From contig NW_020312021.1 of the NCBI RefSeq assembly GCF_003144115.1, forward strand, positions 125,348 to 189,347: DNA of 64,000 nt. Reading direction: 5' to 3'. Below the pieces are notes generated by a model. That model had not been told where the DNA came from, searched no databases, and was given only the letters and a program-made list of their open reading frames with translations. A program made the translations under genes and the position numbers. This document shows positions 1 to 64,000 of this stretch, piece by piece (positions within the stretch are counted from its first letter, which is position 1; each line of letters begins with the position of its first letter). This DNA comes from Tilletiopsis washingtonensis (lineage: Eukaryota > Basidiomycota > Exobasidiomycetes > Entylomatales).

Positions 1-53
1 AGTGGGCGTGCTGCGCCTCGCGGCAGCACACAGCTGACAGCGAGCACACGCAG

Positions 54-2215
54 GCATCATCGGCCAGATCACGCTGCACACGTCGCCCTACCTCGTGCTC
101 ATCACTGCACGCAAGCAAGTCGGCGAGCTCGGCGGCCATGCGCTGTGGATGGCGACCGACTTCCGCGTCTGTCCCATTCCGCGCGACAGCAAGCCCTCGG
201 TGCTGGAAGAGCCCGTGGAGCGCATGCTGCTCGGCCTGCTCAAGACGCACCTCTACTCGGCGCCGTTCTACTTTAGCTACGGCTGGGACCTGACAAGCAG
301 CATGCAGCGGCAGCAGGGCCAGAAGAAGGAGGCGCCGCTGTGGGAGCGCGTGAGTGGTGCTGCTCTGTGGTGCTGCGTTGCAAAACTGAGGCGCTGTCCC
401 CTGCCAGGCCGACGAGCGCTTCTTCTGGAACCGCTACCTGTCGGAGCGCTTCATCAAGGAGACACAGTCCGGCGCCGACCTCTCGCGCTTCATCCAGCCG
501 ATCATCTTTGGCTTCCTCGAGCTGAAGCAGTGCCGCATCAACGGCACGGGCTTCACGTTCGGCCTCGTTGCGCGCCGCTCGCGGCACCGTGCCGGCACGC
601 GCTACTTTTCGCGCGGCGTCGACAAGAACGGCGAGGTGAGCAACTTCAACGAGAGCGAGCAGTTTGTCGTCGCGGGCCAGGGCAGCGAGGAGCACCGCTG
701 CGCATATCTCCAGACGCGCGGCAGCGTGCCGGTGTTCTGGGCCGAGGTCAACAACCTGCGCTACAAGCCCGACCTGCTGATCATGGACAAGCACGAGACG
801 GTGAGTGGGCGAAGGGGCGGATGCGACGCTGGAGCTGAGAGAGGCTTGTCCTGCACCAGGCCGAGGCGACGGCGCTGCACTTTGAGAAGCAGGTGGCGGC
901 GTACGGCGAGGTGTACCTCGTCAACCTGGTCAACCAGAAGGGCTACGAGAAGCCCGTCAAGGACGCGTACGAGCGTGCCGTCGAGGAGCTGGGCAACGCG
1001 CACGTGCACTACACGTACTACGACTTCCACCACGAGTGCAAGGGCATGAAGTTCGAGAAGGTCATGCAGCTCGTCGAGCGCCTCGAGGGCAAGGGCCTGC
1101 GCATTGATGAGTGAGTGAGCGGCAGGGGGGCGCCGTGCCGCGCCATGGCTCACATTTCCGCAGCTACTTTGAGGACAGCGGCCGCGATGCCAAGCGGACG
1201 CAGGGCGCCGTCGTGCGCACCAACTGCATGGACTGCCTCGGTGAGACGTGCGGATGCGCCAGGCAGTGCAGCGCCTGACACCCTCGCAGACCGCACAAAC
1301 GTCGTGCAGAGCACGCTCGGCCGCTGGATCCTCAACGACCAGCTGCGCGTGCTCGGCATCCTCGCCGACGGCGAGCGGCTCGAGGACCACAAGGACTTCT
1401 GGCACGTCTTCCGCAACGGTGAGCTGCGATGTGCTGCCTGGCGCGATGCAAGGCTGACGCCACGCAGTCTGGGCCGACCACGCCGACGTCGTCAGCAAGG
1501 CGTACTCGGGCACGGGCGCGCTCAAGACTGACTTTACTCGGTGAGGCAAGCCCCTGCACGGCGAGGCTTCAAACGCGCTGACACGCAGGCGGCCAGCACG
1601 GGCAAGCGCTCCAAGGAGGGCGCGCTGCAGGACGGCGTCAACTCCATCACGCGCTACGTGCGCAACAACTTCTTCGACGGCAGCCGGCAGGACGCCTACG
1701 ACCTCTTCACCGGCGCCTGGACGCCGCGCAAGGGCGTGGCGGGCGACAAGCGGGCGCTCCTCGTGCGCGCTGTAAGTTGCCTTGGGTGCAAGCGAATGTC
1801 CAGATGCTGACGCCTGCGCAGATGCCGTACGTGCTGCTGCTCTCCGTGCTTGTTGTGCTGTTTGGCCTGCTGGCGCCGCTGGGCGACTCTGGTGAGCGCA
1901 CTGAGCTACAGCCGCGATCGCAGCACTGACATGCGCGTCGCAGACTCGAGCCGTCGCGCCCTCACGGCCACCGCCGTCGTCGTCGCCGCGACGTCCTTCT
2001 ACTTCATCACCGAGCGCGGCCTCGAGTACGTCGCCTGGCCCACGCTCAACCGGCCCGAGGAGACGATGTACTACGACGGCCCGGGCTACTCCTCGGGCCG
2101 CCATGGCCGCGCCGCCGTGCCCGGACACTACGACCGGCGCAACACGAGCAAGGCGAGCACGAAGCCCAAGGACGTCGCCGCGCTCAACAAGAAGGAGGGG
2201 CGCCGTGGCTACTGA
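54..2215 (+). CDS. SAC1: SAC1-type phosphoinositide phosphatase (5' end outside window)
   Basis: Sac-domain lipid phosphatase that dephosphorylates phosphatidylinositol phosphates, mainly PI4P, at ER and Golgi membranes. Exons read: 54-349, 408-800, 860-1110, 1164-1240, 1290-1418, 1468-1540, 1597-1771, 1822-1891, 1944-2215. The catalytic CX5R motif is seen as RTNCMDCLDRTN, interrupted by the intron at 1241-1289. The downstream stretch GTGALKTDFTRTGKR is typical of SAC1. Two hydrophobic segments near the C-terminus (exon 8, and the start of exon 9) fit the family's ER membrane anchor. The first exon seen starts in mid-codon after an acceptor at 52-53, so the start codon and N-terminal half lie upstream of base 1. 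The exon 7 acceptor at 1595-1596 was chosen over the one at 1587-1588 because only it keeps the conserved frame. Function is confident; the gene is only partial because the window cuts it. Confidence 0.93.
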
Positions 2216-2549
2216 GCGTCGCGGCCTGCGGATCTTGCACCTGTCGCTGCACCCACCCATCCCCGCAGCTGTGAATAGATCTCTTGAAGCATGCCGTGGA
2301 ACGCCGCACCGCCAAGCACGCGCGTTGCCCGCCGGCGCGGTGCGGCCGAGAAGCGCCGCTCGCGCGCGTGGGGTCGGAAGAACCTGCGCCCGCCGGCCGG
2401 CATCCCCCGATCGGAGACGCGCGCCGCCTCATCCGAGGCTGCTGCTGCTGCCGTGCTGCACACGCGCGCCAGCATGCAGACGAGTGACTTAAGTTGAGGC
2501 AGCTCTCTCCAAGTTCCTCTTTCCCAACCACACCCACAGCTCCTCCACC
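2216..2549. other. Intergenic: SAC1 3' side and SCOT promoter
   Basis: No gene seen. The last 60 bases before the CoA-transferase start are pyrimidine-rich, as in other 5' leaders of this window. Open frames here are short and lack the coding third-position bias. Confidence 0.6.
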
Positions 2550-4566
2550 ATGTATCGTGCAATCGCCTCGACTTCTGCGCTCCCGCGCGCGCGCATCTAT
2601 GCGCCGCTCTCTGTACGCATGCTCTCTGTGTCGGCCGCACGCAGCCAGGCGGTCGACAAGGTGGTCGGCTCAGCGCTTGAGGCCGTCAAGGACATCGCCG
2701 CCGGCTCGACGGTGCTCTCGTCGGGCTTCGGCCTCTGCGGCACGCCCGACACGCTCATCGATGCCATCTCCAAGACGCCCAACATCAAGGACCTCACCTG
2801 CGTGTCCAACAACGCCGGCGTGGGCGACCGCGGCCTCGGTGAGTCGAGAGGAGGCGTGCCGCGGAAGGCGCGCTGTGCGCGGTGTGCTGGCCAGTGCCGG
2901 CCTCGAAACCCCGGTGTGCGAGGCCGGCAGAAACGCAGCTCGCGGCACGCAGCAGCACAGTACCAGCTGCGCCAGGCCAGCTGCACCCTTCAGCGCGCCA
3001 CAGGGTCGCCGTGCCGACGTCTCGACGCCGTGCTGACGCCTCCCGCACCCAGGCAAGCTGCTGGGCACGGGCCAGATCGGCGCGATGATCTCGTCGTTCA
3101 TCGGCTCCAACAAGACGTTCGAGCAGGCGTACCTTACCGGCAAGGTCGGCCTGCAGCTCACGCCGCAGGGCACGATGGTGGAGCGCTGCCGCGCCGGCGC
3201 CTTTGGCATCCCGGCGTTCTACACGCCCACCGGCTACGGCACCGCCGTGCAGACGGGCGAGCTCGTGTCGCGCTACGAGCGGCGCGAGGAGGGCGACACG
3301 AGCGCGCCGAAGCCCAAGGAGTACGCCAAGCCGCGCGAGAGCCGCGAGTTCAACGGCAAGGGCTACATCCTCGAGGAGGCCATCCACGCCGACGTCGCGC
3401 TCGTGCACGTCTGGAAGGCCGACCGCATGGGCAACTGCATGTTCCGGTGAGTCGAAGCTTGCGTCCTGGCGAGAAGCTCGAGGCTGATCTGTTCCTAGCT
3501 ACACGGCCGCCAACTTCGGCGCTGCATTCGCCAAGAACGCCAAGATGACGATCGTCGAGGTGCGCTTCCTGTGCCAGCCTCACCTGCTGCACATGCTAAC
3601 GCTCCCTGACAGGCCGAGGAGATCGTCGAGACGGGCTCGCTCGACCCCAACACAATCCACCTGCCCTCGATCTTCGTGAACCGCATCGTGCAGGCGACGA
3701 AGCCCAAGGACATCGAGGTCGTCACGCTCTCGGAGCCGGCGTCGGAGAAGAAGGACGCCGCGGCGGCGCCCAAGGAGAAGTCGGACGCGCGCATGCGCCG
3801 CGAGCGCATCGTCTCGCGCGCCGCCAAGGAGTTGCAGCACGGCGACTATGTGAACCTGGGTGTGGGCATGCCGTCGCTTGTGCCGTCGTTCCTGCCCAAG
3901 GGCGTCGACGTGGTGCTGCACTCGGAGAACGGCATCCTCGGCATGGGCCCCTACCCGACCAAGGAGCAGCTCGACTCCGACCTCGTCAACGCCGGCAAGG
4001 AGACGGTCACGCTCCTCCCCGGCGGCTCGACGTTCGAGTCGAGCGAGTCCTTCGGCATGATCCGCGGCGGCCACGTCGACGTGACGATGCTCGGCGCGCT
4101 GCAGGTCGGCGCCAACGGCGACCTGGCAAACTACATGATTCCCGGCAAGCTGGTCAAGGTGCGCATGCCTCTCCTTCTCGCCTCGCCTTGTTGCTGACAC
4201 TCCCTCACGCAGGGCATGGGCGGCGCCATGGACCTCGTCTCGTCGCCTGACCACACCAAGGTCGTCGTGCTGACGGACCACGTCGACAAGAACGGCCGCT
4301 CCAAGATCGTCCAGGAGACCAAGCTGCCCCTGACTGGCTCGCGCTGCTGCAGCCGCATCATCACCGACCTCTGCGTGTTCGATGTCGACCGCAAGAAGGG
4401 CGAGCTGACGCTCATTGAGCTGGTGCGTGGCCTGCTCCGCTTCAGACGTGCGATCTGCGCTGTGCTGACTCCTCCGCTCTTGCTGCAGATGGAGGGCGTG
4501 ACGCTCGACGAGGTCAAGCAAAAGACCGACGCTACCTTCCACGTCGGTCCCGGCGTGCAGCAGTAG
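2550..4566 (+). CDS. Succinyl-CoA:3-ketoacid CoA-transferase, mitochondrial
   Basis: Transfers CoA from succinyl-CoA to acetoacetate or related acids, an entry point for ketone bodies or acetate in the mitochondrial matrix. Exons 2550-2838, 3053-3446, 3499-3559, 3613-4158, 4213-4422, 4489-4566 give 525 aa, the usual length for fused alpha+beta eukaryotic SCOT. The N-terminus ([20 protein letters not shown]) is Arg/Ser/Ala-rich with no acidic residues, as in a matrix-targeting presequence. The alpha half holds [13 protein letters not shown]. The beta half holds the catalytic-glutamate segment [12 protein letters not shown], with Glu at about residue 352. A Lys/Ala linker (about residues 275-295) joins the halves. 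Intron 1 (2839-3052) is 214 nt, about four times the local norm, and contains a strong hairpin annotated separately. The start is the first ATG after a pyrimidine-rich leader. Confidence 0.95.
2895..2929 (+). repeat. Perfect 11-bp inverted repeat (hairpin) in SCOT intron 1
   Basis: TGCCGGCCTCG at 2895-2905 is followed after 13 nt by its exact reverse complement at 2919-2929. In the transcript this would fold as a GC-rich hairpin inside the unusually long first intron. I see no C/D-box motifs around it. It could assist splicing, hold a structured RNA, or be neutral. Confidence 0.7.
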
Positions 4567-4703
4567 GCCTGCAGCGCCGCGAGTCCCGCAGGCGTAGACT
4601 GGAGGGAGAGGGGTTGTGCTAGCCAATGCATTTTCGTCACGAGTACACGCTGCGATGTGATGCGATGCAGTGCGAGATGCGCGTGGCCTTGCGATGCTGA
4701 GCC

Positions 4704-6602
4704 CTACCGCGCATGCTTGGGCAGAGGAAGCAGCACGCTGCCGAGCTTCTCATCCCATTCCCCTCCCATGCGCTCACTCGCGCGTTTCAACTCCAACCAT
4801 CCCTCCGTACCCGACACGTAGTGCACGCCGAGCGAGCGTACGGCAGTCTCTTCGATGCGCGCTGCCAGATGGGCAGAGAGCATGCCGCGCAGCAGCATCA
4901 GCGAGAGCTCCTGCCCGCCCACGACGTCGAGCGGATGAGGGGCTTCGAGCTGCGCCAATGTGGAGGCCCGCACGTCTGGCGACGCGAACGAGAGGAGCCA
5001 GAGCACGTGGCGGCGACGAATGGACCGCGCGGCTCGTGTGCGCCAGCCTCCGGCTTGAGCCGTCGAAGAGGAAGAGAAGTAGCTCGCAAGGCTCGGGCCT
5101 GAGCGACTCCATCGGCGAGCAGTGTCAGCGCCGAGCTGCTCGGCGAGCGCAGGCGGCAACAGCAGCACGTCGGCAAAGAACACGGGCGAGAGGCTGTGGA
5201 TGGCCGTCGAGCCTGCCTCTGCTCGTCGAGGCGCCACGTCGATGCTGCGCGCCAACGGATCGGGCGAGCTCAATTTAAAGCCCACACCGTCGTCTTCCGC
5301 TGCTCGCAGCTTCGCAAACGCCTCCAAGCGCGCTCGAGCCGCCTCGTCAAAGTCGCTGAGGAGCTGCCAGCCCACGGCTCCACGTTCAGGCGCTCTGCCA
5401 GCCCGTGCAGCCTGTACGTCGTTCGGCACGCTCTCGCTGCCGCCCGGAGCGCGTGGATCCGGACGCGGAAAGACGGAGAGTCGCTTCTTGAAGTGCAGCG
5501 TGGCTGCCTCTTTGAGGATGCGGGCCAGTGGCAGTAGCAGATCAAACGGCTGCCGTGCCAGCGACGAGAGAAGACTGCGCGTCGTCAGGGGTGACACGAC
5601 CGTCGAGGTGAGCGACGCAAAGAGCTTCTTGCGCAGCGGCGCGTCGGGCGAAGCATCATCTGCCGGCGCGACGAGTAGCAAGAGACGCACGTCGATATGC
5701 GGCGTCGCTGCGTCATCTGCCCACAAAGGGCGCAGGAGCAGGCGATACCAGCCGCCACGGTCGTTGAACGGGCTGACGTGAAAGGCACGTTCGAACGTCC
5801 ACGCGTGTTCGAAGTGTCCTCGATGTCGCGAAGCGCCGCTCTTGAGTGCATCTTCCTCCACGCCCGCCTCGAGAACGTAGACGTGTCGCTCTGCAAACGT
5901 GTTATGCACCTCGAGCACGGCCAGCCAGAATGCGCCGCGCTCGCCGGGAGTAGGCGAGGGTCGATGGACGTAGTAGATGGTGAGAGGATTGATGCCTTGC
6001 ATGCCGAGCAATGCGGGCATGCACACCATCCACGTCTCGCCCAGGCCAGCGGACCACTCGGCGTAGGAAACACCGTCTTGAGGTCCAGCCAGGAGATAAC
6101 CTCGCTCTCGCAGCTCGTACGCCAGCTTGGCGCGAATGGAGCCTTCGACGAGAGTGCGCGAGGAAGAAGGCAGCTGCGGCAATGCGAGATGCAGATGCGA
6201 TCGAGGCTGAATGCCCGTCAGAAAGGGCCAGCGAGTCGCGGCAGCCGCACCGCGCGGGCGCACGCCCCGCCAGACAAAGGCAGAGGCGGCATCGCACAGG
6301 CCACGCTCGAGCGCTGCCAGGTCGAAGAGGCCGTAGAGCGCCGGATAGGCGAATGCATGCGGCGCGGGGATGAAGCGTGCATGTGCAACGCGTGCCGAGG
6401 AGAGATAGGCGCTCGCTGGTGTCGCCGCAGTGACTCGTGTGTGGCGAGCTCCCTTGCGGCGAGGCAGCAGCGAGAGGAGAGAGGGCACGGAGAGGAGCAG
6501 CAGCAGCGCTGGCACGGCAACATCGAGCGCGAGCGTGCGCAGCCAACTCGAGGTGTGCGCCGCGGCAGCTGCTGCGCCAACGCTGGCGGTGCCGTTGCCC
6601 AT
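4704..6602 (-). CDS. DUF1365-domain membrane protein, intronless
   Basis: A 632-aa protein in one exon. N-terminal residues about 18-47 form a Leu/Ala-rich hydrophobic segment, probably a membrane anchor. The body matches DUF1365 (PF07103): ARFIPAPHAFAYPALYGLFD near the start, then NPLTIYYVH, EVHNTFAERHVYVL, and the characteristic AFHVSPFNDRGGWYRL. In bacteria DUF1365 genes often sit beside cyclopropane-fatty-acid synthase and flavin amine oxidase genes, suggesting lipid modification; neither partner is in this window, and the biochemical role is unknown. The start codon chosen is the ATG directly before the hydrophobic segment. It is transcribed divergently from the Afi1-type gene. Lack of introns in an intron-rich neighbourhood is compatible with bacterial ancestry, but that is inference. 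Confidence 0.8.
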   Translation of the reverse strand: MGNGTASVGAAAAAAHTSSWLRTLALDVAVPALLLLLSVPSLLSLLPRRKGARHTRVTAATPASAYLSSARVAHARFIPAPHAFAYPALYGLFDLAALERGLCDAASAFVWRGVRPRGAAAATRWPFLTGIQPRSHLHLALPQLPSSSRTLVEGSIRAKLAYELRERGYLLAGPQDGVSYAEWSAGLGETWMVCMPALLGMQGINPLTIYYVHRPSPTPGERGAFWLAVLEVHNTFAERHVYVLEAGVEEDALKSGASRHRGHFEHAWTFERAFHVSPFNDRGGWYRLLLRPLWADDAATPHIDVRLLLLVAPADDASPDAPLRKKLFASLTSTVVSPLTTRSLLSSLARQPFDLLLPLARILKEAATLHFKKRLSVFPRPDPRAPGGSESVPNDVQAARAGRAPERGAVGWQLLSDFDEAARARLEAFAKLRAAEDDGVGFKLSSPDPLARSIDVAPRRAEAGSTAIHSLSPVFFADVLLLPPALAEQLGADTARRWSRSGPSLASYFSSSSTAQAGGWRTRAARSIRRRHVLWLLSFASPDVRASTLAQLEAPHPLDVVGGQELSLMLLRGMLSAHLAARIEETAVRSLGVHYVSGTEGWLELKRASERMGGEWDEKLGSVLLPLPKHAR

Positions 6603-7055
6603 GGCGCCGACGCAGCTGTGCGGCAGACGACTCCGCGGTGCAAACGATCCGTCACCTCAGCTCTGTACTCAAGGCAATGCAAGGCGTTGACAGGCCAAGC
6701 GACGCCGAGCACCTCGCCTCGCGACACGCCGCTGCGCCGGCGCTACCTCCACTCTGACTCGCGAGCTTCAGAGACGTGGAGCGGCAGCGGGAACGTGGCT
6801 TGTGTGCCAGGCGGACGATACGGCGGACGATGCGTGGCGGCTGCGGCAGCGGGTGCTGAGCGCTGCGATGGAGCTGAGTGTGGGGTGTGAGGGCTAGAAG
6901 AAGAGAGCGGTGAAGGAGATGCGCCACGGCTGAGGCAGCAGCAGCAGCCGACGCTCGAGCCACCTCTTCCCGCGGCAACAGAACGCGCGCCGAGCCAGGG
7001 GCTCGCTTCTCGCCGCCTCCCACCACCATCCCCGCCGGCGGCTGCAGCGTCAGCA
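6603..7055. promoter_or_regulatory. Divergent intergenic region (DUF1365 gene / Afi1-type gene)
   Basis: A 453-bp gap between two start codons pointing away from each other. No TATA box or repeated motif stood out. The right half is CAG/CTC-rich, as in other 5' leaders here. Confidence 0.5.
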
Positions 7056-10000
7056 ATGAGTCTGCCCTCCAGCAGTCGCCTCTCCGCCTCGCCTCCGCGC
7101 GGCGGCGTGGCCGCCTCGCTGCCCGTCGTCTCTCCGCTCTCACACGCCGCAGCCTCGGGCGCAGGCACCGACTTCTCGCCGCCCGCACGCAGCCAGAGCC
7201 GCAGCGGCGGCGCGCCTCGGCGCAGCTCCAGCGAGGAGCGCCCGGCCGCCGCCGCAGCAGCGACGGCGTCTGCACCGAGCTCGAGCTCGCCGCACTATGC
7301 GCATCCACCTGCCCACTGTGCATTCGTCCTCGTCGCCGAGTTCGACATCGACAAGGGCAGCACGCTGTCGCATCAGTATCCGGCGCCCATTGGGCAGGAT
7401 GAGTAGTGAGTGCATGCAGCCGACACGGCGGGAGCGAGGCTGCGAGACCCAGATGACCGACAGGCGTCTCTCCCGCACAGCATGCTCGCAGAGCTCATGC
7501 TGCCCGACGGCGCACATGCGCGTGCTGAGGACTGGACGACCTTCTTCCTCAAGCATCCGCCTACTGCACGTGTGGCAGAGGCGCAGGAAGAGGTGGCAGC
7601 GCAGAGCGAAGGCGGAGAGGCGGGAGGCAGCGCACCGAGCATCACGCATGTGCTCAACCTCGTGCGCACAAAGCACGACAACTCTGTGCGACGGTGAGTG
7701 CGCGGAAGGACACGGCCTGTGCACGGTGTCGCGCGAGAGTGCATCAGGCGTCGGCGCATCTCGCAGGGCTGCTTGACTGACTGGCATGCCGATGCAGAGG
7801 CGCACTGGTCAAGGCCATGGCCATCGGCACGACACATCCGTTCATTCATGTTTTCAAGGTAAGCGCTCTGCTTGGCCTGCACGCTCTCGCCTCTGAACTC
7901 CGTCCTGGCAGCCCGTGCTTCTTCTAGCGCTAGACGACTTCTTCACCACAGGCGGTACAGCGCCTCTACAGCGTCTCTACGAAGCACTTAACAGCATGGA
8001 CCTCAGCGGCATGCCGCAGCTCTCGCGCGACGAAAAGTTCATCTTGCGTGCAAGCGAGCAGCGCGACTTGTTCCGCGAGCGCTTTGGCAGCGGTGGCCTC
8101 GAGAGGCAACGCAGTCGCAATGGCTCGGATGACATCAGCGCTTCGATGCACAAGTCGCTGCGGCCCAGACCGAGCAGCAACAGTATTGCTGTCTCGCTGG
8201 GCGACGATCCGCCAGAGCGGATGGGAGCAAGTAGCAGCGCGAGCCACAATGACGAGCGTGCCTCGTCTCCACCGCCAGCGAGTATGCCTCAGCCCCTTCG
8301 TCGGCCAAGCGGTGCCTCCATGCGCGCCAGTTCGCCAGCTCTGTCAGAGCGGAGACCGCCCCTGCTGGCCACTGCATTGGGCGTCGATGGCACACGGCAG
8401 CGAAGACCGTCTGCCGGCGCTTCTTCGTTGCTGTCGGGCGTCGGGGTGCAGCAAGGAGGCATGCAGGATACACACTGGTATGAGACGAGCGTTGTGTACC
8501 AGGGCAAGATGGTACGGCTGCGCATTCCTGTCGCCACATTTGCCGAGGAGGTTGGCGAGGTGAGTCTGCCGTCTGCTGCGATCCGCTGTCATGCTCATCC
8601 GTCTGGCGCAGTACTCGCTCGTGGCTCTGCACTCCTCGTTTGGCAATTCGACCCCTGTCGGGCCTCAGCATGCGCATCTCCACTCCAACGGCGCCTTGAC
8701 GCCCTCTCTCATCTTGCTCTTCAACGCAATCATGACGTCCAAGCGCGTCATTTTCCTCGGCCACGGACAGCCCGCCCACACTGTCGCAAGCCACGTACTT
8801 GCAGCCTGCGCATTGGCGAGCGGAGGAGGTGCAGTCTTCAGAGGCCTGATCAGGCGAGCTTTCCCGTACTGCAATCTGGGGATGATGGATGAGTTGGAGC
8901 GCACGTGAGCTGCAGCAGGCCGCCCAAGCGAAGCAGGAGGCGACCCACTGACGTTCGCCTGCCCTCACACAGTCCAGGCTACATTGCAGGCGTGACGAAT
9001 CCGCGATTCGAAGAGCTGCACGCCTGGGATGTGCTCTTCAACATCGAGACGGGCAAGGTCAGCGTTGCGAAGGACATCGAAGCGCCGCCTCCCCTTCGAC
9101 CAAACACACGTCCTTCTGCCGCATCCCGACACGGCACATTCTCGAGTGGCAGCATCGCGAGCATGTCGGGCAGCGCGGGCATTGGACACGAGGCCGCGGA
9201 GACGGGCGAGTTTGGAACGCTCGGAGGCGCGGCGCCGAGCATCAAGAGTGGCCGGGAGCGCACGGGAGGCAATGCGCAGGTCATTGAGGCGAGGCAGGAC
9301 GCACTCGATGTGCTCTTCATCGAGGACGTGAGTACGCGTCTTCGTCCCACTCCCATCCCTAGCGCTCACCTGCTTTCCTAGGTCCTCGGCGCTGTCCAAG
9401 CTCGCTACGGCGAGCGCTACCTTCTGGCGCGCTGGGTCGACTACGCACAAGGCTTTGCGCGCACGGCAGCGCGGCACGAGGAGCATTTCTACGGCCACAC
9501 GACGCTAGCTGCGCCCAGCCAACCTTTCCTGAACGGCCAGCTCGGCAGCGGAGTCGTCTTTGGCGACCGAGAGACGGAACTACGCGAGACACAGGCGAAT
9601 GCTCATCGCGCCGAGGGATGGCTCGCCACAGAGAGCTATAGGCTGTACAGAGATGTGAGTGCCGCCTGGCTTACTTGCTCCTGTCCGTGCTGACGGCGAT
9701 GCGTGCCCCAGGATGAGGCACAGAGGGAGCGACAGCGCGCAGCAGGCGGGCAGACGTACGACCTGCAGCACCAAGTGAACCGGCTCAAGCGGGCACGGCA
9801 GATCAACACCGCCGAGGCCGAGCTGCTCTTCTCGACGCTAGCATCGAGCATTCGCAGCGCCGAGCAGATGACGGAGCTGCTTGCGCTTCACCCGGCGCAC
9901 TCCGGCGGGCTTTCCAGTCTGAGCGTCGGTCTCCTACACCCCTCGTCTACGGTGCGCCACGCCACGCTCGAGCTCTTGCTGCAGCTCTCGTCCTTTGCCC

Positions 10001-10305
10001 TTGGGCAGAAGTTCATCCAGCAGCTCAATGTCTTCCATCGTCTCACCTTCGCGCGTCTGCTCTCGGAACGAGGAGACGCGGCGATTCTCTGCGCGCCGCC
10101 CACGGCGGGCATCAGCCACGCACCACCGCAGTTTGCGAGGCGACCGTCGGGCGGCACGATGCGCGACGGCCTGCCTAGCTCGGCTGGCTCGTTGCCCTTC
10201 TTGGCGAACTCGAGTGCCTCTCATGCGTATCTCGCACAGCCGAGCTCGGCCATCGACAGCCGCGCTCCTTCGCCGTCGGCGCTGAGCTACACTGCTGCCA
10301 CGTGA
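7056..10305 (+). CDS. AFI1: Afi1/SPA (DENN-like) polarity protein
   Basis: Homologue of yeast Afi1, which binds the Arf3 GTPase and helps keep the polarity axis and vesicle delivery. Exons 7056-7405, 7481-7693, 7798-7858, 7912-8559, 8612-8904, 8973-9327, 9382-9654, 9712-10305 encode 928 aa. After a Ser/Ala-rich leader of about 90 residues comes the Afi1 N-terminal docking signature FVLVAEFDIDKGSTLSHQYP and then YMLAELMLPDGAH, which spans intron 1. The middle matches the SPA domain (PF08616) with LILLFNAIMTSKRVIFLGHG and GYIAGVTNPRFE. Between them lies a low-complexity Ser/Pro/Arg insert (about residues 250-400). The C-terminal exon is predicted helical and ends in another Ser/Pro-rich tail. 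Family assignment is strong; the exact GTPase partner in this fungus is inferred. Confidence 0.88.
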
Positions 10306-10423
10306 GGCCCGCCACTTCGTTCCCCCTTGCTCTTTACGCCGCGATCCTCCTGCTCCCTTTACGCACCGTCACCAACCTCTGTAGCAACACTCTCATGCTC
10401 GCTCATCAAATTGTTCTGGTGTT

Positions 10424-12913
10424 CTACACAAACACGCCCCTCTCGGCCGCTCGACTTCTCGTCTCCTGCCTGCGGTCCTCCTCCAACGCCTTGGCCTCGG
10501 CCTCTGCACGCGCCGCATCGAGCGCCGCCAGCGTGCTCGCCGCGCGCATGGCTGCACCGTACTGCTCCACCTCTGCATCGCTCAGCTCTGCTTGTGCGGC
10601 TCGCAGTGGCGCACGAGCCGACCAGAGCGAGAAGAGCGAGGTGAGACGCGCGGTGGAAGCGGCGGCGATCTGGTGGAGGAGGTGAGCATGGCCGCGGAAT
10701 GTGCGGGAGGAGGGAACGACTCACCTCAGCCTCGAGTGCCGCGTCTACACCGACATACGAGCTCTTCGGCACCGGCGTCGGCAGCGCGCGCCCGCCGAAG
10801 CCTCGAGCTGTACCAGGCGTGTTCGGCATGCTAGCAGCGATGGGCGTCGACGCTCCACTTCCAGTCCGGTTGAGGCCGGCGAAGTTGAGGCGGCCTGGCG
10901 GACCTCCCGCTGTGTTGCCAGCAACAGCAGCGGCGCCAGCGATGGCGCCGGGCCCGAACGATCGTTGAGGCGTGCCCATCATCCCTGCGCCGCGTGCCGC
11001 GTCGATGCTGGCGCGAGGTCCAGTCGGCGCGCCTTGTCCGTGCTTGTCGTCCGGCGATTCGTCCATCGGTCCAGAGCGCTGAACCGACATGCCTTGCGCA
11101 TAGGCCGAGCCTGCGGCTTGTGACTGCATCGCGGCGCGCTGTGCTTCTTGTTGAGCGAGGCGACGCTCTTGCTCGGCTTGCTGCGCTGCTTGTGCGGCGG
11201 CCTGTGCGGCCTGCGCTTGTTGCTGCGCCTGAGCTTCGGCCGCAGCCTGTGCCTGGGCTTGAGCTGCAGCCTGCGCCGCCGCAGCTCTCGCCTGGTCCTG
11301 CACCCTCGCGACCTGCTTCTTGATCTGAGCATCCGCCTCTCTTCTCGCGACCTCATCCTTCTCTTCCTGCTCCCGTCTCTCCTCCTTCTCGTTCTGCCTC
11401 GTTTGTTCCTCGGACGCCGCCGCGGCCGCCGCAGTGGCGGCGGCATCGGCCACGACGTCGAGTGCGGGAGCGGCAGGTTCCTCGAACGCTCCCTCCTCCG
11501 CGACCTCTCCCTCCTCTTCGCTCTCCTCCTTCTCCTCCTTCCTCTTGATGTGCAGCGGCAGCATCTCCGAGGAGATCGGCATGCCTCCTGCGTCCCTCTT
11601 CCTCGCCAACGATCGAGGTGGCGGGTCGTTGGTCGGGAGCTGAGGCGGCACCACAGGCTGAGGCATGCCTGCTGCTCCGCCTCCGCGCCCAAAGGGAGGC
11701 ATGCCCCATGCGCCTCGCATGCCTCCCCGTCCGCGACCGCGGCCGCGCCAGCCTGAGGGACCGAGAGGCGCGTTTGCAAGGCCACCTGGACCGGCTGGCG
11801 GCACGCCGCCGAAGCGAGGATTCGGAAGCATGGGCAGTGGTGCACCCGAGCCGGGACCGTAGGCTCGTCGCGCGGGCCCACTTGGTGGAGCTTGAGCACT
11901 GCCGCCTGCTGCGCCTTTGAGTGCTAGCGAATGAGCAACACGCATCGCGGCGCAACACGGCGAGCAAACACGTACCTTGTCCCCACCTCCCCTCGCCGCC
12001 CGCTTGGTCTCTAGGCGCCGGCGAGCGCGATCGAGACTCCCTCCCAGACCTTCCGGAGAAGGAGCGTCCGGAACGTGCCGAACGCGCAGAACGGCCAGAG
12101 TCACTGCGTGAGGCGGAACGCTCGCGAGAGCGCGGCGAAGAGGGCGGTGTGCGCTGCGGCGATCGTCCGGGACGCTGCAGAGTCATGCGGGAAGGTGGAG
12201 AGCGCGAACGACGAGGTGAGAGCCGATCTGTGCGGGAGGACGGCGTTAGTCTTGCAAAGGCGCTCGCCTGCTCTCCTCCAGAGCTTCGCCAGGCGTCCGC
12301 ACGACGTATCGCCCCACGTGCGGGCGCGCTTGCCCATCCCTCGCCTCCTAGTCAATCAGTGCCCTCTGCCCCCACCCTTCCAGCCACACAATGTCCCTCA
12401 CCGCTGCCATTCTCCACCTTTCCGTGCCGTCACATCCTCCCACTACTCCCACTCACCTCTTCCTCTGTCCTCCGCCTCCCATCTCCTCCCCGCGCCCGCC
12501 ACGGGTGTCGCGTTGGCATTCGTGCCCGCCGGTCCCATTGCCCCTGGTCCTCCTGCTCCTCCGGCGCCCCATCGTCGATTCGGCCTCTCGCTTCTCGCCA
12601 GGTGCGGCGGTGGGGATCGCTCCCTGCCTCCTCGCGGATGAGGCAGGCTCTGCGGCATCTGCCCGCCACCTCCGCCGCCGCCGCCGCCGCGTCCTCGTCT
12701 GCCCCATCCTCGCTCAGGCACGGGCGTCATGGGCCCTGGCCCTGCTGGAGGCGCAGGCCCATCTGGACCACCGGCACGTCGGCCGTAGCCAGCATCGCGG
12801 GATCGCTCGGGGAAGTCATGTGCTGCGCCTGCGCCACCTCGAGGTGCACGCTCGCGCTCGCCGCCGCGCTCGCCGCGCTCCGGGCCGCGAGAGGGGCCGC
12901 CGCGACGATACAT
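10424..12913 (-). CDS. RS/RG-rich low-complexity protein, function unknown
   Basis: Not recognised as a named family. Model: exons 12457-12913, 11976-12227, 10725-11923, 10424-10669, 717 aa. Order along the protein: an N-terminal Arg/Gly/Pro-rich part starting MYRRGGPSRGPERGE with a poly-Gly run; an SR-like block (RSRSPP and SRSDSGRSARSARS types); a second RG-rich block (GWRGRGRGRGGMRG); an acidic-basic stretch (KRKEEKEESEEEGEVAEE); an Ala/Gln-rich predicted coiled coil of about 100 residues; and a C-terminal helical segment in the last exon. This composition fits an RNA-binding or splicing-associated nuclear protein, but no catalytic or RRM motif is visible. The 229-nt first intron is long for this genome. 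Intron 1 phase was settled by requiring the SR block to stay in frame. Confidence 0.7.
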
Positions 12914-13719
12914 GGCGACGCGCGGGCGCTGAGACGCTGAGTGCGATTTGGGAAGTGAGGAGAGAGAGGCGAGGAAGCAGGAGAGGTGGTGCGGGCGTGA
13001 GGTGAGGGAGAAGAAGCAAGCTGGCGCGGCGCTCTTGCTGCGAGATGAAGGCCGAAGCGTGCGAAATGCGCGCCGCGCGCCGCCGCGCGCGGCGCCGCGC
13101 CGCCAAAGCAGCACCTTCGCAGCGCCCGGCGCTTCCTCACTCGACTGCACTCACGGACGCTCTCGCCTCGCCTTGCGCATCGCCTGCTCCGCGCCCCATC
13201 GCGCACACAAAAGAGGAAGCGAAGCAAGGCCGTTTGGATTGCAATACAAGCCGCGTCGCGCCGGTGCGGAGGAAAGACAAAAGGGGCCGTTCGGTAAGAG
13301 GGCTAGCTGCGAGTCAAACGCACTCGAGGAGAGCTAGAGTCCTGCTCTGCTCTCCACGACGGGCGCGATGACAAGCCGTCGTCCGGGCGCTATGCGGAGC
13401 GCGGACGGCGCGTTAGAGAGGAAGACACGGTCGGGAACGAGGACTGGGGTACTAGAGGGGATGAGGGCAACGAGCGCCGTGCGTTGGCGAGATGGTTAGG
13501 CCCGCGGCGGTCGAAGGGAGAGATACTGGTACAGATGAGGATGGCGAGCGAGCAATCGAGACCTCAGGGCGAGGGTGCTTGCCCGAGACTCGGTAGGAAA
13601 GAACGGTCCGTGCGAGGCCGGAGACTCGGGAAGAAGGCAGAGCGTCCGGCAGGCGAGGCAGGGTCGTAAAGGGTCGTCAGATGCGCGGCAAGGGAGAAGC
13701 GACGAGGCGAGGCGGTGGC
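12914..13719. other. Intergenic: promoter of RS/RG-rich gene and 3' side of ThuA-like gene
   Basis: An 806-bp gap between two minus-strand genes. No coding signal, TATA box or repeat is convincing. The part nearest the RS/RG-rich start is rich in GCGC steps. Confidence 0.5.
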
Positions 13720-14948
13720 CTATTGCAGCACGAAGAGGCCTGCGAGCGACAGCGCGACCAGTGCGCTTCCGGTGCCGACGGCCATCGTGCTTGGCCGCAG
13801 CGACGCAGCAGCACCAGCCTTGCCGAGCACCGCGTCCGGCACGCCCACTCGTGTCACGTTCGCGGCGCCCGACGTGCGGTTCGAGCCGACCGTCGCCGCG
13901 GGCGTGGTGGCGTTTGGCGAGATGGCAGGTGCGCCGCCGACGTAGCGCGTGCCGGGTGCCGTGGGCGGAGCGTCTGCGCTTGCGCTGCGAATCGAGGGAG
14001 AGGCGAGCACCCACTGCAGGCCGCCGAGGATGTGGTTGAGCATGTCCGCGTCGCGGAACGAGGCGGACGTGTGCCCCAGCGCCGTGTAGAACGATCGTCC
14101 ATCGCCACCCGTGCCTCGCTGGGAGCGCTTCGTGTCCGGCTTGTCGTCGACGCCTCCGCCGACGGAGCCCTTGGGGGCAGTAAGCAGATTGCCCTCCTTG
14201 TACCAGGCAATCGGATGCGGCGCGCCTTGGATCGCATTCAGCTCCTTGCGCGTCGCGTCGTTGGAGATGTAGGAGCTTGGATCGACGGTCAGCACCACCT
14301 CGTGGTTCAGTGCGCGCGGGTCGGAGGAGAAGTGGTACACCTCGCCAAAGACGTCCCAATGCTTTGGCACGGCCGTGACAGAGGGATGGTCGGCGTGGTC
14401 CGGCGCGACTTCAAATTCGGCGTGCTGGATGAAGGGATGTCCCCCGAAGTAGGCACCGCAGAGTCGGCCGTACCAGGGGTACTCGTACGCCGTGTCCGAT
14501 GCCTATGCGCGATGCACTCAGCAACGGTCGGCACCGCACACAAGCAGCTTGCTCCGACTCACCTCGTGAATGCCCATCCAGCCGCCGCCTGCCTCGATGT
14601 AGCGGCGCATATTCCGTGCGCCCTGCGGCGTCAGGGCATGGCCGCTGGTGGAGATGAAGACGAGGGCGTCGAACTGGTCGAGCCAGCCATTCTCCTCGAG
14701 CTGCGTCGGCTCGTCGAGGTGCACCGTGCTGAAGCTGTGCTCGTCGCCCAGCTTCTCGAGCGCCTCGGCGGCGTCGTAGCGCGAGGCGTGCTGGTAGCCC
14801 TCTGTGCACAGGCGTCAGCGATGCCCGGCTGGGCGAGCACGGCGGGCAGAGACGCACGCGCATAGGTGTACAGCAGCACTCGTTGCCGTGCCGCTGCCTG
14901 TGCGGCGAGGCAGAGGAGCGAGAGGGAGAGAAACAGACGGGCAGCCAT
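13720..14948 (-). CDS. Secreted ThuA-like (glutamine-amidotransferase fold) protein, probably GPI-anchored
   Basis: Exons 14858-14948, 14563-14801, 13720-14502 encode 370 aa. Residues 1-21 (MAARLFLSLSLLCLAAQAAA) form a classic signal peptide. The mature part has ThuA features (PF06283): VLLYTYAQGYQHAS at the start, DALVFISTSGHALTP, GGGWMGIHE, WYGRLCGAYFGGHP, and the near-diagnostic GRSFYTALGH. After the domain (about residue 285 on) the chain is Ser/Thr/Ala-rich and ends in a hydrophobic tail without a following charged segment (VGTGSALVALSLAGLFVLQ), which fits a GPI-anchor signal. ThuA domains occur in sugar-metabolism proteins of bacteria and in secreted fungal proteins; the substrate here is unknown. 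It is transcribed away from the PLC-like gene. Confidence 0.85.
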
Positions 14949-17823
14949 GGCTGGCGAAGCGGTGCAGGACAGAGGGCGGCTGCGGTGAGGTGTCGGCTGA
15001 GGGTGCAAGTCGGAGAGGAGGCAGCGTAGAGTGTTACTGCGTGAAGGAGTGTGAAGCCGGCGAGGCGTGGGGTCGCGTGCGATACGCTGAGGCGGACGAG
15101 GAGGATGCTGTGGAGAGAGAGGGTCGAGGTGGTGGTGGTGCAGTCGATAGAAGAGAGCCTGCCAGCAACGTCGAGTTGAGGGTGACGGGCCAAACGAGAT
15201 CTTAGAGCTGTCACACCTGCAGCGGCCCACGGGCCAGGCCGTGTGGCTCTTGCCTTGTCCCGCTGCAGCAGGCTGCGCGAGGGCGAGAGCCACGCACCCG
15301 GGGCACCACGAGGTGTTGCTGTCCTGCGCCGAGTGCCGCTGGTGCTGCCGTCTGTGTCTGCCGCTGCTGCCTGCACGGCCATGCATGCGCTGCAGCGCTC
15401 AGCGCCTGCAGCGGATCCGCTGCACCACGCGCCGCGCTCCGCCGAGAGGCAGGCCGGCCCTTCTCGTGTCTCTTCGCTGCTTCCTCGCCTTCGCGCTCGC
15501 TCCATCTCATGCCTGCGCTCCGCCAAGGCAGCGCCAGAATGCCCCCGGAAGGCGTGCGATGCTGCCCAGCCTTTCTGTGCGCATCGCGTCTCGCGAGCAT
15601 GCTCGTCAGCCTCGTGCCCCTCACGCAGCGCATGGGCCCCGCACGTCAACACCTTCACTTCACACACACCCTCTCTCGCCTAGCGCACGGATGCAGCGAT
15701 GTCGCGCCTCGGCAGCGGCGGGTAGGCGAGGAGAGACGAGGCAAGGGCGCGGCACACCCTCGCAGGCACGCCGGCAGCCGCTGGCCATGCCCTCACAGCG
15801 CGCAGCAGGCAGCACCCAGCGCAGGCCGCCCAGCGGCAGCGCGCTCAGAAGCGGCACACGCATGACGAAGCAGCGGGTATGCGTGCCTCGGCAGCCGTTG
15901 CCTTGTCAGGCCCCTCTCGAGAGGACAAGGAGGGCTCGGCATCGCAGCGGCTCCTCTGCCCCCCCTCAAGGGCTCGTTAGCGTCCTTCCACCTGCACCCG
16001 TGTTGCTCTGCTCCTGTGCTGCTCAGGCATGTTGAGATCGGCAGTGGCGCCATGCCCCTCATTCGCCCTCCGCTCCCATGCCCGTCATGCGAGCTTCTTT
16101 CTCGAAGGGACTTGGGCGCCCGCGGGCTGCACGCGCAAAGACTGCTCGGGTGCCCCAGGGGAGCCGAGGCTCGCGCTAAGGCGGCGCGACGCGGCTTTGC
16201 CGCTGCATGCCGTGCGCTGCGGCTCCTCCATCCCCGCCGGAGCGCGGTGCTGCCGCTGCCGGCGCTGCGCTCCAGACGCAGCTCACTGCCCGTCGGCACG
16301 CTCACGTGCGACAAGGGCCAAGCCGTGGTGCGTACGCAAAACTCTTTCTGCATTCGCAGCGCAGGTGCGACGGATGCGAACGGCAGGTGCAGCACTCTTA
16401 CTCAGGTGGGCCTGCATGACGGCTGGAGGCGAGATCTCGCTGGTCTCCAGAGGTCCGCACCGCTCTTCGCCAGTCAGCCGTCGGGCGCCGAGGCAGAGGC
16501 ACAGGTCGGGTGCTTGCGGTCCGCGGAGAGAGAACGGTACCTTTCTCTCACGTGGAATCAGCCACTCGAGTCGCTCGAGCAGCGGTACGGACGCAGGATG
16601 ATGCTGCGCCGCACCTCGTCCCGGTCTGAACAGGAAGGCCCGCAAGCCCGCGAGCCGCTTGGACCCTCAACGTGGGAGTGGGAGCTGCCAGAGGCTCCTG
16701 ACTATGCCGTGACAGAAGGTAGCGAGAGCGATGGCGACGGTAGTCCAGACGTGAGACGACGACGGAGAGACGAGAGGCTTGCATCTCGGAGATCAAGACG
16801 CTCGGTTCGCTCATCCTGCACTTGCGCTCGTCCGCAAGCTCATCGATGAGGGGGCTCTCCACTCTGACTTTCATCGCGCCCCTCTCATCAAGTCAGGGCG
16901 CACTGGGGGCTTCATCCAGGTACGCAGATGCTTATTTGCGGCGTTACTCAGGAGAGGCAATGAGGCGGAATTGCGAGCGCCACTGGCGTCACTTGAGCTA
17001 GAGTGCTGCGGCAGAGAGGAGGATGCTGGTGGCCTGCGTGCGCAACGCTTTTGCGAAGAGGCATGGGGTGGAGGTACGCTTCAAGTCGATGCCTGCCAGC
17101 TCAGCGACGCACAGACGCAGCACAGCAATGCAGCTGCTCAGGCGGCCTGCACCAAGACTTTGCACGTCGATGCTGAGGCCGAAGAGGTCGCTCGAGAGTC
17201 GAGTCTGCTGCGGCGATGCGGCCTGCTCAAGGCTCGACACGGCCAGCCTCGCTCGCCGTGGCGGCGCAGCGAGCAGCCGCAGCGCCATCGCCCACACGCC
17301 GGTCTCGCACGTCGCACGTCGCAACGATGCAACGTCGTGACGTCGACGTGCAGAGAGGCGTCGCTCGCACGGGAGCGAAGCGAACCTGTTGAGGCCGCGA
17401 AGGACGCCGAGCGGCGCGCGGGTGTTGGACGAGATGCCAAGGCGCGCGAGCGGCAGCCGCAGACTGAGAGCCGCAGCGTCCAAGGCGTGCCGCCGGCGTT
17501 CTTGGCTGCCGCCCGCGCCGTGCGGTGCGGAGGCGGTGCCGCGCGCGCGCGTGCTTGGGCCGCGCCGCACGACCCTGACGCCTTTGCGCCACCTCAGCAT
17601 CGGGCAGGGGGCAGCACAGGACGCCGCGGTCGCAGGAGCTGCGACGCAGCAGCACCGCCTCTTCGCTCTCGACGTCGACCCTCCCTCTTCGTCCCACTTA
17701 CGCTTGGCCTGGCGCTGCGTCCTTTCTCCCTCTCGACCTCCTCGACTTGATCGCACTGGCTTGCATCTCTCTCCTCACCCTCAGCCTCTCTCTCTCTCCG
17801 CCGCTCGCCGCTCGCCGCCCACC
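14949..17823. other. 2.9-kb divergent intergenic region, no confident gene
   Basis: Lies between the starts of the two secreted-protein genes. Many overlapping long frames occur on both strands, as expected at this GC content, but none matches a family I know. One stretch (about 16,600-17,100) has frames with plausible peptide composition next to GTACGC donor-like sites, listed as a finding. The last 120 bases before 17,824 are strongly pyrimidine-rich, a typical 5' leader. Confidence 0.5.
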
Positions 17824-19309
17824 ATGCGTCTCTCTCTCCCCTTTGCTCTCCTCTCTCTGCTCTCCCTCACTGTCGCCAGCCCCGTGCGGCGCGCAAGCAC
17901 CTGCAACGGCTCCCCCGCGCTCTGCTCCCGCCTCTACTCCAACGTCACCTTCGCCGGCGCGCACAACTCCTACGCCATCGCGCCCAGCGCGCAGACCAAT
18001 GCCGGCGCGAACCAGAACGTCTCGCTGAGCTTCCAGCTGGACATGGGCGTGCGCCTGCTGCAGAGCCAGGCGCATGCCAGTGGCAACAGCAGCGCCACGG
18101 GCGCGGGCGTGGATCTGTGCCATACCAGGTGAGTGTGGGCAGAGGCGCGGGCACTGTGGGAAGTGGGCAAAGAAGTAGAGGAGGACTCGGGAGACGCGGC
18201 TGTTTAAGGCGCCTGCACTTGGCGCAGGGCATTGAATGATACGGGGTCCTTTGGGCGGGCTGCGCTCGTGCACACGGCCATCGAGCAGCGCGGCACGAGG
18301 CTTCCAGCTGCCACAGCTCGCCTCAGCGACGAAGTTCCGGGCTCGAGCTCTGGAGTGGCTGCTTCCACCCTCCCCCTGCCTCTCTTTCGCGCGGGGCCTC
18401 AGTTCGCGGCGCAAGCTCTCTTGCTTTGCACACCTGACGCTCGCCCTTGCCGCAGCTGCTCCATCTTCCAAGGCGGCGCCCTCGAGGCCTATCTCTCCCA
18501 AGTCTCCAGCTGGGTCTCCTCGAACCCGTCGGAGGTGCTGACCTTGCTCATCGTCAACTCCGATGCCCTGCCTGCCTCTCGCTTCGCCCAAGCGTTCGAG
18601 TCCACGGGCCTCGCCAGCAAGGTGTACAACCCCACTGCTACGGGCGCTGCGACGAACGGCGTGGTGGCCAAGAGTGCATGGCCTACACTGGGAGCACTGG
18701 TGGATGCTGGAACGACGGTGGTGGTGCTCCTCAGTAGCGGGGCCGATACGAGTAGCGTAGGCTGTGAGTACCCTCCCTTCCCCCCTCCCTCGCGTCCCTC
18801 ATCGCTGACGTCGCCTTGCAGATCTGCTCCCGCAATTCGCAAACGTCTGGGAGACGCCGTACGACCAGACCTCGGTGCCGTTCAGCTGCAGCGTCGACCG
18901 GATCGACTCGTCGAGCACTTCCTCCAACCTCATGTACCTGTCCAACGCCTATCTCGACGAGGCGCTCTTCGGCAACATCGTCATTCCGGCCGTCGCGTCG
19001 CTCGGAGACACAAACTCGGAGAGCCGGCAGCTCGAGAATGCCTACGCATGCGCAGGCACGCACGGCACGGCGCCGAACTTTCTGCTCAGCGACTACTCGC
19101 AGATGGGAGAATACGGCGTGATGAAGGCTGCAGCCAGACTCAATGGCGTCGAGTACACGGAGCCGACGAGCAGCCCGACGAGCCGCGGCTCGGGCTCGGG
19201 CAGTGGCAGCGGATCATCGAGCGGCGGCAGCAATGGCGCCGCAACATCGCCACGCTCTCTCGCGGCAATGGCGATGGGAGCGGCGGGAGTGGCGCTGCTG
19301 ACGCTCTAG
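17824..19309 (+). CDS. Secreted PLC-like phosphodiesterase, probably GPI-anchored
   Basis: Exons 17824-18128, 18456-18763, 18822-19309 give 366 aa. A signal peptide (MRLSLPFALLSLLSLTVAS) leads into the PLC-like TIM-barrel family of fungal secreted proteins. The first catalytic-type histidine is in TFAGAHNSYA, and the family hallmark LCHTSC...GGxLxxYL is created across intron 1 (DLCHTSCSIFQGGALEAYL). Further conserved segments are WVSSNPSEVLTLLIVN and DSSSTSSNLMYLSNAYLDE. The C-terminus is a Gly/Ser-rich linker followed by a short hydrophobic tail (AAMAMGAAGVALLTL), consistent with a GPI anchor. Members are usually of unknown substrate, and many lack the calcium-binding residues of true PI-PLC, so hydrolysis of phosphoinositides is not assured. 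Intron 1 (327 nt) is the longest in the window. Confidence 0.87.
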
Positions 19310-20467
19310 GTCGCTCGTCACCTCCCTCGCTCTCTGTCGTCGCCCAGTCTCTCATGGCTTCCTCCCCCGTCATCGTCCCCGCTGTTCTTCCTGCCTCTCG
19401 CAACTGGCCTCTCAGCTGCTTTGCAATCTTGCCATGCGCACCGAGGCGTGCGCGTCGTCTCGTCAGAATCGCCTGCTCATTTTGCATCCTCAGGTTGGGT
19501 GCAGACAAGCGAGGGGCCAGCAGCTCTGTGTCGCGAGGCAGACGGCGCAGACGAGGCGGCGTTGCCGGCGGCATCTCGCCGAGCAACGGCTGGCCCGGCG
19601 ATACTGCCGGGGCCGGCCCTTCTGCTGCTGCGCCTGGGTGCCGCACGGCACTCAGCAGCACCCGCTTCGCTGGGGAAGAGGGCGATGTTTCTGCCGACGG
19701 CGTGGCTTTCGCATGTGCTCGCCGTTGCTGCGGCGCCGCGTGCGCCTGTCGTGAGCGCCGCCGGCTTCGCGCGTCGGGAAGCGGCGCATGGTAGCAGGAC
19801 AGGGAGCCGGAGCCCCCCTCCGCATGACGCGGCGAGGAGGCGCGAGCCCGAGGCGCGCGGCGCCGCTGCGCTGATCCGCTTGCGCGAGGCCGGGCGACGC
19901 GGCGGCTTGGCACGCAGCCGGCCAAGCGCGCGCCGCGCAAAGGGCAAGCGCGAAGCGTGGGCGCGAAACGTCGGATCTCCAAGCGCCAGCAGCTGCAGCC
20001 GCTCGGGCGAGGTGCGCACGCCACGCGACGTGCACGCGCCCCGCAGCCGCCGCGCCCGCAGCCTCAGTCCGTGCCTTGCTTCCTCGCCTCCTCTCGTGTG
20101 CCTGCCCGTTGGTCAGCGCGACTCGGCCCCTCTCGCATCTGCATCTGCACCCGCCCTGCGCCGACCGCTAAGGCTGCGTGCTGCTGCTCTGCCTGGCCCG
20201 GGGCGTCGGCGCTGCGGGGCCATCGCCATGCATGCCGAGGCAGCACCCGCAGGAAGAGGCGCACATGCCCCCTCCTCCGCCGCGGCCACGGCCGCCAGCT
20301 CCTCCCCGTCTGCGCGTGCCTCTCCCGCCCTTGTCGCCAGCAGCAGCCGCAGTGTGCCGCCTCAGGCCAGCAGTGCCGCCTCTGCGCTCGCCTCTTCCCC
20401 TTCCTCTCTACGACATCGGCCTCTGCCATCCCACGCCTCCTCCTTCTCATCTTCGCGCGAGCGCAGC
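19310..20467. other. Intergenic: 3' side of PLC-like gene and promoter of GH47 gene
   Basis: A 1158-bp gap between two plus-strand genes. No family match, TATA box or repeat found. Long open frames here are composition effects. Confidence 0.5.
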
Positions 20468-23400
20468 ATGGCGCCCCCACTGCTCCCGCTGCCAGGCACG
20501 CGCAACGACAGCAGCAGCAGCGCCATGCCGCGTGCATGGCGCAGGCGCCGCTTGCAGCGCACATGGTGCATGCTCTTGACGCTCGCGGCGCTCGTCACCC
20601 TGCTCTGGGTGCCGGGCTGGGCGGGGTGGAGGACGAGCGGTGAGTGAGGGGGTCGAGCGCACGGACAGGCTTGGCGGCGAGAAGGAGGAGCAAGGAGGCG
20701 CACAGAAGCGATGGCGTGGTAGAGCAAGGTGGACAAGCAGCTGCTGGTGAGGCGAGAGGGCTCTGGCTCCTGCTCAACCCCGGTCTCGCTGCGTCTCTCA
20801 GCGCAGGCAGCCTCACCGCTCGATGCAGCTGCTGGCATGCCGACTGAGCACTGACGCCGCTCCTGCTGCGCCGCACAGAGTGGCGCGATGCTCTCCAGCC
20901 TCAGCGCTGGATGACGCCTTTCCGCGGCGACTCTGCGCTCGACGCTGGGCCAGAGGTGCACGACTTCGATGTGCCACCTTCTGCTCCCGACCCACTCGAG
21001 GCAGCACCGCCAGCCCGGCCTTCGCCTCCCGGTCGACCGTCTCCTGGTCGACCTGCGCCAGGCGACAGCGAGGCAGGAAGCAGTCCGTTCGGCTCCGGCT
21101 TCGGCGGACGCATTGGGCACACTCGGCCCGCCGATGCCATTCTCGGCGCTCAGTTGCCTGTGGGCTACGAAGAGCCGCCCAGCGAGGCGTCGGATCGCCC
21201 CGTGCTCAACTCCTCGGCTTTCCCCGCACAAGTAGCCTACATGAGTGCCTCGATGGCCATGGCGATCCAAGCCAACTCTGCCTCGCCCCGCCCTGCCGAT
21301 CCTCATCTGGGCGAGATTCCCGAACATCTGCTCGCCGTGCTCTCGGCGCCCCGCACCTTCACGCCACCTCCACGCCCGACCGATCAAGGATGGACGTCGA
21401 TCAAGCGCGTGGAGCCGAAATGGCTGAAGTGGAGAGATGGCAGTGACACGACGCGGGAGGATGCGATGCATCCCGAGCGCGTTGCGCTGGAGGATGATTG
21501 GCGCAAAGCGCCGTACAGTGGCTGGCAGCCGCCACTGAAGGAGCTTCGAGAGTTCCTCGACGGCAAGGCCGCGCCGCTGCCGAAAGTGCAGCATGCGTTT
21601 GAGGCGCCGCAGCGGCACAGTGGCAAGATGGGCGATGAGCAGAGGGAAGCGCTGATCAAGGAGAGACAGATACTCGTCAAGAATGCCTTTTTGCACGCGT
21701 GGGACGGCTACAAGGCGCTGGCTTGGGGACACGATGAGCTGAAGCCGGTCAGCCAGGAGCCGCATGACAACTTCAACGTGAGTGAGAAGGCGCGTGGGCA
21801 CGACGACGGCGGCGGCGCTCAGACGTGCTACCTGCAGGGCTGGGGAGCTACCATCGTCGATGCCCTCGACACACTGCTCGTCATGGATCTGCGCGAGGAC
21901 TACGACGTGGCGCGACAGCACGTGCGCGACATTGACTTTACCTTTCTCGGCGGCACCCGTTCGGCATACGGCACATCCGACGGCCGCGTGCCAGTGTTTG
22001 AGACGGTCATTCGCTATCTGGGCGGCCTGCTCTCGGCGCACGATCTGGCGGGCGATGAGCTGATGCTCGAGCGCGCCGAGGAGCTGGCGCAGTTGATCCT
22101 GCCGGCTTTCGAGACGTTCTCGGGCTTGCCTCAAGGCCGTCTACGCCTGGGTGCGCCCCCGCTGCGCTCGCAAGCGGGAGCGGTCGTGCTGGCAGAGGCC
22201 GGCAGCCATCTGTTGGAGTTCACGCGCCTCTGGCAGCTCACCGGCAACCGCACCTACTTCGACAAGGTGCAGCGTACGACGGACTGGCTTGATCGCAACA
22301 CGTCGCGCTCTGATGAGCGTCTGGGCACGTTGCTTCCAACGACGCTTTTCCCGGAGTCGAGACACATGTTCGGTGCGCAGCGATGATCAAGCAGACGCGT
22401 GTCATGCCCATGCTCACGTCGTCCACACAGGCACGTACTCGCTTGGTGGCATGGCCGACTCGTACTACGAGTACCTCATCAAGGAGCACCAGCTGCTCGG
22501 CGGCGCTCTGCAGTACGGCCGCATGTACGCCGAGGCGATGGACAGCACGCGGCGCTGGCTCATGCGCACCATCACGGGCGTGCCGGGTGCGCCGAGCCTC
22601 ATGACGATTGGCTCCAGCAACGGCAAATACTTGTGAGTGGGCAGCAACGATGCGCACTGCTGTATGAGAGTGCTTACACATGTCCTGCGTTGCAGCCAGC
22701 CGAAGCTGGAGCATCTGACGTGCTTCTGCGGCGGCATGCTCGGCCTTGGCGCACGGCTCCTGGACCGCGAGCGCGACCTGACCAGCGCACGACGTTTCAC
22801 CGAGACGTGCTGGTGGGCGTACAACGCCACAGCGACGGGCGTTGGGCCCGAAGAGCTCATGTTCTACTCGGACGCCGACGACGATCGCTTCGAGGTGACA
22901 TACGATGAAGACGGCGCCGCAAGTCGAGGCAAGGCAAAGGGCGCGCCGCTCGTTGGCGTGAGGAGCATGAATGGAGACTACAGGAATCGACCGGAGACGA
23001 TCGAGTCGGTGCTCTACATGTGGCGCCTCACGGGCGATCCGATCTGGCAGGTGCGTTGCGCCATGGGCGGATGTAGTGGCAATGCGCTGTGCTGATCACC
23101 CGTCCACAACAGGAGCGCGGCTGGCAGATGTTCGCCTCGTGGGTCACGCACTGCATGACCGACGTTGGCTTCTCGTCGTTGCACGACGTCATGCAGGTGC
23201 CGGCACAGCACACCGACTCGATGGAGTCGTACGCCTTTGCCGAGACATTCAAGTGCGTCTGGGGTGCTTGCGGATGCTGCTGGTGGACCCAGCGCTGACG
23301 TGCTTGCTGCACAGATACTACTACCTGCTCTTCTCGCCGCCCGACCTCATCTCCTTCGACGTGAGTGTGGAAGCGGCATCGTTCTCGCGTCTTCTCCTGG

Positions 23401-24249
23401 CTCACAGCGCCGCCCCAGGAATACGTCTTCACGACCGAGGCGCACCCTCTACTTCTCCCTCAAAACGGCGTCTGGGGCTCGCCCGGGCGCGGGCGACAGA
23501 CATTCTGGGATGCCTCTGCGTCGCACGAGCCCTCTCCCGGCTCCAAGGCCTACTCGGGCGGCGAAGGCGGCGTCGTCGGCGGCTTGACGCACGTGCAGAA
23601 GGTGGCGCTTCTGGCGATGCAGAAGCAACAAGCGGCGGACGAGGCGGCGCGGCAAGAGCGCAAGACGGCACAGGCTGCTTCGGCCGCGTTGCGAGCGGCC
23701 GAGGCAGCAAGCACGGCGGCGGCTGCCGGCCAGGCTGTCGTGGCGCGAGGCTTAGAGCTTGGTAATGACGGCGCGGCAGCCGTCAGCGCGGCGCTCCGAC
23801 GGCTGCTCAACTCGGCAGATCTCATTTGGCAAGGACGCGGCGCCGATGCACCAACTGCAACCGCAGCAGTCTCGCGCCAAGACGCAGGTACGCTTCACGG
23901 CTCGAGTCGCGCTGGACCGCCCCAATCTGCACTTGTCCCGGCGACGCTGCGCGAGGAGGAGCTGGACGAGCACGGCTTGCCATGGGGACATCCGCAGGGC
24001 AAAACTTCGCCGGAGCAGATGCGCCGCTTGCAAGAGGAGGTGCAGGCGGCTCAAGAGCGGGTGATCCGCGAGGCTCTCGAGAGACTGCAGCTGCTGCAGG
24101 CGGAGGGCACGGAGATTGCAGTCACGGAAGAGGGAGAGCTGGTGCTCGTGCGAGACGTGGGACTCGCCGAGCAGGAAGAGGAGGATGAGGCGCTCGTGGA
24201 TGAGGTGAGCGAGTACGCCGACGAGGAGGACGAGGACCACGACCCTTGA
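20468..24249 (+). CDS. Class I alpha-1,2-mannosidase (GH47) with long tails
   Basis: Trims mannose from N-glycans in the ER/Golgi. Exons 20468-20639, 20879-22372, 22431-22632, 22696-23050, 23113-23252, 23315-23360, 23419-24249 encode 1079 aa. Type II topology: Arg-rich cytosolic start, then one membrane helix at about residues 32-50 (TWCMLLTLAALVTLLWVPGW), then a Pro-rich stem of about 200 residues. Catalytic-domain landmarks are all present: LQGWGATIVDALDTLLVMDL; VFETVIRYLGG (general-acid Glu); MADSYYEYLIK (Asp); NRPETIESVLYMWRLTGD (base Glu); and FTTEAHP (calcium-binding Thr). The enzyme therefore looks active. After the domain there is an unusual extension of about 260 residues, Ala/Glu-rich and probably coiled, ending in a very acidic tail. 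The long tails make EDEM-like ER quality control possible, but an Mns1-type trimming enzyme is equally plausible. Confidence 0.9.
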
Positions 24250-24504
24250 ACGACCCGACGTGGACACGCATGTCCGACCCACCCCACTCAAATACCATCT
24301 GCATCGCTCCCTTCGCGCCCTGGTCGCGATCTTGTCTGATGAGCCGTCCAGCCAGGGTGCTGCTCGCGGATCACTGCAGTCACTTGGCTTGGGAGAGGCA
24401 AGAAGGAGCGCTGGCAATTATCAGCCACGGCAGATGCGCCGGACTGGGAGAGAGGGGATAGTGTAGCGAGATACAGGGGTCGGGAAGCCGCTCCGGCGTG
24501 CGCG

Positions 24505-26155
24505 CTACTTGGTGCGCTTGTACACCTGCTCGTCGCTCGCACATCAGCCTCTCAAGCGTCAAGCGTAAAGGAGGGAGGACCGGGCACGACTGACCTTCTC
24601 CAAGAAACTGCGGAACACCTCCCTCTTGAGGCCGTTCGATCCATCGTCCTTGGCGCCCACGTTCTCTGGCATGTCCATGATCATCTTCTCGATGCGCGCA
24701 TGGCTCTCCTTTTCATACTCCTTGAAGCGCTTCTCGACGTCGATGTTCTCGGCACGGAACACCGCCTTGACGCGCTCTTCGCTCTCGGCACTGCGCTGCC
24801 CGTAGTGGGCGTCCAGGACGGCGCGTTGCTCAGACGTGGCGTGTGCAAGGGCAACGTTGATGTTCCAGCTGCACTTGTTGTCCTGGATGTCCGTGCCGAC
24901 TGCGGAACGGAGAGCGACGCGAGGGAAAGCGAGGCAAAGCGAAGAGAAGAGAAGATCAGCACAAGCCCTTCCACAGCGCTCAACGTGCAGCTACGCACTC
25001 TTGCCGATAACCTCCGGTGCGCCATAGCAGTCCAAGTAGTCATCCTGCACCTGGAAGTACTCGCCGAGCGGCAGCAGAATGTCCAGCGCGCGCTTGTAGA
25101 GCGACTCGTCGTCCAGACCGGCCTAGGGATTCGCGGGAGGCGAAAAAGTTAGTATGTTTGCGACGCGCGTGCTAAAGCGAAGAGCGAGGACAGCATGCAG
25201 ACTGCGGCCCATATCAACCGAACTCGCGAACGAGCCTGTCTCCTGTACTCCTCCTCCGCTCCTCTCATCCTCTGCTCCCCCCTCTCTCCCTCTCGCTGTC
25301 CCTCATCATACAGCGTCCCCCATCGCCTCACTCACCATGCGCATAGCAAGCGCGACGGGCAGGTAGAAGCTGTAGAATGCCGTCTTGTACACGACGATGA
25401 GGTGGTGCCTTGGGCAAGCAAGGGAGCGTCAGCAGCAGCGATGCCAGTAACAGGAGAGCCACAGCGACGGCAGCGGCAGCCCTCGCTCCCCCTCCTTCGC
25501 AGCGGCGACTCACTTCTGCAGACTGAAGCGGCTCAGATCCACATCGTCCTCGGGCGCGGTGATTAGATCGATGAGCTGTCCCAGCTCCGTCTGGAACGTG
25601 ACGTCGTGGAAGAGCTCGAGGAGCAGGCCGTAGTAGGGGCGCGTGCGGAAGTGCGTCTTGAGCAGGTGGTAGATGGCGGCCTCGAGCATGAAGGCGTCGT
25701 TGATGGCAATGTTGCCCACGCCGGGCATGCGGTACCAGCACGGCTGCCCGCGGCGCGTGACGGAGGCATCCATCATGTCGTCTGCGACGAGAAAGTATGC
25801 TTGCAGCTGCGCCGTGCCCCAGCGTGGCCATCAGCATGGGCAACCCATCGCCTCGTCTTCGCTGCAGACGCACCAGCTCGACACACCACCCGAGCACAGC
25901 AGCATCCCTGTATTCCTCCTCGCTCAGCTCTCTCGTCCGCTTGCCCTGCGCATCCGTGCACAGGATGATGTCGACCGTGTCGACGACGGAGAGGCCGCGG
26001 TTGAGCTTGCCGCCGGGCGTGTTGTGCGCCAGCGAGCGCTCGTACCACTCGATGGCGGGCGCCGGCATGCCCTCGGAGCGCAGATAGTCGAGCAGCTCGG
26101 CGGAGAGGGCGGGAAAGACGGCGAGGAAGCGCTCGCGCGGCGAGGAGGAGGGCAT
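24505..26155 (-). CDS. ERG20: Farnesyl-diphosphate synthase
   Basis: Condenses isopentenyl diphosphate with dimethylallyl and geranyl diphosphate to make farnesyl diphosphate for sterols, dolichol, ubiquinone and prenylated proteins. Exons 25874-26155, 25514-25806, 25336-25408, 24999-25122, 24595-24899, 24505-24525 give 365 aa, the normal size. The first Asp-rich motif DDMMD is at residues 103-107, within [20 protein letters not shown]. The second, DDYLD, is at 243-247, preceded by [10 protein letters not shown] and followed by [20 protein letters not shown]. The C-terminus VYKRTK comes from a 21-nt last exon, the usual basic end of eukaryotic FPP synthases. Start: the first ATG of the frame, 3 residues before the Ser-Pro-Arg-Glu-Arg helix. 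It shares a 246-bp divergent promoter with the small mitochondrial-type gene. Confidence 0.96.
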
Positions 26156-26401
26156 GGTGACGAAAGTATGGGGGGATGTGGGGGGGAGAGGGCGAGAGGG
26201 CGATCCTCTGGAAGATCCGACGCGCCCCGCTCGCCCCACGCCGGCGCGCATCAGGCAAGGCTGCCCCAGCCTGGCGTCACAGGCAGCGCGCCACGTGACG
26301 CGCTTCGCGGCGGCCGTGCACGACGGCTTCTGCCGCTGCCTTGCCTCGCCGCCCGCTTCCTTCCTCTCCACACTCGCCTCAAGCCGTCAAGCGCAGCAGC
26401 C

Positions 26402-26770
26402 ATGTCCTCCTCTCTCCTCTCGCGCTCTCTGCGCTCATCCGTCACGCCGCAGCGTCTCCTTCGCTTCTCCAGCAGCGCCCCTGCTCCCCCGCCGCCTCCC
26501 GCCCCCTCCGCCCGCCCGCCGCCCAACAGGCACGTCCGCTTCTACCGCGACATCCTGCCGCCCATGGTGCGCGTGCTGGCGTACGGCAGTGCCGTCTACT
26601 TTGCCGCACATCTCGCATGGACGCTGCTCGACGGGCGCGAGCAGCGCGCGCTGGAGAACGAGGTGCGCGAGCGCCTCGAGGGCGACGTCAGGCAGCGCAG
26701 AGAGGCGCTCACGCAGGAGGAGAAGGGGCAGGAGCACAAGGCAGGATGGATGGGCTGGTTCTCAAAGTAG
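26402..26770 (+). CDS. Small mitochondrial-type single-pass membrane protein, unknown
   Basis: A 122-aa intronless protein. The N-terminus (MSSSLLSRSLRSSVTPQRLL) is Arg/Ser-rich and free of acidic residues, like a mitochondrial presequence, followed by a proline-rich linker. One hydrophobic helix is predicted at about residues 55-75 (MVRVLAYGSAVYFAAHLAWTLL). The remainder is a charged helix (REQRALENEVRERLEGDV) ending in GWMGWFSK. The layout resembles small inner-membrane assembly factors of respiratory or ATP-synthase complexes, but no specific family is recognised. It is divergent from farnesyl-diphosphate synthase with 246 bp between starts. Confidence 0.72.
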   Translation: MSSSLLSRSLRSSVTPQRLLRFSSSAPAPPPPPAPSARPPPNRHVRFYRDILPPMVRVLAYGSAVYFAAHLAWTLLDGREQRALENEVRERLEGDVRQRREALTQEEKGQEHKAGWMGWFSK

Positions 26771-27407
26771 AGTTGTAGTCGCTCGATGGCCAGACTCGGC
26801 GTATGTTCGAGCAGTCTGCTCTGCCACTCGTCGGCGGCGCATCGGCATTCCGCTTCAAGACTGCTCCCGAGCTCCGCGTCACCTCTTTCTCCCTATACCC
26901 ATCCATCAGCTCGCACGCGCGCGCGCGCACCCACGACGTGCCGTAGCGCATCTGCCTGCTGAAGAGTCGCTGCGTCTTCAACACGGACACGTGCGACCAC
27001 ACGCAGCGCAAGACGGCGCAGCTCGTCATGGCAGCGTCCGCAGCGGCAGAGCTGGTGCGCATCCCGCTCTCATCGCTCGAGCGCAAAGCACGCCTTCGCG
27101 ATGCATCTCATGCGTCTGCACTCCGTCCGATCTGCGCTCTCGGCGAAGCGCATCACAGGCCGGCTACACGCGCTTCGCTCGCTCGTCTCGAGAGCGTCGG
27201 TTTCAGTCGTCATCAATGCCCACCTCACACGCCAGCTCGCGGCGAGAGAAAGTGTCACAGAGAGCGTGGTCGTAGAGGAGGAAAGGCGAGTGGAAAGAGA
27301 CGAGCAGGGACGGGTCGTGAGAGCGTCATGAAAGGGAGACGGTGGCCGCGATGCTTTGATGAGCGCAGAGAAGGAGAGAGAGAGAGACCGTGTGTGCATG
27401 GCCGTCG
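26771..27407. other. Convergent intergenic region with possible coding traces
   Basis: Lies between the 3' ends of a plus- and a minus-strand gene. Parts of the plus strand read like protein (an ATG frame from 26,803, a frame through 26,948-27,075, and a 76-codon ORF at 27,101-27,331), but they are in different frames and no consensus intron joins them. A GC alternation (GCGCGCGCGC) lies near 26,930. Confidence 0.4.
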
Positions 27408-28117
27408 TCACGTCTTGCGAAACAGCGCACGTCCACGTCCTTGCATCTTCTGCATCTGCGTCGGAGCCTCGAAGAGCGCCCACTTCAGCTCCGTCTCTCC
27501 CTTCGAGACACGCTCTCCTTCAAACGCCACTGCGGCGGCACGACTCGACTCAGCATGCGCTCAAGGCTGCGGCCGCATAGGAGATGAATCGAACTCACCG
27601 CCGCTGTCGCCCGCACGCGCACGTTCCGGACTCAGAGAAGGACTGCGCCCTGCTTCCTCCCAGCCGGCCGAGCTCAACAGCGGCTTGATGCTCGAGTTGG
27701 GCGAGGGAGACGTGCCATGCAGCGCCAAGTGGTACTTCATGCCGCCCTCGAGTTGCAGGAGGATCGTGGTGCGGTCCTGTTTGAGTGAGAGCGACAAGGA
27801 TCAGCTGCTCTGCACGTGAGGCAGAAGAGAAGACGCGCACGTACCTCGAGCAGCATGGCGCGAAAGCAAGCCATCTGCGTCTTCTCCTCGATGCGCTTCA
27901 CTACCTCACGCACCTCCTTGGCCTCACAGCCCGCATTCGCCAGCGCCGCTTGAGCCTCTTGCTGCGCCTCGGCATCGCTGCCGGCAGGCGCCGTGAGAAG
28001 CGAGAGCAGATCAACGCCCTGAAGCGTGGGGTTGTTAAGGAAAGAAGGACGATGGGGAGGCAGAGGAGTGGGCGTGGGCGGAGGGACGTAGAAGGAGATG
28101 GAGAGCGGAACGGACAT
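27408..28117 (-). CDS. Unknown conserved-looking 190-aa protein
   Basis: Exons 27845-28117, 27599-27776, 27408-27529 give 190 aa; the frame closes and all introns have consensus ends. It starts MSVPLSISFYVPPPTPTPLP, with a proline-rich lead, then an acidic-amphipathic helical part (VREVVKRIEEKTQMACFRAM) that runs across intron 1 into LLEDRTTILLQLEGGMKYHL. The last exon reads VAFEGERVSKGETELKWALF and ends basic (GRGRALFRKT). No signal peptide or membrane helix. I do not recognise the family. The helical middle and absence of catalytic motifs would fit a structural subunit of a complex, which is only a guess. It is convergent with the mitochondrial-type gene. Confidence 0.65.
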
Positions 28118-28975
28118 GGCTTGGCGTGTCGAGAAGGTGAAGAGAGATGGTGGTGGTGGTGAGCAAGAGACGAGCGAGGCGAGCGAGATGTCAAGAGGAG
28201 GAGCGAGGGCAAGGCGCTGAAGGCGTGGGCTTATCGCGGCCGAGGCCGAGTGTGGGGAAGCGCACTGCGCCACGCGTGCACGAGGGGGCACGCCGCCGCT
28301 TGCTCTCCAAGCGCCGCAGCTCGCACCGGCTGTCCCGTTCAGGAGCTGGTCCGAGCGTCTTCCCAGAGCAGCAGGTCGGCGTTGCGGTACATCGTTGCCG
28401 GTGGGGCACAGCTGTTCCGCGCTGCGGCCCTGCGCTGCAGCTGCAGCGCTGCCTTGATGGACGCCGCAGCGCGCGTTAAGGTGGGCGTTCCCACGCGCAG
28501 CAACACACCCCGCGGGTGCCGCGGCCGCGAGCCGGGGCCTTTGCCGCGTTGCGCGTGCTCGTGGGCAGGGCCAGGTCCCCGCCCGCAGCAAGGCATGGCG
28601 CTGCGCTCGGGACGCCTTTGCTTCTGTCTGCCTCTGTGACCTCGGTGCTGCGTGCCAGCATGGGACGCAGTCGCAGCTCAGCACGCTGCGAGCAATCTGC
28701 TCGGCGCGCACGAGCAGCGCAGCCTCTGCAGTGCGCAGCGAGCTCTTGAGACGGGCGCCAGCATCGCGACGCTCGCCTCAGCCCAGTCTCCGTCTCTTGT
28801 CTCTGAGCAGACGCAGCGCCGCATGCTTCGCTGCTTTCTCCTCCTGACACTGTCGTGCATCGCGCGCCGGAGACGAGCGAGGCGCTGGGCGAACCGGCTC
28901 ACCTCGGCTCTCACTCTCCCACGTGGCGCTCACTCACGCACGGCCTGGCACTCCTCTTGCGTCTGGCAAGCCCAT
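28118..28975. other. Intergenic: promoter of 190-aa gene and 3' side of EFM5-type gene
   Basis: An 858-bp gap between two minus-strand genes. Both edges are CT-rich on the sense strand. No coding signal or repeat that I can defend. Confidence 0.5.
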
Positions 28976-30017
28976 CTATTGCCTCGTTCCCCACTCCTCG
29001 GCGCCCTGCCAGCTGGCCCAGGCGCCAAAGTCGTTCGCCAGGCCGCCGGCATGCTCGACGCTGAGCTGCGTGTCTCGCAGCTGCACGCCCGCCACCTCCT
29101 TGTACACGCGCTTCGCCGTGTCCGACACACTGCGGCCCGTCAGCAGCAGCATGCGTCCGTGCGGCGCCAGCAGCGCCTGCACGCTCTGCGCCACCTTGCG
29201 GCACGTCGCCTGCATGTGCGGCGGCGTGAGCTCGTGCAGCGCGTGGCATGCTGCGTCCAACGCACCTCATTCAGAAACGGCGGATCGACGACCATGAAGT
29301 CCACCTTGCCCTTCAGACCCTCAGGCAGCGCAAGCGGCTCGTCGAGGTCATACCGCACGAACTCCTGCTCCGACAGCAGCGCAAAGCGCGTGTCGTACTC
29401 GAGCAGGTACGTGTTGCCGCGGTCGTATGCATGCTGAAAGCCCACGTAGGCCGTCGGACAGGAGATGAAGGCCAGCGTCGCGTCCGACGAGGAGAGCTGG
29501 GCGTGCACGAGAGAGGCGAGATGCGAGGAGAAGGAGGCCGAATACCTGGCCAGTGTAGCGATCAGTCTCGGGTCCCTCTCAGGCGGCTGTAGACACTCGG
29601 CAGTGCCCACATGCCCCCACTCCCCTCCTCGTCCCCGTCCCCTCTCATCGCTCTTAGCGCTTCGCCTTGTGAGCCTTCAACTCACCAGAACTGCGACAAC
29701 TGCCAACTCTCGCCAAAGTCGCGTCTGAACTCATCGACACTCATCCGCTGCGCCTCTCCCACCGGCTTCACCTCGTTCTCTCCCTCTCCATCTCTCGGCG
29801 CCAATGTTGCGCCTTGGGCCTCTCTTCTCCTCCTCTCCGCCTGCTCTTCCAGGCGGCGAAAGCGCTCCGTCTCCTCGGCCTTCTGCTCTTGGAACTGGCC
29901 CAGGAGCGCAAGTGTGGCGCTGGACAGCTCGAGCGGCGAAGAGGAGGTGCTGTCGACGCTGCGAAGGGAATGAGGCCGCGGGGAGGAAGGCCCGGGGATG
30001 GATTGAGGTGAGGCCAT
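28976..30017 (-). CDS. EFM5: EFM5-type protein-lysine N-methyltransferase (eEF1A)
   Basis: Member of the N6AMT2/EFM5 family, which methylates a lysine of translation elongation factor eEF1A using S-adenosylmethionine. Exons 29686-30017, 29266-29545, 28976-29209 encode 281 aa. An N-terminal Ser/Pro and coiled-coil part is followed by the family marker QLSQFWYSASFS, which spans intron 1. The catalytic DPPF-type motif is seen in VDFMVVDPPFLNE, at the end of exon 2. Exon 3 continues ATCRKVAQSVQALLAPHGRMLLLTG and GLANDFGAWASW. The acceptor at 29,210-29,211 (56-nt intron) was chosen because a nearer GT-AG pair would leave only 15 nt. The 100-residue N-terminal extension is longer than in the yeast enzyme. 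Confidence 0.85.
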
Positions 30018-30305
30018 GGCTGCTGAGACGAGGGAGGTGAGAGCGTCAAGGAAACGCGCTGCGAGAAGGGGACTCTCGGCAGAATCGAGAGCAAGTACAT
30101 CACGTGACCATGCTCCGCACCTCCTCCACACGACGGTGAGTACAAGGTCATGCTTCCTCGCGATGGTGACAGGTGTGCGTTGCAAGACGGACAGTACAGA
30201 TGAATGTGAGCGGGCAGGCAGCGAGTGAGCGGATGTGAGAATGTCAGCACGTATGGGTGAGGCAGGCAGCGCGATATGTGCGGAGGGCGCCGCTGCAGCC
30301 GTCGA

Positions 30306-33300
30306 TCAGCTTCGTCCGCGTTTGGCTCGCGGCCTCGAGCTGCTTGTTGCGCCGCCGCGGCGCTTGGCACCGCGACCTCTGGCAGGCGGCGGCGGAGCGT
30401 CTCCGCCGTCTTCGCCCGGACAATCGCTGCTCCAGTGTCCGGGCAGGCCGCACTTGAAGCAGGCGCCATTCTTGCCTGCCGTCGAAGACTTGCCACCTCG
30501 GCTGCTGCGACCTCCCCTCGTGGCGTTGGATGTCGAGGCGCCGCTGTTCTTGGAGGGACAGTCGCGGGACCAATGGCCCGAGTCGTTGCAGATGAAGCAC
30601 TGCCCGCCTCCTCCGCCGCCATCGTCATCGCCGGCGTCTGCATCGTCCACGTCGATATCGGGCCGCGCATCGGAACGGTTGAAGCGCCGCGCTCCGTCGG
30701 AGGGACCTGCGCTGTCGTCGTTCGGACAGGAGGAGGACCAGTGGCCTCTGTCGCACGTCGCGTCAGCAGGTGACGTGACCACATGGAGATGAGCAACGAC
30801 TCACTCTTCGCCGCACTTGAAGCATGCGCCTCCTCCACCTCCGCTTCCCCCGCCTCCAGCGCGACCACGCGGTGCAGCCCGGCCGTTCGAGCGGCCATTG
30901 TCGAAGCGATCGGAGCCGCGGCCATTGTCGAAGCGATCCGAGCCTTGTCGGCCCACCGTCGGTCGTCTGGCAGCAGGCTCCACCTCATCTTCCCACTTGA
31001 AGAAGCGGCAGCGCGCGCCAGTGCTCTCTTTCGGACAGCCAAAGAACTCACGCCCTTTGTTTGGACCGTCCTGCGAGCGGAATGCGTCAGCGACAGGCGA
31101 GATGCATCGAAGCGGAGAGGCTGACCTTGGCGACTTTGAGGAGCTTCGCTTCCAGCTCGCACTCGCATTTGATAGAGGCACCCGGAGCTCCACCGTCCTC
31201 GTCTTGCTGGCTGGCGAAGTTTTGGCGGAAGCGATCGATCTCTGAGCCCTGCGACGCAAAGAAGCGTCAGCGGTTAGCGAAGCGCCGCTTGCCAGTCTGG
31301 CACTCACACCCGCAGCTGTACGAGCACCTCGAGCCCGACTCGGACCCGGCAGTGCCTGCTGCCCTGCACCTTGGGCATCTTCGAGCCACGAGAAGAATCC
31401 GCACGAGCCATCGTCGCGCGGCTTGCTGCAAGACCAGAACTGGCGGCCCTTGTTGGCGCCTTCCTTGCCGACTGTGCGCTGCACCGCCTCGTCGCCGCAG
31501 CGACAGAGCGGCGTGTCTCCGCTTGGTGCTGCATCGGGAGTCGGCGCACGGACAGGCGGCAGCTGCCGGCGTGGCGCTGGTGGAGATGCCGCTCGTCGAG
31601 CGACACTCGAGCCGCTGGCTGACGGGCCGCGGGCGTCTAGGATGACAAAGTCGTCGTCATCGTCGAGGTCCCGATTCGGCGCAGGCGCAAGCCGGTCAGG
31701 GCGAGCCCGCGGTGCCGGCTGCGCTCTCGGCGCCTGTACCGCAGCGGCGTCGAGCGCGACCTCGTCGAGCATCGCTGGCAAGGCGTGAGCTCAATCGAGC
31801 GGACTGCAGACCGCGCTCGCACTCACCAAAGCCGACGTCGTCGTCGAACTCGTCAAACTCGTCTTCGCTCGGCGGGCGCGGTGGCCGTGGCGGGTTGCCG
31901 CGAGGTGCACTTGGGCCGCCTCCGCCACCGGGTGGGCCACGAGGGGCGCCACCCCCGCCGCCACCGCCGCCTGGACCTGCTGCAGCGGCGCCTCCGGCCT
32001 GTGCACCGCCCGCGTCGCCCTCCTCCTCGCCTCGGAGGTACTTCGAGACGCTCTGATGGCACGCATCAGCGAGCAAGCTCGGCGGAGACGGTGGAGCATG
32101 ACTCACTTGGACGATGCGACCAAGATTCTGCGTCGCCAGCGCAAAGACCGCGCGGTACTCCTCGACGCTCTCCGTCACGGTGGCCTGTTTTGTCTGAGCG
32201 CCCTCGCAGATGCGCTCCATGCGTTCCTCCATCTGGGCGGCGCGTCAGCCAGCGCCCATGCACGTCTCTACGCATGAGCACGCACCTCGCGACGCAGCAG
32301 CGGCTTCGACAGGCTCTTGTCGTCGGCAAAATTGATCGAGTTGTAGCCCTCGACGAGGCCCATGCCGAGCGTTGAGGGTAGCAGATACTTGGTCTGCCCT
32401 TCCATCGTCGTCATGACGTACGTGCGCTCGATGACCTTTGAGATGTGCTCTGCAATCGTCGCATCGGTGCCTGCCAAGCCCGGCCGTCAGCCACCGCCCC
32501 GTCTCTGCTTGCAGGACACTCACCAATGCCGTTGCGGTCCATGAGTGAGACCAGGTCTGCCTCGGTCAGCAGCTTGGGCGCCGTCGTCTCGCCCTCCTTC
32601 ATCGACAGCTCCGTCGGCGTGAACGTCTCGCCCTCTGTGAACTCGGGCAGCAGCGTGCCAGACCACTGCTCATAGACAAAGACCTCGAGGAAGTTGCGCT
32701 GCTGGATCACAAGGCCTGCAGCGGTGCATTAGCGGAGTGTGAGCCCGTCGCACCTCTGCAGCTCACCAGTAGCCTTGAACTGCTCTTTCGCAATGTCGAT
32801 GTCGACCGTGGTCTGGCGGCCGACACCGTCCTTGTGGCAACTGGCGAGGAAGCGGCGCGTCACGTAATCGTAGACGCGCTTCTCGTCGCCGCTGAGGTTG
32901 TGGTCGTGCGAGGTCGGGTGGATCGGCGGGTGCGCCTTGTCGTTCTTGTTGCCGTCGCGCGGCCGCTCAAACTCGCCGTTGTTGAGGCGCGTGGCGAAGG
33001 CGCCCCACGACGCATCGCTCGTCTGCTTCTCGATCAGCGCGCGGAAGTCAAACGCCTTGTCGTACTGGTCCGTCTCGGTACGCGGGTAGGAGAGCAGGCC
33101 GCGGTTGTACAGCTTCTCCGAGATCTGCCGATCATGGTGAGCTGGGACTGGAGGCCGGGCAGGCGGGGCACTTACATCCAGGATCATCTTGGGCGACATG
33201 CGCAGCAGCCGCGAGCCGTGCTTTTGCAGCTCGACGGTCGTCAGAGGCGTGCACTTGCTGTAGCAGAGACGTCAGCATGTGCAGAGGCATCGCTGCGACA

Positions 33301-34459
33301 GCACATACAATTTGCGCGTCTGGCGGCTCGTGACCCTGGTCACGCGGGCGACACCACTGGCCCGGCAGCGCTCGTAGATCGCGAGGACAGCGTCACGGTC
33401 GAAGAGATGGTTCTTGGTCCACTTGAACGAGACCTCCTTGCCGTCGCGGCGGTGCATGACGTGCACGTACCAGAACGGCTCGGGCACGAACGTGATGACC
33501 TTGACGTACTGGTCGACGACGAAGCCGAGCGTCGGGAACTGACAAGGGCCTGAGACGCGACGTCACGGTCAGCTGCGGCACCACACGCCTTCCAGATGAG
33601 CTCACCATAGCTGACGATGTTCTTGCTCAGCTCGTGGAAGCGATTCTGCAGCGCCATCGTCTGCATGCGCGTAAAGGCAGCGCCGATGCGCAGGTCGAGC
33701 TCGGAGCGCGCCTCCACCGCCGCAGCGGCGGACCAGTCGAGCTCGACGGGATTCTGCGCTGCATTGTGGATCTGGCTGCGAGTGGCGAGGAGCAGCGAGC
33801 TGGGTTAGAGGAGCTCAGCTGGCAATGCAGCCTTTACTCACGCTGCGATGATAGCGCTGAAGCGCGCCCGCTTCACCTGCACGTTGCGATTCACCTTGCG
33901 GCACTCGTGCACCACCTCGGAGCCGATATGCTCGCCCTCGCGATCGCAGTCGGTCCAGATCATGAGCATGTCTGCGTTGCGCACCTCCTGCCGCAAGTTC
34001 TGCGCAATCGCCTTGCCGTCCTGGCAGCCTCGCGCCTCAGCACGACTCTGCAGCAAGCACTCGGCACCACTCACCTCGCGAATCGACACGCGCATCGGCG
34101 CATCGAAGAGCGCTGCCGGTTCGCACGAGCCCCATTTGCGATGCGCGTCGGTGAACTCATGCTCTGTCAGATGACCGCGCAGCGACGTCACTGTAAAGTC
34201 TGCCCATCGCCCGTGCAGGCGGTAGCGAAAGTCGAAATTGCGGCAGTACTTGTCCTTGCCCGGTCGCTGCGCCTCGTGATCAGCCAGCGAGCCAAGCAGA
34301 GACTGCCGCTGGACTCACGTTCTGAAAGTCGTTCTCGGAGAGGATCTGGCTGATGGACTTGGCGATCGATGCTGCGTCCGAGCAACGCAGGCCTCAGCGG
34401 TGGCGCAGCATCGTCAGACGGCCCGACTCACGCTTCTCAGCAACGCACAGCACCCTCAT
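30306..34459 (-). CDS. TOP3: DNA topoisomerase III with GRF and CCHC zinc modules
   Basis: Type IA topoisomerase that, with an Sgs1/BLM helicase, dissolves recombination intermediates. Sixteen exons: 34432-34459, 34319-34371, 34075-34266, 33842-34035, 33606-33775, 33309-33549, 33176-33257, 32767-33124, 32524-32715, 32286-32470, 32107-32232, 31827-32052, 31308-31774, 31126-31248, 30805-31070, 30306-30747; 1114 aa. The Toprim domain starts MRVLCVAEKPSIA (the motif is completed across intron 1) and has IWTDCDREGEHIG. The catalytic tyrosine is Tyr333 in GLLSYPRTET. Later landmarks are DRNGIGTDATIAEHI and STLGMGLVEGY. A Gly/Pro-rich linker leads to two GRF zinc fingers (CRCGDEAV...GQFWSC-type; KCECELE...FFGC) and three CCHC knuckles of the CFKCGxxGHWSxxCP type, two of them split or bounded by introns. 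The C-terminus is basic. Yeast Top3 lacks this zinc tail; animal TOP3A has GRF fingers. Confidence 0.95.
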
Positions 34460-35006
34460 CGGCCGCTGACTCTCTGCTTCTGCGCCTTGGCCTTCCTCTC
34501 TACGCTGCTTTGCGACTGCAGCACGCGGACGCTGCACCGGCGCGCATATACGCAGGCAGCGCCTTGTGTTGGGCAGACGAGCGCGAGGTGCCGGCGCGAG
34601 CAGTCCAGCAGCCGCTCCGGCGCGCGCAGTGAGCGGCGCTGCAGCAGCAAGGCGGAGCGTGCGGGCGGCGAGCAGACTGGCGGTGCTGCCCGTGAAGGGA
34701 CGACAGTAGAGAGGCGCAGCGAGGTGGTGGTGTGCGGGAAGCAGGCAGCAGCGACGCGTCCCTCGACGCGTTGCTCGAGTGGAGGGCGCGAGCGCGGAAA
34801 TGGCGAGCGGGGTGCGCCTTGGCGGGCGGTGTTGCTCTCCGCCGGCGTGCAGGTGCAGCCGCCGCTCCCGACGTCCACATCCCAGTGCAGCGCAGACGCT
34901 GCCCAACATGCTTGAGTTCAGGAGTGCGTCGCCGCAGCGGCAGGCGTTGCTGGTCCTACGCTGATCTTCCGCGCCTCAGTCACAGGTGCGCAAAGCTCGC
35001 GTGAAC
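34460..35006. promoter_or_regulatory. Divergent intergenic region (TOP3 / acylphosphatase)
   Basis: A 547-bp gap between diverging start codons. No TATA box or repeated element seen. Several frames are open but their codon use is unlike the neighbouring genes. Confidence 0.45.
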
Positions 35007-35400
35007 ATGCCGCGAGTGACAGCTGCTCACAGGTTGCCAGGCCTGGTGCAGGGCGTCGGCTTTCGCTACAGCACCGCACAGGAGGCCAAGGTGCGCTCCT
35101 CGCCGCTCAATCTGCCCGGTGCTGACAACCACTTGCACCGCAGCGCCTCAAGCTGCGCGGCTGGGTGCGCAACACGCGCGACGGCGCCCTCGAGGGCGAG
35201 GCGGCGGGCCCAGCCAGCGAGCTGCAGGAGTTGTGAGCCCTCTGTCGTGCCCGACGCCTCGTCTGTGCTTGCTGACACTTTCTCGACATAGCCGAGCCTT
35301 TCTGAACAAAGGCCCTTCGGGCGCGCGAGTCGACAAGGCAGACGTGCGCGAGCGCGAGGGGGACGAGCACTTGCCGAGCGGGTTCGAGGTGCGCCACTAG
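35007..35400 (+). CDS. Acylphosphatase
   Basis: Small enzyme that hydrolyses carboxyl-phosphate bonds such as in acetyl- or 1,3-bisphosphoglycerate. Exons 35007-35090, 35144-35232, 35292-35400 encode 93 aa, the usual size. The substrate-binding loop GLVQGVGFR carries the essential arginine, and LRGWVRNTRDGALEGEAAG holds the catalytic asparagine; intron 1 lies between them. The third exon has GPSGARVDKADV, typical of the C-terminal strand. The start is the ATG that gives normal family length, but the preceding residues (MPRVTAAHRLPG) fit the first beta strand poorly, so a short extra intron or an upstream start cannot be excluded. Confidence 0.85.
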
Positions 35401-38384
35401 CTGCCACAGCGACCTTCACGGATGCGAGGTGGCTGGAAAGAGCATCAATGAAGGAGTCTGATCCCAGAAGGTGTCGCTCTGACGAGGGTTTTGTTCTGCC
35501 GCTCTGATGCTGCAAGCGCCACCTTCGTCGGTGGGTGGCTTGAGTGATGAGCTCAAGAGCTCGATGTGGTGCGCGGAGCCGAGGCCAAAGGGAGTGGCAG
35601 CACTGCGCCTCGAGCCCTCTGATGAGACACCGCCCATGAAGAGCTCTTGCTGTCACTCGGAACGTCCAGTCTCTGCCGAGCTACCGCTGATCTGACTCCG
35701 CAGGCCCGAGCTATGGGTGCGCCGCGGCTCTACGGACCGCCGGCAGAGAGAAGCAAGCAGCTTCCACGCCGTGGCCATCTGTGCGGTCGCAGCGTGCGTG
35801 CCCAGCCCAGAATCGCACAGGTCACAGCCGCTGATCAGCATGCAGATTTTGGCGGCAATATCAGCAGCGTAGAGGCAGCAAGCAGCTCGGCACGCTGCGA
35901 AGATGCGCGAGCGGGCTAGCGAGAGGGTCCAGATTTGATGCCGCGTTGATGCCGATGCAGGACCGCCGCTGCGGTTTGCAGCCCACGAGCAAGCTGTAGC
36001 ATCCAGCACGCAGGATGGCAGACCGATAAGCTTCGACTCGCAGCAGACCGACAGCTGCAGCCGCCAGAGCGCCGACAGCCCAAGAGGGCGGCATGGCGAG
36101 GTGCAGCGCAGCAGCCGCGAGGGCGGAGCACGCTAGCGAGCGAAGCTTCCGAGGGATCGTCACGCACGCGCCCTTCGCATGCTGCATGCTGCTTCTGCTT
36201 CCCGTCTTCCACGCATCTCAGCTACGAAACCTCAAGCGCCGGGAGCCGCTTCGCTGTCGCCGCAGCTCTTCTGCACGTCTGCCGCGCAGGAGAGCGGCAT
36301 CGCATGTCACGCGCAGCGAACGGAGACACAGGAAGAAGGCCCGCCGCCCGCCAGCCGCTCGCGAGCTCGGATCTCGATCCCAGCCATCACTAGCCTGCAA
36401 GACTATGGCGCTACGCCTCGCGGCTGAAGGTGATCGACGGCTGCTACGCCTTGCTCGACAGCAGCGGAAACCGCGCCGGCGACACAGCGGCAGCTGACGT
36501 CCTCTCGCGCACGGAACGCCGGCTGTGTGCCACTTCCTCCATCTCTTGCCTCGCTGCGGATCTGCCTGCCCGATGGCTGATGAAGCATCCTCGTCGGTGC
36601 CTGTGCGTCATGCGCCGTCGGCCGATGCCCTGCCTCTCGTAGTAGCCGCCGCAGCTTCTGCTTCCGCGCGCGCCGCTCGAGGCTTCCGACCAAGTGGCTG
36701 CCTCGGAGCGTTTCCACACCGGCCTTCCTTGAGCCATCTAGCATCACAGCCCTCGTCGATGCCTCCTCTACACCTCGTGCGGCTGCGACCTTCGATGCGC
36801 TATGGCTCTGCGGCGGCAAATAGGTCTCGCTGCGGCGCCTGATCATCAGGCTTTCGCGTTTGCTCCTGTCTGCCGACCAGCGTCTAGTCAGCCGCCAGCT
36901 GGCGCAAGGCCGGCTGTGCCTCCCCTCTACAGGCCGCTCTGTGCACCTCTGATCACCTGCCGGCTGCTGCAGCCACAGGACGAGCTCGCGCATCGGCGGC
37001 CGACCGACCTCGCTCGGCCCTCACCCTTCCTTCCTCGACCACCTCCTCACGACGCCGGTGCGCGCCCAGGCGAGCGGGTTCACCCCTCTCTGAGTCTCAG
37101 CTCCTGGACAGGAGCAGCGCTCCTCTCCCCAGCAGCAGCGCTCCTCTCTCCACCTCGGCCGCAGGTGGGGCGACCCCTCCTGTGCGCCTTCTCCTTCTTC
37201 GCCGGCGACTCGACGCCGCGGCTCGGCGTTCCGGTCGTCGCCTCATGACGCCCTCCTCTTCGCGCCCTCTCGGCTCCGGCACAGAGCGCTTGCGCCCCTG
37301 ACTCCTGAGCCTCTTGTTCGAGCGCGCCAGCGCAGCAGCTCCACGGGCCATCTCTTCGCCGCTCAATCGTCTTTCGCGCCCGAGGCGAAGTAGACCTCAA
37401 CGCCCGCAGCCGCATTTGCAACACCCTATTCAACAGCGCAATTCATCAGAAGAGCACGCTCGCATCTCACACGAGCGCCGAGTCTGTTCACAGGACTTGA
37501 TAGCGCTTGATCTTCGATCTCGCTCCTCGAGCTCCACGGAGGCGGCGGTAGCAGGCGCTCCCCTCACCCTCTTGGTGGTGTCCCGCCGCCACTCGAAGGG
37601 AAGACGACCGATCCGAGCCCGCCGCCACGCAAGCGCTGCAGCTGCGGCAACGAGGACCCGGCCGGTCAGCACCCAGGCTCTGTGCCGCCTCGGTGCCGCC
37701 CACCCGCTGCTCGCCTGCTGTGTCCCGATTTGGGCTGTACAAAGCTGTGCTGCCAGCACGACAGCGAGGACAAGCCGCGGCCCGCGGGCCAGCACGGCGA
37801 CGAGCGACACAGCAGGCCGAGAGTGTCTGGCCGGCGGCCTCGCCTCGCCTCCCGCCGGCTGGCGCGTACCGCTGGCACGGCCGCACCCCTCTCGCTCGTC
37901 GACGCTTTGTGCCTGGCAGCCCTTCGCCCACTCTGGCGCAAAGGCAGCTGATCTGCCGCGCTTCGAGGCCGGGAGACGCTTCATTTGTCCTCGCTTCAGG
38001 CGGAAGGTGACAGCGTGCATATTGTCCTCGCTGTGCGCTGCTTCTGCTCGCTGCCCGTGCGCTTTTCCTGCTTCCCTCTCTCCCTATAAGCAGCGCAATC
38101 CCGCCGAGCGAGGCCCTTCCGTCTTCATCTCATCAAGCTCCCGTGCTCTCTCGCTCGCTCTCTCACTCCGACAGCTCCCGTCACTAGAGCGGCAAATAGG
38201 CGTCTGGCTGCTACCGCCTTTTCTTCGCACTCTCGCACGAACCAGGCCGTCCGCTATCGTCGTGGGTGAGTTGAGCACGACGATCATGAAGCGAGATCGA
38301 CCTGCTCATCTCTTGCGTATGCACAGACCGCGCCTCCCATCACCCTCGCCCTCGTCTTCACGTCACCTCAGTCTTCTCGCGCCA
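35401..38384. other. 3.0-kb region upstream of the homeobox gene, no confident gene
   Basis: No family match in any frame. Codon third positions lose the GC bias seen in real genes here. The homeobox reading frame stays open upstream from 37,314, but a TATA-like box at 38,085 suggests transcription starts well inside it, so the upstream frame is probably not translated. The region likely holds an extended promoter, as is common for developmental regulators. Confidence 0.5.
38085..38090 (+). promoter_or_regulatory. TATA-like box of homeobox gene
   Basis: CCCTATAAG lies in an otherwise CT-rich stretch, about 200 bp before the first in-frame ATG of the short leader (38,286) and 300 bp before the start chosen here (38,385). 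Confidence 0.45.
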
Positions 38385-40393
38385 ATGTCGACCTGGAGCG
38401 CCGACGTGCACAACCCTGCCAACCTCTCGCCGACGAGCACGGCCGCGACGCTGCCTCCGCTGTCGTCGAACCATCTCATGACGCAAGGCTGGCCTCAAAG
38501 CAGCGGCAATGCGACGCCCAACGCGCACTCTCAGAGCGGCAACGGCAACAGCAGCATGCACGGCTCGGGCGGCTCGACTCATGAGCGCTACCTGCCCATG
38601 GCGCTGCAGCCCAACAGCGCCGTCGGCCCGCCCGGCGCAGGCAACTCTTCGCCGGCGTATGCGCTAGGTCCACCGGCGATCCAGCCGTCCGGCATGGCCA
38701 TGTCGCCGTCGGAGCGCAGCTCTGGTGAGACGTCTCGCTTCGCCCACTATCCCGGCGACGTGCATGGATCAGCGCCGGCACGCGACATCAAGACGTCCGG
38801 CTCGACGGGCAGCTGGAACGGCACGGAACAGGCGACGTCGCCCGTCCTCGCGGCGCATGCTGAGCAGCAGCAGCAGCAGCAGTCTTCGGGCATGGAGCAC
38901 GGCTACAGCGGAGGCCATCACTCACAGCGCTCCTTCGACTCGACAACCAGCAACACGGCGTACGGCTCGATGCACGCACACCAGCAGACGCTGCCGTCCG
39001 TGCCGTACGGCAAGCATCGCTACAGCGCTCCCTCGACCGTGTCGGGCCAGCACGGCGGCTATGAGCGCGGTCTCTCGCCGCAGCCACAGGGCTACAACGG
39101 CAGCGACCCGGACTCTCCTCGTACCGGACTCGCCGGCTCGACGTCGTTCGGCTCGTACGGCGCCGTGCGTGGCGTGCCGACGAACACGTATCAGCATTCG
39201 GCCAAGCCCTACGCTCGTCCGGCGTCGCCGACGTACGGGCAGATGGCGAGCCACGGCAGCGCACACCAGCAGCACTCGATCAACATGGCCGGCAGCACCT
39301 CGCACGCCTGGGGCACAGCCACGGGCGCCGATGCACACCAGACGGCACATGCTCCCTCAGCTGGACACGGCTACTACGGCGCGCCACTCGCTCAGCCGCG
39401 CAGCGTGCTGCAGATGTCTAGTGCGCCGACGTACAGCAGCTACGCAGGCCATCACGGCGTGCCGCTCGAAGTGCCGCAGGGCTACTCGAGCGTGCCCTCG
39501 TACCAGGCCGCACAGCCGAGCGTCAGCGTCGTGCCGGACCCCTACGGCAACCCGTCGGAAGTTCGCACACATTATTTCAACCCCTTCGAGGTGAAGCACC
39601 GCCGCCGCACGACCAAGGCGCAGTTCAAGGTGCTCGAAGGCACGTTCCAGGGTGAGTGCGAGCGGAGACAGCGCCACTGCAGCAGCTACTCACCGTCTCG
39701 CAGAGACGCCAAAGCCGACGGCAGCTGCGCGCAAGGAGATCGCAGAGCAGCTCGGCATGCCGATCCGGGCGGTGCAGATCTGGTTCCAGAGTAAGTGGCT
39801 CAGCAGCTGGCCGTCCCACGCTGCGCTCATAGTGTCGCTCGACAGACCGGCGCGCTAAGGCCAAGGTGCTTGCGCGAAAGGAGGCCGAGAAGGCAGCCGA
39901 GCAGCAAAAGGAGCGCAACGGGAGCGGCTCGGGCGAGCAGCGCAGCCACCTGGCGGACCGCAAGCACAGTGCCAGCAGCAGCGCCGGCGGCGGCGGTGGA
40001 GTGGGTAGCGCAGGCAGCGGCAGCGCGAGCGCCAGCGCCGGCGGTAGCCACCAGAGCAGTCATCAGGAGAAGCGTCGTCCCGACGACTCGCCGGAGCACT
40101 CTTCGAGCGCCTACCACGGCCACCACGCACCTGCGTCGCACCACTCGACGCACGCGCATCCATCGATGCACTCGTACGGCCACAACTACGGCCATCCGAG
40201 CTCGCATGCGCACAGCTCGGCGCACCAGCAACACCAACAGCAGCAGCAGCAGCACTACGGACCTTCCTCGTCGTCGACGTACGCCCATCACCATGCGCAA
40301 GAGGAGCACCACGACCGCATGACGCACGACATGCTGCCGCGCTACAGCAGCGGCGTGTACGAGCCGACTGAAGGCAGCAACTGGCGCTCCTGA
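38385..40393 (+). CDS. Homeobox transcription factor
   Basis: Exons 38385-39651, 39704-39790, 39846-40393 encode 633 aa. The homeodomain spans all three exons: FEVKHRRRTTKAQFKVLEGT at its start, KPTAAARKEIAEQLGMP in the middle, and the recognition helix VQIWFQNRRAKAK across intron 2, with the invariant W, F, N and R. The Asn-Pro-Phe-Glu-Val-Lys-His-Arg-Arg lead is typical of one broad class of fungal homeobox regulators related to yeast Pho2/Yox1-type proteins. About 400 residues of Ser/Gly/Tyr/Gln/His-rich disorder precede it, including a six-glutamine run, and a Ser/Gly then His/Gln-rich tail follows; such regions usually act in activation. An in-frame ATG at 38,286 would add 33 residues. 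Target genes cannot be told from sequence. Confidence 0.9.
38865..38882 (+). repeat. (CAG)6 polyglutamine microsatellite in homeobox gene
   Basis: Six uninterrupted CAG codons encode Gln6. A second CAG-rich stretch near 40,228-40,253 encodes another Gln/His run. Such tracts can change length between strains. Confidence 0.85.
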
Positions 40394-42106
40394 GCTGTCT
40401 CCTCTCGTCTGCGTCCGGGGCAGGCGCCTCACCCTCCCTCTAATGCTTCGTCGCTGTCGGAAGCACCCCTTCGTCACCTTCCTCCATCTCGACGTGTCAC
40501 CCTCTCTGCGCCTGTATCTTCGCCCTCTCTGTCAAGGTAGACGTTCCTCGTTGATGCACGCTACCCTGCTCCCTCGCCCGTGGTGCACACCTCGTGCGCC
40601 TGCATCGCTGCGAGCCGACTGGCTCCATGCTGCCTCTGTGCAGGCATAGGGGTGAGAGAGTCGAGAGCGTGGGAGCAGCTGCAGCAGCGTCGGCTAAACG
40701 CAGCTGCGATGCCCGCGCATCGTCCGATCCCCGCCCCGCCCGTGAGAGATGCCAAGACCTACGTCTCAGCCCGCGAGTCGGCCGAGGTTGGCGATCACCG
40801 CTGCCGCATGTGCGCTGCACGCCTGTACCTGGGCTGGCGGCCGCGGCGCTGCTCGGCGAGGTGGCGCTCGCAGCTCTGGGTCTCATCGCCTCGACGCTCC
40901 GCCTACCTGCTCTGCCGCGCGACGGACGCCGAGCCTTGCCTTGCCCGCACGCCTGATCGGCTGCTCGCGCGCCGCAGGCCAAGGTGTGGGTGCTCCTCCC
41001 CAGCAGGCAGCGGCAGCCAGCGCAGCTCGCATCAGCAGCCGTAAGCAGAGCATCTCGGCTGCTTCTCTGTGCGAGGCCGTCTCGTGCGACAAGGCGCATG
41101 GCCAGCCGCAGCCTGCCGGAAGTGCGGACGGCAAGAGTTGCGCGTGGCGCCATATCTGCACCCTGCACCTTCGAAGCCACAGCGGCAGCGATGGCGGCGC
41201 GGGCGAGGCTCGGCCTGCGCGTGCTGCCGCGGCAAGCAACGCGCAGCAGCATGAGCGCGTGACAGGCCGGCCGAGCGAGGACGAGGAGAAGCATGAAGGC
41301 CTTCACTTTGCGGTGAGAGGGACAAGGGAGGCAGCGGCAGCGGGAGCGGGCCGCACCGCATGCTCCATGCTGTCATGCACACGCTTGATTGGCGCGAGGA
41401 GAGGGAGAGAAGGAGCGGCTGCGGGCGTCGCGGTGCCGACGTCGGGAGGAGCACCGAGGCAAGCGCGAGAGCGGCAGCGGCCGAAAGGCACGAGAGGGGC
41501 AGCCGATGGCGCGGCGCCGTGGGAGAGGATCGCAGCTCAGACGCGATGCCACGCCGCGACCCTGCACCTCGCAAGGCGACGGCACCTCGACGGCACCACG
41601 GCAGCCTCGAGCTTGTCGGGCTGCGCTGCACAGCCTGCCTGATGCTGGGAACGCCCGCGCCGCTGCTGCTCCACCGCCCGAGGCTGCACCGCGGCCGCTG
41701 CAAGGTGGAGCGCTCCGCTGCTGCGGCGCCCTTTGCTTGCCGCGCCTGAGCACGCGGGCATGCACGCTGCGGCTGAGGCGCATGCTGACGCGGGAAGGCG
41801 CCTAGGCCGCAGCCGCTCAGCAGCAGCAGGCAGGCAGCCGAGCAGCTGCGGAGGGAGGCTGCACCTCTGCTGCACGCTGCAGCTGAGCTGGTGCCTGCCG
41901 CTGGGCTGCGGCGCGGCGCGTGACGACGACGACGACGGCGGCCCAGCATCAGGCAGCCCAGCAGCCCGGCGGCCCGGCTCCTCTCTGTCCTCCAGCTCGC
42001 CGCCGAGCACTCGCCTCTCGCGCTCAGCTCCTTCCACCTCTCTCACCTCACCCACCCTCGCCACTCTTCCCGCTTCTCGCACAGGCCCGTCCTCTGCGCC
42101 GCCGCC
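40394..42106. other. 1.7-kb intergenic region, no confident gene
   Basis: Lies between the homeobox gene and the membrane-protein gene, both on +. Nothing recognisable in any frame. Just upstream of the next start there is an acceptor-like CTTCTCGCACAG (ending about 42,083), which could close a 5'-UTR intron. Confidence 0.5.
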
Positions 42107-43702
42107 ATGGCCAACTGCGGCACGCCCGTCGCCGTGTCGACGCTGTACGCGACCAGCACCGACTTCTTCACCTCGACATCCACGCAGCTCGTCACCGCCG
42201 AGGCCAGCGGCACCGGCGCCGGCAGCGTCAGCACCAGCACCGTCCTCGTCACGGGCTCGTCGACGCGCGTCGTGCCGACGTCGACCGTCTTCTCCACGCC
42301 GCCGTGCACCACTGCGGCGCCTCAGACTTCCGCGGCGGCCAACCCCACCTCCGCCGCGCCGACGTCGACCCGCGCTCCGGCTGCGTCGAGTGAGAGGCCC
42401 ACCACCTCCACTCTCGTCGCAACAAGCCTGAGCACGAGCAACGGCAATGTCGTCCAGGTGACGGTCACGCAGGTCGTCGTCGGCGCCGGACCCTCGTCGA
42501 CCGTCGTCTCGTCGAACAACGGCAGCACGGGGCAGACCGTCGGCAACTCCTCGAGCGGCGGCGGCTCTTCGCGCGTCGGGCCCATCGTGGGCGGCGTAGT
42601 GGGCGGCGTCGTGGCGCTGCTGCTGGCGGCACTCCTGGCACGCTGGTTCATTCTGCGCAAGCGCCGGGCGCGCGACTCGGAGAAGCTCGATGCCTTCTTT
42701 GGCGATGTGAACGTCTCGCGCGGACACTCGCTCGATGGCTCTGCTAATGGCGGTGCGGGCGGTGGCCTCGGCGAGAGCAAGCTCTCGGGCGATGGCGTCG
42801 CGCAGGCGCGCCCGCCGCAGCCGTGGGGCTCTCCCTCTGCGGCTCCGGCGATGAGCGAGGCGGGCTACGGAGCAGCAGGATGGGGCGCACACGATGCGGC
42901 ACAGCGCGCGTCGGGCTACTACGGTCCGTCTACGCAGATGCACTCTGCTGCTCCCGGCATGTACCCCGAGCAATCCGGGTACGGCAACGTCGCGCGCAAC
43001 CCGAGCGGCAGCAGTGCGCACGCCAACCACGTCGCGCAACAGGCGTACGGCGTCGCAGCTGGCGCCCTGGCAGCAGCCGGCGCCGGCGGTGCAGCCGATG
43101 CATACGCACACAACTCGGCGCCCAACACGATGGGTCGCAATGCGGGCAAGCACAACTCCGGCGGTCGACCAGTCTCTGGTGGCGGCCTCGGCGGCGGACG
43201 CACTTACAGCCAGAGCAGCGGTGGTGAGCGCTCCCACCCTGGCTCGCCGCAGTTCGCACCGCATCGCGCCATTTCACCGCCGCCACGACAGCCCAGCAAC
43301 TCGCCGCCTCCGCAGCCCGGCATGTTCCCGCCCTCGCGCTACGGGCATCTCGATGTCGGCGTAGCACCTGCCGCCGGCGGTTCTCCGTCCTCTCAGAGCC
43401 CCGGCATTTCTCGCGAGGCATCTCTCTCTGCCATGCCCGCGGCCGCTGCCTCAGCCTCCGCTACGCCCCCCACTCGTTCAGTGTCGGGCGATGCCTCGCG
43501 CGACTCGGTGCAGGCTTATCAAGCCTCGATGGCAAGACAAGCGTCAGAAGCTCTTGTGGCCTCCAAGTCGCCGCCGCGACGAACGACGAGGACCGCAGAT
43601 GACGATGGAGACGTGGCGGCGGAGCGTGAGGCCGCCGCAAAGCTCTGGGGCGCCCATCGCGGACTGCACGTCGCCAATGGCGCCGACGTCCAGACGCCCT
43701 GA
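42107..43702 (+). CDS. Single-pass Ser/Thr-rich membrane protein (Mid2/Skg6-like layout)
   Basis: A 531-aa intronless protein. Residues 1-155 are Ser/Thr/Val-rich, as in heavily O-mannosylated ectodomains (for example SVSTSTVLVTGSSTRVVPTS). One transmembrane helix follows at about residues 160-183 (VGPIVGGVVGGVVALLLAAL) and is closed by the positive stop-transfer ILRKRRARDSEKLDAFFGD. The remainder is a long Gly/Ser/Pro/Tyr-rich cytosolic tail. This layout matches fungal cell-wall sensors and SKG6/AXL2-type proteins, so a role in wall sensing or polarity is plausible but not shown. The oddity is the absence of a signal peptide at MANCGTPVAVSTLY; either it inserts by the internal helix or an upstream coding exon is missing. 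Confidence 0.75.
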   Translation: MANCGTPVAVSTLYATSTDFFTSTSTQLVTAEASGTGAGSVSTSTVLVTGSSTRVVPTSTVFSTPPCTTAAPQTSAAANPTSAAPTSTRAPAASSERPTTSTLVATSLSTSNGNVVQVTVTQVVVGAGPSSTVVSSNNGSTGQTVGNSSSGGGSSRVGPIVGGVVGGVVALLLAALLARWFILRKRRARDSEKLDAFFGDVNVSRGHSLDGSANGGAGGGLGESKLSGDGVAQARPPQPWGSPSAAPAMSEAGYGAAGWGAHDAAQRASGYYGPSTQMHSAAPGMYPEQSGYGNVARNPSGSSAHANHVAQQAYGVAAGALAAAGAGGAADAYAHNSAPNTMGRNAGKHNSGGRPVSGGGLGGGRTYSQSSGGERSHPGSPQFAPHRAISPPPRQPSNSPPPQPGMFPPSRYGHLDVGVAPAAGGSPSSQSPGISREASLSAMPAAAASASATPPTRSVSGDASRDSVQAYQASMARQASEALVASKSPPRRTTRTADDDGDVAAEREAAAKLWGAHRGLHVANGADVQTP

Positions 43703-44517
43703 AGCATCCCGCGCCGTCTGCTCCTCCCGATCTTGACCGTGTCGCTCCGCTCTCGCACGCGCGCATTCGAGGCTGCATTGCAATCATGCGCCTCTGCGCT
43801 CTCCCTCTCCACGACCGATCGATCCGTCTCCTGTCGACTCCGCTTTATCGTCTCCACATGCTGTACAATTACAATCGCTGCGAAGGCCGTTCGCCTCGCC
43901 CTTGCCTCTCTGTCCATCCCATCGCCATACGATCTTATCACACGTCGCGCCGCTCCTCCCTCAGCACTCCCTTTTCTCCCTTATCTGCTGTTCTCTTATT
44001 CTCTCTCGCCGTTTCGCCGTATAGAATGCGATGCAGGCACGACGATGCGCAATGAAGCATGATCGACATGTGTTCCCTTGCCGCGTGAACACCGTGCAGT
44101 CACGTTGCTGCGAGAGACAAGGCGCGCGGATGCTGGCAGCCCGGCGGCGAGCGGAGAGCGAAGGGCGACGAGCAAGAGCACTTGTAGCTTGATGCGCACA
44201 CGGCAGTTGCGCCGCCGCAACGAGACTTGTGTGCGGGCCGGTGCGCGCCAGACTGGCGCTGACGCCGCAAGTCGGATTGCCGGGGACGGGATGGCAACGT
44301 CCCAGATGCAAGCGCAAACCGCCGGGTAGCAGAGCTTGGCGCATCGGCGCGGCCGACGAGCAGCTCGTCGAGCAAGCGGCAGCTGGATCAGGCTGCTCGA
44401 GCTGCAAGCCTGGGAACAGAGCAACTCGAGGCTGCGTCCCGAGCTTTCGATGTGCCGATGGCGTGATCACCCGAGCGGGTCTGCAGTGTCGCCACTTCGC
44501 CGGCATGCTCGAGAAGC
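43703..44517. other. Convergent intergenic region
   Basis: An 815-bp gap between facing 3' ends. The stretch around 43,850-44,060 is noticeably more AT-rich than its surroundings (for example TGTACAATTACAATCGC), which fits 3'-UTR and polyadenylation sequence. No gene seen. Confidence 0.5.
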
Positions 44518-44937
44518 CTAGAAGAGGGGCCCCGACGGCGGCGCGTTGCTTTGATCCTTGGCGTCGAGCGCGGCAAGATGGTCGACGAGCTCGTCCATCG
44601 GGCCTCTCGGCTGCTGCGTCGCCTGTTCCGCCGCCCGCTGCTGCTGCTGCTGCTGCTGTGCGCGCGGAGTCGGCACCAGCACGGCGCCCTGGCCCTGCTC
44701 GTCCCATCCGGGCGCCAGGCGATGCAGCTCGGCGCGGCGCGCCGCCTCGCGCCGCTCGCGCTCGGCGACGATGGCGCGCTCGAGGGTGAAGGGATAGACG
44801 AAGTAGTCGGCGAGCGAGGGCGGCAGAGGGTGCAGATCTTGAGGTGCGGCGATGGGCGGCGGGACACGCAACGAGGGGTCCTTGATGAGCGGCACGTGGG
44901 CCGAGGGCCCGTAGAGGATGGGCACGGAGGTGGACAT
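44518..44937 (-). CDS. Unknown small protein with polyglutamine run
   Basis: A 139-aa intronless protein. It begins MSTSVPILYGPSAHVPLIKD, followed by a Pro-rich segment and a well-formed block LPPSLADYFVYPFTLERAIV, which looks conserved in style. A charged helix (AERERREAARRAELHRL), a seven-glutamine run and a second block (PMDELVDHLAALDAKDQSN) follow. There is no signal peptide or membrane helix. I do not know the family. It shares a 236-bp divergent promoter with the aminopeptidase gene. Confidence 0.65.
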   Translation of the reverse strand: MSTSVPILYGPSAHVPLIKDPSLRVPPPIAAPQDLHPLPPSLADYFVYPFTLERAIVAERERREAARRAELHRLAPGWDEQGQGAVLVPTPRAQQQQQQQRAAEQATQQPRGPMDELVDHLAALDAKDQSNAPPSGPLF

Positions 44938-45173
44938 GGCGGCGGTGGTGGTGGAGGGAGGGAGCGATGCGGGGTGCGCAGCTGCGCCCGTGCCCTGGAG
45001 CTGGCGGCGGCGGGGAGTCGCGATCCGGCACGCCGGCCGCGGGGCGCCCGAAGCAGCAGCAGCTGCCACGACGATAGGCCGCGCCCTCAGCTCGCAGCTT
45101 GTCACTCGACCAGCACCTCGCTCGCGTCCATCTGGCAGCGAGAGCCAGCACTTGCGCACCTCATTCTCACTAC

Positions 45174-47689
45174 ATGCGCCTCGGCCCGTCCTTCGGCCGC
45201 ACCTCTCTCGCTCTCCGCTCGCTCCGCCCCTCTCCCACTCGCACGCTCCCGCTGCGTCGCCTCGCACGGCCCACCCTTCTCGCCTCGCCTCCCTCGCCGG
45301 TGCGCTTCGCCAGCATGGCCTCCGTGCCCTGGATCCCGCCGGCGCCCGGCTCCATCCCCGCGCCGCCGCGGCCCGAGTACGCAGACCGGCACACGCAGGG
45401 CAACATTGCCGATGTGCGCTCCACGCACCTGCACCTCGACTGGCGCGTCGACTGGGAGGCAAAGACGCTTGCCGGCAGCGTCGAGCATACCCTGCTCGTG
45501 CTCAAGAACGGCACCGACGCGCTCGTGCTTGACACTAGCTACCTCGACATCCAGCATGTCGACGTCGAGGGGCGCAAGTGCGACGCCTGGAAGCTGGCGG
45601 AGCGCAAGCCTGCGCTGGGCAGCGCACTGACCATTCCCATCGGCAAGCGCAAGGAGGGCGACAAGCTCAAGGTGCTCATTCGCTACAGCACTACTGCCAA
45701 GTGCACTGCGCTGGGCTGGCTGACTGCTGAGTAAGTGTCTTGCGCCGAGGCGCTCAGGGCCAAGCCATCGCGCCTGGGAAGACGCGCCGAGGACAGACTG
45801 GGCAGCAGTCACGGCGATGACGCCTTCATTGACTGACAGAGCACTCCTCGATCCAGGCAGACGGAGGGCAAGAAGATGCCGTTCCTCTACTCGCAGTGCC
45901 AGGCGATCCACGCACGCTCCATCGTGCCCGTGCAGGACTCGCCCTCTCACAAGCTCACCTACACGTCGCGCGTGCAGTCTTCGATTCCCATCCTCATGTC
46001 TGCGCTCGCCGCCGGTCGCATCGAGGCGACCGAGACGCACCCCGGCGACGCCGTCTCGGGCGAGCTCGAGTCGGGAGAGAAGGTGTATGAGTTCAAGCAG
46101 CCCATCGGCATCCCGAGCTACCTGATCGCCATCGTCGGCGGTGACCTCGTCTTCTCCGACTTGGGCCCTCGCGTCGGTGTCTGGGCCGAGCCGCCGATGG
46201 CCAAGCGTGCGGAATGGGAGTTCAAGACCAACGCCCATCGCTACCTCACTGCTGCCGAGGAGACGATCAGCCCCTACTCATGGAGCCGCTTCGACTCCGT
46301 CGTCCTGCCGCCGAGCTTCCCCTACGGCGGCATGGAGAATGCGAACCTCACGACGCTCACGCCGAGCTTGATCTGCGGCGATCGTTCGCAGTGCGATGTG
46401 CTGCTGCACGAGCTGTCGCATAGCTGGTCGGGCAACTTGACGTCGTGCGCGACGTGGAGCGAGTGAGTCACAGCCGCACTGGAGCGCTGCCCAGCTGCCT
46501 CCGTCTCATGTTCCGCTCCACAGCTTCTGGCTCAACGAGGGCATCAACGTCTGGATCGAGCGTCTGCTCCTCTCCATCGTGCACGGCCCCGAGGCAGGTC
46601 CGGCGCATCGCGGCCTGAGCTACATCATGGGCTCCAAGGCCCTCGCCGATGCCTTTGATCAGTTCAAGAACAACACGCGCTTCCGCCGCCTCGTTCCCGT
46701 CTATCACGCAGGCGAGGATCCGGACGATGCATTCTCCAGCATTCCGTACGAGGCTGGCTCAAACCTGATTCTGCATCTTGAAGATCTCGTTGGTGGCCTT
46801 GACCTCTTCCTTCCGTGAGTTTCTCGCGCCGTGTTTGATGCGAAGACGCAGGGCCGCTGACGGCAGCGCGCGACCACGCAGCTTCATTCGCTCGTGGTTC
46901 AAGACCTTCTACGACCGTTCCGTGACGACGCAGGAGTTCAAGCAGCATCTGAGCGACTACTACGCGAGCAACGAGGAGATCAGCAAGAAGATCAAGGCGA
47001 TCGACTGGGATGCTTGGCTGCATAATGAGAGCGGCAAGCTGCCGGTCAAGATGGAGTACGACGACACGCTCGCTGTGCAGGCGTTCGCACTGGCGGAGCG
47101 GTGGGAGAAGGTCAAGGGCAATGACACGGAGGGCTTTGGCAAGAAGGACATCGAGGTGAGCCCGTGCGCGCGAGAGCCTGTGCGCGCTGTGGCTGACGCT
47201 CTCGCCGCACTAGGGCTGGACGAGCGACCAGAAGGTCGGTGAGTACACATCAGCGCCCACAGCTAGCTTCATGCGCTCAGACATCGCCATCAGTCTTCCT
47301 GGAGCGGCTGCACCTCGGCCCGCACATCAGCGCAGAAGTCGCCTCGGCGCTCGACAAGCACTACGGCTTCAGCTCCGAGACGAACGGCGAGATCCTGCTG
47401 GCGTTCTTCCTTGTGGCGCTCGAGGACAAGAAGACGCAGTACGCAGAGAAGTGTGCGGCCTGGGTGCCGACGGTCGGCCGCATGAAGTATGCGCGCCCGC
47501 TGTACCGCTCGCTCTTCCTCATCAAGCCGGAGCTTGCGCGCGAGACGTTCGTCGCCAACCGCACCTTCTACCACCCCATCGCCGCCGCGCTGATCGAGAA
47601 GGTGAGTTCGCTACCCACATCCCTCCTTGCTCGTGCCGTGTCCTCAACGCGCCGTCTCCACTGCGCAGGATCTCGGACTCTCTGCTTAG
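45174..47689 (+). CDS. Leukotriene-A4-hydrolase-type aminopeptidase (M1 family)
   Basis: Zinc aminopeptidase related to yeast Lap2 and human LTA4H. Exons 45174-45730, 45857-46462, 46524-46814, 46882-47155, 47214-47238 (25 nt), 47294-47601, 47669-47689 give 693 aa. The substrate signature is PYGGMENANLTTLTP. The zinc site HELSH is at residues 370-374, with the third ligand Glu at 393 in FWLNEG, matching HEXXH-X18-E. The C-terminal helical domain ends LIEK-DLGLSA. The first 47 residues are Arg/Ser/Pro/Leu-rich without acids, like a mitochondrial presequence, and an internal in-frame ATG at 45,315 (MASVPWIPP) would give a normal cytosolic enzyme, so dual targeting is likely. The final intron has a second acceptor that joins this frame to the next gene (see findings). 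Confidence 0.93.
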
Positions 47690-47755
47690 ACACCCTCTCC
47701 TCCATCCTCCTGTCTCTCTCTATTATCACTTGTTCAGGACCTCGGCCTCAGCTCA
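47602..47755 (+). other. Alternative-acceptor region linking aminopeptidase and tRNA isopentenyltransferase
   Basis: From the donor at 47,602 two acceptors are usable: CTGCGCAG ending 47,668 (67-nt intron) and CTTGTTCAG ending 47,737 (136-nt intron). The first yields Asp-Leu-Gly-Leu-Ser-Ala-stop; the second yields Asp-Leu-Gly-Leu-Ser-Ser and continues in frame into ATG 47,756. Only 66 bp separate the first stop codon from that ATG, leaving little room for a separate promoter. Actual use of both sites needs transcript data. Confidence 0.65.
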
Positions 47756-49563
47756 ATGTCAACTGTAAAGCCATCGCGGCACGTCGTGACCATCATCGGC
47801 TCAACGGGCACGGGCAAGTCGCAGCTGGCCGTCGAGGTGGCGCAGGCTCTGCAGGCGCGAGACGGTCGCTTCGGCGCGTACGACGGCGCAGAGGCCGTCT
47901 CGGCTGACAGCATGCAGATGTATCGCGGCCTCGACGTCATCACGAACAAGGCGACGCGCGAGGAGATGCAGGGCGTCAAGCATCACCTCATGGACTTTCT
48001 CGAGCCCGGCGAGCAGTACACTGTGGGCGAGTTCGTGCGCGAGGCAGGCGCGCTGGTGAGCGGCGCTTCGGCTTCCGTCGGCAGACTCCAGAATGCTGAC
48101 GTGCGCCTGGCGACAGATCGAGTCGTGTCATGACGAGCGCAAGGTGCCAATCGTGGTTGGCGGCACCACGTACTACGTTCAGCATCTGCTCTTTCCCGGC
48201 CGGCTGGTCTCGCTGCAGCGCAAAGACGAGCAGCGCTGGAGCGACGACGAGGAAGCTCCGCCGGCGTTGAGCGCCACTGCCGCCGCTGCTCTGCAGCAGC
48301 ACTTGTCTGTCCTCACAGAAGAGCAGCAGCAAGCATGGGCGGCGCTCGCCGCCTCGCGTCCGGGTAAGCTGCCAGAGCACGTCGGCGACGCGGCGCTGTG
48401 GGGCCTCCTCGACACGCTCGATCCCGCCATGGCTCGGCGCTGGCACTGGCGCGACACCCGCAAGGTTGGGCGCAGCCTGCGTGTCCTTCTTGAGACGGGC
48501 CGGCGTCACTCGGAGTGGATCGAGGAGCAGCAGCGACAGGACAGCTCGAGCAGGAGAGCTGAAGCCGTCAAGGACGCCGGCGGCGCCGCGGCTAAGCATC
48601 TTGTGCTGTGGGTATGGTGCGAGCCTGAGACGCTGCAGAGACGCCTGGCTGCCCGAGTCGGAAAGATGGTCGAGGTGAGGTCGGCTGTCTGCCTTGGCAC
48701 AGAGCGGGGCTCACTCTTTGCAACATCAGCGCGGCCTGCTTGCCGAGATCCAAGAGCTGCGGACCAAAGGCGCCGACGTCGACTACACTCGCGGCATCTA
48801 CCAGGCAATCGGTGCGTCCACTCTCTTTCTGCGGCACGCCTCTGCCTTGCGCTGACACATCGGCAGGCTACAAGGAGTTCGCCTCATTCCTGGCGCACTG
48901 CGACGGCGGCAGCACCGACGACGCCGAGGGCAAGCGTCTCTTCGCCCACGCGCTCGAGCGCATGCAGATCGGCACGAGGCAGTACGCCAAGTACCAGACC
49001 AAGTGGATCCGCAACACGCTCGCGCCCGAGGTCGCCGAGGCGGACGAGGTCGACTTCTTCTTGCTCGACGCCACTGGTGAGTGACGTGAGCATGCCGTGC
49101 TCAGTGACGCAGACTCATGCCGTCCATGCAGATCTGTCCAGGTGGAAGGAGAACGTTGGCGGCCCGGCGCTTGACCTAGTCTCGAGTGAGTCGCGTCGCT
49201 GATCAGCAAGCGTTCGTCTTGGCTCACGACGCTCTCGCAGAGTTCCTCAACGACGCGCCTCTGCCCGATGCCCGCAGTCTCAGCGCTGCAGCAGCCTCAC
49301 AGCTCCCGCAAGCACCGCGCTCGCTGGCCGATCCGCTCGGTCGCAACGCCATGGAGGTGTGCACGGTCTGCACCAAGGACGCAGCCACGCCCGTACTTGT
49401 GCGACTGGACGACATGCAGGCGCACATCCAGACGCGCTCGCATCGCCTTGCCTCGCGCTCGACACAAAGAGCGGCACCGGATCCAGAGGTCGTGGCGCGG
49501 AAGCGCGAGGAACGCAGACGGGTGCGCGAGGGCCTGTTGACGGCACAGGCAGAAGAGCAATGA
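47756..49563 (+). CDS. MOD5: tRNA dimethylallyltransferase (isopentenyltransferase)
   Basis: Adds an isopentenyl group to A37 of certain tRNAs in mitochondria and cytosol, using dimethylallyl diphosphate from the FPP pathway. Exons 47756-48055, 48117-48674, 48730-48811, 48867-49076, 49132-49185, 49241-49563 give 508 aa. The P-loop is IIGSTGTGKSQLAVEVA at the N-terminus, followed by SADSMQMYRGLDVITNKAT and HHLMDFLEPGEQYTVGEF. PIVVGGTTYYVQHLLF is the tRNA/DMAPP-binding segment, and GIYQAIGYKEF and TRQYAKYQTKWI are further family landmarks. The C-terminal part has the eukaryote-specific zinc finger CTVCTKDAATPVLVRLDDMQ...H...H. The frame is also open upstream through the aminopeptidase's alternative last exon, so a fused 1201-aa product is possible. 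Confidence 0.93.
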
Positions 49564-49734
49564 CATAGTGAGAGCGTGAGAGCATACATTGAGGGGACTC
49601 GTTGCAGAAGTGCGCCTCGAAGAGCTGCGGACCAGACGGTGTGTAGATAGCAACAGCGAGAGTGCAGGAAAGGACGATTCATGCGAGCGCAAGAGAGCGG
49701 GCAGAAGAGCGACGTGGGGCCGTGCATGTCGCGC

Positions 49735-51306
49735 TCACGAGAAGCGGCTCTCGAGGTTGTCTGCGAAGCGATCTGCAAGCTTGCCGGCGCCAAGGCGAGC
49801 CTCCAGGCCTCTTGCCTTCTTGCTACTGCTGCTGCGCGCCACTTCATCCTCGTCTGCCCATGCCAGGGCACTGCGCATCGCTCCTCTTCCTCGAATGCGA
49901 ATCTGCCCGTTGTTCGTCGGCCGGACGGGCGATGCCGAGCGGGCCCGATCTGAGCGGAACTCCTCCAGCTCCTCGTCTAGCGCATCCAGTCCGCCTCGAG
50001 GTTGCGCCCTGCGCCCGCGCTGTCGTCCACCATCCTCGCGCTTGACGCCCTCGAAGCGATCGTGCCTCCACTGATCTTGAGCGGGCGCCGGCTCGGCCGA
50101 AATGCCCATCTTCTCCTCCTGCTCGCGCTTCACGCGCATCTCATCGAGCTCGCGATCCATATCGTCCATCATGGCACCACCCGCCAGGCCTCTGCCGCGC
50201 GCCTTCTTCTCGCGCACCTCGAGGAGACGTGGCACGACGTCCTTGCCTGCGCCTTTGCCGTGTTGCGCATACCACTTCGAGCTACTGGCTGCCTGGCTGC
50301 GCTTGTTGTCCGCACTGTCTAGCGCAAAGCGTGCAAAGAGTGGTGCACGCAGCGCGCGTAAAGCCACTTGTGCGGGCTCAGCAGCCCGCAGTGCAGCCTC
50401 TTCGGCTTGCATCTCGGCGTAGATGGCCGGTGCATCCTCGGGCAGCTCTTCTTGCGGCGCAGGCGCTCGTGCAGCCGCCAATGCATCGCGCTCGGCAGGC
50501 GTGTAGAGCTTGACGGGCACGGCGCGAGTGCGGCGAGGCGTGAGGAGAGCGAGAACGAACTCGTTTGGGATCTCGTCCTCCACTGGTTCGCTGCGCTCGT
50601 GCTGCTGCTGTACCCGTGCTGCGGCTTCGACGAGGCGCGCCTCCGGAATCGGGTAGGCCGGCGTGTACCAGGGCCGCGAGACGAGTTGCAGAGCGGAGAG
50701 CGCGGCAATCGCATTGGCGAAAACGACGACGCAGGACGAGTCATTGACCCACTCGAGACCGAGCGGTGCGGCGCCCCACTGCGTGATGAGCGCAAAGAGC
50801 CTGCTCGTGGAGAGCTGCGTGATCGGCGGGCCGGAGAGGTGCAGCGCGGAGAGACGCACATCCAGCCCACCGCCGATGGGGATAGGCACTTCCGGCGGCG
50901 TGAGGTCTGGTGCGAAAGCCGTCAGCCAAGACACGTACGGCGCTACCGATCAAAGCCGCCGACTGGCTCCGCGACAGTGCCGAGAGCTGCGAGCAGGGCC
51001 TACCCAGGCCCGTTCGCAGCCGTCTCACTGCAGCTCTGCTCGTGCACCTCACTCACCCTGCTTCTCCTCCTCTTCCTCCTCGCGCTCCACCTCGAGCTCC
51101 AGATGGGCAGTAGCTTCGCGCTGCGGCAGGGCATAGTACGAGGCGCCACGACGCTCAGCCTCCTGGCGGCGCTGCGCCTGCAGGCTGGCCTCTGCGGCGC
51201 TGCGCGGGCTCAGCGGCACCTCGGGCTCTTGCTCTGCGTCCTCGACAATGTCACCAACGACGAGCTGGTGCGAAGGCTCCTCGGAGGCGCCGTAGTCGAG
51301 CTCCAT
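49735..51306 (-). CDS. NCBP3-like (DUF2414) RNA-binding protein
   Basis: Exons 51057-51306 and 49735-50942 encode 485 aa. It starts MELDYGASEEPSHQLVVGDI, followed by an acidic Glu-rich run. Early in exon 2 is the DUF2414/NCBP3 RRM-like domain: DVRLSALHLSGPPITQLST, then LEWVNDSSCVVVFANAIAAL. This resembles human NCBP3, a cap-associated mRNA-export factor. The C-terminal half is charged and Arg/Gly-rich (KKARGRGLAGG, GQIRIRGRGAMRSALAWADE), ending RFADNLESRF-Ser. A nuclear mRNA-handling role follows from the family; direct cap binding is not assured. It is convergent with the tRNA isopentenyltransferase (171 bp between stops). Confidence 0.78.
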
Positions 51307-51714
51307 GGTGGCGTGTGTGTGCGGTAGGAGGTGGATGTGGTTGCTGGTGAGAGGACGAGGCCGTGTGGAGAAGTGTTGGCGGCGGGAAGTGGAGACGCGT
51401 GCCACTTTTGGCGGCATGACCACGGCGCTGCGCCACGCCGGACGCGGCGGCGCGCCTCCTGCCGAGCTCGCGTGCTGCGGCGCCTCTTGCTCCTCACAAC
51501 CACCTCCTTCTCAGCGCAGCACATCAGGCACGCGATGATCATCTCAGACCCGCTCGTCGGCGCACACGCTGAATCAGGGCCGCGCTCACGCCGCATCGAG
51601 AATGGTCATGGCATCGTTACAAGCGGCGAGCGTGCCCTGCGCAAGAGCGAGATGGCGTGTAGTACGTGACCTGTCTGCGTCCCATCTCTCAGAGTCTCGT
51701 CATGGTGTGGTACA
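51307..51714. other. Intergenic: promoter of NCBP3-like gene and 3' side of ZIP gene
   Basis: A 408-bp gap between two minus-strand genes. No distinct element recognised. Confidence 0.5.
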
Positions 51715-53349
51715 TCAGGCCCACAGAGCGAGCACAGACTGGCGGACGGAGTAAGGGTCAGCGATGCACATGCATGGCGGCAGCCGGCGGCACGTACCAT
51801 GGCGGCAGCACCAAGCGTGAGCGCAGTGACGGCGGCAATGGCGCGGCCCAGCGGCGCGCCCGACATCGTCTTATTGTTGATGAAGTCGCCGGCAATGAGC
51901 TCGACGAGCGCTGTTGGAGAATCAAGCGGTCAGCCACCGTGATGGGTCATCGGCCAGAATCGCGACGCACCAGTGTACAGCAGAATGCCGGCCGAGATCG
52001 AGTCGAGAATGCCAAGAGCCAAGAGCGTGGACCGGTCGTTGGTGTTGAAGGACCGACGCGCTCCAATGCCGATCGCAATGCCCACCGGCGTCGTCACGGC
52101 GTACGCTCCGCACATGATCGTCTTCTGCAGCCAGCCGGCGGTCGTCGAAGGCAGCAGCGCGATGCGAGCGCCGAGTGCGAGACCCTCGAAGAGTTGGTGG
52201 AAGGTGATTGCGATGAAGAGCGGCTGTGCAGACGAGTGAGTCAGATGCGAGGGTCTGGCATCTCAACGCGGTGCGACTCACCACCCAGCCCTCGCCATTG
52301 CTAGCGCCGAGCGTGACGCCAATGATGATCGAGTGGAAGATGATGCCCGCCTCGAGCATGAGCACGTCGTACTTGCGCAGCTTGGCCTGTGCGGCTGTGG
52401 GGACGTCCTGCGAGGCGACGTCCGAAGAGGCAGACTCGCTGTCGCTCTGCAGCTTCGACTCGGGGTCGTGCGAGCCCTGCGACAGCGGCCGCGACGCTGC
52501 TGCAGCGGCAGCGGCGCGCTGGCGAAGCGCGCGCAGCACGAAGACTTGAGTGATGGTCAGCCTTGGTAGAAAGAGGCGCGGAGAGGGCGACTCACAGTCA
52601 ACGACAAAGACAAGCCACACGGCGCCCATGGCAATCGCAGGGCTAGCAGCCTCGTACACGAGCGTGCCGATGCACTCGTTGGACATGAAGATGAACGCGT
52701 GGAAGAGCAAGTGGACAAAGGCGGTCGAGAGGATGATGCCCGTGCCGAAGTGCTTGAGCAGGAAGAAGAGCTGGCCAAGCACGCTGGTGGGCGCGTCGCT
52801 CGGCTCGGGCTTGCGACGCAGGATGTTGGGCAAACCGGCACCGAGCGAGGCGGCGATGAGCAGCACGAAGACGGCGGCGATCTGCAGGCGGATCGACTGG
52901 TCGGTGTAGGGCGCAAGGCCGCAGCCGTACTCCTCGGAAGGACCGTGCGAGTGGCCGGCGTGCGAGTGGCCGGAGTGGTCATGCCCCGAGTGGTCGTCGC
53001 CGTGGTCGTGGCCAGAGTGGTCCACAGAGCCGTCGGCAAGCGGGCAGTCCCAGTGATCGCCGTGCAGCACGCAGTTCGGGATTCCTGTCGTTCGAGCGTC
53101 AGTGTGCTGACTCTCTCTGCCATCGGCGCAGCACTCACCAGTCGGCGACGGCTCGACGGTAACAGTGACTGGCGTGCCGGAGCGCGTGACGACAGCGACG
53201 GGCACGAGCGAGCCGCCAATGTTCAGCTCCGTGACGGGAGATGCCTCCTGGCGCCTAGCCATGGCGGCCGGCGTAGGACGTGGCGCCACATCCGCAAGCA
53301 CGGTGGCCGCGAGGCTGAGCGTCAGCGTGGAGAGGAACGGGAAACGCAT
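51715..53349 (-). CDS. ZIP-family zinc transporter with His-rich ectodomain
   Basis: Plasma-membrane zinc importer of the Zrt1/Zrt2 type. Exons 53139-53349, 52596-53084, 52282-52544, 51971-52223, 51798-51910, 51715-51738 give 450 aa. Signal peptide MRFPFLSTLTLSLAATVLA, then an ectodomain with HDHGDDHSGHDHSGHSH. Helices follow: IRLQIAAVFVLLIAASLGAG, FGTGIILSTAFVHLLFHAF, IAMGAVWLVFVVD. The signature metal-binding helices are EAGIIFHSIIIGVTLG and FIAITFHQLFEGLALGAR, created across intron 3. The C-terminus ends SVLALWA from a 24-nt last exon, the typical end of the family. The usual His cluster in the loop between helices 3 and 4 is missing; that loop is Ser/Ala-rich. It is transcribed divergently from the Pra1-like gene, as in other fungi, suggesting joint control by zinc status. 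Confidence 0.93.
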
Positions 53350-53409
53350 GCTTGAGAGATGGGAGGACGGTGGAGCTGGAAATCAGCCGTACTTCGCGGC
53401 CACCGATGC

Positions 53410-53417
53410 TTATATGG
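53410..53417 (-). promoter_or_regulatory. TATA box of ZIP gene
   Basis: Reads CATATAAG on the minus strand, about 65 bp before the ZIP start codon. Confidence 0.55.
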
Positions 53418-53524
53418 CGTCGGCCTCGCTCGAGAGGCCCACGCTTGCCGCTTCGGCCAGCTTCGGCTATGCGGACAGGGCCCCGGCGGACCGACCGGGT
53501 CCGGCACCAGCCGCAGGCGCCGGT

Positions 53525-53536
53525 GTACCCTTGAGG
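53525..53536 (-). promoter_or_regulatory. Zinc-responsive-element-like site, copy 1
   Basis: GTACCCTTGAGG, followed by TG; the core ACCCTTGAGGT resembles the Zap1 site. It lies about 180 bp upstream of the ZIP start. Exact reverse complement of the site at 53,877-53,888. Confidence 0.5.
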
Positions 53537-53876
53537 TGCGCAGTTCACTCTTCTCGTCAAGTTTACGCACGAGGCGCGGCAGTCCAGCAGCGCAACCTTT
53601 TTCCTTCACGTTCTCGAGCTCAGAGGGGGCAGCAGCATGCTGCGGAGCGGCGCTCAGGTGCTGCTTCCGGCACACTAGGAGCGCCAAGACCGACGACGCG
53701 CGCGCATGGATCGCTTTAGTGCATATGCTGCCCTGACGCTTGTTCTCCTGATGGGTGCCTGTCCGGCTGCTTGTGGCGCCGTGACCCGTGATGGGATCGC
53801 TGCGGCGAGATGCGGCGGCACAGCAGAGCTGCGGTGCCGCACCACGCGTGCGATTTCGCGCGACGCGCACGCATCT

Positions 53877-53888
53877 CCTCAAGGGTAC
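53877..53888 (+). promoter_or_regulatory. Zinc-responsive-element-like site, copy 2
   Basis: CCTCAAGGGTAC, exact inverse of copy 1, in the middle of the divergent promoter. Confidence 0.5.
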
Positions 53889-53987
53889 CCTCGCGGTGGC
53901 GCGCCATCTCGCGCAGATGCAGCAATCTGCGCGCTTTCGCGCGCGCCAAGGGCCGGACGGGTCGCTGCACGTCTCTCGCAAATCGTG

Positions 53988-53995
53988 CTCAAGGG
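53988..53995 (+). promoter_or_regulatory. CTCAAGGG octamer, copy 3
   Basis: Third copy of the shared octamer in the same intergenic interval, flanked by GTG and CAAG. Confidence 0.4.
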
Positions 53996-54697
53996 CAAGA
54001 AGCGCGGGGCGCTGCTCTCTTGACACCTGCCGCCTGCGCAGCCGCGGCCGTTTCGCCGAGCCTGCCGCCGCCACCTCTCCGTCCGCCTTGCGCCTGCTGC
54101 TTGCGCTCGCTGCCACGTGCGTACGCGACCGCCGGGTGAGGGTCGACGTTTGGCCGGCGCTCTTGTTTTCCTGCTCGACGCCGGGGCCTCCGAGCGCGCT
54201 ACCGAACAGGTAGCTTGCGCTCAGATCGCCGAGGCTGCTCCGATGCTCGTCGAGACGAACAGGTCCTGAAGTGGCGGGCATGTAGCAGTGTGGCGTCGCT
54301 GTAGGGCAGACAAGATGCCCCTTGCGGCTCGTCCGCCAGCCGCCGGCCGGATCTCTGTCCGCATCTTTTTCCGGGCCGGAGGGCAGAGGGGCACCCTCTC
54401 TCCTGCACGAACGAACTTTGTATCGCAGAGGTGCCCAATGCAGCCACCAGCGAGACTTTGAGATGCATGCCAAGGACCGGTGAGGTCGATGTCTCTAGCG
54501 TCGGGCCCCCCTGTGAGTCGGACGAAGGTGTGCGGGTGCCTGGCGCCTGCGCCACCGTGCACCCTGCCGGCTGGGTCGCGCGACGTTCGGCAAGCGCCTG
54601 GAAGAAAGCTCCTCCTCGGCGTCCGCAGAGGTAGCGCATCCTCTACGCACCGTGGCTGCAGATTCTGTCTCGAGGGTGACGGATCTGCGGCTGGAGA

Positions 54698-54704
54698 TAT
54701 ATAA
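54698..54704 (+). promoter_or_regulatory. TATA box of Pra1-like gene
   Basis: GATATATAAG, a strong TATA element in GC-rich surroundings, 88-94 bp before the Pra1-like start codon. Confidence 0.75.
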
Positions 54705-54791
54705 GTCGAGCAGCGTGGAAGCAAGGAGACTGTCGCCCACCACCTCGCCTCACCTGTCTCTTCCTCCTCCCTCTCTTCACGACCCACCAAG

Positions 54792-55884
54792 ATGCGCGTC
54801 GCTTCCCTCGCTCTCGCCGCCATGGCCCTTGCGCCCTCCGCGCTCGCTCTGCCCTTCATGAACTTCACCTCGCGCGCCGAGCACACCCACGAGCACACGC
54901 ACGCCGCCGAGGAGTCGGGCGCCGAGTGGACGTACCCGATCCACGAGAGCTGCAACGGCAGCCAGTCGCTGCAGCTCAAGAAGACGCTGCAGGACATGGT
55001 CACGCTCGCCGACTACGCGCGCACCACGCTGCTCGACAACGGCGGCGAGGGAGAGCTGGAGAAGCAGTACTTTGGCGAGGGCGACATCGCCGCCGCGATT
55101 GGCTACTACTCGCGCATCGTGCGTGGCAGCGACAAGGTTCTCTTCCGGTGAGCAGCACTAGCAATGGCACCGCCTCAGCGCACACCACTCACCTGACTTG
55201 CACTCAGCTGCGACGACCCGGATGGAAACTGCCAGCTGACCGACTACTACGGCCACTGGCGCGGCGACAACGCCACCGACGAGACGGTCATCTGCGAGAA
55301 GTCGTTCCAGGGCCGTCGTCCGCTCGAGCAGACGTGCGGCTTTGGCTTCCAGCTCGGCACGGACAAGCCTTCGACCAGTGCGTGTGCCCCTCGTAGCACT
55401 CCTGCCGCGCCGTGCTGACTCCTCTCGCCTCCCAGTCTGGCCCGTCGATGTCCTCCACCGCGTCATGCACCTCCCTAGCATCGTCAGCGACCGCATCGCG
55501 CACGTCGCCGACACGTACGCCGACGTGCTCGAGCTCGCCTCCACGCACCCCGAGTTCGCCGTCTCGAACCAGCTGACGCTGCAGCTGTACGCCATCGACA
55601 GCTGGAGTCGCGCCAACGTCGTCGAGGGTGGATGTGTCGGCGCGATTGGCCCCGCCGCTGGCCTGACTCTGGACGGCGACGCGCACGGCGGATCGTCGTC
55701 GTCGACCTCGGCATCCGTCGCGCCGAGCTCCAGCTCGTCGGCTGCGGCTGCCTCGTCGACGTCGAGCAGCGCCGCCGCTGCGGCCCAGACGTCCGCGCCT
55801 GCGCCCGAGGCCGCGCAGCAGGGCGCCTCGCAGTCGGACTGCCACCTGCACGCCGACGGCACGGTGCACTGCGGTGCCCACTAG
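54792..55884 (+). CDS. PRA1: Pra1/Zps1-like secreted zinc-binding protein (zincophore)
   Basis: Secreted protein of the Pra1/Zps1 family, which scavenges zinc outside the cell and returns it to a ZIP importer. Exons 54792-55147, 55208-55377, 55436-55884 encode 324 aa. Signal peptide MRVASLALAAMALAPSALA, directly followed by a His cluster (HTHEHTH). The core has conserved cysteines (ESCNGSQ, RCDDPDGNC, ICEKSF, TCGFGFQ) and the deuterolysin-like zinc motif HRVMH in DVLHRVMHLPSIVSDR; the acidic catalytic residue of true metallopeptidases is not evident, consistent with binding rather than proteolysis. A Ser/Ala-rich linker leads to the family's terminal zinc-binding tail SDCHLHADGTVHCGAH. Its divergent pairing with a ZIP transporter matches the PRA1-ZRT1 arrangement known from Candida and other fungi. 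Confidence 0.92.
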
Positions 55885-58314
55885 ACGGCTCCCGTCCTCG
55901 CTCCGTTGCCCATATCCCCCATCTACTTTACAGCACCTCTGCCGCAGCCCTGCGCGCGTGAGATCCTTCGGCCGGTCATGACCTCGCGGCCCCGACGGCC
56001 TGCAATGCACCCCTGATGATCCACTTTCGCGTGTGCCCAGAGCCATGTAGCAGCCGTCGGATGCGAGAGGGTGGTGAGGGAAGAAAGCCGAGGCGCACGG
56101 CTGGCATCGCAGAAGAGAGACATCATGCGCAGCCGAGGCGCGTCGGCGTGACAGCCGCGCTAGCCGTGCAGCAGCGTGAGCCGCTCCTTCACACGCTGCC
56201 GCTGCCGACGACGAGGCACGCACTGCTTCTTCCGAGCAGCCGCCGTGCTGCTGCGTCCCGGACTCTCCACCAAAGGCAGGGGCCTACGGCTGCATTGGCG
56301 TGCTCACATGGTGTGCCACGGGCTCCGCACGGCGGGACCAGGCGCATGGGTGCTCGACCGCGTCCCTGGGCGGCTGCCGTCGTGTCATCACCGCGAGGCA
56401 GGGCCCGCCGTCGCAATCACAGGTCGCAGCTTGCATCGGAGCGAGAGCCTGCTGAAAGCGCCAGCAGCACGCTTGTGAGCCTCATGCGGCTGCGGCCGGC
56501 TCCGAACGGCGCTGCGGTTGGCGCAGCGAGGCCGAGGCCGCGGGCACGCGACGCGTTGCGAGACTCGCTCTCGCGTCGGGTGCTGATGGCCTCTCTCTCA
56601 GCGCGGATGCAAAGTCTCGTCGGTCTTGTGCCGCTTGAGTCGCAATACCGTGCAGCTCGCTCTCCTTCCTTTGTTCGTAAATGAAGAGGTCATCCCGATC
56701 CGCCCTGCCCGTTGTCTTCTGGCGAAATTCTCACCCTCTCGGCCTCCGGTCGCGCGATGTCTTCGAGCCTGGACAGCGGTGCGGTGCGCGTTGAAGTGAT
56801 CATCTGGTGCCTCACGACGAACGAGCGGGCCACTCGTTGGGCGTGATTCGTATTTGTTGTACCTCGCTCCTGCTCCTCTTGCGCCTGCTCCTTTATCGCC
56901 ATGCGCCCGCGAAGATGAGGGCGAGCTCGGTGGCCGGCCGATGGCTCTGCTGCGGCAGCGGAGCGCCGGCCCAAGCGCATCTGCATCACATGGAGCCCCC
57001 CGCATGGCGCAGGTGCAGCGCAGCGCGCAGAGGCCTTGGCCGAGGCGCAGCAGCAGGCAGCCACAGCGCCGCCGATGCAGGGATGCGCCGCCGCCGATGC
57101 CGCATGCGCTGCGCGGGCGCGGGCCATGCCGTGGTGATGGGAACGCAGCGGCGGGCCATCATGCGAGAGGGGTGCCGTCTCGCCCTCTCCTCTGCCTCGA
57201 GGCCGGATGCAGCTCGCCGAGCCAGTGTGCCTCCTCTCGTCTGTGCCTCTCGCAGCCCCTCGGTGCACCGAGAGACGGGCGACGGTGCTGATGGCGAGCT
57301 CGCCCTTCACGCCCAAGCTCAGAATAGCCTTGATGCTGCGTCGCAAGCTGCCCCTCTGCAAACTCATCGATGACGGACCTGCATCCGTCCTTGAGTGCAG
57401 CGCTAAAAGCACTTTGCGTGCGAGAAGGACACAGCGCGGAATTGCGAGCGTCGAGAGGAGCATCGCAGCCTCAGCATGCAGCCTCAGCGCCGCAGCAGCA
57501 CGCCAGACGGAGGAGATCTCGACGAGCTCGGCGCTCGGCAGCGGACGCACTCGTCTTGCTGCCGGTGCCGCTAGCGCCGCGATGCGTTAGCGCGCGTGGG
57601 GAAGCGGCCGTAGCGCCGGGCTGAAGGTGCATCTTCGCACGCCCCCTCCCACGCTGCAGGCCGGGCGGCGCAGCGGTGTCCAGGCACGATGAGGGTGCGC
57701 CATAATCGAGGGGCCAGGCCGGCGGCTGATGAGGTGTGACGACGAGCGGGCCGGGCAGGAGCGCTGAGCAGGCCCGAGCGCCCCGGCCGATGCAGGCCAG
57801 CTGCGCGGCGGACTGCGAGGGCGCGGCGGCGGTGGAATTGGGCGCAGGCGGCGTGCAGGGCAGCTCGAGCCGGCGGAGCGGCGCGCCGGCGTTCTGTCTC
57901 TGTCTCTCCTCCGCCGCCTCCGCCCGCCGGCCGGCCGCATGCTGCTGTCGGCTTGGCACCGGCGGCCGCCTGCCCTCACTCTCGCGTCTCTCCTCTGCGC
58001 TTCTCTCCAGGCCCACCTCCTCTCCACCACCACCTGCCCTGACCGCTGGCTTCTGCATCCTCCTATCTCGCACCCAGATGCTCCGCCGCGCCCTGGCGAG
58101 CCTTAGCTGCTGAGCGCACCCGAGCGCCAGTCCTCTCGACTCCCACACCTCCTCTCCCTCTCTCCGGCGTCGATTTCTCGTCACTCTTGCGCGCGTGTGC
58201 TGCGCAGGACGCCTCCGCACCGTCGACTCTGCGGGCTTCCCTTTCTCCTCGGCTTCCGGTTCTCCCTCTCACCCTCTCTGCTCCCGGTCCACCCGCAAGC
58301 GCGCGTCGCCCACC
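55885..58314. other. 2.4-kb intergenic region, no confident gene
   Basis: Lies between two plus-strand genes. No family match; frames open on both strands are composition effects. Bases about 58,120-58,310 are CT-rich and probably the 5' leader of the next gene. Confidence 0.5.
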
Positions 58315-60682
58315 ATGTCGCACTTCGTGTCGCTGAGCGACAACAACCTGTACCGCATGTACGAGTTGCTGCCGCCGCCGCCACGGTCCCTTCTCTCGCG
58401 CGCTCCCGAGGGCATCCGCGGCGTGCTGCCCGACTTCAGCACCGCCGCCGACCCGGCAGGCGAGCTGCGCGAGTGGGCGCACCGCATCTTCCACTGGAAC
58501 CTCGACTTTGCCTGGCCGCACTTCTACGCCGGCACGGCCATCATTGGCGTGCTTATCCTGCTCGTCGGCAGCATCTTCGCACGGCGTCTCTGGGAGCACT
58601 CGCTCTGGGTCGTGCGCTTCGTGCGCACGCCGCGTGGATGGCTCGCCATTCCGAATGCCATCATCAGCTTCGCCTCGGTACGTGCCTGCGCTCGCGGCCC
58701 GCCTTCTGCACACGCTGATGCTTCGCATAGATGACTGGCCTCTTTGGCTGCCTGCTCATCTCGCTGTTCTGGGTGTACTTCTGGTACTTCCACAGGGGCA
58801 TCGAGAACGGGCGGCCCACGTACGCCGTGCTCTGGCTGTGTGTCACGTGGACGCCGCTCTTCTGGTACGTGTCGCTGCTCGCTGCAGAAGCCCTGCGCAG
58901 CCGCTGATTCATCGCTACAGCGCCGCGCATCTGGCATCCTGGGGTCTGTACCACGCCGTGCCCAACTCCTTCTCGTCTGCGCCGGGCGAGAACGAGGTGC
59001 GCGGCCCCTTCAAGCGGCTCCTGCTCAAGCCCGCCACGCTCAACATCTGCGGCGGCGTGCTGCCTTTCGTGCAAGCCGCCAGCGTCATCGCACCCGGCGT
59101 CGTGGCTCATCTGCAGTACGTCATTGCGCTCGACGACTACGACAAATGGCTTGCGCGCTACGGTTCGCAGACGGAGCTCAGCCAGGAGATGCTCGTGGCC
59201 GCCCAACGCATCTGGTATGCCCAGCTGCGCTCGATGAAGACGGCTTCGACGGCCTTCTTTGTCTGGGCCGCCTGGGCATTCGTGCTCTTCTTCGTCTACA
59301 GCATCCTCAGCTACCGCCTCATCTCGGTGCTCTGGACGCAGATCGCCGAGCTCGGCCGCATCCACGCCAACCACATGCGCCAGACGGTCCCGCTCAACGA
59401 CGTCACGCCGACCTCGCCGGTAGGCACGCGGCAGAGCGTGCCCGTCATCTCCTTCTCCGACGACAAGGACGAGCGGGGGCCGACCAAGAGCGGCAGCGAC
59501 GCCACGGGCTCTCATGACAACGAGCCGCGCCTCTCCGTCTCGACGGGCCGCGCTCCCTCGGAAGCGCCGCAGAACTTCTTCCCCTCGATGCGTCCATCGG
59601 CACTTGTGCACCGCACCGCGCCGAAGCACTCGCCGTCGACGAGCTCCAAAGAGCGTCGCTACCTGCAAGTCGTGCTCGTCCACGTCTGCATTCAGTCCTT
59701 TGCCGTCGGCCCTGCCATCCTCATCTTCGACGCCATCGCCACGTGGGTCGCCGCGACCATCTACGGCAGTAGCGAATGGCCCGAGACGGGCCTGGGCTAC
59801 ATGCTGGCGCGCGTCATCGTGGCCGCCTCGTGGACGTCGTGCATCTTTGGCACGCTCACGCTCGTGGCCATCTGGCAGCGCGTGTACGAGCCGTCGATGG
59901 TCTTTACGGGCCTCATCCGCGGCCAGACAGGCCCGCAGAGCAGCGACAAGGCCAAGACGGCACGCCGACGCAACGGCCGGCCGATCAGCCGCACTGGCGC
60001 GCCAGGCTCGCCGGCCGGCGAGACGGGTGCCGGCGGCATGCTCACGTCCCTCTTCGAGAGTGTCACCGTCGACCATGGCGCCTGCGACGCCACAATGCCG
60101 CGCATGCCCGACTGGCAGACGCGCAGCGCCATTGCGGGCCACACGCCGCACCGTCTCTCGGGCGGCGTCGATGAGGACGACGAGCTGAGCCAGAGCGAGC
60201 ACGGCGTCATGTCCGTCACCTCTGGCGGGCGACACGGCAACACGCTCAGTGCCGGCGCCCTCTACCCGACGCCTGAGATTTACATGGAGCGCACCATCGA
60301 GACGGTCGTGCAGCACTCTCGGCCGCGCGGTGGCAGCACGTCGCTCGACCCGCTCACCTCGGTGCACGTCGATGACGACCTGGAAGCTGGCATGCTCACC
60401 AGCAGCGATGACGAGGACGGCCGCGGCTCTTCCTACTGGGGCTCTCGGCCCGCCACATCGCCGAACCCCAACGCCAAGGGGCGCTCCAAGTACTTTGCCA
60501 ACGCAGGTCCGCGTCCTCACAGCGCAAACAATCGCTCGTTGAACGCACCCTCTAGCGCGCCGCCACGCAGGTCGAGCAGAGGCGCCCGCGTCGCCGTGCC
60601 GAGCTCGTCGTCGCCTGCTCTGCCCGTGCCGCCGGCGCCGACCCGACTGCGCAACCCGCTCGAGCCGGGCACGGCCATGTAA
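58315..60682 (+). CDS. Seven-transmembrane (GPCR-like) protein
   Basis: Exons 58315-58677, 58731-58864, 58921-60682 encode 752 aa. Seven hydrophobic helices are visible in order: FYAGTAIIGVLILLVGSIFA; MTGLFGCLLISLFWVYFWYF; YAVLWLCVTWTPLFW into the next exon; LNICGGVLPFVQAASVIAPG; TAFFVWAAWAFVLFFVYSIL; VVLVHVCIQSFAVGPAILIF; and ARVIVAASWTSCIFGTLTLV. A loop of about 130 residues, Ser-rich and charged, separates helices 5 and 6, where GPCRs contact G proteins, and a 240-residue Ser/Gly/Arg-rich tail follows helix 7. No pheromone-receptor or other named signature was found, so ligand and coupling are unknown. An N-terminal WAHRIFHWNLDFAWPHF segment precedes helix 1; there is no signal peptide. 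Confidence 0.8.
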
Positions 60683-61549
60683 TGGCGCCTCGCCCTGCTC
60701 CACCAAAAAGCGCCTACCTGGACTGCCTCGCCTTCTTCGTCACCGCCCTCGACACTCTTCGCTGCCCTCTTCCGCCCCCCTTTCAATGCGCGCGTTGGCC
60801 GCTACGTGCCTTTCTATGCCATTCCTAGTCACCGGCCTCGTCATTGACGGGGACACGAGCGTGCTCTCGCCATCAAGACGAGCCCCGTGTGCCCCGTACA
60901 GCCACCTCATCGTTACCTCCTTCACATCCTTGCTCGCGCTCTCGCCCACATTACCCCTCGCCGCTGCTCTCAGCCGCCCTCGCACTCATTTACCAAGCAC
61001 CGACACACACACACACACTTGACCGAACACCACACACACACACATACTTCCCATCCCGTCTTGTCTCGCCGCAGCCCGCTCTGCCCCTGCTCCCCTCCGC
61101 CGACGCGCCCCAGCTTGCCGTCGATCCGGCCCACATGGCTCGATGCCAGCCCGCCGTGGGCCTGCGCTCCTGCCAATATATCAATTTTTATCCACTGCCT
61201 CCCTTGCAAGCGTGAGAGGGCACGAATGGAGGCCACTTGGTGCCTGACGTGCGCCGCTGGGATCGCCGAACGGTGCGCTGCGGGACCGAGAGGAGGCGGC
61301 TCGAGCGGCGCCAGCGCAGACGGCGGAGGCCGCGCGCGGCCCGCGGCACGTCGGCACGCCGCCTCGCCGCCTCGCTGAGCCGCCGGCTGGCTGGCCCCGC
61401 GCCGCCGGCGCCTTTTGAGAGAAAGGCTCCGAGGCGACGCGCGCCGCGGCCGTGTCGCCTGGAATGCCGCGAGACGCAGCGCCTCTACTCACCTCTGCCT
61501 CCTCCGCGCCGGGTGCATCAAGGTTGCATCCTGTTCAGCGAGACCCATC
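60683..61549. other. Intergenic: 3' side of 7TM gene and promoter of ferric reductase
   Basis: An 867-bp gap. It contains two CA-repeat tracts and an AT-rich island (TATATCAATTTTTATCC around 61,173-61,190) that stands out in this GC-rich DNA and includes a GATA core on the minus strand. No gene recognised. Confidence 0.55.
61002..61043. repeat. (CA)n microsatellite pair
   Basis: Two CA-dinucleotide tracts, about 61,002-61,017 and 61,029-61,043, separated by a short spacer, in the ferric reductase upstream region. Confidence 0.8.
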
Positions 61550-63956
61550 ATGTCGCGCCTCTTTGCCCGCCATGGCGACGACGACATGGAGATGCCGTAC
61601 GACGCCTCGCGCCACGGGCCCGACAATCGCCCGCCGTCCGCCGAGCGCATGGCCGCCATGCTGCACCACGACAACTGGTACACGATGCAGCGCTACGAGA
61701 ACCGTGCGTTGTACCCCCCATGCCCAGTCGTTTGCCTCGGCGCGAGGCCGCTGACTCAGCATCATTGCTCGTGACAGGCACCACCTGGGTGCTCCTGGCC
61801 CTCATCGCCTTCCTCGCCGTCGGTCCCGGCCTGCTGCGTCGTCTGCGCGTCGCCAGGCCGCAACTGGCAGCCCGGCTGGTCTCGCGCCTGCCTGGATACT
61901 ACGCTCTCGCCGCATTCTGTCGGCGCATTGGCTACGTCGAGCTCGGACACCTCGGCTTTGGTCTACGCATGCCTGCGCTTGGAGCGACACTCGTCATCGT
62001 TGTCTTCTCCGCCGGCATGTTCATCTGGTCGCTCGTCGTCAAGCCGTGGTATAGGCCGTCGCGCGAGTGGGGATGTGAGTGATCTTGTAGTGCCTGCCTT
62101 GGGCTGTGGTTGTCCAGACTGACGCCCTCCCTCTAGCGCCTCCTCTTGCGATTCGCACTGGTGAGCTCGCAGAAGCGACTGCGTCGACCGACGACGACTG
62201 ACAGCTCCTCTCAGCGATGATTGCCAACGCCCTCATTCCGTTTCTCTTCGCGCTGAGCATGAAGGTCAACGTCATCTCCTTTCTCACTGCACTCTCACAC
62301 GAGCGCTTGCAGGTAAGAGCCCGCCGGTGCGAGCGAGCGTAGCATAGGCTGACCTCGGCACGGCCGCAGGTGTATCACCAGTGGATGGCGCGCTTAGTCG
62401 TGAGCAGGGCCATCCGTCAAGGACATTTACTAGCGCCCTTTCGCTGACTTTCCACGCTAGCTTCTGCTCAGCGTGATGCACACCATTCCCTTCATCTGGC
62501 AGCCGCTGCACGATGCTGGCTACGAGAATCTCAAGGCCTGGTGGGACTCTGATGCGGTGACCAACTGGGTGAGTGACGAGCGGCGAGAAGCTTGGTGCAG
62601 CGCTCACGCCCCCCCACAGAGCGGCGTGGCGGCGCTGGCCATCATGGCCTGGATGGTCGCCAGCTCGACTCGGGTCTTCCGCAATATGAGCTACGAGTTC
62701 TTTGTCATTGTGCGTCCCCCCTTCTCCGTATCCCCCACGTCCCGCTTCTCCTGACGCATCGGGGCACAGCAACACATTCTCTCGGCAGTGTCCTTCCTCG
62801 GCCTCTACTTCTGGCACACCGCCAACGGGCTCAACTCGTGGATCTGGCTCTGGGCCACCGTGGGCATCTGGGGCCTCGCCACGCTGCTCAAGTGGTCTCG
62901 CTCGGCAGCTGCAAGCCAGTACTTTGTCAACATGCGTGCGTCCGTCGAGGTCGGACGGGCAGAGCTCGGCGCCGGAGGTGGCGAAGTGGTTCGCATTGCG
63001 TTGCGTACGCCCGTCAAGTGGGCACCGTGAGTTTGTACTTGTTGGGCCGGCAAGCTTGCCACCCCTGGCTGACGAGCAAAGCTGCTGTTAGCGGCTCGCA
63101 CGTCTTTGTGCGCTTCCCCACCCTCGCGCCCTTGCAGAGCCATCCATGGACCATCGTGACGCTCTCCTCTCCCTCTCCCCATGCCGACTCTCAGCTCGTC
63201 CTCGTCGCTCGCGTGCGCGGAGGCATTACGCGCGTGCTCCATTCGCACGTCGAGACGCACGCCACCGACGATGAAGAGACGCTGCTGCGTGCCGACGACG
63301 ACGACGGCGAGCAAGGCGGCAAGATGCGCACGAGCGCGTGTCTCGTGCCTGCCATCATCGACGGACCATACGGAGCGAGCTCGGCGGTGGTGCAGGCCTT
63401 CGACGAGGTGGTGATGCTCATTGGCGGCATGGGCATCACATATGCCCTCCCGACGTTGATGCATCTGGCGAGCGCGCGCAGCATCGTCACGCGCCACGTC
63501 TCGCTCGTATGGACGGTGCGCGATGCAGGTGCGTTTGTCTCGGAGCAGAAGAGTGGCTAGCGGAGAGAAGGAGGTGGCGCTGACGCAGAAGCTTCCATGC
63601 AAAAAGGCCTCATGGCTTGGTTTGCCGAGTATCTCGATTCCATCAGCGAGCGATTCGCCTCTTCAGCCATCACGTTCGCCTTTGAGCTCCACCTTACCGG
63701 AGCAGCGCAAGCCTCGCTCGCCGGCGACGGCGAGAAGCTGCGCCACTCCACGCGCCGCGTCGGCCGCCCCAACGGCGCCGCCCGAGTCGCGCAGGCGGCG
63801 CAGGAGGCGCGCGGCCGCAGCGCAAGCTCGCTGGCGCTGCTCGTGTGTGGCCCTCAGGGCCTCGCTGACGATGTAGCAAACGCCACGGCACGCCTGCAGG
63901 GCGAGAGGCGCGGCCTGAAGGAGGTGTACCTGCTCAAGGAGCATTATAGCTGGTAG
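61550..63956 (+). CDS. Ferric reductase (FRE/NOX-type transmembrane flavocytochrome b)
   Basis: Reduces Fe3+ (and often Cu2+) at the cell surface with electrons from NADPH via FAD and two hemes, feeding high-affinity iron uptake. Exons 61550-61703, 61778-62074, 62137-62160, 62215-62312, 62370-62399, 62461-62568, 62620-62709, 62770-63026, 63092-63528, 63589-63956; 620 aa. The bis-heme histidine pairs are both spaced HX13H: in YHQWMARLVLLLSVMHT and in QHILSAVSFLGLYFWHT. The FAD motif is HPWTIVTL, the NADPH glycine motif GPYGASS with GGMGITYALP, and the C-terminal CGPQG completes the nucleotide site. No signal peptide, but a helix begins at about residue 53 (WVLLALIAFLAVGPGLL). The last acceptor may be 3 nt further on. 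No iron permease or multicopper oxidase is within the window. Confidence 0.93.
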
Positions 63957-63961
63957 CTGCG

Positions 63962-63978
63962 CCCCCCCCCCCCCCCCC
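63962..63978 (+). repeat. Poly-C tract (17 C)
   Basis: An uninterrupted run of 17 cytosines begins 5 bases after the ferric reductase stop codon, so it lies at the very start of the 3' UTR. Its exact length may be a sequencing or assembly estimate. Confidence 0.85.
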
Positions 63979-64000
63979 GCGTCCCCTCCGCTCGCTTCCT

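What the first reader, a model, noticed from the sequence alone, without database searches (positions are those of the whole stretch)
47602..47758. Duplicated DLGLS ending suggests alternative splicing between a free aminopeptidase and an aminopeptidase-tRNA isopentenyltransferase fusion
The last aminopeptidase intron has two acceptors in the same phase. Acceptor 1 (ending 47,668) gives GATCTCGGACTCTCTGCT-TAG (DLGLSA stop). Acceptor 2 (ending 47,737) gives GACCTCGGCCTCAGCTCA (DLGLSS) and runs with no stop into the MOD5-type start codon, predicting a 1201-aa bifunctional protein. The first five residues are identical although codons differ synonymously, including Ser encoded by TCT versus AGC. 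That pattern is hard to explain unless both versions are translated. Only 66 bp lie between the stop and the next ATG. I know of no described coupling of these two enzymes. The conditional use of either acceptor would set the ratio of free to fused protein.
Basis: partly seen in the sequence, partly recalled or inferred. Interest (0 to 1): 0.85.

Follow-up and report, generated by a model that had tools for sequence, protein, structure and literature searches.

The report
Spliced aminopeptidase–tRNA-modifying enzyme fusion gene
In this fungus, and apparently in many of its relatives in the smut-fungus subphylum, one gene seems able to make either an aminopeptidase alone or the same aminopeptidase joined to the enzyme that adds an isopentenyl group to tRNA, depending on which of two splice acceptors is used.

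Summary
The last intron of a leukotriene-A4-hydrolase-type aminopeptidase (AP) has two in-phase acceptors. One gives DLGLSA-stop; the other gives DLGLSS and runs open into a MOD5-type tRNA isopentenyltransferase (IPT), predicting 1201 aa. They are the only 2 of 3521 YAG sites in the window followed by DLGLS.

The comparative test was done at protein level and favours alternative splicing. A DLGL-type end closes 51 of 53 outgroup APs. Thirteen AP-IPT fusion models were found, nine from named Ustilaginomycotina species. A DLGL-like tag precedes the IPT P-loop in 13 relatives' entries, 11 without a Met in between. Acceptor 1 with its stop can be back-translated from 27 of 36 read-through tails, against 0.78 expected. 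In three relatives the inferred acceptor spacing is 103, 82 and 172 nt, so stop readthrough cannot fuse the frames there.

Best reading: a conserved alternative 3′ splice site yields free AP or AP-IPT, and in many species the fusion is probably the only IPT; some linked relatives do have an own Met. No RNA was examined. Ten searches of an open-access library found no description.

The parts
45174..45730 (+). AP exon 1; first ATG 45174 (arginine-rich 47-residue extension without acidic residues), second in-frame ATG 45315 (MASVPW) at the start of the enzyme core
45857..46462 (+). AP exon 2 (includes the HELSH zinc motif)
46524..46814 (+). AP exon 3
46882..47155 (+). AP exon 4
47214..47238 (+). 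AP exon 5 (25 nt)
47294..47601 (+). AP exon 6, ends ..HPIAAALIEK in phase 0
47602..47668 (+). alternative intron, short form (67 nt, acceptor 1 GCAG); no YTNAY branch-like motif, unlike the 10 other introns of the two genes
47669..47689 (+). acceptor-1 terminal exon, DLGLSA stop (free AP, 693 aa)
47602..47737 (+). alternative intron, long form (136 nt, acceptor 2 TCAG, pyrimidine fraction 0.82 in -25..-4)
47738..48055 (+). acceptor-2 exon: DLGLSS tag (47738-47755), IPT ATG 47756, Walker A GSTGTGKS
48117..48674 (+). IPT exon 2
48730..48811 (+). IPT exon 3
48867..49076 (+). IPT exon 4
49132..49185 (+). IPT exon 5
49241..49563 (+). IPT exon 6 (CxxC..H....H zinc-finger-like tail; motif recalled, no call names it) and stop

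Best explanation
One transcription unit encodes an LTA4H-type aminopeptidase (AP) and, downstream, a MOD5-type tRNA isopentenyltransferase (IPT). Splicing the last AP intron to the first acceptor adds DLGL(x) and a stop: free AP. Splicing the same donor to the second acceptor adds a second copy of the AP C-terminal tag, so the AP fold is completed, skips the stop, and runs through a short linker into IPT: a bifunctional AP-IPT protein. The arrangement recurs across Ustilaginomycotina. In many of its members IPT shows no start codon of its own, so the fusion is probably the normal source of IPT there. Shown here: sequence anatomy, single copy of the two marker domains, recurring tags, missing Met in several relatives, inferred frame incompatibility in three relatives. 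Inferred: that both mRNAs are made, that the fusion is stable and active, and that the AP's two start codons (one giving a mitochondrial-presequence-like extension) send IPT to both mitochondria and cytosol.
For: Exact anatomy and non-chance tags. PF01715 and PF09127 hit this locus only in the genome. 13 fused models, 9 named species including Pseudozyma, Melanopsichium, Malassezia, Exobasidium, Tilletiaria and Sympodiomycopsis. [KRQ][DE][LIV][GKAS][LIVA] end in 51 of 53 outgroup APs; the yeast structure 2xpy ends QDLGL. Tag before the P-loop in 13 relatives' entries (P0004 and P0005 share one junction), 11 without Met in between. Read-through AP tails: 27 of 36 can encode YAG|DLGL(0-3)stop or end so in frame, 0.78 expected from shuffles; eleven permuted words fit 0-3 of 36. 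Inferred acceptor spacing 103, 82 and 172 nt in P0006, P0008 and P0018. 17 AP/IPT pairs on contigs of equal length, none with an outgroup AP among the rows entered. Stand-alone smut IPT models P0147, P0151 and P0161 start beyond the P-loop. AlphaFold2 of fused P0001: mean pLDDT 88.6, pTM 0.61, last AP helix ends at the tag, linker residues 634-638 below 50.
Against: No transcript or protein data. Relatives were read from protein models, not DNA, so acceptor 1 rests on back-translation and the rows are not independent. 9 of 36 tails fail that test. Fused models P0007, P0010 and P0012 show no tag, and P0003 only QDIAV preceded by other residues. Of the 17 linked IPT models, five (P0141, P0146, P0153, P0165, P0237) begin with a Met ten or more residues before the P-loop and show no tag (by eye); an ORF model starting there would not show an upstream tag, but an own start is possible in them, as in this window, where an ATG follows the tag at once. 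Merged neighbouring genes are a common annotation error. One outgroup IPT model (P0218, Mycena) is also truncated at the same Met, so truncation alone is weak evidence.
Confidence: 0.82

Rival explanations
1. Two independent genes 66 bp apart; IPT has its own promoter inside the AP tail and starts at ATG 47756; the second DLGL is a relic or part of the IPT leader.
For: A usable ATG follows the tag here. Some relatives have an ATG just upstream of the tag (P0145 MQ|DLGL, P0155 MGQ|DLSL, P0143 MLVQ|DLSL), and five linked IPT models start with a Met after the place where a tag would lie.
Against: A relic would not be expected to keep an AP C-terminus in phase 0 behind an acceptor-like codon in so many lineages. 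11 of 13 tagged entries have no Met between tag and P-loop. Tilletia IPT models P0014, P0150, P0157 and P0158, which were not seen on a contig shared with AP, have their own Met and no tag.
Confidence: 0.08
2. Stop-codon readthrough of the acceptor-1 mRNA makes the fusion; acceptor 2 is not used.
For: In this window the TAG at 47687 is in frame with 47738 (69 nt spacing).
Against: Inferred spacing is 103, 82 and 172 nt (not multiples of 3) in P0006, P0008 and P0018, so readthrough cannot reach IPT there; and a second DLGL behind a CAG would be unexplained.
Confidence: 0.03
3. Constitutive fusion: only acceptor 2 is used and the first DLGL-stop is a decaying remnant.
For: P0001, P0004 and P0005 show an exactly joined junction; P0004 and P0005 come from a source whose other entries look like unspliced ORF calls, so the intron may be lost there (inference).
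Against: Acceptor 1 plus stop can be back-translated from 27 of 36 tails; annotated free APs of Ustilago nuda and Sporisorium scitamineum end IEKDLGL* (P0039, P0042).
Confidence: 0.05

Closest known systems
SKI7/HBS1 of fungi (PMC3597508; abstract and passages read)
   Same: One fungal gene makes two functionally distinct proteins, in the ascomycetes tested through two alternative 3' splice sites; conserved over deep time; shown there by RT-PCR and western blot.
   Different: There the choice changes an internal segment of one protein, and the two basidiomycetes examined use exon skipping; here the choice decides whether a second, unrelated enzyme is attached, and the terminal tag of the first enzyme is duplicated.
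Human MOCS1A/MOCS1B bicistronic gene (recalled; papers not held)
   Same: Splicing that skips the stop of the first frame makes a two-enzyme fusion, while the free first protein keeps its required C-terminus.
   Different: Different enzymes and lineage; as recalled, the fusion variants there arise by other splice choices and without a duplicated C-terminal tag.
Yeast Mod5 / TRIT1-type tRNA IPT (targeting recalled)
   Same: Same enzyme family PF01715; as recalled, yeast Mod5 reaches mitochondria and cytosol through two start codons.
   Different: Here the N-terminus of the fusion is an entire aminopeptidase.
Polycistronic readthrough transcripts of mushroom-forming fungi (PMC4503453; passages)
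   Same: Transcripts that span more than one locus and keep coding potential.
   Different: There separate frames share an RNA; here the frames are predicted to be spliced into one protein.

Membership tests
LTA4H-type M1 aminopeptidase | PF17900 + PF01433 + PF09127 domains and HExxH | tested here: met
   (bits 65.9, 129.5, 110.7); HELSH in the translation
LTA4H-type M1 aminopeptidase | DLxL-type C-terminal end | tested here: met
   acceptor-1 isoform KDLGLSA*; pattern met by 51 of 53 outgroup APs; yeast 2xpy ends QDLGL
LTA4H-type M1 aminopeptidase | aminopeptidase or epoxide hydrolase activity | not testable with these tools
   needs an assay
MOD5/MiaA tRNA isopentenyltransferase | PF01715 with Walker A P-loop | tested here: met
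   (209.5 bits); GSTGTGKS in the translation
MOD5/MiaA tRNA isopentenyltransferase | i6A37 activity as a fusion | not testable with these tools
   needs an assay
SKI7/HBS1-like two-protein gene by alternative 3' splice sites | two in-phase acceptors for one donor | tested here: met
   (sequence only; use of either acceptor not seen)
SKI7/HBS1-like two-protein gene by alternative 3' splice sites | both acceptors conserved across a clade | tested here: met
   protein-level evidence only, acceptor 1 by back-translation
SKI7/HBS1-like two-protein gene by alternative 3' splice sites | both mRNAs and both proteins detected | not testable with these tools
   no RNA or protein data available

The most novel reading that the evidence does not exclude
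In many Ustilaginomycotina the tRNA isopentenyltransferase, and with it tRNA i6A and the tRNA-derived cytokinins, exists only as the C-terminal half of an aminopeptidase. It is made by choosing the second acceptor, is sent to mitochondria and cytosol by the aminopeptidase's two start codons, and the acceptor choice sets the ratio of peptide turnover to tRNA modification.
Probability: 0.5. Interest if true: 0.82.

Novelty: new variant of a known kind. Interest (0 to 1): 0.7.

Why it matters
[quoted passage not shown] This would be a case spread over a subphylum that joins two unrelated enzymes, with the C-terminal tag of the first enzyme duplicated so that both forms are complete. It would explain why several stand-alone smut IPT gene models lack their catalytic P-loop. 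It also bears on Ustilago maydis UMAG_10043, whose deletion is reported to cause loss of cytokinin production and reduced virulence (PMC7680852, passages): if the locus is built as in its relatives, that deletion may also touch an aminopeptidase gene. I did not see the U. maydis locus itself. The claim can be checked at once wherever RNA-seq of these fungi exists.

Tried and rejected
Stop readthrough as the general route: rejected because the inferred acceptor spacing is not a multiple of 3 in three relatives. Chance second DLGL: rejected (2 of 3521 YAG sites). Recent duplication as sole explanation: the two tags share 10 of their first 12 bases (read), but relatives carry diverged versions of both; the Meira model P0155 has three 24-residue units each beginning MGQD, which suggests how an acceptor-plus-tag can duplicate. 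A link between fusion and the AP presequence was only partly upheld: the basic extension also occurs in Tilletia P0059, and a similar one in the chytrid P0023. RNA-family and tRNA scans of the window were empty. A scan of prokaryote genome contigs for stray fungal DNA found no relative. A paper on Ustilago esculenta and its host (PMC8199642, passages) held nothing on the fungal IPT. One search timed out without output; one search ran the back-translation test on a hand-picked list (22 of 26 against 0.76 expected) and was replaced by the rule-selected, which is the one cited. Foldseek: the best listed rows match the AP half only. The dual intron alone lacks a YTNAY branch-like motif among 11 introns, but one case is too few to build on.
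Full report
ANATOMY. The window lies in an 18.7 Mb assembly of 32 contigs. In an AP tree of 64 sequences its sister is Ceraceosorus bombacis (support 1.00), so I take it for a fungus of Ustilaginomycotina. AP has seven exons and encodes 693 aa from ATG 45174 or 646 aa from ATG 45315. IPT has six exons and encodes 508 aa from ATG 47756. The fusion through acceptor 2 is 1201 aa. Pfam finds Peptidase_M1_N, Peptidase_M1, Leuk-A4-hydro_C and IPPT on the fusion. In the whole assembly PF01715 hits only three exons of this locus and PF09127 only one place, here.

THE DUPLICATED TAG IS REAL. Donor 47602, acceptor 1 ending 47668, acceptor 2 ending 47737, both phase 0. Of 3521 YAG sites on both strands of the window, 2 are followed by DLGLS. 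DLGL is no random peptide: it is the conserved end of the enzyme. So acceptor 1 gives an ordinary free AP, and acceptor 2 re-supplies the same end before joining IPT.

RELATIVES: FUSION. A search with the junction region (7997 best candidates scored) found 24 proteins, 11 of which carry both AP and IPPT domains. The AP search (best 120 of 2446 listed) added Exobasidium rhododendri P0027 and Malassezia vespertilionis P0053. That makes 13 fused models, 9 from named species; P0004 and P0005 look like one sequence with and without an N-terminal extension. Junctions read IEK-DLALTN (P0001), IEK-DLGLIS (P0002), IEK-DLGLVA (P0004, P0005), IEK-DLNLAQ (P0009), IAS-DLALPRR (P0027) and IRK-DLAPSP (P0053). 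Models that read through the intron show a codon that can end in AG and a tag just before IPT: P0006 GQ|DLGLAG, P0008 LQ|DLNIAS, P0018 AQ|DLALPI. So do separate IPT models: P0145 MQ|DLGLP, P0143 VQ|DLSLS, P0149 SQ|DLHIA. Against: fused models P0007, P0010 and P0012 show no tag, and P0003 only QDIAV after other residues.

RELATIVES: IPT OFTEN HAS NO START OF ITS OWN. One search examined 126 proteins with a P-loop; 53 with under 12 residues upstream were set aside, leaving 73. A tag pattern was found in 15 of 73: the window, 13 relatives' entries, and one ascomycete match taken as chance (P0020). 11 of the 13 have no Met between tag and P-loop; P0006 and P0009 have one. Stand-alone IPT models of Ustilago esculenta P0147, Sporisorium reilianum P0151, Thecaphora frezii P0161 and three unnamed ones (P0152, P0159, P0164) start at or just after the Met of DSMQ, beyond the P-loop. 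The Mycena model P0218 is truncated the same way, so this sign is not unique to the clade. Against: of the 17 linked IPT models, P0141, P0146, P0153, P0165 and P0237 begin with a Met ten or more residues before the P-loop and show no tag (by eye). Tilletia IPT models (P0014, P0150, P0157, P0158) have their own Met and no tag.

RELATIVES: THE FREE-AP ACCEPTOR. No DNA of relatives was available, so I asked whether the peptide read through the intron could, in a shifted frame, encode YAG|GAY-Leu-Gly-Leu-(0-3 codons)-stop, or in frame 0 end [QKE]D[LI][GAS]L plus at most three residues. By a fixed rule 36 proteins of P0001-P0136 read on through the donor. 27 of 36 fit, against 0.78 expected from residue shuffles. 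In the shifted frames alone DLGL fits 21 of 36, and eleven permuted words of the same letters fit 0 to 3 of 36. Rows are related (five share one tail, VSFAQAPTLQDIGL), so 27 is not 27 independent events, and nine tails do not fit. In P0006, P0008 and P0018 both acceptors can be placed in one protein, 103, 82 and 172 nt apart, so the first stop and IPT are in different frames and readthrough cannot join them. In the window the distance is 69 nt, so readthrough cannot be excluded from this sequence alone.

LINKAGE AND AGE. 17 separately modelled AP and IPT pairs lie on contigs of identical length, among 110 AP and 68 IPT rows entered; none involves an outgroup AP, but most outgroup IPT rows were not entered. 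15 of the 17 APs were in the tree, all on the Ustilaginomycotina side. In C. bombacis AP and IPT are on contigs of different length, and the IPT model is joined to a methyltransferase-like domain instead (P0011). For Tilletia no shared contig was seen, which does not prove them unlinked. With Tilletiaria, Malassezia, smut, Exobasidium, Meira and Jaminaea/Sympodiomycopsis rows all linked or fused, the arrangement looks ancestral to much of the subphylum, with loss in Ceraceosorus. Deep support in the tree is low (0.18, 0.33, 0.83), so that history is inference.

MECHANISM. AlphaFold2 on the P. hubeiensis fusion P0001 (44-row alignment) gives mean pLDDT 88.6 and pTM 0.61. The last AP helix ends at the tag, the first IPT strand starts at 643, and residues 634-638 of the linker fall below 50, so the two enzymes can sit side by side on a short tether. 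In the window the dual intron is the only one of 11 without a YTNAY branch-like motif, while acceptor 2 has the highest pyrimidine fraction (0.82; the next is 0.77). This fits weak, selectable splicing but proves nothing. The AP carries a basic extension before a second Met here and, with at most one acidic residue, in 16 further rows between P0005 and P0074 counted by eye, including Tilletia P0059. Whether it targets mitochondria was not tested. If it does, the fusion would carry IPT there, as is known for Mod5 (recalled).

POSSIBLE TRANSCRIPT HINT. Proteins tagged lgn often read straight through donors, so that source looks like unspliced ORF calling. P0004 and P0005 from it have the junction exactly joined, as a cDNA contig or an intron-loss allele would. 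I could not open those contigs.

LITERATURE. Ten searches were made (one search was an error). 'leukotriene A4 hydrolase' with 'tRNA isopentenyltransferase' and 'fusion' gave 0 papers; with Malassezia and tRNA 0. UMAG_10043 appears in one held paper, PMC7680852. The library is open-access only, so absence from it is weak evidence.

Noticed in passing
P0011 (Ceraceosorus bombacis): IPT model joined to a methyltransferase-like domain (PF01170; one source names it tRNA guanine-10-N2-methyltransferase) with no Met in the 95 residues shown before the P-loop; where the AP linkage is absent there may be a different fusion partner.
   Followed up: partly
P0155 (Meira miltonrushii) residues 1-75: Three 24-residue units each beginning MGQD before the P-loop, as if the acceptor-plus-tag had been triplicated.
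   Followed up: partly
P0014, P0157, P0161: IPT-only proteins of Tilletia horrida and Thecaphora frezii are named 'Leucyl aminopeptidase yscIV' in public records, probably a name carried over from fused relatives.
   Followed up: no
window 49735-50949 (-): Convergent neighbour with a nuclear cap-binding NCBP3 domain (PF10309), 171 bp past the IPT stop.
   Followed up: no
window 44518-44937 (-): Divergent neighbour frame with no Pfam match at E 0.001; about 235 bp to the AP start, a possible shared promoter.
   Followed up: no
window 51922-53382 (-) and 4704-6656 (-): ZIP zinc transporter (PF02535) and a DUF1365 protein (PF07103).
   Followed up: no
P0013, P0016: IPT models that also carry a PF03901 domain; true fusion or merged models not examined.
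   Followed up: no
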